Of a DNA stretch of 43,591 bases, positions 1 to 43,591 are shown piece after piece; within the stretch, counting starts at the first letter, position 1, and the number at the start of each line of letters is the position of its first letter. The position numbers were made by a program, and so were the translations under genes. Source of the stretch: Crocinitomicaceae bacterium (lineage in GTDB: Bacteria; Bacteroidota; Bacteroidia; Flavobacteriales_D; Parvicellaceae); assembly GCA_002723085.1 (NCBI GenBank), contig PBNK01000044.1, forward strand, positions 1 to 43,591, written 5' to 3'. Below the pieces are notes generated by a model that was not told the origin of the DNA, made no database searches, and saw nothing but the letters and a program-made list of their open reading frames with translations.

Positions 1-1
1 A

Positions 2-628
2 GGTGTTCAACAAGCCATGTTAAAACTATTAGAAGGAGCTCAAGTTAGTGTTCCACCACAAGGAGGAAGAAAACATCCTGAACAAAAGATGGTTCAAATT
101 AATACAAAAGACATTTTGTTTATTTGTGGTGGTGCTTTTGATGGGGTAGCTAAAATTATTGAAAGAAGAGTTAAATCTCAGGCAATTGGATTCAATGCTT
201 TATCTCAAGAAGAATTAGCTGAAGAAAATTTACTTTCATATGTAAATCAGCTTGATATAAAGAAATATGGATTGATTCCAGAACTTATTGGGCGTTTTCC
301 TGTTTTGACCTATTTAGATCCTCTAACTAAAGAAACATTAATCAATATTTTAACTGAGCCCAAAAACGCTTTAACAAAGCAATACATCAAATTATTTGAA
401 ATTGACGGAATTAAACTTGAGTTTTCTAAAGAGGTTTTAAACTTTATAGTTGATAAAGCCATTTTGTTAAAATTAGGGGCTAGAGGATTGCGGTCAATTT
501 GTGAAGCTATATTGACAGATGCTATGTTTGAGGCTCCAAATATGGAAGTGAAAGAATTAAAAATTGATTTAGCTTATGCAGAAAAGCAATTTTTAAAATC
601 AAAAATAAATAAGCTTAAAGCAGCTTAA
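2..628 (+). CDS. clpX: ATP-dependent Clp protease ATP-binding subunit ClpX (3' part)
   Basis: C-terminal half of ClpX, the AAA+ unfoldase that recognises substrates and feeds them to ClpP. The reading frame is already open at base 2 (G-V-Q-Q-A before the first Met at 17), so the ATG at 17 is internal and the zinc-binding and Walker A/B part lies outside the window. What is visible starts at the pore-2/RKH region (GGRKHPEQKM), followed by ILFICGGAFDG, the LIPELIGRFPV segment with the arginine-finger region, and the sensor-2 motif GARGLRSI near the end. About 208 residues are present of the roughly 410 usual for the family. It converges on folA with six bases between the stop codons. Identification is from conserved family motifs and is firm. 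Confidence 0.96.
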   Translation, partial: GVQQAMLKLLEGAQVSVPPQGGRKHPEQKMVQINTKDILFICGGAFDGVAKIIERRVKSQAIGFNALSQEELAEENLLSYVNQLDIKKYGLIPELIGRFPVLTYLDPLTKETLINILTEPKNALTKQYIKLFEIDGIKLEFSKEVLNFIVDKAILLKLGARGLRSICEAILTDAMFEAPNMEVKELKIDLAYAEKQFLKSKINKLKAA

Positions 629-634
629 TTTTAA

Positions 635-1138
635 TTATTTTTCGTAGCTCACTACTTCAAAATCGTAAGGGTTTTCTTGATCATTTTTATGAGAGAAAAT
701 ATTTTTTCTTTTCCACTTAGACCAATCAACTTTTGGGAAAAAAGTGTCTCCTTCAAATGATGCCTCTATATGAGTAATATACATTTTGTCAACAAGGTTA
801 TCTATTAAAGACTGTCTGTAAATTTCACCACCACCAATAATAAAACACTCTTTTTCATTATTTTTTTTAGCAATGGCAATAGCTTCTTTTATGCTGTGAG
901 TAACAAAACAATTTTCAGCTTTATAATTTTTATTTCTTGTTACAATAATATTGGTTCTGTTTCTTAATGGTCGGTATTTTTCAGGAATGCTTTCATAATT
1001 TTTCCTTCCCATTATTATGTTATGCCCCATTGTAGAATCCATAAAAAACTTCATGTCTTTTGGTAGGTCCCAAATTAATTGATTGTCTTTTCCTATGGCT
1101 CTGTTTTTTGGTATTGCTGCAATTAAAGAAACTATCAT
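635..1138 (-). CDS. folA: Dihydrofolate reductase
   Basis: Reduces 7,8-dihydrofolate to tetrahydrofolate with NADPH, regenerating the cofactor consumed by thymidylate synthase. The 167-residue length is normal. The N-terminus shows the family pattern: [18 protein letters not shown], then WDLPKDM with the active-site acidic Asp, then [12 protein letters not shown] for NADPH binding; FIIGGGEIY is the second nucleotide-binding glycine motif. Its ATG overlaps the TGA stop of thyA (4-base ATGA overlap at 1135-1138), so the two genes are translationally coupled and form a functional pair. Confidence 0.97.
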
Positions 1139-1959
1139 ATTGAAACGGCAGCTTTAATGTGTGGGTGAGGATGGTAATCTACCAATTGAAAGTCATCGTA
1201 CTTAAATTTAAAAATATCTTTTATTTCAGGATTTATAATCATTTTTGGAAGCGACTTTGTATCCCTTTCTAATTGTAATTTAGCTTGTTCAATATGGTTG
1301 TTGTAAAGATGAACATCTCCAAAAGTATGAACAAAATCACCAGGAACTAAATTAGTTACTTGAGCAATCATCATCGTGAAAAGAGCATAAGATGCAATGT
1401 TAAAAGGGACACCTAAAAATGTGTCAGCACTTCTTTGATACAATTGACACGATAATTTCCCTTCACTAACATAAAATTGAAAAAAAGCATGACATGGAGG
1501 AAGAGCAGCTTTTCCGTTTGAAACATTTTCAGAAAAACTTTTTGAAGTATCTGGAAGTACACTCGGGTTCCATGCAGAAACAATCATTCTCCTACTATTG
1601 GGGTTGGTTTTTATTTGGTGAATCAAATCTTTAATTTGATCTATATCATCGCTATTCCAATTTCTCCACTGATGTCCATATACGGGCCCTAAATCTCCAT
1701 TTTCATCAGCCCAACCATCCCATATTTTAACTTGGTTGTTTTTAAGGTATTCAATATTTGTTTCTCCTTTTATGAACCAAAGAAGTTCATGAATTATGGA
1801 TTTCAAGTGTAATTTTTTTGTAGTTAACAAAGGAAATCCTTCACTGAGGTCAAATCTCATTTGATATCCAAAACAACTCAATGTTCCTGTTCCAGTTCGA
1901 TCTCCTTTTTGAACGCCATTTTCAAGAACATGATTCAATAAATCTAAATATTGCTTCAT
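1135..1959 (-). CDS. thyA: Thymidylate synthase (ThyA type)
   Basis: Makes dTMP from dUMP using methylene-tetrahydrofolate and releases dihydrofolate, which the next gene product (FolA) recycles. At 274 residues it is slightly longer than the 264 of the E. coli enzyme because of an insertion before the active site (around [15 protein letters not shown]). The catalytic cysteine is C156 in [12 protein letters not shown]; the phosphate-binding QRSAD and the GDVHLYNNH dUMP-binding segment are intact. Translation starts at ATG 1959. A -7-like box TAACTTAG on the minus strand (1979-1986) sits 19 bases upstream, so thyA-folA may have their own promoter as well as following the transporter gene. Confidence 0.97.
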
Positions 1960-1978
1960 TATTTCAACTAATTTTCCG

Positions 1979-1986
1979 CTAAGTTA
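1979..1986 (-). promoter_or_regulatory. Possible -7 box for thyA-folA
   Basis: Minus-strand TAACTTAG, one base off the Bacteroidota TAnnTTTG box, followed by CGG and 19 bases before the thyA ATG. The same TTAG variant occurs before pdhB. No clear -33 TTTG was found, so this is a weak call. Confidence 0.3.
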
Positions 1987-2053
1987 AAAGTTCTTTTATG
2001 CTAATGCATATATGGTTGAAAAATAAAAATTAAAGTTAAAAAGTAGTGGTTTG

Positions 2054-3853
2054 TTATAAAGTCATTCCCACTACAGTAGCAGTTAAAATACAGGCAATAG
2101 TTCCTCCAATTAAGGCTCTCATTCCAAGTTTAGATAAAAGCCCTTTTCTTGACGGTATAAGAGAGCCAATTCCTCCTATTTGAATACCTATAGATGCAAA
2201 ATTTGCAAAACCGCAAAGCAGATAAGTGCTCATAATTATAGATCTTTCACTTATTTCTCCAGCATCTTTAAATTCGCCTAGCCTTGGATAAGCCACGAAT
2301 TCATTTAGTACAGTTTTAATGCCTAATAATTCACCAACATATAAAGAATCTGCCCAATCAATTCCCATTATCCAAACTAAAGGCCTTCCTATATATCCTA
2401 ACAAAAATTCAAAAGATAAATTATCATAAGGAGTGTTAGCCGAAATGTATTCGTTTATGCTGAAAAAACCACCAAACCATCCCATTATTGCATTGCATAA
2501 GGCCATTAGCGCAATAAACACCAATAACATTGCACCAACATTAATAGCAAGTTTTAATCCGTCAGAAGTGCCATTTGAAATAGCTTCGAGTTCATTACTT
2601 CCAATTTTTTCTTTAGATATAGTTAAATCTTCCTTGAACTTTTCAGTTTCTGGCACTAATATTTTTGCCGCAACAATTGCTGCAGGTGCTGAAATTATAG
2701 ATGCTGTTAGCAAGTGTTTAGCAAAAAAAGCTTGTTGAACAGGATCATCACCACCTAAAAAACCTACGTAAGCTGCTAAAACTCCACCTGCAATCGTTGC
2801 CATCCCTCCTGTCATTAAACACATGATTTCTGATTTCGTCATTACATTTAGATAGGGCTTTACAAGTAAAGGAGCTTCAGTTTGACCAAGAAATACATTT
2901 CCAGCCGCAGCTAGACTTTCAGCTCCAGAAAGTTTCATAAATTTTTTCATGACCCAAGCAAAAACATATACCACTTTTTGAAGAACACCCCAATAATAAA
3001 ATAAACTAACAAGGGCAGAAAAGAATATTATTGTAGGTAATATTTTAAATGCGAAATTCAACATTGGACTAGCAACTTCTCCAGTAGCAATTGACCCAAA
3101 TAAAAAATTAAACCCATAATCAGTAAATGAAATTAAAGTAACAAACCCTCCACTGATAGTGTCAAACCCTTTTTCGATTAAAGGTATTTTTAAAACCATA
3201 ATTGCTATAATCAATTGTAATATGATTCCTTTGGAAATTAATGACCAATTAATATTTTTTCTATCAGTACTAAAAAGCCAGGCGAAAAAAACAAAAAAGC
3301 AAATTCCAAATAGGCCTCTTATTATCGAAGAAAATGACCAGGTTGCTTCTTTTATATTTTGTTTTTTAAAAAATGATTTACCGCCATCATAAGTAAAAAC
3401 CAATACATTTTCACTTAAAGAATCAATAGTTATTGTAATCGATATTTTTTCAGGAGAAAGTTCACCATTTTTGATAGACCCTATAGAAAACTCTCCACTT
3501 TTAAGTTTTAATGATGCTTCGCCATTTAAATTGTTTTCCCATAATAATGAATCTATATGAACGGATTGATTTTTAGGAACAGAAGATAGGGTTAGTAACT
3601 TATTATTAAGTTCCCATATCCCAGAATCATCAAAGTCAGAATAAACAAGCGAGTTCTCTTTTTTAGAAAATGATATATAATCTTCATTTGGATTAAAAAT
3701 GCTATCAATAAAACCATTCGAATATTCAACTTTATTGCATATCCAAGTTCCCTGAATTAAATCTTCTGGACTTTGTTTTGGTTTATTATGAGAACAAGAA
3801 GCAATTAAAATTAATATGGCTGAAAAAGAAAATATATGTTTAATAAACCTCAT
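2054..3853 (-). CDS. Lipoprotein-anchored CNT-family nucleoside transporter (NupC-like)
   Basis: Concentrative nucleoside transporter, expected to import nucleosides with Na+ or H+ across the inner membrane. The 599-residue protein has three parts. First a lipoprotein signal with lipobox IASC (C20). Then about 150 residues of soluble domain beginning QGTWICNKVEY and resembling a lipocalin-like fold (a guess from the GTW start and beta pattern). From about residue 178 there is a multi-span CNT domain with the signature NVFLGQTEAPLLVKP near residue 320 and conserved helices to the end. CNT proteins are usually about 400 residues, so the N-terminal third is extra. Its ATG shares a base with the nuclease stop (TAATG), so the two are coupled; thyA follows after 94 bases. 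Confidence 0.88.
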   Translation of the reverse strand: MRFIKHIFSFSAILILIASCSHNKPKQSPEDLIQGTWICNKVEYSNGFIDSIFNPNEDYISFSKKENSLVYSDFDDSGIWELNNKLLTLSSVPKNQSVHIDSLLWENNLNGEASLKLKSGEFSIGSIKNGELSPEKISITITIDSLSENVLVFTYDGGKSFFKKQNIKEATWSFSSIIRGLFGICFFVFFAWLFSTDRKNINWSLISKGIILQLIIAIMVLKIPLIEKGFDTISGGFVTLISFTDYGFNFLFGSIATGEVASPMLNFAFKILPTIIFFSALVSLFYYWGVLQKVVYVFAWVMKKFMKLSGAESLAAAGNVFLGQTEAPLLVKPYLNVMTKSEIMCLMTGGMATIAGGVLAAYVGFLGGDDPVQQAFFAKHLLTASIISAPAAIVAAKILVPETEKFKEDLTISKEKIGSNELEAISNGTSDGLKLAINVGAMLLVFIALMALCNAIMGWFGGFFSINEYISANTPYDNLSFEFLLGYIGRPLVWIMGIDWADSLYVGELLGIKTVLNEFVAYPRLGEFKDAGEISERSIIMSTYLLCGFANFASIGIQIGGIGSLIPSRKGLLSKLGMRALIGGTIACILTATVVGMTL

Positions 3854-4458
3854 TAATTTTCTTTTCGTCTATTTATTTCATCTCTTATGCTAGATGCAGC
3901 TTCATAATCTTCATTTTCAATAGCTTCTTTGAGTTGCTTATTTAATTCCCTTAAGGTCATTCTTTCAACAGGGCTATTAGAAATTGTGTTGGTAACTTCT
4001 TCTATGTTAATGTCTTCTTCAGATTCATCGCCATCTTCAATTTCTTCATCATCAAGAATAATTCCAGCTGAACTTAAAACAAACTCATAAGTGTATATAT
4101 TGCATTCAAATCGAACCGCAAGAGCTATAGCATCAGAAGTTCTTGAATCAATTTCAATTTCTTTCCCATTTTGATCACATATTAATTTAGCAAAAAATAT
4201 TCCTTCAACTAAATTATATATAATGACCTCAACAATGGTAATCTTGAATTCTTCAGCAAAGTTTTTGAATAAATCATGAGTCAATGGCCTACTTGGTGTC
4301 ATTTTTTCTAACTCAATTGCTATAGCTTGAGCTTCAAATCCTCCAATAATAATTGGCAGCCTCCTTTTACCTTTACTTTCTGATAATACTAGTGCATAAG
4401 CCCCTGATTGGGTTTGGCTATAGGAAAGACCAGCAATTTCTAATTTAATTTTTTCCAT
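3853..4458 (-). CDS. Bifunctional nuclease-domain (DUF151) protein with UVR motif
   Basis: A 201-residue protein with two modules. Residues about 1-130 match the bifunctional nuclease (BFN/DUF151) domain: RRLPIIIGGFEAQAIAIEL, then SRPLTHDLF, then IDSRTSDAIALAVR. After an acidic linker (DDEEIEDGDESEEDIN), residues about 165-200 form a UvrB/UvrC interaction motif (LNKQLKEAIENEDYEAASSIRDEI). Related plant proteins have DNase and RNase activity; the role in bacteria is unclear, so any cellular function is inference. It heads a coupled pair with the nucleoside transporter. A strong hairpin terminator ends only 8 bases upstream of its ATG. Confidence 0.9.
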   Translation of the reverse strand: MEKIKLEIAGLSYSQTQSGAYALVLSESKGKRRLPIIIGGFEAQAIAIELEKMTPSRPLTHDLFKNFAEEFKITIVEVIIYNLVEGIFFAKLICDQNGKEIEIDSRTSDAIALAVRFECNIYTYEFVLSSAGIILDDEEIEDGDESEEDINIEEVTNTISNSPVERMTLRELNKQLKEAIENEDYEAASSIRDEINRRKEN

Positions 4459-4466
4459 TGTAAATT

Positions 4467-4496
4467 AAAAATTGGGAAGGTTAGCTTCCCAATTTT
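4467..4496 (-). terminator. Intrinsic terminator after etfBA
   Basis: Perfect 12-bp inverted repeat (AAAATTGGGAAG on the plus strand) with a 5-base loop. On the minus strand the stem is followed by T-rich sequence, as expected for Rho-independent termination of the etfB-etfA transcript, whose stop lies 29 bases upstream. The hairpin ends only 8 bases before the ATG of the downstream nuclease gene. Confidence 0.85.
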
Positions 4497-4525
4497 ACTT
4501 ACACTAATATAATTAAATTTTACTA

Positions 4526-5473
4526 TTAATTTTGTGAAGCTTTGAAATTATTTAAAGCTTCAGTCAGCTTTGGCAATACTTCAAAAGCATCACCAACAAT
4601 GCCATAATCAGCTGCTTTAAAGAAAGGAGCTTCTGAGTCAGTGTTGATAACCACAATGACTTTACTTCCATTTACTCCAGCTAAATGCTGAATAGCACCT
4701 GAGATTCCTGCAGCAATGTAAAGATTAGGCCTTATTGCAATTCCAGTTTGACCAACGTGTTCGTGATGAGGTCTCCATCCAATATCTGCAACAGGTCTAG
4801 AACATGCAGTAGTAGCACCTAATGATTCAGCTAATTCTTCAACAATCCCCCAATTTTCAGGCCCTTTTAATCCTCTTCCAGCAGAAACCACCAATTCAGC
4901 TTCTGGTAAAGGAATTCCCTCACCTTGTGTTTTCATTTCTTTTACTGTAATTCTTGCGTCACCTAAATCAGCGTCAAAATCTACAATCTGTGCAGTTTTT
5001 TCATTCATTTCTGGGGGCAAAGAATTTGCTAATAGAGAAATAACCTTTATAGGTGTGTTAACAGATATATGAGCAAATGCTTTTCCTGAATAAACATTTG
5101 TTTTAACTACAAATCCGTTAGAAGTATCTGGCAATGCAATTGCGCCAGAAATATGTCCTGCTGATAATTTAGCGGCTATTCTAGGCCCAATTGATTTCCC
5201 TGTTTGGTCTTGAGCTAAAACAATAACATTTGAATTTTCTTGATCAGCCGCTGCGGCAACTAACTTGGTAATTTGTTGGTCATTGCTAGAACTTATTCCT
5301 TTATGAACTAATACTTTTTCAGCACCATATTTTCCTAAGATTTCTAATTCTGATGAATCTATGTTTCCATAAGTTACAACAGATACTTTTCCAATTTTAC
5401 TTCCGTAAGATACGGCTTCTAAAGCCGCTTTGCTTACTTTGTTTTTATATTCTATAAATACTAATACTGACAT
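4526..5473 (-). CDS. etfA: Electron transfer flavoprotein alpha subunit
   Basis: FAD-carrying subunit of the electron transfer flavoprotein, which passes electrons from acyl-CoA and other dehydrogenases to the quinone pool. The 315 residues fit the family. The C-terminal FAD-binding half is fully recognisable: SAGRGLKGPENWG, then CSRPVADIGW, then the GQTGIAIRPNLYIAAGISGA signature, then the FFKAADYGIVGDAFEVLP tail. It follows etfB after two bases, so they are co-transcribed, and the hairpin at 4467-4496 closes the transcript. Confidence 0.96.
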   Translation of the reverse strand: MSVLVFIEYKNKVSKAALEAVSYGSKIGKVSVVTYGNIDSSELEILGKYGAEKVLVHKGISSSNDQQITKLVAAAADQENSNVIVLAQDQTGKSIGPRIAAKLSAGHISGAIALPDTSNGFVVKTNVYSGKAFAHISVNTPIKVISLLANSLPPEMNEKTAQIVDFDADLGDARITVKEMKTQGEGIPLPEAELVVSAGRGLKGPENWGIVEELAESLGATTACSRPVADIGWRPHHEHVGQTGIAIRPNLYIAAGISGAIQHLAGVNGSKVIVVINTDSEAPFFKAADYGIVGDAFEVLPKLTEALNNFKASQN

Positions 5474-5475
5474 AA

Positions 5476-6216
5476 CTATATAACTTTAGCTTCGTTGTGT
5501 AATAAATCAACTAATTCATTCATGTTTTCTGGATCAATATATTTACATCCACTTTTTGCTTCTGGCAATTCAAATTTCACCACACTGCTCAAATCTTCTT
5601 GTGAATCAGCAGGGATTACCTTTAAGGGTTTTGTTCTTGCAGCCATAATGCCTCTCATGTTAGGAATTCTTTGCTCAGCCATGCCTTTTGCAGCACTTAA
5701 GACAAAAGGTGTATTTACTTCTACCACTTCTATTCCTCCTTGAACATCTCTTTCTAGAGTAGCAGTTTCACCATCCACGTTAAGTTTAGTAGCTAAAGAT
5801 ACATATGGTAAATCAAGCAATTCAGCAACCATGCCGCCAACTTGTGAGCCATTGTAATTAATTGTTTCTTTACCTGTTAAAACAATGTCAAAGTTTTCTT
5901 TAGAAGCATAGTTTGCAATTTGTTTGGCAACAAAAAATGGATCATTTGGGTTAGCGTCAATCCTAACTGCATCATTAGCTCCAATAGCAAGAGCTTTTCT
6001 AATTGTAGGATCATCAGCATTGGTGCCAACTGTAATTGTAGTAACTGTTCCGCCATGTTTTTCAACCAATTCTAATGCTCTAACTAAAGCGTACCATTCA
6101 TCGTATGGGTTTACAATATATTGAACTCCAGACTCATCAAATTTTGTGTTGTTATCAACAAAATTTATTTTACTTGTAGTGTCTGGAACTTTACTTATAC
6201 ATACTAGTAATTTCAT
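5476..6216 (-). CDS. etfB: Electron transfer flavoprotein beta subunit
   Basis: AMP-binding partner of EtfA in the heterodimeric electron carrier. The 246 residues begin with the typical MKLLVCISKVPDT and contain VNPYDEWYALVRALEL, the nucleotide-binding stretch VLTGKETINYNGSQVGGMVAELL, and ERDVQGGIEVVEV. It is first in the etfB-etfA operon. The 202-base divergent gap to pdhB holds the promoters of both; on the minus strand TAAATTTA followed by CG (6245-6252) is a weak candidate -7 box 28 bases before the ATG. Confidence 0.96.
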   Translation of the reverse strand: MKLLVCISKVPDTTSKINFVDNNTKFDESGVQYIVNPYDEWYALVRALELVEKHGGTVTTITVGTNADDPTIRKALAIGANDAVRIDANPNDPFFVAKQIANYASKENFDIVLTGKETINYNGSQVGGMVAELLDLPYVSLATKLNVDGETATLERDVQGGIEVVEVNTPFVLSAAKGMAEQRIPNMRGIMAARTKPLKVIPADSQEDLSSVVKFELPEAKSGCKYIDPENMNELVDLLHNEAKVI

Positions 6217-6364
6217 TTGTTATGAATTTAAATTTTTGAGTTCGTAAATTTAGAAATTTCTACATATTTATAACATGATGTATAGTAATTATTTATCTAA
6301 AAAAATACTAAAATGAAAGTTTAATTTATTCAAAAATGTATTTTTCATTAAAAAAACAAGATTA

Positions 6365-6399
6365 TTTGTAGAACTTGATTTCATAATCCTTTATTTTAG
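6365..6399 (+). promoter_or_regulatory. Probable pdhB promoter
   Basis: A -33 type TTTG (6365-6368) is separated by 23 bases from TATTTTAG (6392-6399), one base off TAnnTTTG and followed by CGCC. The pdhB ATG lies 19 bases further on. Spacing fits Bacteroidota promoters; the call rests on pattern alone. Confidence 0.5.
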
Positions 6400-6418
6400 C
6401 GCCTCAAATACACTTAAT

Positions 6419-7399
6419 ATGAGAATTGTTCAATATAGAGAAGCCCTTCGTGAAGCAATGGTAGAGGAAATGAGAAAGGATGAAAATGTTTTTTTAATGG
6501 GTGAAGAAGTGGCTGAATACAACGGGGCCTATAAAGTTTCCCAAGGTATGTTAGATGAGTTTGGTGAAAAAAGAGTTATAGATACTCCTATTGCAGAATT
6601 GGGGTTTGCAGGAATTGCTGTTGGTGCTGCAATTAATGGATTAAGACCTATAGTTGAATTTATGACTTGGAATTTTGCATTGCTTGCTTCTGATCAAATC
6701 ATAAATAGTGCTGCAAAAATGTTGCAAATGAGTGGAGGACAATATTCTTGCCCTGTTGTTTTTAGAGGAGGAAATGGACCTGCTGGTCAATTAGCGGCTA
6801 CTCATTCTCAAAGTTTTGAATCTTTTTATGCTCATGTTCCCGGATTAAAAGTGGTAACTCCATCAACACCATATGATGCTAAGGGTTTATTGAAATCTGC
6901 AATTAGAGATAACGATCCAGTTTTAATTATGGAATCTGAAAAAATGTATGGAGATAAAGGGGAAATACCTGAAGGAGAATTCTTAATTCCAATTGGAAAA
7001 GCTGATGTTAAAAGAAAGGGTGACTCTGTTACCATTGTGTCATTTGGGAAAATTATAAAAGTTGCACATGAGGCTGCTGAAGTTTTAGCTAAAGAAGGAA
7101 TTGAATGTGAAATAATTGATTTAAGATCTGTTAGACCAATCGATTATGATGCTGTAGTTAATTCTGTTAAAAAAACCAACCGTTGCGTTGTTGTGGAAGA
7201 AAGTTGGCCATTAGCGTCAATTTCCGGAGAAATTGCTTTTCATTTACAACGTTATGCATTCGATTATTTAGATTCTCCAGTAATTAGAGTAATGCAAAAA
7301 GATACTCCTTTTGCTTTTTCAAAAGTATTAATAGAAGAAGCTCTTCCTAATGTAAAAAGAGTAGTTGATGCAGTAAAATCTTCTTTGTACGTAAGTTAG
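6419..7399 (+). CDS. pdhB: Pyruvate dehydrogenase E1 component, beta subunit
   Basis: Beta subunit of the thiamine-diphosphate-dependent E1 of the pyruvate (2-oxo acid) dehydrogenase complex, supplying acetyl-CoA to the TCA cycle. At 326 residues it matches the alpha2beta2-type E1 beta family. Visible features: FLMGEEVAEYNGAYKVSQG with the ThDP-activating Glu, RVIDTPIAELGFAGIAVGAA, VFRGGNGPAGQLAATHSQ, and the C-terminal transketolase domain with IIDLRSVRPIDYD and VVVEESW. The alpha subunit gene is not in this window, so the E1 genes are split. Branched-chain 2-oxo acid E1 beta is the main alternative; the sequence pattern favours pyruvate. Confidence 0.92.
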   Translation: MRIVQYREALREAMVEEMRKDENVFLMGEEVAEYNGAYKVSQGMLDEFGEKRVIDTPIAELGFAGIAVGAAINGLRPIVEFMTWNFALLASDQIINSAAKMLQMSGGQYSCPVVFRGGNGPAGQLAATHSQSFESFYAHVPGLKVVTPSTPYDAKGLLKSAIRDNDPVLIMESEKMYGDKGEIPEGEFLIPIGKADVKRKGDSVTIVSFGKIIKVAHEAAEVLAKEGIECEIIDLRSVRPIDYDAVVNSVKKTNRCVVVEESWPLASISGEIAFHLQRYAFDYLDSPVIRVMQKDTPFAFSKVLIEEALPNVKRVVDAVKSSLYVS

Positions 7400-7400
7400 T

Positions 7401-8621
7401 TTATAACGCTGAGATTAATAAATCTAAATCTTTGTAAGGCAGATTAAATGTTTCTCCAAGAAATGAGGATGTAAGTGTGCCTTTATAAATGTATACTCCA
7501 TGTCTAAACCCTTTTTCGGTTTGAATTAGCTTATCACACCCTCCTCTTTCAGAGATTTCAATTAATAATGGAGAGAAAATATTACTCAATCCATAACTTG
7601 CTGTTCTTGAAACACTAGAAGCTATGTTGGGAACGCAATAGTGTGTAACATCAAACGCTTTAAAGGTTGGCTTTTCGTGTGTTGTGATTTTTGAAGTTTC
7701 AAAACACCCCCCCTTGTCAATGCTTACATCAACAATTACTGATCCAGATTTCATGGTTTTAACCATTTCTTCACTAACTACACATGGTGTTCTACCATGG
7801 GGAACACGCAAAGCACCTATGGCAACATCACATCTTCTTAGAGCTTTTATTAAAACTTTTGGTTGAATAACTGAAGTAAAAACTCTGTTTCCTATATCTC
7901 TTTGAAGTCTTCTTAATCTGTATATTGAGTTATCAAAAACTTTAACGGACACTCCAAGAGATAAAGCTGCACTAGCAGCAAATTGACCTACTGTTCCTGC
8001 CCCAATAATAACCATTTCTGGTGGAGTAATTCCAGCTACATTGCCTAACATTAATCCTTTTCCATTATTAGAACTGCTCATTAGTTCAGCTGCAATTAAT
8101 ACAGCAGTGGTTCCAGCAATTTCTCCCATAGAACGAATTATTGGAAAAGAACCATCTTCATCTTCAATATAATCCCAAGCAATTGCGGTTATTTTTTTTT
8201 CCATTAATTTTTTTAGCGCATTTTTTGGCTGAACAGTAAGTTGAAGAGCAGAAAATAAAATTTGTTTGTACTTCATCATTTCAATTTCTTGAACACTTGG
8301 TGGGGTAACCTTTAAAATGATGTCAGCTTTATATACTTCTTTTGTATCGTACGAGATTTCAGCTCCTGATTCACTGTAGTCATTGTCTGAAAAATTAGCT
8401 TTTTCACCTGCACCACTTTCTATTAGTACTTTATGGCCATTTGATACTAAAAAGCCAACTGATTCGGGAACTAAAGCTACGCGTTGTTCCTGAAATTCAG
8501 TTTCTTTAGGAATTCCAATATGTAGACTTTGTTTTTTTCTCCCAACTTCAAGCATTTCTTCTTGAGGAGATAATGCTGCTTCAATGGCCAATGATTTTAG
8601 TGCGTCTCCAGATGATATCAT
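7401..8621 (-). CDS. ald: Alanine dehydrogenase family protein
   Basis: NAD-dependent oxidative deamination of L-alanine to pyruvate and ammonia, or the reverse. After an N-terminal extension of about 35 residues the family start GIPKETEFQEQRVALVPESV appears, containing the substrate-binding Arg, with the catalytic-region Lys supplied in the usual place by VLIESGAGEKA. The Rossmann motif is VIIGAGTVGQFAA, and the C-terminal part has VSIDKGGCFETS. The 406 residues are longer than the roughly 370 of Bacillus Ald, mainly from the extension. Its ATG overlaps the tsaE TGA. Related transhydrogenase alpha subunits share the fold but usually carry a membrane tail, absent here. Confidence 0.9.
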   Translation of the reverse strand: MISSGDALKSLAIEAALSPQEEMLEVGRKKQSLHIGIPKETEFQEQRVALVPESVGFLVSNGHKVLIESGAGEKANFSDNDYSESGAEISYDTKEVYKADIILKVTPPSVQEIEMMKYKQILFSALQLTVQPKNALKKLMEKKITAIAWDYIEDEDGSFPIIRSMGEIAGTTAVLIAAELMSSSNNGKGLMLGNVAGITPPEMVIIGAGTVGQFAASAALSLGVSVKVFDNSIYRLRRLQRDIGNRVFTSVIQPKVLIKALRRCDVAIGALRVPHGRTPCVVSEEMVKTMKSGSVIVDVSIDKGGCFETSKITTHEKPTFKAFDVTHYCVPNIASSVSRTASYGLSNIFSPLLIEISERGGCDKLIQTEKGFRHGVYIYKGTLTSSFLGETFNLPYKDLDLLISAL

Positions 8622-9034
8622 AAATTAAATGTAATTTCTCTTGTGTTGTTTTGAACTTCCAAGTGTATTCTAACGCAATTTTCAGGCAAAAGGTTTTGAA
8701 TTTTTTCAGGCCATTCAATAAAACAATATTCATTTTCATCAATTAATTCCATTAATCCGCTATTTATTGCTTCAAATTCTTTAATAAATCTATAACAATC
8801 TATGTGGAAAATATCGCCAAAATTTGGTGATAAATATTGATTTATAATTCCATATGTTGGAGATGAATGGTGATCAATTCCTATAGCTTTACAAACTTCT
8901 CCTATAAGTGTAGTTTTCCCACTTCCCATATCGCCATAAAAAAGAAATATTTTATTTTCTTTCATAAGATTAATAATTTCTAAGGAAATAGTTTTAAGCT
9001 CTGAAAGGGTGTTTATTTTAAATGATGTTTTCAA
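8618..9034 (-). CDS. tsaE: tRNA threonylcarbamoyladenosine biosynthesis ATPase TsaE
   Basis: Small ATPase of the TsaBDE complex that installs t6A37 on tRNAs decoding ANN codons. The 138 residues contain the P-loop FYGDMGSGKTTL, the switch-like SPTYGIINQY, the HIDCYRF motif, and CFIEWPEKI, all in family order. The gene sits 4 bases after the methyltransferase gene and overlaps ald by 4 bases, giving a compact minus-strand operon headed by rbfA. A tsaE-ald pairing is familiar in Bacteroidota (recalled, not checked). Confidence 0.94.
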   Translation of the reverse strand: MKTSFKINTLSELKTISLEIINLMKENKIFLFYGDMGSGKTTLIGEVCKAIGIDHHSSPTYGIINQYLSPNFGDIFHIDCYRFIKEFEAINSGLMELIDENEYCFIEWPEKIQNLLPENCVRIHLEVQNNTREITFNL

Positions 9035-9038
9035 TTTA

Positions 9039-9806
9039 TTACTTGTTAACTATAAATATAAGTTCCTTAGGGTTTAACCTAAGTTTTTCATAATTAATTT
9101 TACCTAAACTTTTCGTAGGGTCAAATACATCAATTTTAAAACCTGCTTTTTCTAGTTTTTTTGGATAATCTAACCCATATAATCTGACGTGATCTTTTTG
9201 CCAAAAATGAATTTCTCTATCTTTTTCACTAGTTATTGAATTATCCTCATAAGTTACAGGGTTATCATAATCAATAGGTACTTGAAAGATTCCCCAACCA
9301 CCAGGTTTCATTACTCTGTATAGTTCTTTCATACATTGAAGATCGTCTTTCACATGCTCCATAACATGGTTGCAAAAAATCACATCATATAAATTGTCTT
9401 CTAGTGGAATAGAATGAAGGTCAAAATGCAAATCGGCAATAGGAGATTCTAAATCTGCTGTAGTATAATTTAAATTGTTTTGGCTTTTAAATTTCTTGTG
9501 AAAACATTGTTCTGGAGCAACATGTAGAACATCTAATTTTTCGGCTTTAAAAAAATCAGTTTTTTGAAGATATAGCCACATTAATCGATGTCTTTCCAAG
9601 GTTAAGTCATATGGGCAAAGAACATTTTCTCTGTGTGCAATATTGGATCCGTATGAAAGAAATTTTCTAAAACTTTTTTCACAAACGGGGCATTTAACAT
9701 TATTCCCTTTATAGGCAATTGGGGCAATAATTTTAAACAAATAGCTAAGCCTAATCAATAATGGCCTTGGAAGATTATTTAGAAGAAATTTATAAATTTT
9801 TTTCAT
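9039..9806 (-). CDS. Class I SAM-dependent methyltransferase with N-terminal zinc-ribbon-like motif
   Basis: A 255-residue predicted methyltransferase. The SAM-binding core starts at LDVLHVAPEQ, with the acidic residue for the ribose in TADLESP, the DVIFCNHVMEHVKDD motif (Methyltransf_11 style), and VMKPGGWGIFQVP. Ahead of it, residues about 38-70 hold CPVCEKSF and later LCPYD, a possible zinc ribbon. The substrate cannot be told from sequence. It lies between rbfA (4-base overlap) and tsaE (4-base gap), so it is co-expressed with RNA-related genes, but proteins of this build also occur in polysaccharide clusters, so the context is only suggestive. Confidence 0.8.
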   Translation of the reverse strand: MKKIYKFLLNNLPRPLLIRLSYLFKIIAPIAYKGNNVKCPVCEKSFRKFLSYGSNIAHRENVLCPYDLTLERHRLMWLYLQKTDFFKAEKLDVLHVAPEQCFHKKFKSQNNLNYTTADLESPIADLHFDLHSIPLEDNLYDVIFCNHVMEHVKDDLQCMKELYRVMKPGGWGIFQVPIDYDNPVTYEDNSITSEKDREIHFWQKDHVRLYGLDYPKKLEKAGFKIDVFDPTKSLGKINYEKLRLNPKELIFIVNK

Positions 9807-10135
9807 TTAAGAAGATCGTCAATTTTTTTTGCATAATCGAAAGAATCGTCAATATAAAAATGCAATTCAGGAGTTTTTCTTAGCTGGTTTCTTACAACCT
9901 GACTAAGGTAATGCCTTATTGCTTTTGAATTATTTTCAATATTTTCAAAAGATTCTTCATTGTCTTTTGCTCCAAAAATACTGATGTATATTTTAGCAAT
10001 AGAAAGATCAGGGCTCATTCTTACTGTTGTAACGCTCACCATAGCGCCTTTACAAATGCTAATAGCGTGTTTTTGAAAGTATATGCCTAGTTCTTTCTTT
10101 ATTACATTTGCTATTTTGTCTTGTCTTATACTCAT
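9803..10135 (-). CDS. rbfA: 30S ribosome-binding factor RbfA
   Basis: Assembly factor for the 30S subunit, binding near the 5' helix of 16S rRNA. From the chosen start (MSIRQDKIANVIKKEL) it is 110 residues, normal for RbfA, with the KH-like core: VSVTTVRMSPDLSIAKIYISIFG and LRKTPELHFYIDDSFDYAKKIDDLL. The frame stays open 15 codons further upstream to an ATG at 10180, but a consensus -7 box TAAATTTG (10144-10151, minus strand) falls inside that extension and only 8 bases before the ATG at 10135, so the short form is preferred. First gene of the rbfA-methyltransferase-tsaE-ald operon. Confidence 0.92.
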   Translation of the reverse strand: MSIRQDKIANVIKKELGIYFQKHAISICKGAMVSVTTVRMSPDLSIAKIYISIFGAKDNEESFENIENNSKAIRHYLSQVVRNQLRKTPELHFYIDDSFDYAKKIDDLLK

Positions 10136-10143
10136 CTTGTATG

Positions 10144-10151
10144 CAAATTTA
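10144..10151 (-). promoter_or_regulatory. -7 box of the rbfA operon
   Basis: Minus-strand TAAATTTG, an exact match to Bacteroidota TAnnTTTG, 8 bases before the rbfA ATG. It implies an mRNA with almost no leader. A CAAA at 10166-10169 (TTTG on the minus strand) is rather close (14 bases) to be a -33 element. Confidence 0.65.
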
Positions 10152-10223
10152 GAAAAACCGACATGCAAACTGATAATCAATTTCTATAATATTTCAATCT
10201 TTATATTTATCGCACAACAATGT

Positions 10224-10231
10224 TACCTTTG
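10224..10231 (+). promoter_or_regulatory. -7 box of the ABC exporter gene
   Basis: TACCTTTG, an exact TAnnTTTG match, 17 bases before the ATG at 10249, in the divergent gap shared with rbfA. No clear -33 TTTG at normal spacing. Confidence 0.55.
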
Positions 10232-10248
10232 TTGACGTATTTATAATA

Positions 10249-12078
10249 ATGAAAAACTTAATAAGAATTGCCAGAATTGCTTTAACACTTAAAAAACAAT
10301 TGTTTTTTAACTTGATGTTTAATGTTCTTGGAATGTTTTTTTCCATTTTTTCATTTGCTATGATTATCCCTTTATTAAGGGTGATTTTTAATTCAGATGA
10401 AAGCTTTTTTAGAAATACAATTGCAGAATATCAGGGAAATGTTACGTTGAATCAAGATTCTATTTTAGATTTTTTCAACTATAAATTAGCCGTTTTTTCT
10501 TTGGCAAATGGAAAAGAATCCACTTTAATATACATATGCATATTTTTAGTTTCAATGGTTTTTTTAAAAAACCTATTTACTTATTTAAGTAATTTTTATT
10601 TGACCAATATAGTTCATCTAAGTGTTAAAGATATTCGTGACAATATGTATCAAAAAATAATTAGACTTCCAATGTCATTCTTTTCTGATGAAAAAAAAGG
10701 AGATTTGTTGTCTCGTTTTTCAGCTGATGTTAAAGAAGTTGAAATTTCGATTAAAGCTACAACTAATGCAATTTTTAAGGAGCCTTTTTATATTATCGGC
10801 TATCTAATTACATTAACACTTATTAGTATAAAATTGACACTCTTTATTTTAATTTTTCTTCCCGTTGCTGGTTTTGTTATTTCTAAAATTAGTAATGGAT
10901 TAAAAAAGAGGACTAATCAAGGCCAAATTGATGTTGGGAAAATGATGTCAATAACTGAAGAAACTCTTTATGGTTTGAGAATTGTAAAAGGATTTAATGC
11001 TCAATCACAAATGATTGATAAATACAAAGAGAGTAATAATCGTTTGTTTAAAGTTATGGTTGGCATTTCAAGAAGGGTGTATATTGCATCTCCTGTAAGT
11101 GAGTTTCTAGGAGTTATTGCCACGGCAGGAGTGTTGCTATATGGGGGTAATTTAGTGTTTGCTGGTGAAATTTACCCTGATATTTTTATAGGTTATCTCA
11201 TTTTGTTTTCACAATTAATAACTCCTTTTAAAGCCATTTCAAAAGCTATGTATGATTCCTCTCAAGGTATATCAGCTTTAAATCGAGTTGAAGAAGTTTT
11301 ATTTGAAGAAGAAACGATTAAGTCGGATTCTAAATGTCTTAATATAAATTCATTCTCTAAGGAAATTTGTTACTCAAATGTTGGTTTTAAATATGAAAAA
11401 GATTGGGTGTTAAAAGATATTAATATAACAATAAAGAAGGGACAAACGGCTGCTTTAGTTGGTCACTCAGGATCCGGAAAAACCACACTTGCAGATTTAT
11501 TGATTAGGTTTTATGATGTTCAAGAAGGTGAAATATTAATTGATGGTAAAAACATTAAAAATGTTGACCTTAATCAATTAAGATCTTTAATGGGGGTTGT
11601 TACTCAAGAATCAGTCCTATTTAATGATACCATATTTAATAATATTGCTTTTGGTTTAAAAAAGGTTTCAAAAGAAGAGGTTGTAAATGCTTCAAAAATG
11701 GCCAATGCTCATGGTTTTATATCAAAACTTGATAATGGATATGAGACCGTTATTGGTGATGCTGGAAATAAATTGTCCGGAGGTCAAAAACAAAGAATAA
11801 GCATAGCAAGGGCTTTATTGAAAAACCCAAATATTCTTATTTTAGACGAAGCTACCTCATCTCTTGATACTGCTTCTGAAAAAGCAGTTCAAGAGGCTCT
11901 TGATCATCTAATGAAAAATAGGACATCATTAGTAATCGCACATCGATTGTCTACAATTCAACATGCTGATATAATTTTTGTAGTTGATAACGGAAAAATA
12001 GTAGAAAGCGGTAGTCATGAAGAGTTGTTAATAAAGAATAATTTTTATAAAAAATTTATTGATATGCAGGCAATTTAA
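10249..12078 (+). CDS. ABC exporter, fused membrane and ATPase domains (MsbA-like)
   Basis: Half-transporter of 609 residues that would work as a homodimer in the inner membrane. The N-terminal half has six predicted helices (first about 15-45) with coupling-helix sequences such as LPMSFFSDEKKGDLLSRFSAD. The C-terminal nucleotide-binding domain is complete: Walker A GHSGSGKTT near residue 405, Q-loop GVVTQESVLF, signature LSGGQKQRISIARALL near 510, Walker B ILILDEATSSLD, and H-loop IAHRLST. The nearest well-known relative is lipid A flippase MsbA, and a PagL-like gene lies close by, but lipid or peptide substrates cannot be separated on sequence alone. Confidence 0.9.
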   Translation: MKNLIRIARIALTLKKQLFFNLMFNVLGMFFSIFSFAMIIPLLRVIFNSDESFFRNTIAEYQGNVTLNQDSILDFFNYKLAVFSLANGKESTLIYICIFLVSMVFLKNLFTYLSNFYLTNIVHLSVKDIRDNMYQKIIRLPMSFFSDEKKGDLLSRFSADVKEVEISIKATTNAIFKEPFYIIGYLITLTLISIKLTLFILIFLPVAGFVISKISNGLKKRTNQGQIDVGKMMSITEETLYGLRIVKGFNAQSQMIDKYKESNNRLFKVMVGISRRVYIASPVSEFLGVIATAGVLLYGGNLVFAGEIYPDIFIGYLILFSQLITPFKAISKAMYDSSQGISALNRVEEVLFEEETIKSDSKCLNINSFSKEICYSNVGFKYEKDWVLKDINITIKKGQTAALVGHSGSGKTTLADLLIRFYDVQEGEILIDGKNIKNVDLNQLRSLMGVVTQESVLFNDTIFNNIAFGLKKVSKEEVVNASKMANAHGFISKLDNGYETVIGDAGNKLSGGQKQRISIARALLKNPNILILDEATSSLDTASEKAVQEALDHLMKNRTSLVIAHRLSTIQHADIIFVVDNGKIVESGSHEELLIKNNFYKKFIDMQAI

Positions 12079-12084
12079 GTTTTG

Positions 12085-12810
12085 TTAAATTTCTATTATT
12101 TTTCCAGAGCCAGTTATTGTACTTTTAATTGATGTTGGATTACCTGAATAATAGATATCCCCACTACTTCTAATTTCGGCATTTAATTTCCCATTAACAT
12201 TTATTTCTGTTTTTGTGATTGTATTTGAATGAATATGTACGTTTATTGACGAAAGTGATAGTGTTTTTATTGGAGCTAGACCACTGTTGTAAATGTATAA
12301 ATTTTCACAATTACCCCTCAATTTTGTTTCTGTTGAACCTCTTGAAATTAAAATATTGGTTGAGTCATTATTGATTAATAAATCAATGTTTGATAACACA
12401 TTTTCTGCTTTTATTTCAATAGGGTGTATAATTTCTTTTTCATTTGATAATTTTCCAAACCCATTTAAATGAATAGTTTTTAAATCAGTATAGTGAAAAA
12501 ACACATTGATTTCTTTATTAGCTCTTAGGAATTTACATGAGTTGTGATTTTCTATTGTAATAGCATTATTATTTTCAATTATATGAACTAATTTAATTAA
12601 GTTGCTTGGGCCTATGATTTCACAGTAATTTAGAGAATCATTAACAAGCTTTAAATTAATATCATCATAAATAATTAATTTATTAATACTTTCATCATGA
12701 CTCTGAATAATTGCGTTTATTTGACCGCTTCCTTTCCAACACCTTCTGTTTTCCGGTTTTCTGCAAGAAAAAGCTGATAAAAGTAAAATATATATTGTCA
12801 AATATTTCAT
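12085..12810 (-). CDS. GIN-domain (DUF2807-type) lipoprotein
   Basis: A 241-residue predicted lipoprotein (signal with SAFSC, Cys at about 16) with the build of the Bacteroidota head GIN / auto-transporter adhesin-like family: repeated short beta strands, each built on phrases such as KTIHLNGFGKLS, NLYIYNSG, VNGKLNAEIRSSGDIYYSG and a C-terminal STITGSGKIIEI. These form a right-handed beta solenoid in known members; function is unknown. It follows the PagL-like gene after 4 bases on the same strand, so the pair is probably one transcript. Convergent with the ABC exporter. Confidence 0.75.
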   Translation of the reverse strand: MKYLTIYILLLSAFSCRKPENRRCWKGSGQINAIIQSHDESINKLIIYDDINLKLVNDSLNYCEIIGPSNLIKLVHIIENNNAITIENHNSCKFLRANKEINVFFHYTDLKTIHLNGFGKLSNEKEIIHPIEIKAENVLSNIDLLINNDSTNILISRGSTETKLRGNCENLYIYNSGLAPIKTLSLSSINVHIHSNTITKTEINVNGKLNAEIRSSGDIYYSGNPTSIKSTITGSGKIIEI

Positions 12811-12814
12811 TTCG

Positions 12815-13870
12815 TTAATTTATTGTATAGCCAATTCCAATACTCATAAAATCTGCATTAAATATGTGAGATCTTAAACTGGCACGAATGCTAAGATGAT
12901 TAGTTAATTGGTATTGAGCCATAATTTTATTATATATTCTTCTGTAATTGTCTGACTTGTTATAAATGTGGCTACCAATTTGAGCCCCTAGTCTAAGTTT
13001 ACCTATAGTGAGTACGTATCCAATAATTAACCCAAATTCTATTTTTTTTTCATATTCAAGAGTAGAATTATAAAGAAAATCTAAGCCTGTTATTAAATTA
13101 GATTTTAATCCAAAGTTTTTTTCAAATTGAAAAGAAGTTTCGTTTATAAAGTTCAATCCATTTGAAGTAATTTTAAATTCTTTAAGTCCAGAAGAGTTAA
13201 AAATTGAAAAGTGGTGTTTTTTTGTCTTTGTTAAGGGTTTTAATAAGGTGTCTATTTTTTGAGGTTTTAAACCAAATGAATAAGAAGTTTGAAATTGACA
13301 AATATTAAAACCAAGATTAGGGTTTTTTAAATCACCGTTTGACAAATGATTTAAAAGAATGGCATACTTTAAGTTTTGTTTTTTATTTAATACATGAGTT
13401 TTTTCAAATTTTATTTGAGCATTTGCATTTAAATGGCTTCCAATAGCTAAATTTTGATAATTAGAATTAACATCATATACTTTTTCAACCCATCCCAAGC
13501 CAAGCCCGATTTTAAAACTCAAAGGATTTGTTTTTTTTTGTAATGGCAATGTTATTGATCCATAACTTGAAAAAATGTTGCCTATTTGACTTTTATTTCC
13601 AGATTTTGTAAAATTAAATGTCAAGCCATAAGATGGGTAAAGAAAGTGTGCGTGATGTGTTTTATTTCCGTTTGTATTAAAGTAAATTGTAGATTCTAAA
13701 CTAATAGAATTGTTTAGTATTATTTTTTTTAAATGCTGATTATGAGGTAAAATTCTTCCATAACTAATGCTTGATTCTAAATTTAGTTTATACATTTTTT
13801 GCCCAATTGAAAATAGACATATCAATAACATTAGTTTTAAAATCAGTATTTTCTTAAAAATATAAGTCAT
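12815..13870 (-). CDS. Outer-membrane lipid A 3-O-deacylase candidate (PagL / acyloxyacyl hydrolase family)
   Basis: A 351-residue outer-membrane beta-barrel protein with a signal peptide (hydrophobic LMLLICLFSIG, cleavage likely after GQ). The segment LLNHLSNGDLKNPNLGFN near the middle matches the PagL active-site pattern, in which His and Ser of H-x-S-N lie on a barrel strand with a following conserved Asn-x-Gly. Alternating strand patterns run to the end (FMSIGIGYTIN). Members remove the 3-O acyl chain of lipid A. At 351 residues it is longer than enterobacterial PagL (about 170); Bacteroidota relatives carry extra strands. Activity is inferred from motif only. Confidence 0.68.
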   Translation of the reverse strand: MTYIFKKILILKLMLLICLFSIGQKMYKLNLESSISYGRILPHNQHLKKIILNNSISLESTIYFNTNGNKTHHAHFLYPSYGLTFNFTKSGNKSQIGNIFSSYGSITLPLQKKTNPLSFKIGLGLGWVEKVYDVNSNYQNLAIGSHLNANAQIKFEKTHVLNKKQNLKYAILLNHLSNGDLKNPNLGFNICQFQTSYSFGLKPQKIDTLLKPLTKTKKHHFSIFNSSGLKEFKITSNGLNFINETSFQFEKNFGLKSNLITGLDFLYNSTLEYEKKIEFGLIIGYVLTIGKLRLGAQIGSHIYNKSDNYRRIYNKIMAQYQLTNHLSIRASLRSHIFNADFMSIGIGYTIN

Positions 13871-13982
13871 AAATTATACTGTGGTTAATTAGTTTAGATA
13901 AATCAGCATAAAATTTAAGGATTAATTTATATAATTATAATTTTATTTTTTGTTCCTAAATTATAAGTATTTTAAAATAGAT

Positions 13983-14768
13983 ATGAGAGTAAAACCAAAA
14001 AAATATCTAGGACAACACTTTTTAAAAGATGAAAATATTTCTTTGGAAATTGTATCGTCATTGCGGGATTTGGATAAAACAGGAACAGTATTAGAAATTG
14101 GCCCAGGAACCGGGGCATTAACTAAATATTTTATAGATAGAAAAAATAATTTTTTGGCATTTGAAGTTGATGAAGAATCTATTGAATTTTTAGCGATTAA
14201 TTATCCAAGTGTTAAAGTTATCAAACAAGATATATTAGATTACAACTTTAATCTTTTTAAATTAAGGCCAGTAACTATTATAGGTAATTTTCCTTATAAC
14301 ATTTCTTCTCAAATTCTTTTTAAAGCTATTGATTTCCGATTTGAGGTTAATCAATTAGTTGGAATGTTTCAAAAAGAAGTTGCTGAAAGGGTTGTTTCTC
14401 CACCAGGGTCTAAAAAGTATGGGATTTTATCTGTATTAATACAAGCTTACTTTAATACTGAATATTTGTTTACTGTTGATGAAGATGCATTTATTCCACC
14501 CCCAAAAGTAAAATCAGGTGTAATACGCTTAATTAGAAATGATGTTAAGGAATTAGGTTGTGATGAAAAATTATTTTTCAAAATTGTAAAAACAACGTTT
14601 AATCAGCGAAGAAAAATGATTAGAAATTCGATTAAAAATATTATTGGGAAGTTAGAATTAGATCACGAGTTTTTAACTAAAAGGCCAGAACAATTGACCG
14701 TAGATAATTTTATTTCACTAACAAATTTTACAGAATCAATAATCAAAACCTCCAATTCAAATCAATAA
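13983..14768 (+). CDS. rsmA: 16S rRNA dimethyladenosine transferase RsmA/KsgA
   Basis: Dimethylates two adjacent adenines (A1518/A1519, E. coli numbering) in the 3' hairpin of 16S rRNA, a late 30S maturation step. From ATG 13983 (MRVKPKKYLGQHFLKD) it is 261 residues. The SAM motif I is LEIGPGTGALTKYF and the catalytic motif IV is NFPYNISSQIL, with F replacing the more usual L. The C-terminal helical domain has the TTFNQRRKMIRNS signature. An upstream in-frame TTG at 13950 adds 11 residues not seen in the family and was rejected. mgtE follows after 38 bases. Confidence 0.95.
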   Translation: MRVKPKKYLGQHFLKDENISLEIVSSLRDLDKTGTVLEIGPGTGALTKYFIDRKNNFLAFEVDEESIEFLAINYPSVKVIKQDILDYNFNLFKLRPVTIIGNFPYNISSQILFKAIDFRFEVNQLVGMFQKEVAERVVSPPGSKKYGILSVLIQAYFNTEYLFTVDEDAFIPPPKVKSGVIRLIRNDVKELGCDEKLFFKIVKTTFNQRRKMIRNSIKNIIGKLELDHEFLTKRPEQLTVDNFISLTNFTESIIKTSNSNQ

Positions 14769-14772
14769 TTTT

Positions 14773-14780
14773 TACTTTCG
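14773..14780 (+). promoter_or_regulatory. Possible -7 box for mgtE
   Basis: TACTTTCG, one base off TAnnTTTG, 26 bases before the mgtE ATG in the short gap after rsmA. The same TTCG variant precedes ribF and atpD. No -33 element seen. Confidence 0.35.
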
Positions 14781-14806
14781 TATTGTAAAAAATTAAGATT
14801 CAATAT

Positions 14807-16156
14807 ATGCAGTTTGAATTAACAAAAGAATTTATAGAAGATATCATTGATGCTGTTGAAAAAGAAGATCGTTCTTTTTTAATTGGTAATATGAAATCTT
14901 TACATCCAGCTGATATAGCAGAAGTACTGGACATTGTTAATTTACATGAGGCTCAATTTATTTATAAATTATTAGATGAAGAAGTTGCTTCTGATGTGCT
15001 AATTGAGATTGATGAGGATACAAGGGAAAAGTTTCTAGAATCATTCTCAACTGAAGAAATTGCAGAATCTCTTGAAAACATGCCGTCAGATGATGCGGCA
15101 GATGTTATTCAAGAGTTGTCTGAAAGTCAACAGGAAGAAGTTTTGGAAGCAATCAAAGATGAAGATCAAACATCAGAGATTACAACATTATTGAACTATG
15201 AAGAAGATAGTGCTGGTGGAGTAATGGATTTAGATTTTGTTGCTGCTACGTGGAGTTGGACAGTTAAAAAAACATTGCAAAATTTAAGAGAGCAAGTAGA
15301 TAATGTCGGTCAGGTTTACACAATATATGTAGTTGATGATAATAAAAAACTTATGGGGACTTTATCTTTAAAAAGGTTTTTATATGCATCTGATGAAACT
15401 TTGATTAAAGATATTTTTCAAGATGAGCCAATTTCAGTTAATGTGGATGAACCTGCTGAAAAGGTAGCTTCAATCATGGAAAAATACGATTTGGTAGCTA
15501 TTCCAGTTATTGATAAAAATAAAGTTTTGTTGGGAAGAATAACCATTGATGATGCTGTAGATGTTATAAAGGAGGAGGCAGAAAAAGATTATCAAATGGC
15601 AAGCGGTATTTCTGAAAAAGTAGAATCTTCGGATAGTATTTTTGTCATCAGTAGAGCAAGGTTGCCTTGGTTGTTGATTGGATTACTTGGGGGGATTTTA
15701 GGAGCTTATGTTATAGGTATTTATGAAATAGAAATTGACAAGTTCCCTATCATGGCATCTTTTATTCCCTTGATTTTAGCAATGGGAGGAAATGTTGGGG
15801 TTCAGTCTTCCGCTATAATTGTTCAATCTCTTGCTAATAACTCTTTAGATTTTGACTCAATAGCTAAAAAATTATTTAAAGAGCTATTAATTGCTTTATT
15901 TAATGGATTAATATGCGCATTAATTACACTTATTTTTTGTTATTTAACTGAAAATAATTTAAAACTTTCCTATACAATAGGGTTGTCAATTTTAGCAGTT
16001 TTCACCTATGCGGGACTATTTGGTACATTTGTTCCTTTAATACTTAATAAATACAAAATTGATCCTGCTTTAGCTACTGGACCTTTTATAACAACGACAA
16101 ATGATGTTATCGGATTGTTGATTTACTTCACTATTGGTGGGGCGTTATATTTTTAG
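14807..16156 (+). CDS. mgtE: Magnesium transporter MgtE
   Basis: Mg2+-gated Mg2+ channel of the inner membrane. The 449 residues show all three parts: an N-terminal helical domain of acidic repeats (LHPADIAEVLDIVN, MPSDDAADVIQEL), a CBS pair at about 135-255 (YVVDDNKKLMGTLSLK and DLVAIPVIDKNKVLLGRITIDDA), then a plug helix and five membrane helices from about 285. The pore motif GGNVGVQSSAIIVQ is intact. In studied homologues Mg2+ bound between the N and CBS domains closes the pore. It follows rsmA, a pairing often seen in this phylum. Confidence 0.96.
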   Translation: MQFELTKEFIEDIIDAVEKEDRSFLIGNMKSLHPADIAEVLDIVNLHEAQFIYKLLDEEVASDVLIEIDEDTREKFLESFSTEEIAESLENMPSDDAADVIQELSESQQEEVLEAIKDEDQTSEITTLLNYEEDSAGGVMDLDFVAATWSWTVKKTLQNLREQVDNVGQVYTIYVVDDNKKLMGTLSLKRFLYASDETLIKDIFQDEPISVNVDEPAEKVASIMEKYDLVAIPVIDKNKVLLGRITIDDAVDVIKEEAEKDYQMASGISEKVESSDSIFVISRARLPWLLIGLLGGILGAYVIGIYEIEIDKFPIMASFIPLILAMGGNVGVQSSAIIVQSLANNSLDFDSIAKKLFKELLIALFNGLICALITLIFCYLTENNLKLSYTIGLSILAVFTYAGLFGTFVPLILNKYKIDPALATGPFITTTNDVIGLLIYFTIGGALYF

Positions 16157-16157
16157 G

Positions 16158-17096
16158 ATGAAAGTTGTAATTCTAGATAATGTACATCCTATTTTTGAAA
16201 AAACGTTTCTAAGTTGGGGTTGGGAAGTGGTTTCTGGACAAAAGTGGTCAATAAAAAACTATCGCAAGAAAATCAATAATGTTAATGGGATTGTAATTAG
16301 GTCAAGTGTTTTGTTAAATCAGCAAAATTTATCTTTTGCAAAAAATTTAAAGTTTATTGCCCGTCCGGGCTCAGGGTTGGAAAATATTGATTTAGAATAT
16401 TGTAAAAAACAGAACATAGAGGTTTTTCGTTCTCCTGAAGGAAATAGAGATGCGTTGGCTGAACATGTAATGGGTATGGTTTTAATGTTGAACAACCATT
16501 TGTTTAGAGCTAATACTCAAGTTAAAGAATCAATTTGGAATAGGGAGGGCAATAGAGGCTATGAACTTATGGGTAAAACATTTGCTTTAATAGGTTTTGG
16601 TTTCATGGGTGAAGCTTTGGCAAAAAGATTATCTGGGTTTGGTGTTAATGTTATAGCTTATGATAAGTACAGAAAAAACTTTTCATCTTCATATGTTAAA
16701 GAGGTTTCATTAGAAGAGCTATTTGAATCAGCTGATTATGTTAGTCTTCATACGCCACTCACAAATGAGACAATAGGGCTTGTTGATAAAAAATTTATTT
16801 CAAGTTTTAAAAAACAGTTTGTTTTAATTAATTCTGCCAGAGGAAAATCCGTGGTTTTAAATGATCTAGTTGATGCATTACTCATTGGTAAAATATCTGG
16901 AGCATGTTTAGATGTATTAGAGCTTGAATCAAATTCGTTTGAAAATGTTAATTTAAGTTTAAATAAATCTTTTGAGATACTAAAAAAAATGGATAATGTG
17001 ATTTTGAGTCCTCATATTGCTGGTTGGACTCATGAAGCAAAGTTTAAGATGGCAGATTTTTTAGTAAAAAAAATCAAGGATAAATTTCAATTGTAA
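16158..17096 (+). CDS. D-2-hydroxyacid dehydrogenase (phosphoglycerate dehydrogenase-like)
   Basis: NAD(P)-dependent dehydrogenase of the D-isomer 2-hydroxyacid family, 312 residues from ATG 16158 (MKVVILDNVHP), which sits one base after the mgtE stop. The Rossmann motif is ALIGFGFMGEALAKRL with Asp for NAD preference in AYDKY. The catalytic triad is present: Arg in INSARGK, Glu in LDVLELE and His in LSPHIAGWT. It resembles SerA without the C-terminal ACT regulatory domain. 3-phosphoglycerate oxidation for serine synthesis is possible, but other 2-hydroxyacids cannot be excluded. An earlier in-frame start at 16134 would overlap mgtE and adds atypical residues. Confidence 0.88.
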   Translation: MKVVILDNVHPIFEKTFLSWGWEVVSGQKWSIKNYRKKINNVNGIVIRSSVLLNQQNLSFAKNLKFIARPGSGLENIDLEYCKKQNIEVFRSPEGNRDALAEHVMGMVLMLNNHLFRANTQVKESIWNREGNRGYELMGKTFALIGFGFMGEALAKRLSGFGVNVIAYDKYRKNFSSSYVKEVSLEELFESADYVSLHTPLTNETIGLVDKKFISSFKKQFVLINSARGKSVVLNDLVDALLIGKISGACLDVLELESNSFENVNLSLNKSFEILKKMDNVILSPHIAGWTHEAKFKMADFLVKKIKDKFQL

Positions 17097-17176
17097 TTTT
17101 ATTTAAATCCATTATTTATAATTATTTTAAATAGTTATAAATGCTTAACAAATTAGGGTTGAGAGTGTTTTTCAGT

Positions 17177-17184
17177 TATTTTTG
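17177..17184 (+). promoter_or_regulatory. -7 box of the sdhCAB operon
   Basis: TATTTTTG, exact TAnnTTTG, 45 bases before the sdhC ATG at 17230. The only longer start option, a TTG at 17182, lies inside this box, which supports ATG 17230. The leader between contains the AT-rich palindrome TTTTTAAAATTAAAAA. Confidence 0.55.
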
Positions 17185-17229
17185 ACTAAGTTTTTATTTT
17201 TAAAATTAAAAATCAGTGATTTTTTATTC

Positions 17230-17910
17230 ATGAGTAATTCTACCTTTTTTAAATCCATCGGTTATAAAGTTTTGATGGCCCTTTCTGGGTTTTTCTTGAT
17301 GTTTTTTCTTGTTCAGCATTTGACAATAAATTTACTTTCAATTTTTAGTGCTGATAATTTTAATGAAGTATCCCATTTTATGGGGACAAATCCTCTTGTT
17401 CAGTTTTTACTTCAACCAGTTTTAATATTTGCTGTGGTTTTCCACTTTGTAATGGGTATTTTTCTTGAATACAGAAACAATAAAGCTAGAGAGGTAAGTT
17501 ATGCCTATAATAAACCTAGTGCAAATTCTACTTGGATGTCAAGAAATATGATAATTTCTGGATTAACGGTATTGGCATTTTTAGTTTTACACTTCATTGA
17601 TTTTTGGATTCCTGAAATTTCTACAAAATATGTTTTAGGTGATATGAGTGGGTTATTGCCATCAGGTGAATTTCGTTATCATCATGAATTGCAAGAAAAG
17701 TTTATTCATATTGAAAGAGTTATTGCTTATGTAGTTTCCTTTATTTTCTTATCCCTTCATTTAATGCATGGATTTCAATCTTCTTTTCAATCAGTTGGGT
17801 TTAGGCAAAATAAGAATATGATTTTCTTAAGTAAATTAAGTTATTTATTTGCCATTTTAATTCCTGCCGGATTTATTTCGGTTGCATTATTTCATTACTT
17901 TAATCATTAA
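17230..17910 (+). CDS. sdhC: Succinate dehydrogenase cytochrome b subunit
   Basis: Membrane anchor of a B-type succinate dehydrogenase (fumarate reductase-like complex) that carries two haems b and passes electrons to menaquinone. The 226-residue chain ([18 protein letters not shown]) has five predicted helices; haem-ligand candidate histidines are seen in [24 protein letters not shown] and [11 protein letters not shown] single anchor gene instead of separate sdhC and sdhD is the Bacteroidota arrangement. sdhA begins 10 bases downstream. Confidence 0.93.
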
Positions 17911-17920
17911 TCTATTAACA

Positions 17921-19921
17921 ATGAGCATGAATTCAAAAGTTCCAGATGGTGAAATAAAAGATAAGTGGACAAAATATAAGGACACTATCAACCTTGTTAA
18001 TCCTGCAAATAAAAGAAACATTGATGTTATTGTAGTAGGGACTGGTCTTGCTGGTGGATCTGCTTCAGCTACTTTAGCAGAGTTGGGATATAATGTGAAA
18101 GCTTTTTGTTATCAGGATAGTCCAAGAAGAGCGCATTCTATCGCAGCACAAGGAGGAATAAATGCTGCTAAAAATTATCAGGGGGATGGCGATTCAACTT
18201 ATAGGTTATTTTATGACACAGTAAAGGGTGGTGATTACAGATCAAGAGAAGCTAATGTTCATCGTTTAGCTGAAGTTTCTGCCAACATAATTGATCAGTG
18301 TGTAGCTCAAGGAGTGCCATTTGCAAGAGATTATGGTGGTTTATTAGACAATAGATCTTTTGGTGGTGTATTAGTCTCAAGAACTTTTTATGCAAAAGGG
18401 CAAACTGGTCAACAGCTTTTACTAGGAGCTTACTCTGCTATGAATAGACAAATAGCTAGAGGAAAAATTAAAATGTATAATCGTCACGAAATGCTTGACG
18501 TTGTTATAGTTGATGGAAAGGCAAGAGGGATAATAGCAAGAAACTTAGTTACTGGGGAAATTGAAAGACATTCAGCACATGCTGTTGTCCTTGCTTCTGG
18601 AGGTTATGGAAATGTTTACTTTTTATCTACTAACGCAATGGGAAGTAATGTAACTGCAGGTTGGAAAGCACATAAAAAAGGTGCTTACTTTGCTAACCCA
18701 TGTTATACTCAAATACATCCAACCTGTATTCCACGTTCTGGTGATTATCAATCAAAACTCACACTAATGTCAGAGTCTTTAAGAAATGATGGCAGAATTT
18801 GGGTTCCAAAGCATAAAAAAGATGTTGAGGCTATAAAATCAGGGGAAATAAAAGCAGTAGATATCAAAGAAGAGGATAGAGACTATTATTTAGAAAGAAG
18901 GTACCCAGCTTTTGGAAATTTAGTTCCACGAGATGTTGCTTCAAGAGCTGCAAAAGAAAGGTGTGATGCTGGTTATGGAGTAAATCAAACTGGTGAAGCT
19001 GTTTATTTGGATTTTAGTTCTGCCATAAATAGATATGGAAAAGAACAAGCTCTTCTTAAAGGTTTAGATGTGAACAACGAAAAAACAGTTGCCGATTTAG
19101 GAAAAGATATTGTTAAGTCTAAGTATGGAAATCTTTTTCAGATGTATGAAAAAATTGTTGATGAAAATCCATATGAAACACCAATGATGATATATCCTGC
19201 AGTCCATTATACAATGGGTGGCATTTGGGTTGACTATAACTTAATGACAACTGTTCCTGGCTTGTATGCAATTGGAGAAGCTAATTTTTCTGATCATGGT
19301 GCCAATAGATTAGGAGCTTCTGCCTTAATGCAAGGTTTAGCTGATGGGTATTTCGTTTTACCTTATACAATTGGAGATTATTTGTCAGATGACATCCGAA
19401 CAGGACCAATTTCTATTGACTCTAAAGAATTTGATGAAGCAGAAAAAACAGTTGTTGATACGCTTAATAAACTTATTAATAACAAGGGCGTAAATTCAGT
19501 AGATTATTACCACAAGAAATTGGGTAAAATCATGTGGGATAAATGTGGTATGGCTAGAACTGAAAAAGGATTGAAAGAAGCAATGACTGAAATAAAAAAC
19601 CTTCGTGAAGATTTTTGGAAAAACGTAAGCGTTCCTGGAGAAGTTAATGAATTGAATACTGAATTGGAAAAGGCAGGAAGAGTGGCAGACTTTCTAGAAT
19701 TAGGAGAATTGTTTGCTAAAGATGCTCTTGATAGAAACGAATCTTGTGGAGGGCACTTTAGAGAAGAGTATTCAACCCCTGAAGGGGAGGCAGAGAGAGA
19801 TGATAAGAACTTTTCTTACGTTTCAGCTTGGGAGTATAAAGGTGAGCCATCTAAAGCCGAACTTCATAAGGAAGCTTTGAATTTTGAAAATATTGAAGTT
19901 AAAGTAAGGTCTTATAAATAA
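17921..19921 (+). CDS. sdhA: Succinate dehydrogenase / fumarate reductase flavoprotein subunit
   Basis: Catalytic subunit with covalently bound FAD, oxidising succinate to fumarate. The 666 residues from ATG 17921 match the long B-type SdhA/FrdA of Bacteroidota. The dinucleotide motif is [19 protein letters not shown]; the FAD-linking His is H72 in [21 protein letters not shown] and [20 protein letters not shown] mark the active-site and FAD regions. The frame opens earlier at a TTG (17882) inside sdhC, but the ATG just after the sdhC stop is the natural start; ATG 17927 is a second option. Confidence 0.96.
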
Positions 19922-19928
19922 CAACACT

Positions 19929-20675
19929 ATGAACTTAAACCTTAAAATCTGGAGACAAAAAAGCAATAGCGATAAAGGGAAAATTGTAGACTATCCTATT
20001 TCTAACGTATCCGAGCACATGTCATTTTTAGAAATGTTAGATGTACTTAATGAAGGATTAATTTCAAAAGGGGAAGAACCTGTTGCTTTTGATCACGATT
20101 GTAGAGAAGGAATATGTGGAATGTGTTCATTATACATAAATGGTGAAGCACATGGTCCTGATCGTGGGGTTACCACTTGTCAACTTCATATGAGAAAATT
20201 TAAGGATGGAGATACAATTTATATTGAGCCATTTAGAGCTACAGCATTGCCAGTTATTAAAGACTTAATTGTTGACAGAAGTTCATTTGATAGAATTCAA
20301 CAAGCTGGTGGATTTGTTTCTGTAAATACATCCGGCAATACTCAGGATGCCAATGCTATTCCAATTCGTAAAGAAAATGCTGATTTGGCATTTGATGCTG
20401 CAACATGTATTGGTTGTGCGGCATGTGTAGCAACATGTAAAAATGCTTCTGCTATGTTATATGTTTCGGCTAAAGTTTCTCAATTTGCCTTATTGCCTCA
20501 AGGTGAAGTAGAGGCTAAGGAGAGGGTGATAAATATGGTTAATAAAATGGATGAAGAAGGGTTTGGAAATTGCACGAATACAGGAGCATGTGAAGTAGAA
20601 TGCCCAAAAGGAATTTCCCTTGACAATATTGCAAGAATGAACAGAGAGTTCTTAAGCGCGAACATTAAAAAATAA
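19929..20675 (+). CDS. sdhB: Succinate dehydrogenase / fumarate reductase iron-sulfur subunit
   Basis: Electron wire between SdhA and the SdhC haems, 248 residues. The N-terminal ferredoxin-like domain binds a [2Fe-2S] centre (CREGICGMC and the later TTCQLH). The C-terminal domain has [13 protein letters not shown] for a [4Fe-4S] centre and [15 protein letters not shown] for the second site. Located 7 bases after sdhA, it completes the sdhCAB operon, with converging hypothetical gene 3 bases after its stop. Confidence 0.96.
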
Positions 20676-20678
20676 TTT

Positions 20679-21179
20679 CTACTTTTTTATTTGGGCGTGA
20701 ATTATTTTTTCTACGATGTTTCTATTGTATTCAAAATCCCACATAATTTCTTTTTTTATTTCATTATAATAGGCAATAGACACAGGTTCTTTTTCAAGAA
20801 ATTTAATGTTATTATTTCCATTAAAATGAAAAAGGCCAATATCTGCTTTTAATTTAAATTTCTTTATTCTTTTCTCAGGATAATTAATTGTATTTACAAT
20901 TATGTGTTTTGAAACAAACCCTTTTTTTGTGAAAACAATTTTATATGATGATCGGTTTTCAAGTTCATATTTAAAAACATGACCTTTAACAAATAAAGAG
21001 TCAATTTTTTGTGAATTCTCAAAAATTAAAACTGAGCATTCCTTTAGTTTATGTTGGAAATTATCAGATCTATTTAAATTTATTATGGTTTTAACTTTTA
21101 TAGGTTGTTGAGTTTGCCCACAAATGTTAATACATAACAAGACAATAGTAAATAAGATATTATTAATATACATAATCAC
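20679..21179 (-). CDS. Hypothetical secreted protein
   Basis: 166 residues with an N-terminal signal peptide (NILFTIVLLCINICG, then QTQQ) and no lipobox in the right place. The mature part looks like a short beta-sandwich of the carboxypeptidase-regulatory kind (YKIVFTKKGFVSKHIIVNT), followed by a charged C-terminal region (KEPVSIAYYNEIKKEIMWDFEYN). Periplasmic Bacteroidota proteins with this build are common and mostly uncharacterised; no function can be given. It follows metF on the same strand after 87 bases. Confidence 0.6.
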   Translation of the reverse strand: MIMYINNILFTIVLLCINICGQTQQPIKVKTIINLNRSDNFQHKLKECSVLIFENSQKIDSLFVKGHVFKYELENRSSYKIVFTKKGFVSKHIIVNTINYPEKRIKKFKLKADIGLFHFNGNNNIKFLEKEPVSIAYYNEIKKEIMWDFEYNRNIVEKIIHAQIKK

Positions 21180-21266
21180 TTAATCCAGCATATAACAGTT
21201 GATTGAAATAAAAATAATTATTTCAATTCATTTTAAAAGGCTAGGTAGAACTTTATTTTATAAAAA

Positions 21267-22217
21267 TTAAAAAACTTGTGCAGCTATTTTTCTAACAGCT
21301 TCACCTTTTCCCATTGTGTAGAAATGTAATACTGGAGCCTCTTTTTTTATAAGTTCTCTAGCTTGTTTAATAGACCATTCAACTCCTACTTTTTGAACTT
21401 CTTCATTTGTTTTACATTTTTCAAGTTCATTTGACAATTCTTCAGGAAAATTAACATGAAAAAATTTCGGAATAAAACTTAAATGACGAAGAGTTGTAAG
21501 CGGTTTTAATCCTGGAATAATAGGAACATTTATACCAATTTCTCTACATTTTTTAACGAAATCAAAATATTTTTTATTATCATAAAACAATTGAGTAACT
21601 ATAAATTCAGCTCCTGCATCAACTTTCTTTTTTAAATTTTTCATGTCACTATTAAGGTTCATGGCTTCAAAATGTTTTTCTGGGTAGCCTGCAGCGCCAA
21701 TACAAAAATTTGATGGGCTATTTTTAGTTTCTTCATAAAGATATTGCCCATTATTCATGTCTTTAATTTGGTCAATTAAGTCAACCGCATACTGACTTCC
21801 TCCTTTAGTTGGAACAAATGCAGCTTCATTTTTCATAGGATCGCCTCTAAGAGCTAAAATATTATCAACGCCTAAAAATTTTAAATCAATTAAAGCACTT
21901 TCAGTTTCTTCCTTTGTAAATCCTCCACATATTATATGAGGGATGGCATCAACTTTATATCTATTCATTAAAGCAGCACAAATTCCTACAGTGCCTGGCC
22001 TTTTTTTAACAGATACTTTTTTAAGCAATCCATTGCCCATTTTTTTATATTCATATTCTTCTCTATGGTAAGTTACATTTATAAACGGGGGGTTAAAATC
22101 CATTAAAGGATCTATTCCTTCGCAGATATCTTCAATGCCTTTGCCTTTTAAAGGAGGAATAATCTCAAATGAGAATATAGTTTCTTTACTGTTTTCGATA
22201 TAGTCAATTACTTTCAT
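21267..22217 (-). CDS. metF: 5,10-methylenetetrahydrofolate reductase
   Basis: Flavoenzyme making 5-methyl-THF for methionine synthesis, 316 residues, a TIM barrel of the bacterial MetF type. Visible: FSFEIIPPLKG with the catalytic Glu, FINVTYHREEY, NILALRGDP with the conserved folate/FAD-binding Asp, FCIGAAGYPEKH, and AGAEFIVTQLFYDN. It is not beside metH or metE here. A box TTAATTTG (22228-22235, minus strand) 10 bases before the ATG may be its -7 element. Confidence 0.95.
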   Translation of the reverse strand: MKVIDYIENSKETIFSFEIIPPLKGKGIEDICEGIDPLMDFNPPFINVTYHREEYEYKKMGNGLLKKVSVKKRPGTVGICAALMNRYKVDAIPHIICGGFTKEETESALIDLKFLGVDNILALRGDPMKNEAAFVPTKGGSQYAVDLIDQIKDMNNGQYLYEETKNSPSNFCIGAAGYPEKHFEAMNLNSDMKNLKKKVDAGAEFIVTQLFYDNKKYFDFVKKCREIGINVPIIPGLKPLTTLRHLSFIPKFFHVNFPEELSNELEKCKTNEEVQKVGVEWSIKQARELIKKEAPVLHFYTMGKGEAVRKIAAQVF

Positions 22218-22227
22218 ATAATATTGG

Positions 22228-22235
22228 CAAATTAA
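22228..22235 (-). promoter_or_regulatory. Possible -7 box for metF
   Basis: Minus-strand TTAATTTG, one base off TAnnTTTG, followed by CC and 10 bases before the metF ATG. The identical octamer lies before the aquaporin gene. Confidence 0.35.
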
Positions 22236-22287
22236 TACCTAAAAAAATTAATTAACAAGAAAGTCTATTATAATAAATTAATTAAAT

Positions 22288-22313
22288 AAAAAAAGGGCAA
22301 GTAAACTTGCCCT
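22288..22313 (-). terminator. Intrinsic terminator after the aquaporin-like gene
   Basis: Perfect 8-bp stem AGGGCAAG with a 4-base loop. On the minus strand the stem is followed by seven Ts, the classic Rho-independent form. It lies 30 bases after the stop of the aquaporin-like gene and 70 bases before the metF ATG, separating the two. Confidence 0.85.
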
Positions 22314-22343
22314 AAATATTTTTATGGTATTTAAAAAATATAT

Positions 22344-23006
22344 TTATCCATAAATTTTACTCCATATTTTACCTGCTGAGTAAGCACCAAGGCCACAGCC
22401 AACCACATAAACAAGAAGGCCTACAATTGCATCCCCAAAATCATTAGTTAATGAAGTTAAAAAATCAATAGCCAAAATAGCAGGGTTAGTACCAGAGCCA
22501 CCCGCCATTAAAGATCCAACTACAAGAGTTAAAATGATTCCTCTAAGTAAATGAATCCATTCATTTTTGTTATTGTCTATAGCCATATAAATCATAGATA
22601 AAATAGCCGTGCTAATACCTGTTAACAATACAACTCCTAAGTAACCAGCTGGAACACTCAAATTCCCTTCTGGAATATCTGTATCTGCAAAATCACTAGC
22701 CCCAAGTTGCAAAATATAAGCTAACACTAAACCTGCAGCAGCACCAATTACTTGATGAATCATAATTGTTTTGGCTTCTTCTTGCTCCATTTTACCCGCC
22801 ATCCAATAGGATGCAGTTACTGCAGGGTTAAAGTGACCACCAGAAGATTTGTAAAAAAGACAATAAGCTATGAAGAAAGCAACTGCTCCAACCCCCATTT
22901 CTGCTCCACGAAGAAGTGAGCCAAGACCCGACATTGTACTATACAATAAAAGAACAATTAAGCCAGTTCCGCATAATTCTGCTAAATATTTTTTTTCTAA
23001 TTTCAT
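22344..23006 (-). CDS. Aquaporin (MIP) family channel with altered second NPA motif
   Basis: Six-helix channel protein of 220 residues, normal for the MIP family. The first half-helix motif GGHFNPAVT (N60-A62) is intact, with the family start LAELCGTGLIVLL. The second motif is TNPAILAID: N174-P175-A176 are kept but the next residue is Ile177 where water and glycerol channels nearly always have Arg, and the usual phenylalanine-glycine-proline that follows is missing. This residue forms the selectivity filter, so solute or gas specificity may differ. Monocistronic: own promoter candidate at 23022-23069 and own terminator at 22288-22313. Confidence 0.88.
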   Translation of the reverse strand: MKLEKKYLAELCGTGLIVLLLYSTMSGLGSLLRGAEMGVGAVAFFIAYCLFYKSSGGHFNPAVTASYWMAGKMEQEEAKTIMIHQVIGAAAGLVLAYILQLGASDFADTDIPEGNLSVPAGYLGVVLLTGISTAILSMIYMAIDNNKNEWIHLLRGIILTLVVGSLMAGGSGTNPAILAIDFLTSLTNDFGDAIVGLLVYVVGCGLGAYSAGKIWSKIYG

Positions 23007-23021
23007 GATATATTATTTTTT

Positions 23022-23069
23022 GGTTTGTTTAACAAATTAAGTATAATCTATTAAAACTTTAAACAAACC
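23022..23069 (-). promoter_or_regulatory. Promoter candidate nested in an inverted repeat, aquaporin-like gene
   Basis: Perfect 11-bp inverted repeat GGTTTGTTTAA (23022-23032) / TTAAACAAACC (23059-23069), 26 bases apart. On the minus strand the distal arm supplies TTTG (23064-23067) as a -33 element, then 23 bases, then TTAATTTG (23033-23040) as a -7-like box, and the proximal arm lies where transcription should start. This geometry would suit an operator for a dimeric regulator. Pattern only. Confidence 0.45.
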
Positions 23070-23136
23070 TTTGTCAACTTATCAACATTATTTTGTAATC
23101 AAAACTTTATTATGTAGCAATTATAGGGGAAAATGC

Positions 23137-23144
23137 TACTTTTG
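23137..23144 (+). promoter_or_regulatory. -7 box of lepA
   Basis: TACTTTTG, exact TAnnTTTG, 6 bases before the ATG at 23151, implying a leaderless transcript. An in-frame ATG at 23133 lies upstream of the box and so should not be on the mRNA. Confidence 0.6.
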
Positions 23145-23150
23145 CTGAGT

Positions 23151-24944
23151 ATGAAAAATATTAGAAACTTTTGCATCATTGCTCATATTGATCATGGAAA
23201 GAGTACGCTTGCAGATCGACTTTTGCAGGAAACAGGCACCATATCTCAGCGTGAAATGAAAGATCAGGCTCTTGATGATATGGATATTGAAAGAGAGCGA
23301 GGTATAACCATTAAAAGTCATGCAATTCAAATGAATTATCAATTTAATGGGGTTGAATATAAATTGAATTTAATTGATACTCCTGGACATGTTGATTTTT
23401 CATATGAAGTTTCTAGGTCAATAGCTGCATGTGAAGGAGCTCTATTAATTGTTGATGCATCTCAAGGTATTGAAGCCCAAACAATATCAAATTTATACTT
23501 GGCTTTAGAAAATGATTTGGAAATAATACCCATTTTAAATAAAATGGATCTTCCTGGTGCCATGCCTGAAGAAGTTACTGATCAAATTGTTGATTTAATT
23601 GGTTGTGATATTGAAGATGTAATTCCAGCTAGTGGAAAAACTGGGCAGGGTGTTGAAGAAATTTTACATGCCATAGTGCATAAAATACCTTCTCCTAAGG
23701 GAGATGAAAATAAGCCATTAGAGGCTATGATTTTTGATTCTGTATTTAATCCTTTTAGAGGAATTATAGCTTATTATAGAATATTTAATGGAGCAGTTAA
23801 AAAAGGAGACCAAGTAAAGTTTTTCAATACTGATAAAACGTACTATGCTGATGAAATTGGGGTTCTAAAAATGGATTTACAACCTTTAAAAGAATTAAAA
23901 GCTGGAGATGTTGGATATATTATTAGTGGTGTTAAAAAAGCAAATGAAGTTAAGGTCGGAGATACCATAACTTTATTATCAAATCCATGTACTAAAGCAA
24001 TACAAGGTTTTGAAGATGTTAAACCTATGGTTTTTGCTGGAATTTATCCAGTTGATACTGATGATTATGAGGAATTAAGGGCTTCTATGGAAAAACTTCA
24101 ATTAAATGATGCTTCATTAGTTTTTGAACCTGAATCATCAGCGGCTTTAGGTTTTGGATTTAGATGTGGATTTTTGGGAATGTTGCATATGGAAATTATT
24201 CAAGAACGGTTAGAGCGAGAATTCAATATGGTAGTAATTACTACAGTTCCAAACGTTTCTTACAGTGTTTTCTTAAAAAAAGAATTAGAAGAGATTACTG
24301 TTTATAATCCTTCAGAATTGCCAGAGCCATCTAAAATTGAATGGATCGAGGAGCCATATATTTTTGCTCAGGTGATAACAAAATCTGAATATGTTGGAGC
24401 CGTGATGAATTTGTGTATTGAGAAAAGAGGAGAGTTGTCAAATCAAGTTTATTTAACTCAAGACAGAGTAGAGTTAAGTTTTCAAATGCCATTATCTGAA
24501 ATTGTTTTTGATTTTTATGATAGACTTAAATCGGTCAGTAGAGGGTATGCTTCTTTTGATTATTCTCCAAGTGGATACCGAAAATCGGATTTAATTAAAC
24601 TTGATATTTTATTAAACTCGGAACAAGTTGATGCGTTATCTGCTCTAGTGCATAGAAGCAATGCTTTTACATTAGGAAAAAAAATCTGCTTAAAATTAAA
24701 AGAACTAATTCCTAGACAACAATTTGAAATCCCTATTCAAGCTGCAATTGGGGCTAAAATTGTATCAAGAGAAACAGTTAAAGCACTTAGAAAAGATGTA
24801 ACCGCAAAATGTTATGGTGGAGATATAACAAGAAAAAGAAAATTATTAGAAAAACAAAAAGCTGGAAAGAAAAGAATGCGTCAAGTGGGAAGGGTAGAAG
24901 TTCCTCAAGAAGCATTTTTAGCTGTACTTAAATTAGATAGTTAA
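23151..24944 (+). CDS. lepA: Elongation factor 4 (LepA)
   Basis: Ribosome-dependent GTPase, 597 residues from ATG 23151 ([19 protein letters not shown]). G motifs: G1 [10 protein letters not shown]3 [10 protein letters not shown]4 NKMDLP. EF-4-specific parts are present: the LepA C-terminal domain ending in [20 protein letters not shown], and [16 protein letters not shown]. The upstream ATG at 23133 would add MLLLLS, absent from the family and upstream of the predicted transcription start, so it is rejected. Convergent with the large outer-membrane protein gene, one base apart. Confidence 0.97.
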
Positions 24945-24945
24945 T

Positions 24946-27900
24946 TCAGAAAAAGGCTCTTAATTGCACCCCACCGTTGTGAATTGCATTGTTTTCTTGA
25001 GATTTTCTTCCGTTATAGTTTAAAGATAATTGAAGATTTTTTGCTAGATTTCTTTGAAAATTTAACATCCAAGTAGTATTAATTCCATGTTGAAGAGCTT
25101 CAAGCATTTCAAAACCTATTGTACTATTGCTTTCGCCATTAAATTTTATATTAACAATATGAATGTTTCCTGAAAAAAGGCCTTTGTTTTTTTTGCTTTT
25201 TCTAAAGTCAATTCCAAAATCATGTAAGAATGCTTTTTCACCGCCATAGTCCAATGAATTCGTTTTTTCAGCATATCTACCTACTAAGCTTATTCTAAAT
25301 AGAGTGTTTGGTTGGAAAGAAAATTTACCATTAATGTCATCAATATTTAATTCATAATTTCTTGTTAAGGCATAAGAAGAGAAATTGCTTTTTAATTCTT
25401 GGTTCAGGTTTAGATTAACCATAATTTCTTTTGTAATGTTCCATCTTATTTTTAATTGATTACTATATTTTGTTTTGTAATCAGATCCATTCATAAGTAA
25501 TTGCTTATTTCCAAATATTTGAGTGGTGTATTCAAAGCTATATACAGGGCTTGATCGGTTAAAAAAGAAACTATTTCGAAAAGAATTTGATAGATTTTGA
25601 ATACTTGTGTCATTTGGAGAAGTAAGAGGATTAATAAGTTTTTCAAAATTGAATTCGTTTGTTTTTTTATTTGTGTTAAGAGCCGTTTGATTATAAAATT
25701 TTCTAAAAACTTTTCCCATGACTTTGTTTTTATCTAAAAATCTTTGGGGATCAATATTTAAATTTTGACTAAATTGATAGTTGTAAACTTTAATGTAATT
25801 AGAATTAGGAGTAAAAATTCTAATATATGTAGCTTGATCTGTATACTGAGCTATCTCAAATTCATTAATTTCTTTAATGTCATTTCCATTATAATCAATC
25901 CATGTATATATTCCTTGACCAGCAGACACTTCAAAATATATAAACTCTTTTTGTAGTTCTAGTCCTGAGCCAATTTCCATAAAAGAACTGCTATAAATAC
26001 CACCATTTAGAAATCTTAATTGGTAAGTTATTCTACTGGTTAAAGAATTTTCTCCTTGAATATTTGTTAAGTTAGTATCGGTTATTTCTAAATTTCTTAA
26101 TGCTAAGTTGTAGGTTAGTTTATTATTTTGATTTTGATGCAAATTTATTTTTAAACCTGGGCTTTTAGCTGAGGTAGCCTTCTTTAGTAAAGACTCGTTT
26201 TTAAACCAATCATATCTTTCTTGATAATAAATTTGAAAAATATTTTTCGAGGAATCCGCAGTTTCAATAAAAATTTTCCAATCATAAAATCTATAACTAG
26301 AATTGTTTAAAGTGTCATTATTGTAAAATTTATTTTTCTCATGTATATCTTTAAACCCAATATTGAACCCTCCAATTTTTTTATAAATATCGCTTTCGTG
26401 CCTTAAAAAATTAGAATTATTTTCTCCATTAGAGGTTAAATAACTCCCGTCAATTTTGGCATTTATGTTTTTTGTCCAATTAAGTTTAATGTTGTTTTTT
26501 AAACCATTATATGTTTCTTTTAAGTTAAAAGAATTAAAATCGTAGCTTAATGTTCCTTTTTCAGGATTACTTAACTTCCATTCTGCTTTTCCAATTACTT
26601 GATTTTTATTCAAATCCAATTGTTGAATATTCCAATTTCGTTCAAACTCAACCACCCTAAATCTTTCAATTCTATTAAAATTTCTGTTTACAGCTTCTAA
26701 ACTCAAGTTTTGATTAATAATCCATTTTTTGCCCAGATTATATTTTGAATTCAATTTTGTAAATCCTGAAAATCCTATATTGTCATTTTGATCAATATTT
26801 GAAAAAGTATTGACATCCATGTTTGAACTGGCAATTTCAAAGTTTATGGTGTTGTTTTTCCATTTTTTTTCTATTCCAGCATTTATCAATTGTCTTTTTT
26901 TGGGAGTTACTAGTTGCCTTATTGGTCCATGAGTACCGTTATGTATTATATTGCCTTGAATAGTATCTGGTGAAACCCATTCAAAAACTTTTCCAAAAGC
27001 ATTGTATTCTTTTATAATATAATCGCCACTTTCATCAAGTATTGGGCTAAAAACAATTCTGTAATTTGCTTTGTTTGGGTCAGTCGAAAAACGGTAAATT
27101 TCATAGCCAGATGAGTCTAATTTTTCATACATATTTACTCCGTCATAATAGGCCATGCTGTCAACTCCTGATGTAATGGCTTGATTTATTTGATCGCCTA
27201 TGTTCTCCATTACATCTCGGTCCAGTAAATTAAAGTCTTGTTGAAGAGGTTGGTTTTTACTGTCCTGCTCCCCATAGAAATTAAAGAAAATTTTTAAGTT
27301 TTCCTTAGAAAATATGGAGCTTGATTCTAATAAAGATCTAGCATAGTTTTTGTCACTGTATTGAAATTCAACTATTATTCTCTTATCCTTAGTGATAAGT
27401 TGGTTGGCTGTAAATATTAATTCTGATGTGTTATAGTCAATAGTGTAATCGTTATTTTGTCCTCTTTTGAGAAGTTTTCCATCAATGTAGACATTTTCAG
27501 TCCCACTTAAAATAATAATAAATGATTCGTTTTCACTTCCATTTAATCTATAAGGGCCTTGATTTCCTTCAATACCTTGAATTACATTTCTGGCAAATTT
27601 ACCTTTACTAATTGCTATACTGTTTTTAAATGAAATATTTGACCCGTTTTTATTTATCAGTGCGTTTTCAAGTTGAATTCCTTGCCCTCTTTTATTGTAG
27701 TTCAAAAAATATCCAAAAGGTTTTTTTAACCAAAAGTCTCCCATTATTAAATTCCAATTTTTGTGTAATACTTTTATAAAGACTTGGTCAAAGTCTTGCA
27801 ACTGTTGTGTGTTCCCTTGAGGTTGAATAGGGATATTTGCGTCTGTTACAGAAGCTAATATTTTTAAGTCTGGCGATAGATTTCCTGACAATTGAAGGTT

Positions 27901-28386
27901 TAGGTTAGAATTCAATGAAAAATTCTGATTGTTGCCCACCATTATTCCTCTTGATAAACTTCCAGTCTTATTTAGAGAGGTCTCATTAAAAATATCATTT
28001 TGTTTTATGTTTGATGTTATTTTTACGGGGATATAATTATCTTTTTTTTCATGATTCATCAATGATAAATCATGAAAGAAATAATTTTTATTAAAATTAA
28101 AACCAAGCAGTTGGTATTTAATTACTATGCTATCCGTTTGTTTTTCTTTGAAATAAATTTTTGAATTAATAGGGTTAATGTTGTAATACAACTTTGAAAC
28201 TGTCTCGCCATTTTTTTTTGTTAAACTAACGGTGGTTAAATTTATTGAAAGAGAGTCGATAGAAATAGAGTCTAAAAAAGGAGGAACAATTAAGCTTTTA
28301 TATCCATAGTTATTTTGTTGACCTATTAATATAAAAGGAATAAAAACTGAAATGCAGAAAAGTATATTCTTATAAAAGAACTGCAT
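24946..28386 (-). CDS. Very large outer-membrane beta-barrel protein (SprA-like conserved segment)
   Basis: From ATG 28386 the protein is 1146 residues with a clear signal peptide (FCISVFIPFILIG, then QQNN). Residues about 150-250 contain GSLSRGIMVGNNQ, then LNLQLSGNLSPDLKILASV, then QPQGNTQQLQDFDQVFIKV and LIMGDFWLKKP; this segment resembles one in the T9SS translocon protein SprA, which is about twice as long. The remainder is dense alternating beta strand, and the chain ends in RAFF, the terminal Phe typical of outer-membrane barrels. No T9SS sorting domain. I take it as a Bacteroidota outer-membrane protein of unknown role. An ATG 11 codons upstream (28419) is the alternative start. Confidence 0.72.
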   Translation of the reverse strand: MQFFYKNILFCISVFIPFILIGQQNNYGYKSLIVPPFLDSISIDSLSINLTTVSLTKKNGETVSKLYYNINPINSKIYFKEKQTDSIVIKYQLLGFNFNKNYFFHDLSLMNHEKKDNYIPVKITSNIKQNDIFNETSLNKTGSLSRGIMVGNNQNFSLNSNLNLQLSGNLSPDLKILASVTDANIPIQPQGNTQQLQDFDQVFIKVLHKNWNLIMGDFWLKKPFGYFLNYNKRGQGIQLENALINKNGSNISFKNSIAISKGKFARNVIQGIEGNQGPYRLNGSENESFIIILSGTENVYIDGKLLKRGQNNDYTIDYNTSELIFTANQLITKDKRIIVEFQYSDKNYARSLLESSSIFSKENLKIFFNFYGEQDSKNQPLQQDFNLLDRDVMENIGDQINQAITSGVDSMAYYDGVNMYEKLDSSGYEIYRFSTDPNKANYRIVFSPILDESGDYIIKEYNAFGKVFEWVSPDTIQGNIIHNGTHGPIRQLVTPKKRQLINAGIEKKWKNNTINFEIASSNMDVNTFSNIDQNDNIGFSGFTKLNSKYNLGKKWIINQNLSLEAVNRNFNRIERFRVVEFERNWNIQQLDLNKNQVIGKAEWKLSNPEKGTLSYDFNSFNLKETYNGLKNNIKLNWTKNINAKIDGSYLTSNGENNSNFLRHESDIYKKIGGFNIGFKDIHEKNKFYNNDTLNNSSYRFYDWKIFIETADSSKNIFQIYYQERYDWFKNESLLKKATSAKSPGLKINLHQNQNNKLTYNLALRNLEITDTNLTNIQGENSLTSRITYQLRFLNGGIYSSSFMEIGSGLELQKEFIYFEVSAGQGIYTWIDYNGNDIKEINEFEIAQYTDQATYIRIFTPNSNYIKVYNYQFSQNLNIDPQRFLDKNKVMGKVFRKFYNQTALNTNKKTNEFNFEKLINPLTSPNDTSIQNLSNSFRNSFFFNRSSPVYSFEYTTQIFGNKQLLMNGSDYKTKYSNQLKIRWNITKEIMVNLNLNQELKSNFSSYALTRNYELNIDDINGKFSFQPNTLFRISLVGRYAEKTNSLDYGGEKAFLHDFGIDFRKSKKNKGLFSGNIHIVNIKFNGESNSTIGFEMLEALQHGINTTWMLNFQRNLAKNLQLSLNYNGRKSQENNAIHNGGVQLRAFF

Positions 28387-28473
28387 GATTTTTATATTTT
28401 TTATTTGGCCAACGAACATTAATGTTATTTGTTTTATTTTAATTATTAAACTCCATATATATATATCAAGGAT

Positions 28474-28492
28474 TATATTTGTACTATATTTG
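28474..28492 (+). promoter_or_regulatory. Tandem -7 boxes before the peptide-binding protein gene
   Basis: Two exact TATATTTG octamers (28474-28481 and 28485-28492), 11 bases apart, 34 and 23 bases before the ATG at 28516. Both match TAnnTTTG. A short (AT)n run precedes them (about 28454-28466). No -33 TTTG at normal spacing. Confidence 0.55.
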
Positions 28493-28515
28493 TTAACATA
28501 ATAACAAAATAACTA

Positions 28516-30312
28516 ATGAAATTCTTAAAATACATTTATTTATTGTCTTTTAGCATTATACTATCTTGTAATGAATCAAATCCAGAGGATGTAAACAGTT
28601 CTTTCGGTGAAATAAGAGAAGCGAAGGGGTATTATCAAGAAGGAGATAAAAAAATAAAACTTTATAGAGGAGGAGTTTTTAGACTAAATGAGTCAGCATC
28701 TTTTAAAAATTTATTTCCACTCTCAATTAATCATGCGATTTCTAGTAGAATTGCTCTGCAAATTTATGAGGGCTTAGTTAAATTAAATCAAAGAACATTA
28801 AAGGTTGAACCTCTTTTAGCTAAATCTATCGATATGAATGATGAAGGGACAGTCTATACTTTTAAGTTAAGAGACAATGTTTTTTTTCATGACGACCCAT
28901 GTTTTAATAACAATACAGGAAGAAAATTGACTGCGAATGATTTTAAATTTTGTTTTGATTTAATTTGTTCAAATGTTGAAGGTAATAGATCTTCTAATAT
29001 TTTCATTGATCGGATTTTAGGTGCTAGAGAACATTTTGATTTAACATCTGAAGGGGTATTTCCTGAATCTGGTGTTTCTGGAATCGAGGTAGTTGATGAC
29101 TACACTCTTAAAATCACTTTAATTCAACCGTGTTCCTTCTTTTTGAAAACACTTGCACATGCTCAATGTGGTGTTTTTCCAGAAGAAGCTTACAAGAAAT
29201 ATGGCATGGAAATGCGATCTAAAACAACAGGGACTGGGCCATTTATTTTAAAGGATTTAATTGAAGGTAATGAACTAAGGCTTGTTAGAAATGAAAAATA
29301 TTGGGATATAGATGAAAATGGGAATCAACTGCCATACCTTGATGTTATTAAAATGACTTTTAATGCAGATAAAAAAATTGAACTTACAAATTTCAAAAAG
29401 TCAAATTTAGATATGGTATACCAATTGCCGGTAGATCAGTTAAAAGAAGTTTTAGTTAGCTTAGATTCTGCTAAAAACGGGGGTAATCCAGAATTTATCT
29501 ATCAAAGTAAGCCCAATGGACTCTCTTCAGTATTCTATTGTTTTAATATGGAGAAGCCTATTTTTCAAGATGTTAGGATAAGAAAAGCTTTTAACCTAGC
29601 AATCGATAGAAGGAGAATTACAAAATACAGTTTACAAGGTGAAACTTCTGAAGCATTGGGCGGATTGGTTCCTAGCTTTGGTAATTATGATAATAGTAAT
29701 GTTCAGGGTTTTGATTATGACCCCAAAAAAGCACAAGAGTTATTGGCTGAAGCAGGTTATATTGGTGGTGAAGGATTCCCAGAGTTGTCATTAGAAATTA
29801 GTGAGAATAATTTTTTAAATCCAATTGTTGCTGAATCAATACAAAGCATGCTGAAAGAGAACTTATGAATTAAAATAAAGATTGATTATACCTCATTAAC
29901 TGTTTTAATTGAAAGATTTAGTAGTGGAGCTTCAGACTTTTGGGGTACAATATGGCTTGCAGATTATCCAGATCCTCAAAATTTTTTACAGCTCTATGAA
30001 AGCAGTACAATTCCTTCCAAAGAAGTTAATGAAACTGGTGAAACAATTTTAAAGCCATCATATACAAACCCTTCGAGGTATAAAAATAAAGACTTTGATT
30101 ATTTTTATAATAAAGCTGTTAGCGCCACTTCAGATTCTGTTGCATTAAAAAATTATTATAAAGCTGATAGCGTTTTAGTTTCAGATGCAGCATTTATTCC
30201 TATTTATTATGAACATTATATTCGTTTATTACAAAATAATGTTCAAGGATTTCCTCAAAACTCAATGGAATATAGAGATTTTACCCGGGTTTTCTTGTCG
30301 CCAAAGAAATAA
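28516..30312 (+). pseudogene. ABC transporter peptide-binding lipoprotein (SBP family 5) with one in-frame TGA
   Basis: Dpp/Opp-type substrate-binding lipoprotein, 598 codons plus stop. The signal has lipobox ILSC. Family features: ALQIYEGLVKLN, then YTFKLRDNVFFHDDP, then TGPFILKD, KYWDIDENGNQLPYLD and VRIRKAFNLAIDR. Codon 451 is TGA (29866-29868). The same frame then stays open for 147 codons to TAA at 30312 and continues the family (DFWGTIWLADYPDPQNFLQLY, FIPIYYEHYIRL). No frame shift is involved and no ATG begins the second part until codon 129 of it. So it is a fresh nonsense mutation, a readthrough site or a sequencing error; TGA is a normal stop in thyA, tsaE, rbfA and others here. Confidence 0.85.
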
Positions 30313-30341
30313 TTTACTTTTAAAATCGTTTTGTGTATAAA

Positions 30342-30370
30342 ATTTTAATGAAAATTTATTTCATTAAAAT
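30342..30370 (+). terminator. AT-only hairpin after the peptide-binding protein gene
   Basis: Twelve-bp perfect inverted repeat ATTTTAATGAAA with a 5-base loop, 29 bases after the TAA. It is almost all A and T and lacks a proper T tract, so it is a weak terminator candidate at best. Confidence 0.3.
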
Positions 30371-30410
30371 AATGGCTCCATTTTTGTTATAGATTTTTAA
30401 AAATTTAATT

Positions 30411-31400
30411 ATGAAGATTTTCAACATAGTAATTTTCGCTTTTTTGGTTTATACTTTTTCATCTTGTGTTCCAGCAAGAAAGTTTGAAGAAATTGCAGAA
30501 AAGCAAGAGATTTGCGCTAAGGATTTGAAAGCATTAAAAACACTTAAAACAGAATTAGAAACAGAAAATGTTGAATTGCAATCAATAAGTGATAGATTAA
30601 GTGAAGAGACAAAGAGGCTCCGGTCAGATACTACTTTACTTGGGAAATCATTGAGAATGAAGGAAAAGCAATATGATAAAATTAATTTATTAAATGAAAG
30701 AATTCAGGAGCAGTTAGAAATGCTTCAAAAGGGAAATGCTATTGAAAAACAACAATTAATGGCTGATCTTGAAAGAAGAAAAATGGAGCTTTTGAAATTA
30801 GAAGATGAGTTAAATGAGTTAGAGATTGATTTGAATGCAAAAAAAGTTGATTTAGAAAACATGTCGATCAAACTTCAAAAAAGAGAAGAACGTGTTAATG
30901 AACTTGAACAAATAATTGCAAACAAAGATGCTATTGTTAAAGCTTTAAAAGATAAAGTAGCAAATGCTTTATTGGGTTTTAGAGATAAAGGGTTGTCTGT
31001 TGAGGAAAAAAATGGAAAAGTGTACGTCAGCATGGATGCCAAGTTGTTATTTGCTTCTGGAAGTACTAAGGTAGACGCACAAGGGGTAAAAGCACTTAAA
31101 GAATTAGCAAAAGTTTTAGAATCTCAAGAAGATCTAGAAATTCTTGTTGAAGGACATACAGATACTGATAAAATGAAATCTAGTTCTCATCCATCAGATA
31201 ATTGGGAGTTAAGTGTATTAAGAGCCACATCGGTTGTTAAGATTATGCTAAGTAATAGCAAAATGGACCCAGTTACAATAAGTGCATCAGGAAGAAGTGA
31301 ATTTATACCTATTGATTCTGAAAATAAAGCTAAAAATAGAAGAATAGAGGTGGTTTTAATTCCGAAATTGGATGAATTGTTTGATATTATAAGCAATTAA
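30411..31400 (+). CDS. OmpA-family lipoprotein with long coiled coil
   Basis: A 329-residue lipoprotein (signal ending FSSC, Cys at about 19) with a coiled coil of heptads over residues about 30-185 and a C-terminal OmpA/Pal peptidoglycan-binding domain at about 200-320. That domain has LLFASGSTKVDAQG, LVEGHTDTD and NRRIEVVLIP, including the Asp and Arg that bind diaminopimelate. It likely tethers the outer membrane to peptidoglycan across the periplasm, the coiled coil acting as a spacer. The Bacteroidota family is widespread. It converges on the IPV-repeat gene, 9 bases between stops. Confidence 0.9.
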   Translation: MKIFNIVIFAFLVYTFSSCVPARKFEEIAEKQEICAKDLKALKTLKTELETENVELQSISDRLSEETKRLRSDTTLLGKSLRMKEKQYDKINLLNERIQEQLEMLQKGNAIEKQQLMADLERRKMELLKLEDELNELEIDLNAKKVDLENMSIKLQKREERVNELEQIIANKDAIVKALKDKVANALLGFRDKGLSVEEKNGKVYVSMDAKLLFASGSTKVDAQGVKALKELAKVLESQEDLEILVEGHTDTDKMKSSSHPSDNWELSVLRATSVVKIMLSNSKMDPVTISASGRSEFIPIDSENKAKNRRIEVVLIPKLDELFDIISN

Positions 31401-31409
31401 CCCGTTTTA

Positions 31410-32186
31410 TTATTCATCTAACTCTAAAGAGGTTAAGTTTCTTAGACCATTAGCTAATTTTTTAAAATAACCTGAAAGTGTAGTAGATTCTAAAGGAATG
31501 TCAACAGGAACACTTATTTCTATTGGTATTTTAGCGTCTACAGGTAGAGGGCCATCAAAACTTATTAATGCTGATGTTTTTAAAGGTATTCTTACAGGAA
31601 CATTTAAATCAACAGGAATTTTCATTGACAAACCAACTGGTAAAGTGTCTACAACAATCATGTCAATTGGAACAACGCTCTTTACAGGTAGTTTTTCATC
31701 AAAACCAATTTTTAAACTTTGATTGACAGGGATATTCCCTTTAATCGGGATTTTAATTCCTTTTCCACCTAAAAGTGCCATGTTTACCTTTTGATTAAGA
31801 GGGATAGTGTCATCAACTAAAATATTGACATAATCAGTAACTTCAATTAGAGTGTCTAATTCAATGTAATCTTTAAGTCCAATTTTAAAAGGAACCATTA
31901 AGCTTTCCGAAATAGGGATTTCTGCTTTAAAAGGAATCTCAGTTTCTAAAAACATTTTAATATTAACACTTATTTGATCTTTTACAGTTATATCAGATGA
32001 TAAAGGAATTTCTTCATTAATAGTAACATCAGTTATTATATGTTGTACCGCCATTTCATCAACAATAGATCCTATTTTTTCTAACCTTTTTTCGGATGTT
32101 TTTAGAGCAATTACTAGTACGATTATTATCCCAATACAGAGTAAAAAACTTACTGATACTAATATGTTGATTAATCGTTTATTCAT
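31410..32186 (-). CDS. Membrane-anchored protein with IPV/IPI repeats, function unknown
   Basis: 258 residues. One membrane helix at about 7-29 (NILVSVSFLLCIGIIIVLVIAL) would leave residues 30-258 outside the cytoplasm. The rest is built from short degenerate repeats in which a beta strand ends in I/V/L-P-V/I/L, for example KIPIKGNIPVNQSLKIGF, KLPVKSVVPIDMIVV, and SMKIPVDLNVPVRIPLK. I count at least twelve such xPh steps. There is no Cys, no catalytic-looking motif and no family I recognise. The regular pattern suggests an elongated beta structure. Divergent from the YqaE-like lipoprotein gene and convergent with the OmpA gene. Confidence 0.7.
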   Translation of the reverse strand: MNKRLINILVSVSFLLCIGIIIVLVIALKTSEKRLEKIGSIVDEMAVQHIITDVTINEEIPLSSDITVKDQISVNIKMFLETEIPFKAEIPISESLMVPFKIGLKDYIELDTLIEVTDYVNILVDDTIPLNQKVNMALLGGKGIKIPIKGNIPVNQSLKIGFDEKLPVKSVVPIDMIVVDTLPVGLSMKIPVDLNVPVRIPLKTSALISFDGPLPVDAKIPIEISVPVDIPLESTTLSGYFKKLANGLRNLTSLELDE

Positions 32187-32251
32187 ATAAAGTTATAAGT
32201 TCAGGTTTTTTAACAAAAAAAACTATTTTTAGCAAAAAAAAATAATCAAGT

Positions 32252-32929
32252 ATGAAATTGTTTTATAAAGTTATGTGTTCTGTGCTAGTACTTTTAGCTT
32301 TTTCATGTAGTATGTCAAAATTGACTAATTATGGAAAACCACTAAGTTTTTTAAGTAAGGAAAGAATACCAAGAAAAAAAGCAATACAATTAAATGAAAT
32401 TTTATTAGCAAATACTGATATCAAACAAAATGTTTTGTATAAGAGTGAAAAAAATAAATTAGAGTTAAATGTTATGAATAATTCTTCTTTAACTGAAAAA
32501 ATTGATCAACCCTTAAGTTTATCTTTAGAAATAAGAAAAACAGCTAGCGATTTAAAGAAAAAAAATAATTTTGAAAAGAATAATGAGATTATCATTCCCA
32601 TTCTTGAGGAAAAAATTCAAAATGTAATTAAGAATAATAATTTTTCAAATAAAACAAACACTTTGGCTATAAATAAATCATCTTATGATAGGTTGTTAAA
32701 TGATGAAATTAGTGATTTGGTTTTGTTGTTAATTTGTTTACTTTTTCCTCCAGTTGCTGTATGGTGGCGTTATGATTTTAGAGAACAATTTTGGATTGAC
32801 TTAGCTTTATATGCTCCAATGGTTTTTTTTAGTAGTGCTACTTTTGCTATACTGCCTGTTTTGTATGCAATATATGTTTGTTTTTTAAAGAAAAGAGGAA
32901 ATACGGGTGACGTTAGATCTAGTTGGTAG
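32252..32929 (+). CDS. Lipoprotein with C-terminal YqaE/Pmp3-like membrane domain
   Basis: 225 residues. The N-terminus is a lipoprotein signal (LLAFSC, Cys at about 19). A polar, lysine- and asparagine-rich linker of about 130 residues follows, then two hydrophobic helices: LLICLLFPPVAVWWRYDF, FWIDLALYAPMVFF and LPVLYAIYVCFL. These keep the PP-x-A-V and FWI-x-L marks and the A-x-Y-V ending of the small YqaE/Pmp3 (UPF0057) proteins, which are normally only about 55 residues. Pmp3 in yeast affects membrane potential; the role in bacteria is unclear. A TATTTTTA box at 32224-32231, 20 bases before the ATG, is a near -7 match. Confidence 0.72.
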   Translation: MKLFYKVMCSVLVLLAFSCSMSKLTNYGKPLSFLSKERIPRKKAIQLNEILLANTDIKQNVLYKSEKNKLELNVMNNSSLTEKIDQPLSLSLEIRKTASDLKKKNNFEKNNEIIIPILEEKIQNVIKNNNFSNKTNTLAINKSSYDRLLNDEISDLVLLLICLLFPPVAVWWRYDFREQFWIDLALYAPMVFFSSATFAILPVLYAIYVCFLKKRGNTGDVRSSW

Positions 32930-32930
32930 A

Positions 32931-33533
32931 TTATTTATAAAAATTCATTTCGTCAATATATTTATTTACTGGTTCGGTTAAAAGGTATTGAACATCTTTT
33001 TTGTTTTTGATTGCTTTTCTTATAAATGAAGATGATATTTTCATCATAGGGGCATCGCAATGAATAATATTTTTATGTTCAAAAGTAGGTTTTGAAATTT
33101 CGGTTGTATTTTTTAATTCTTGTTCAGTTAAAATTCTTGGATAAACATAAATATTATGTTCTTTAATAATTTCTTGATGGTTTTTCCATTTATGAAATGA
33201 TCGCAAATTATCTGCTCCCATTATTAGATTAAAATGGTAATCAGGGTGTTTTTCTTTTAAGTGAATTAAAGTATGAATAGTGTAGGAAGGTTTAGTTAAA
33301 TTAAATTCTATATCTGAAGCTTTTAATTTATTGTTGTTTTCTATGCCAATTCTAACTAAACTTAATCTATGATAATCAGCTAATAATGATTCTTTGTTTT
33401 TTAAAGGGTTTTGTGGACTTACAATTAACCATATTTCATCTAAATTGGTGTAATCAGCCATGTAGTTTGCAATTATTAAATGCCCAACATGAATAGGGTT
33501 AAAAGTGCCAAAATATAATCCAACCTTTTTCAT
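32931..33533 (-). CDS. nadD: Nicotinate-nucleotide adenylyltransferase
   Basis: Converts nicotinate mononucleotide and ATP to deamido-NAD, an essential NAD synthesis step. The 200 residues show the nucleotidyltransferase signature GLYFGTFNPIHVGHLIIA with the HxGH motif, FNLIMGADNLRSFHKW, and the C-terminal ISSSFIRKAI. Its ATG overlaps the gmk stop by 4 bases, and it ends the yicC-gmk-nadD transcript. Confidence 0.95.
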   Translation of the reverse strand: MKKVGLYFGTFNPIHVGHLIIANYMADYTNLDEIWLIVSPQNPLKNKESLLADYHRLSLVRIGIENNNKLKASDIEFNLTKPSYTIHTLIHLKEKHPDYHFNLIMGADNLRSFHKWKNHQEIIKEHNIYVYPRILTEQELKNTTEISKPTFEHKNIIHCDAPMMKISSSFIRKAIKNKKDVQYLLTEPVNKYIDEMNFYK

Positions 33534-34114
33534 TTTTTTAAAAATTCAACAATTATTTTTTCAGCGCTATGGAGCGTTTTATTCAAATCATCATTAACTA
33601 TGCAATAGTCAAAATATTTTTTATAGTTAAGCTCTTCAATAGCTTTATTAATTCTTGTATTTATGGCGTCCTTAGAGTCTGTATTTCTTGATTTCAACCT
33701 TTCTTCAAGAACTTCAATTGTTGGAGGTTCTATGAAAATAGAAATAGCATTGTCTCCAAAATGTTTTTTTAATGAAATTCCACCAATAACATCAACATCA
33801 AAAATAACGTGTTTGTTCTGTTTCCAAATTTTAATTATTTCACTTTTTAAAGTTCCATAAAAATTATTTTCATATACTTCTTCCCATTCAATAAATTCTT
33901 CCGCCTTTATTTTCTTTTTGAATTCATTTAATTCAAGGAAATGGTAATCTTTACCATTGATTTCATTTTTTCTTTTTTTTCTACTACATGCAGATATAGA
34001 AAAAGATAAATTTTTTATTTCTTTTAAAATGTGTTTAACAACAGTTGTTTTACCAGCACCAGATGGAGCTGAAAAAATAATAGCCTTGCCAGAAATATTA
34101 GATATGCTAATCAT
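33530..34114 (-). CDS. gmk: Guanylate kinase
   Basis: Phosphorylates GMP to GDP. 194 residues with P-loop FSAPSGAGKTT, the GMP-binding NGKDYHFLE and EWEEVYENNFYGTLKSEI segments, and DVDVIGGISLKK. All family motifs are in order. It overlaps yicC upstream and nadD downstream by 4 bases each, so the three are coupled. Confidence 0.96.
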   Translation of the reverse strand: MISISNISGKAIIFSAPSGAGKTTVVKHILKEIKNLSFSISACSRKKRKNEINGKDYHFLELNEFKKKIKAEEFIEWEEVYENNFYGTLKSEIIKIWKQNKHVIFDVDVIGGISLKKHFGDNAISIFIEPPTIEVLEERLKSRNTDSKDAINTRINKAIEELNYKKYFDYCIVNDDLNKTLHSAEKIIVEFLKK

Positions 34115-34992
34115 AGTACATTTAATACTTGTTCTTTAATTTTTTCTAGATGATCTTTCATTGTTACCACAATCTTTTGAATTTCTAAATGATGTGCTTT
34201 TGAACCTAATGTATTAATTTCTCTTCCCATTTCTTGTGTTATAAAACCAAGTTTTTTTCCAATAGCTTTAGTTTCATTTGCTGTTTTTAAAAAATGATTA
34301 CAATGTTCTTCTAGCCTTACCTTTTCTTCAGTTATGTCAATTTTCTCAGCATAATAAATCAATTCTTGTTCCAGTCTTTCAGAATCTATCTTTTCTTTAA
34401 GCAGCAGTTCATTTATTGCGTTAGCTAATTTTTCTTTAACATTTGGTATTCTTTCTTTTTCAAAAGAAGTAGTTTTTTGAAGTAAATTTTTAATGCTTTC
34501 TGTCTGATTTGTCAATTCATTAAATAATGATTTACCCTCATTTGTTCTAAAAGAAGATAAATTATCAGACGCATTTTCTACAAGTTTAAGTATTTTGTCT
34601 TTCTCTTCTTTTTCAATAATTTGTTTTTGATTGATTATTACATCGGGATGTTTAAAAACTTGTGAAAATAAATTTGAAGGAAATTTGTTTTCAGGGTCAA
34701 GCTTATTATTTATTTCTTTTAATTGTTTGTAATATTCTTCTATTAAAGGTTGATTTAAACTTATGATTTTATCTTGTTTAAGTTGTTCAAGGTGAATGAA
34801 AACTTCTACTTTTCCTCTAATTAATTTTTTTGCTAGTAGTGTTCTTATTGGAAGCTCAAGTTCTCTATATATAGTTGGGCTTTTTAAGTTTAGGTCTAAA
34901 AATTTACTATTTAAAGACTTAATTTCTACGGTAATTTTTTTGTCAGAAATTAAAGATTCGGACTTCCCAAATCCAGTCATAGATAATAACAT
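34111..34992 (-). CDS. yicC: YicC-family endoribonuclease
   Basis: A 293-residue YicC protein; the E. coli member is an endoribonuclease implicated in sRNA (RyhB) decay. The N-terminus has LLSMTGFGKSE and IEIKSLNSKFLDLNLK-type sequence (VEIKSLNSKFLDL), the C-terminal DUF1732 part has RLEQELIYYAEKIDITEEKVRLEEH and LGFITQEMGREINTLGSKA. ATG 34992 is preferred because a consensus -7 box lies 16 bases upstream; ATG 34980 is possible. Pairing with gmk is very common across bacteria. Confidence 0.94.
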   Translation of the reverse strand: MLLSMTGFGKSESLISDKKITVEIKSLNSKFLDLNLKSPTIYRELELPIRTLLAKKLIRGKVEVFIHLEQLKQDKIISLNQPLIEEYYKQLKEINNKLDPENKFPSNLFSQVFKHPDVIINQKQIIEKEEKDKILKLVENASDNLSSFRTNEGKSLFNELTNQTESIKNLLQKTTSFEKERIPNVKEKLANAINELLLKEKIDSERLEQELIYYAEKIDITEEKVRLEEHCNHFLKTANETKAIGKKLGFITQEMGREINTLGSKAHHLEIQKIVVTMKDHLEKIKEQVLNVL

Positions 34993-35008
34993 ATATAAGA
35001 ATTTAATT

Positions 35009-35016
35009 CAAAGGTA
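35009..35016 (-). promoter_or_regulatory. -7 box of the yicC-gmk-nadD operon
   Basis: Minus-strand TACCTTTG, exact TAnnTTTG, lying between the EamA stop (35018-35020) and the yicC ATG (34992), 16 bases before the latter. It suggests yicC-gmk-nadD can be transcribed independently of the transporter gene. Confidence 0.55.
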
Positions 35017-35017
35017 A

Positions 35018-35908
35018 TCAATTGATTTTTTTAGCCATCGATGAGCTAACTAAATATACTCCTGTGAAAATTAACACTGTAGAAATAAGAATCATTAAAT
35101 TCAGATCTTCTCTTCCTGTAATCAATGCAATGATAGCTGTAAGTATAGGTTGTAAATAAATATATGTACTTACAATTGTTGGACTTACATGTTTAACACC
35201 ATAGATGTTTAGTAAATAACAAAAGAAAGTGGTGAATAAAATCACAAATCCAATTTTTAAAATAATATCATTTGGCATTATCCAATTTATTTCATCAATG
35301 TTACTTAATCCAAAAGGCATTATTATAATTAATCCAAAAGTAAATATCCATTTTAGGACTGTTATAGGGTGGTATTTATGCATTATAGGTTTTACTAAAA
35401 CTAAATAAAGTCCATAACTAGTTGCATTTAAAAAAACAAGAATATCGCCCCATAAACCAAAATTAGAATTGCTATCTTCTTTATTTGTTATTATAAGTAA
35501 TGCACCAACCAGTCCAATTCCAATTCCTAATATTTTTTTAAAATTTATACCTTCTTTTAAAAGAAATAAAGCCATTATGCTTACAATTATTGGACTAGTT
35601 ACCATAATTATAGAGGCATGAATAGTTGAGGTTAATTCAAGACCAGAAAAAAACATTAATTGATTGGCAGCAATTCCAAAAAAACCACAAATGCTTAATC
35701 TGATAAGGTCTTTTTTTTCAACTTTTTCATAAATAAAAATTGATATCATCCAAAACAATAAAACAGCTCCAATTCCTCTTAATAATATAAAGGCAAATGC
35801 TGGAACATAATTGTCATCCATAACGTCTTTAGCCCAACCGTAATTTAATGCATAAATAAGATTAGCTCCGAACAAAGCAAAATGAGCAAAATAGCGCTGA
35901 CTTTTCAA
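35018..35908 (-). CDS. EamA/DMT-family transporter
   Basis: Drug/metabolite-type permease of 296 residues with ten predicted membrane helices in two EamA repeats: the first from about residue 8 to 140 (ending LLKEGINFKKILGIGIGLVGALLI) and the second from about 152 to 290 (ending LTGVYLV-type sequence). The AALLLFLKEG-like mark appears as MALFLLKEGI. Substrates vary widely (amino acids, metabolites) and cannot be told here. It sits 25 bases upstream of yicC on the same strand, though yicC has its own promoter candidate. Confidence 0.87.
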   Translation of the reverse strand: MKSQRYFAHFALFGANLIYALNYGWAKDVMDDNYVPAFAFILLRGIGAVLLFWMISIFIYEKVEKKDLIRLSICGFFGIAANQLMFFSGLELTSTIHASIIMVTSPIIVSIMALFLLKEGINFKKILGIGIGLVGALLIITNKEDSNSNFGLWGDILVFLNATSYGLYLVLVKPIMHKYHPITVLKWIFTFGLIIIMPFGLSNIDEINWIMPNDIILKIGFVILFTTFFCYLLNIYGVKHVSPTIVSTYIYLQPILTAIIALITGREDLNLMILISTVLIFTGVYLVSSSMAKKIN

Positions 35909-35952
35909 TTTATACTTATTTTATTTAAACAATAATAATGTAATGTTATTCA

Positions 35953-35986
35953 TTTGTAGGTAAAGTTTATAAAATAATTAGTTTTG
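35953..35986 (+). promoter_or_regulatory. Promoter of the cystathionine gamma-synthase family gene
   Basis: TTTG (35953-35956), 22 bases, then TAGTTTTG (35979-35986): both elements of the Bacteroidota promoter match exactly. The ATG at 36011 follows 24 bases later. The competing TTG start at 35984 lies inside the -7 box. Confidence 0.65.
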
Positions 35987-36010
35987 TTCAGCCTAATAAA
36001 TTTAAAAAAC

Positions 36011-37150
36011 ATGAAGTTCAATACTAAAGTCATTCACGCGGGAGTTCATCCTGATTCAGCAACTGGAGCAATCATGACTCCGATCTATCAAACCTCCACA
36101 TATGTTCAAGATGAAATAGGTGTACACAAAGGATTTGAATATTCAAGAACTGGTAACCCAACAAGGTCAGCCTTGGAGAACAGTATTGCGGCAATTGAAA
36201 ATGGCAAATATGGAGCTTGTTTTGGAAGTGGATTAGCAGCAATTGATTGTGTTGTAAAAATGCTTAGTCCTGGTGATGAAGTGATTTCTACAAATGATTT
36301 ATATGGAGGTTCTTATAGAATTTTTAAAACCATTTTTGAAAAGTATGGGATTAAATTTCATTTTGTAAACATGATAGATATAGAAAACATAAGGAGCGCA
36401 ATTAATGAGAAAACAAAATTAATTTGGGTTGAGACTCCAACTAATCCAATGATGAATATTATTGATATAAAAGCAGTTAGTGATTTAGCTAAACAAAACA
36501 ACATTTGGGTTGGAGTTGATAATACTTTTGCAACCCCATATTTACAGCGTCCTTTAGAATTAGGAGCCGATATAGTTATGCATTCTGTCACTAAATATTT
36601 AGGAGGTCATTCTGATGTAGTTATGGGGGCTCTTGTAACTAGCAATGATGATATAGCTGAAGAAATTTACAGAATTCAAAATTCTAGTGGTGCTGTGTGT
36701 GGGCCAATGGATTCATTTTTAGTTTTAAGAGGGATTAAAACCTTACATTTAAGAATTCAAAGACACTGTGAAAATGGGAAAAAGATTGCAGTGTTTTTAA
36801 AAAACCATCCAATAGTTGATGAAGTTTTTTGGCCTGGATTTGAAAACCATCCTAATCATCATGTCGCAAAATCACAAATGAGTGATTTTGGTGGAATGGT
36901 TTCTTTTACATTAAAAGGAGATGATCTTGAAAAAGCTAAAAAAATTGTGAGTTTAACCAAGCTGTTTACATTAGCCGAATCACTTGGTGGTGTAGAATCA
37001 TTGATAGGACACCCATCTACAATGACTCATGCATCAATACCTAGAGAAGAGCGTTTAAAGTCAGGGGTTAAAGATTCATTAATTAGGTTAAGTGTTGGTG
37101 TTGAGGATGCTGAAGATTTAGTCAACGACCTTTCTAATGCAATGACTTAA
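36011..37150 (+). CDS. Cystathionine gamma-synthase / gamma-lyase family PLP enzyme
   Basis: PLP-dependent Cys/Met metabolism enzyme of 379 residues from ATG 36011 ([15 protein letters not shown]). The cofactor lysine is K195 in [12 protein letters not shown]; also seen are YSRTGNPTR, the FGSGLAAI phosphate-binding loop, ETPTNPMM, and the C-terminal [20 protein letters not shown]. The family includes MetB-type synthases (O-acylhomoserine plus cysteine) and gamma-lyases that break cystathionine; residues visible here do not settle which. Monocistronic with its own promoter. Confidence 0.92.
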
Positions 37151-37193
37151 TTAAAAATTAGAGTTTATTCTGCTTAATTTTTTAAATTGCAGA

Positions 37194-39365
37194 ATGATTT
37201 ATTTAAAAAAGTGTCTTTTTAGTCTTTTTTTAGGCTTATTTTCTTTCCCTGTATCTATTTTTTCTCAATATCAATTTTCTGATAAAATTGACCCCTCTAA
37301 TTGTAGACAGGGTGAACAAATAGAATTTTGCAGAACCCATCATGTAATGAATAAGCTTAAAAATAATCCAGCTTATTTAAAGGTTTTTAAAGAATGTCAA
37401 GATGAGATGCATAAGGAAGCATTAAAAATTAGAGCTGGGGCAAATAAATCTGTAGTCTATACAATACCTGTTGTTTTTCATGTTTTGCATAATGGCGGTG
37501 CAGAAAACATTTCTAAAGATCAGATTGACGATGCAATGTTTATTTTAAATAGGGATTATAATCTTCAAAATTCTGATGCAAATAATGTACAGTCAATTTT
37601 TCAAGGAATGCCGGCTGATGTTCAATTAGAATTTAAATTAGCGACAAAGGCCCCAAACGGCCAATGTTTTAGCGGAGTTACTAGAACCCAAAATGCTTTA
37701 TCTAATAATGGAAGCGATGGTAGTTTACAAGTTGCAGCTATAATTTCAGGTAATAATGTATATAATAATCCATGGCCAGGAAATAGGTATTTGAATATTT
37801 TTGTTTGTGGAGAAATTGGCGGTGCTGCAGGTTATACAACAAATCCTTCTCCTTTCACTGGAAGTTCAATGTATAATGGGATATGGGTCCTTCATGATTA
37901 TGTCGGTTCAATTGGAACATCTTCTCAATATTCAAGTAGAACATTGACTCACGAAGTGGGTCATTGGTTAAATCTTGATCACACTTGGAGCGATAATAAT
38001 AATCCTGGTAATTCATCAAGTTGTAATGATGATGATAATTGTGATGATACTCCAAGGTGTATAGGAGTAACTTCTTGTAATTTAACTTCAAACACTTGTT
38101 CAAATGATGCAGTTGACGGATATTGGGGTTCAGATGTTATTGATAATATCGAAAATTATATGGAATATTCTTATTGTTCTAAAATGTTCACTGAAGATCA
38201 AAAAACTAGAATGCGTTCAGCATTAAATTCAAATAGTACAGGCAGAAAAAATTTGTGGTCAACAAGTAATCTGAATTATACTGGAGTAAATGTCGCCCCA
38301 ACGTTATGCGCTGCTGATTTTTATGCTGAAAGACAAGAAATATGTGAAGGAAATAGCATACAGTTTTTTGACGCCTCATATAATAATGCAACTGGGTGGA
38401 GCTGGAGCTTCCCTGGAGCAACACCCTCTGTATCTACAAGCCAAAACCCTACTGTTACCTACACAAGCTCAGGAGAATTTGATGTTACTCTACAAGTAAA
38501 TGATCCATCTGGAAACATTCAATCAAAAACCATTTCTAATTACATTAGTTCACTCTCTGCTCCTGGTCAAATAACTCCTTTTGAAGAAGGTTTTGAAAAC
38601 ACAAGTTCTGTGCCAAATATAAATTGGTCTGTTATTAATGGAGGTGGACCAGGATTTGAAATTACAGCTAATTCTTCTGCTTCAGGTTCAAAGTCTGTAA
38701 AATTAGATAATTCATCTGGTGCAAACTTAGAAGAGGACGAGTTAATAAGTTCTACTTATAATTTATCAAATTTAGCCTCTGCAAGTTTGAGTTTTAAATA
38801 TGCTTTTGCAAAAAGAAGTTCAAGTAATACTGATTATCTTCAAATTCTTGTTAGCAATGATTGTGGTGAAAATTGGTTTGTTCGGAAAACTTTAAGTCCA
38901 GCAACTATTGCAACAATGGGAAATACTACATCAAACATCTCTCCTACTGGATCAGATTGGAAATCCATCACTGTTCCTAGTTTGGTCTCTATTTATTTGG
39001 TAAATGACTTTAGATTTAAATTTAAATTTGTTAATGGAGGAGGAAATGATTTGTTTATTGATGACATTAATCTTTCAGGACCATTATCTTTAAATGATAA
39101 CGAAAAAATCAATGATTTTCATGTTTTCCCAAATCCTGTTTCAGATCAAATAAACGTTAGTTTTAATTTAATTTCTTCAATGAGTATAGCTGATGTTTTT
39201 ATTTTTGATGCGCTTGGCAGAAAAGTTGAAATTATTTCTCAAGGCCCATTGACATCAGGGTCTCATTCTTTTAGTGTAGATTTAAGCACTTATCCATCAG
39301 GGTTGTATTTTGTAAAAATAGATTCTCCTGAAAGAAAGATGGTAACAAAATTTATTAAAAATTAA
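37194..39365 (+). CDS. T9SS-exported M43 (pappalysin-type) zinc metalloprotease with PKD domain
   Basis: A 723-residue secreted protease. Signal peptide: FLGLFSFPVSIFSQ. The catalytic domain at about 90-350 has the zinc motif HEVGHWLNLDH (H253, E254, H257, H263) and the Met-turn ENYMEYSYC near 323, as in family M43. Then a PKD domain at about 385-460 (TGWSWSFPGATPS, TYTSSGEFDVTLQV), a beta-sandwich at about 470-635, and a type A T9SS sorting domain from about 640 (VFPNPVSDQINVSF to YPSGLYFVKI and FIKN). Expected to be attached to the surface or released and to digest protein. The next gene starts 2 bases after its stop. Confidence 0.92.
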   Translation: MIYLKKCLFSLFLGLFSFPVSIFSQYQFSDKIDPSNCRQGEQIEFCRTHHVMNKLKNNPAYLKVFKECQDEMHKEALKIRAGANKSVVYTIPVVFHVLHNGGAENISKDQIDDAMFILNRDYNLQNSDANNVQSIFQGMPADVQLEFKLATKAPNGQCFSGVTRTQNALSNNGSDGSLQVAAIISGNNVYNNPWPGNRYLNIFVCGEIGGAAGYTTNPSPFTGSSMYNGIWVLHDYVGSIGTSSQYSSRTLTHEVGHWLNLDHTWSDNNNPGNSSSCNDDDNCDDTPRCIGVTSCNLTSNTCSNDAVDGYWGSDVIDNIENYMEYSYCSKMFTEDQKTRMRSALNSNSTGRKNLWSTSNLNYTGVNVAPTLCAADFYAERQEICEGNSIQFFDASYNNATGWSWSFPGATPSVSTSQNPTVTYTSSGEFDVTLQVNDPSGNIQSKTISNYISSLSAPGQITPFEEGFENTSSVPNINWSVINGGGPGFEITANSSASGSKSVKLDNSSGANLEEDELISSTYNLSNLASASLSFKYAFAKRSSSNTDYLQILVSNDCGENWFVRKTLSPATIATMGNTTSNISPTGSDWKSITVPSLVSIYLVNDFRFKFKFVNGGGNDLFIDDINLSGPLSLNDNEKINDFHVFPNPVSDQINVSFNLISSMSIADVFIFDALGRKVEIISQGPLTSGSHSFSVDLSTYPSGLYFVKIDSPERKMVTKFIKN

Positions 39366-39367
39366 AT

Positions 39368-40531
39368 ATGTTCAAATTGTTAATTCATAAAGCAGTCAAT
39401 TACATAGGATTGATGTTTTTATCTTTTTTGATTATTTTAAATTCATGTAATTCTGATTTTGATCTTAACGCTCCTTATAAATCTATACCTATTGTATATG
39501 GCCTTTTAGACCAGTCTTTAGACACTCAGTTTATAAAAATTAATAGATCATATTTAGGAGATTCAAATAATGTTGAGTCAGCAGCTATAAATGATAGCAC
39601 TCATTTCCAAAATATAACGGCTTCTGTCCAACAATTTAATATAAATGATACTTTAAATCCTGTACGTATTTACCCATTAGAAGAAATTTGGGTTAATAAT
39701 ATTGATGATGGTTTGTTTTATGAAGATTCACAAAAAGTATATTATTTCGTTCCAGACCCAGTTTCTTTTTCTGGATTTGATACTGTTTATTTGAATGATG
39801 AAAACATTTACAAATTGTTTTTACAAGTTCCAGGTACAGATGATTTGGTTTCAGCTAAAACTGAATTGATTGATGGTTCAGGGTTGTCTTACAATCAGTT
39901 TTATAAATTAACATTAAAAACTTTTGGTTTTAATCTTTTAAACGATGTTGATTTAGGCACCTCCCCTGAATACAATGACCATAGAGTTGACTGGAATACA
40001 GCTTCAAAAGCAAAAAGATATGAATTAATGTTAAAATTTCATTTTGATGAGGTTTCAACTCAAGGTCAAGTGACTAAAAAGTCAATTGATTGGGATTTAG
40101 GATCTCAAAAAAGCATCAATTCTGATGGAGGAGAAGAATTAAATAAAAAGTTTAATGGTTTAGCTTTTTTTGAATTAATTGATAGCAAGTTGTCTGGTTA
40201 TGCAAGTGAGAGTTCTGTTGAAAAACGTATAATTGATGAAGTTGAATTTATTTTAACTGCAGGCAATGAGGACTTAAATATTTTTATGGATGTAAATGAG
40301 CCAGCAACTGGAGTGGTTACAGAAAGACCATCTTTTACTAATGTAAATAATGGATTAGGTATATTTGCTAGCAAGTATCAAAAAAGCATAACTGGTAAAT
40401 TGACAAATAGTACCGTTCTTGAGCTATGTATGGGTCAAATAACTTCTGGATATAAGTTTTGTACTGATTCTTCAGACCAGGTAACAGGAATTTCTAACCT
40501 AACTGGCGGTGTTTTTGTTGGGTGTAATTAA
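39368..40531 (+). CDS. Predicted surface lipoprotein of unknown function
   Basis: 387 residues with a lipoprotein signal (FLSFLIILNSC, Cys at about 27). The mature start, IPIVYGLLDQ then TQFIKINRSYLGD, recalls a family of Bacteroidota lipoproteins that I cannot name with certainty (DUF4249-like is a guess). The body is beta-rich with many Asp and Asn residues and holds no enzyme motif I can see. It begins 2 bases after the protease stop, so it is translated from the same mRNA, and it may serve the same surface process. Confidence 0.7.
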   Translation: MFKLLIHKAVNYIGLMFLSFLIILNSCNSDFDLNAPYKSIPIVYGLLDQSLDTQFIKINRSYLGDSNNVESAAINDSTHFQNITASVQQFNINDTLNPVRIYPLEEIWVNNIDDGLFYEDSQKVYYFVPDPVSFSGFDTVYLNDENIYKLFLQVPGTDDLVSAKTELIDGSGLSYNQFYKLTLKTFGFNLLNDVDLGTSPEYNDHRVDWNTASKAKRYELMLKFHFDEVSTQGQVTKKSIDWDLGSQKSINSDGGEELNKKFNGLAFFELIDSKLSGYASESSVEKRIIDEVEFILTAGNEDLNIFMDVNEPATGVVTERPSFTNVNNGLGIFASKYQKSITGKLTNSTVLELCMGQITSGYKFCTDSSDQVTGISNLTGGVFVGCN

Positions 40532-41148
40532 TATCCGCAATTACACGAGTTAGAAAAATGAATTTTACAATTTGGAAGTAAGCTTTTAATTCTGTTTTTA
40601 TCTTCAATTGAAAACATAATTACTCTTAAATCTATCTCCTTTAGGTTCTCTAATTCTCTAATTGATTGGGAAATATAGTTGATTTCATTTGACCATAAAT
40701 CTAAGTATTCAAGGTTTTTAAAGTATTTAATACTATCGGGTATTTCAGATATTAAGTTTCTGTTTAAATTGATTTTCTTTACATTTTTTAATGCGCTTAA
40801 GACAACAGGAAAATCTTCAAATTTATTTTTAGATAAATCAATACTTTCAAGTTTTGTTAATTTGTTAATGCTGGCAGGTAGTTTTGTTAATTTATTATTT
40901 TTTAATATGATGCTTTGAAGATTACTGAGTTTAATAATTTCCTCTGGAAAAATTGAGATTTTGCTACCTGATAAATCTAGAATAAAAACACTGTCAATAT
41001 TTTCCAATGCTTTTTTTAAGTTAGTATACTTTTTTGAATTTTGAGTGAAAATTAATAAAGGTGTAAAACAAAATAGAAATACGTAAAAAACGATTTTATA
41101 ATTAATCAGATTTGCTAAGTAATATGTTTTTTGCCTTTTCACAGTCAA
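40528..41148 (-). CDS. Secreted leucine-rich-repeat protein
   Basis: 206 residues: signal-like hydrophobic segment at about 17-36 (YKIVFYVFLFCFTPLLIF), then six leucine-rich repeats of 23 residues in register, such as NLQSIILKNNKLTKLPASI and KLESIDLSKNKFEDFP, and a short Cys-containing end (NSCNCGY). LRRs make a curved surface for binding proteins; the partner is unknown. The only ATG gives a 47-base overlap with the end of ribF; a shorter non-ATG start near the hydrophobic segment is possible. Its stop overlaps that of the plus-strand lipoprotein gene by 4 bases. Confidence 0.75.
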   Translation of the reverse strand: MTVKRQKTYYLANLINYKIVFYVFLFCFTPLLIFTQNSKKYTNLKKALENIDSVFILDLSGSKISIFPEEIIKLSNLQSIILKNNKLTKLPASINKLTKLESIDLSKNKFEDFPVVLSALKNVKKINLNRNLISEIPDSIKYFKNLEYLDLWSNEINYISQSIRELENLKEIDLRVIMFSIEDKNRIKSLLPNCKIHFSNSCNCGY

Positions 41149-42043
41149 TTATAATTTGATTCTTTAGAGATTCAATATCGGGAAATTTAACTTCATTTCT
41201 AATAATTCTAATTAAATTCACTTTGATTATTTCTCCGTAAATTGATTTGTTAAAGTTAAATAAATGCACTTCTAATCTTAATTCATTTGGTAAATGATCA
41301 ATTGTTGGCCTTATTCCAATATTTATAATTCCATCAAATGATTTTTTTTCTATAATTACTTTTACCGCATAAACTCCATGTCTAGGAATGATTTTATCAC
41401 TATTTTCAAGAGAGATATTTGCAGTTGGAAAACCAATGGTTTTACCTATTCCATCTCCTTTTTTTACTTTTCCAGTGATAGAATAATTAGACCCTGAAAA
41501 GTTCTTAACTAATTCTATTTTCCCATCGCTTATTGCTGATCTTATTTTTGTAGAGCTTATGCTTATTTCATCAATTTCATGAGCAGATATTTCTTCTAGA
41601 TGATAACCCTGATCTTTTTGCATTTGTCGCAATAAGTCAATATTCCCAGTACGGTCACATCCAAAATGATGGTCATAACCAATAACCAACGTATGAACAT
41701 TAAGTTCATTCACTAGGTGTTTTTCAACATAGTCTTTACCGCTTAACTTGGAAAAATTTTGAGTAAAAGGGTAGATAACTAAATGATCTAACCCTAGGTT
41801 TTCTAAAAGTTTTATTTTTTCATCTAAAGTATTAATCAACTTTACAGATTGGCTTTCGAAAAGAACTGATCTTGGGTGGGGGTCAAAAGTCAATAAAACA
41901 CTCTCCCCATTTATTTCAGAAGCTATATTACAAAGTCTATTAATTATCTTTTGATGTCCAAAATGAACGCCATCAAATGTCCCTACGGTTAATACAGGGT
42001 TTTTAACGTTTTGATATGTCGAAATTCCGTAATGAACTTTCAT
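41102..42043 (-). CDS. ribF: Bifunctional riboflavin kinase / FMN adenylyltransferase
   Basis: Makes FMN and then FAD from riboflavin. 313 residues, two domains: N-terminal adenylyltransferase (VLTVGTFDGVHFGHQKII with the HxGH motif, LLTFDPHPRSVL, and ISSTKIRSAI), and C-terminal riboflavin kinase (GKTIGFPTANI, GVYAVKV, NIGIRPTI). The flavin products feed sdhA, etf and metF in this window, though there is no operon link. A TACCTTCG box (42062-42069, minus strand) 18 bases before the ATG is a -7 candidate. Confidence 0.96.
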   Translation of the reverse strand: MKVHYGISTYQNVKNPVLTVGTFDGVHFGHQKIINRLCNIASEINGESVLLTFDPHPRSVLFESQSVKLINTLDEKIKLLENLGLDHLVIYPFTQNFSKLSGKDYVEKHLVNELNVHTLVIGYDHHFGCDRTGNIDLLRQMQKDQGYHLEEISAHEIDEISISSTKIRSAISDGKIELVKNFSGSNYSITGKVKKGDGIGKTIGFPTANISLENSDKIIPRHGVYAVKVIIEKKSFDGIINIGIRPTIDHLPNELRLEVHLFNFNKSIYGEIIKVNLIRIIRNEVKFPDIESLKNQIIIDCEKAKNILLSKSD

Positions 42044-42061
42044 TTTGATTTATTAATTAAG

Positions 42062-42069
42062 CGAAGGTA
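42062..42069 (-). promoter_or_regulatory. Possible -7 box of ribF
   Basis: Minus-strand TACCTTCG, one base off TAnnTTTG, followed by C and 18 bases before the ribF ATG. Confidence 0.4.
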
Positions 42070-42170
42070 CATTTAATTGTGAATTTTAAGAATTTGTTTG
42101 AATTCAAAACTTTGTAATTCATAAAGTGATGATTTTATTAACATAGGGGAGGTTTTGTTGTAAATTATAC

Positions 42171-42178
42171 TATTTTCG
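42171..42178 (+). promoter_or_regulatory. Possible -7 box of atpD
   Basis: TATTTTCG followed by CACC, 28 bases before the atpD ATG, one base off TAnnTTTG. It shares the TTCG variant with mgtE and ribF. A TTTG at 42154-42157 is only 13 bases upstream, too close for a normal -33. Confidence 0.4.
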
Positions 42179-42194
42179 CACCGATTAATTTTAA

Positions 42195-43591
<1,397 letters not shown>

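Follow-up and report, generated by a model that had tools for sequence, protein, structure and literature searches.

The question raised by this locus is whether a TGA codon lying inside a gene for a peptide-binding lipoprotein is read as an amino acid or simply ends the protein. The window, the whole stretch of DNA that was analyzed (43,591 nucleotides), belongs, as contig C44, to the 95% complete draft genome (2.43 Mb in 46 contigs) of an uncultured Flavobacteriales-type bacterium. Translation from the ATG at 28516 gives 450 residues, then the TGA (29866-29868), and then a further 147 residues in the same frame up to a TAA at 30310-30312. The open reading frame (ORF) list ends the gene with the TGA at 29868; the read-through frame (28516-30312) comprises 598 residues of a family-5 solute-binding lipoprotein (SBP) of the oligopeptide/dipeptide type. 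The parts of the gene, with the evidence for each, are:

28516..29868, + strand: upstream part of the interrupted gene, residues 1-450, ended by TGA (ORF list, translation, Pfam PF00496, OppA resemblance in NCBIfam and PDB, lipobox from sequence)
29866..29868, + strand: premature in-frame TGA, codon 451 (translation, alignments of relatives)
29869..30312, + strand: 147 codons and a TAA, the conserved C-terminal part, cut off by the TGA and lacking a usable start (translation, alignments)

The read-through protein gives one unbroken match to PF00496 (SBP_bac_5) across the TGA, from residue 96 to residue 498 (E 3.1e-72), and its score of 244 bits, compared to a cut-off of 32.4, places it in family 5. 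It resembles OppA-type proteins in NCBIfam and PDB, at scores below every equivalog cut-off, and its N-terminus, MKFLKYIYLLSFSIILSC, reads as a lipoprotein signal with a lipobox. An open stretch of 147 codons at the composition of this gene turned up in 1 of 20,000 simulations under a first-order Markov model. The first 132 codons 3' of the TGA contain no ATG, GTG or TTG; an in-frame ATG first appears at 30265, 44 bases ahead of the stop, and the sole in-frame GTG/TTG lies at 30295. Thus, the C-terminal part cannot initiate alone at any of these codons, and its restart as a separate protein was ruled out. The initial annotation had described a single TGA at codon 451 of an otherwise intact frame, with no ATG from which the C-terminal part could start, and both points are borne out, the former by translation and by homology through the end of the frame.

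A homologue of the SBP gene is present in 48 of 60 related genomes. Homology of the read-through protein spans its full length, and the orthologues, found in about 28 related genomes, align through residues 595-598. At the site of codon 451, the 28 aligned orthologue-like frames carry Gly (24) or Asn (4), and none carries a stop. The 24 Gly codons are GGT (11), GGG (6), GGA (4) and GGC (3), in agreement with the earlier suggestion that Gly commonly follows E-N-L in relatives. The orthologue from the same genus (genome G001), which is 77% identical overall, has GGG at the site. A search among genome contigs for further strains of the window's own species yielded the sister species alone. No indel was found around the TGA in comparison with this orthologue, which excludes a frameshift as the origin of the interruption and agrees with the initial annotation, in which no indel was involved. 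The same-genus contig preserves the gene order lepA, 1157-aa protein, SBP, OmpA-family protein, and the 18 other window genes with counterparts there align without indel breaks. Other relatives have full-length SBP frames of about 530-640 aa, save for disrupted or contig-edge fragments. One homologue (L026, G015:C305) contains a TAA and a frameshift, with two overlapping frames, and is either an independent disruption or an assembly error; a paralogue of the SBP gene in G017 is interrupted by TAG. Since a stop is found at this position in none of the aligned relatives, it is either derived in the lineage of the window or an error. The initial annotation had regarded a sense codon in sister genomes as a sign of misassembly. 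All relatives' orthologues indeed carry a sense codon, but this fits a derived nonsense allele equally well as an assembly error.

The age of the lesion was estimated from the selection acting on the two parts. With the same-genus orthologue as reference, residues 1-450 have a pN/pS of 0.194 and residues 452-598 one of 0.189, indicating equal purifying selection on both, and the amino acid identities are also similar (77% for the N-terminal part and 79% for the C-terminal part). The SBP gene was therefore functional until recently. Synonymous sites between the two sequences are near saturation, so the equal pN/pS shows only that the lesion is young relative to the species split. Changes private to one lineage, window versus G001, number 14 versus 20 in the N-terminal part and 7 versus 3 in the C-terminal part (Fisher p 0.16); the C-terminal excess would fit relaxed selection but is not significant, and is a hint at most. 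No decay other than the TGA is visible in the gene, which limits what can be said about the age and fixation of the lesion. Judged from these comparisons, the C-terminal part is constrained to the same degree as the N-terminal part and lacks its own start, as expected of a young lesion and not of an old pseudogene.

A UGA in frame with conserved coding sequence behind it is also a feature of UGA recoding, whether by selenocysteine, by a tRNA-Trp with a UCA anticodon, or by a tRNA-Trp(CCA) with a 4-bp anticodon stem, which can read UGA in bacteria (PMC13092985). In contrast to those systems, the recoding apparatus was not found here, RF2 is kept, and the relatives have Gly at the site instead of Cys or Trp. 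The genome has prfB, the RF2 gene, which keeps the canonical autoregulatory +1 frameshift site, AGGGGGTACCTTTGAC (CTTTGAC); this site almost matches that of E. coli. Frameshift sites of this kind are common in Bacteroidia, occurring in 72% of 726 genomes (PMC8710568). For the autoregulation to work, UGA must be a stop that RF2 reads. The best match to tRNA-Sec (RF01852) reached 39.6 bits, below the cut-off of 47, and the top matches are ordinary tRNAs, for example Ser, Tyr and Leu. ARAGORN, run on the tRNA loci of the 95% complete genome, identified no tRNA with a UCA anticodon. The tRNA-Trp(CCA) has a full 5-bp anticodon stem, CUGGU/ACCAG. Folding 3' of the TGA is no stronger than that of shuffled sequences (z +0.84), and no structured RNA or SECIS-like hairpin was detected there. 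Selenocysteine was ruled out by the lack of a tRNA-Sec over the cut-off, the missing hairpin, and the Gly or Asn found in relatives. A UGA-to-Trp code was ruled out by RF2 with its frameshift site, the common use of TGA as a stop, the normal tRNA-Trp and the lack of a UCA tRNA. Programmed readthrough would leave a conserved stop, which none of the relatives carries. Recoding of TGA in the SBP gene is thus unsupported.

Stop usage and interrupted frames were scanned in the window together with a 400-kb sample of the same genome (443.6 kb in all). TGA terminates 30 of the 272 long coding frames in this sample, which upholds the earlier statement that it ends genes normally elsewhere. Of the in-frame ORF pairs listed by the scan, those lacking an early ATG were examined with Pfam, and a second interrupted frame was found:

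C13:86892-90776: second interrupted frame, single-stop TAA (scan, Pfam)

The in-frame TAA (C13:88281-88283; about 8281-8283 of locus L084) is codon 464 of a 1295-codon DUF7948/PKD/CHU_C protein (type IX secretion). Its closest relatives are uninterrupted, with frames of 1287-1326 aa, and of five that were inspected, two have Gln at the site. Two other in-frame pairs proved to be separate neighbors, namely a dUTPase followed by a TPR protein and an M20 peptidase followed by an LEA_2 protein. The two interruptions use different stops, TGA and TAA, a pattern that nonsense mutations or errors would produce but UGA recoding would not.

What remains to be weighed is what the TGA represents. It may be a sequence artefact that conceals an intact gene in the organism, arising from an error in base calling or in the consensus, or from a minor strain whose allele was merged into the draft. 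The lesion is a single base in a draft of 46 contigs, the rest of the gene looks as if it is under selection, a second single-base nonsense codon lies within the 443.6 kb, and interrupted homologues occur occasionally in relatives, as in G015 and G017. However, the clean alignment of the 18 other window genes to the same-genus contig indicates that error density is not visibly high, and, by rough reasoning, two substitution-type nonsense errors in 444 kb would call for a high error rate. A search of the literature for nonsense artefacts in MAGs found nothing. We regard an artefact as unlikely, though with an appreciable share of the probability. The TGA might instead be decoded as an amino acid at a frequency sufficient to yield full-length lipoprotein. 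TGA is the leakiest stop, and the C-terminal part remains in frame with full conservation; against this stand the lack of a stop at the site in any relative, RF2 with its autoregulatory site, the tRNA complement described above, the unstructured downstream RNA, the ordinary use of TGA as a stop, and the TAA in the second interrupted gene. Functional readthrough or recoding is therefore very improbable, and slightly less probable still is a lineage- and locus-specific UGA readthrough that would yield truncated and full-length lipoprotein without a dedicated tRNA or RNA element.

The 450-residue lipoprotein could also be functional itself, as a shortened binding protein or a decoy, given that it keeps the lipobox and most of the SBP_bac_5 domain. 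This has very little probability in our assessment: the lost part belongs to a conserved fold, the frames of other relatives are full-length apart from the fragments already mentioned, and the stranded C-terminal part shows no decay, which makes the truncation too recent for a judgement. Of the three explanations offered by the initial annotation, a recent nonsense mutation is thus favored, a read error retains a minor share, and stop readthrough lacks positive support. We propose that the most probable event is a recent single-base nonsense mutation of an ancestral Gly codon to TGA, truncating and probably inactivating one of two family-5 SBP lipoprotein genes. In either of the two leading cases, the TGA is an ordinary gene-breaking mutation or possibly a sequence error, and not a new reading of the genetic code.

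Under the nonsense mutation, ribosomes would stop at the TGA via RF2 and release a 450-residue lipoprotein lacking the last quarter of the protein. The missing portion covers the C-terminal segment together with the final stretch of both PF00496 and the second lobe. In OppA-type proteins, the C-terminal segment returns to the first lobe. The loss of these elements suggests that the product is probably non-functional, and it would probably neither fold nor bind peptide. The SBP gene would then be a young pseudogene or a segregating loss-of-function allele. It shares with OppA/DppA-type family-5 SBPs (PF00496; cluster C) the lipobox, the domain order and, when read through the TGA, full-length homology; it differs from them in the stop at codon 451 and in its neighbors, among which Opp permease or ATPase genes were not noted. 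With nonsense-interrupted bacterial genes that are young pseudogenes or segregating alleles it shares the one-codon lesion, intact orthologues and a conserved downstream frame; no difference was seen, additional decay being not yet present.

An intact SBP paralogue is located on contig C2 (588 aa, 34% identity), and two separate permease genes are found on other contigs; no Opp permease or ATPase genes were noted beside the interrupted gene. Because the paralogue and both permease genes are kept, peptide uptake need not be lost. If reads confirm the TGA, a binding-protein gene is being lost while the paralogue and the permease genes remain. For annotation, the SBP gene should be recorded as interrupted, and its TGA is no evidence of recoding in this lineage.

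Comparison with the same-genus contig revealed further features of the window. A 220-aa ORF at 22344-23006 (- strand), lying between 21267-22217 and lepA, is missing from the syntenic contig, where the flanking genes sit only about 150 bp apart. The 1157-aa protein encoded divergently from the SBP gene (24946-28419, - strand) is 78% identical in the sister species and has no match in Pfam or NCBIfam. The gene at 32252-32929 (+ strand) is fast-evolving, with 53% identity to its syntenic counterpart compared to mostly 76-90% for its neighbors.
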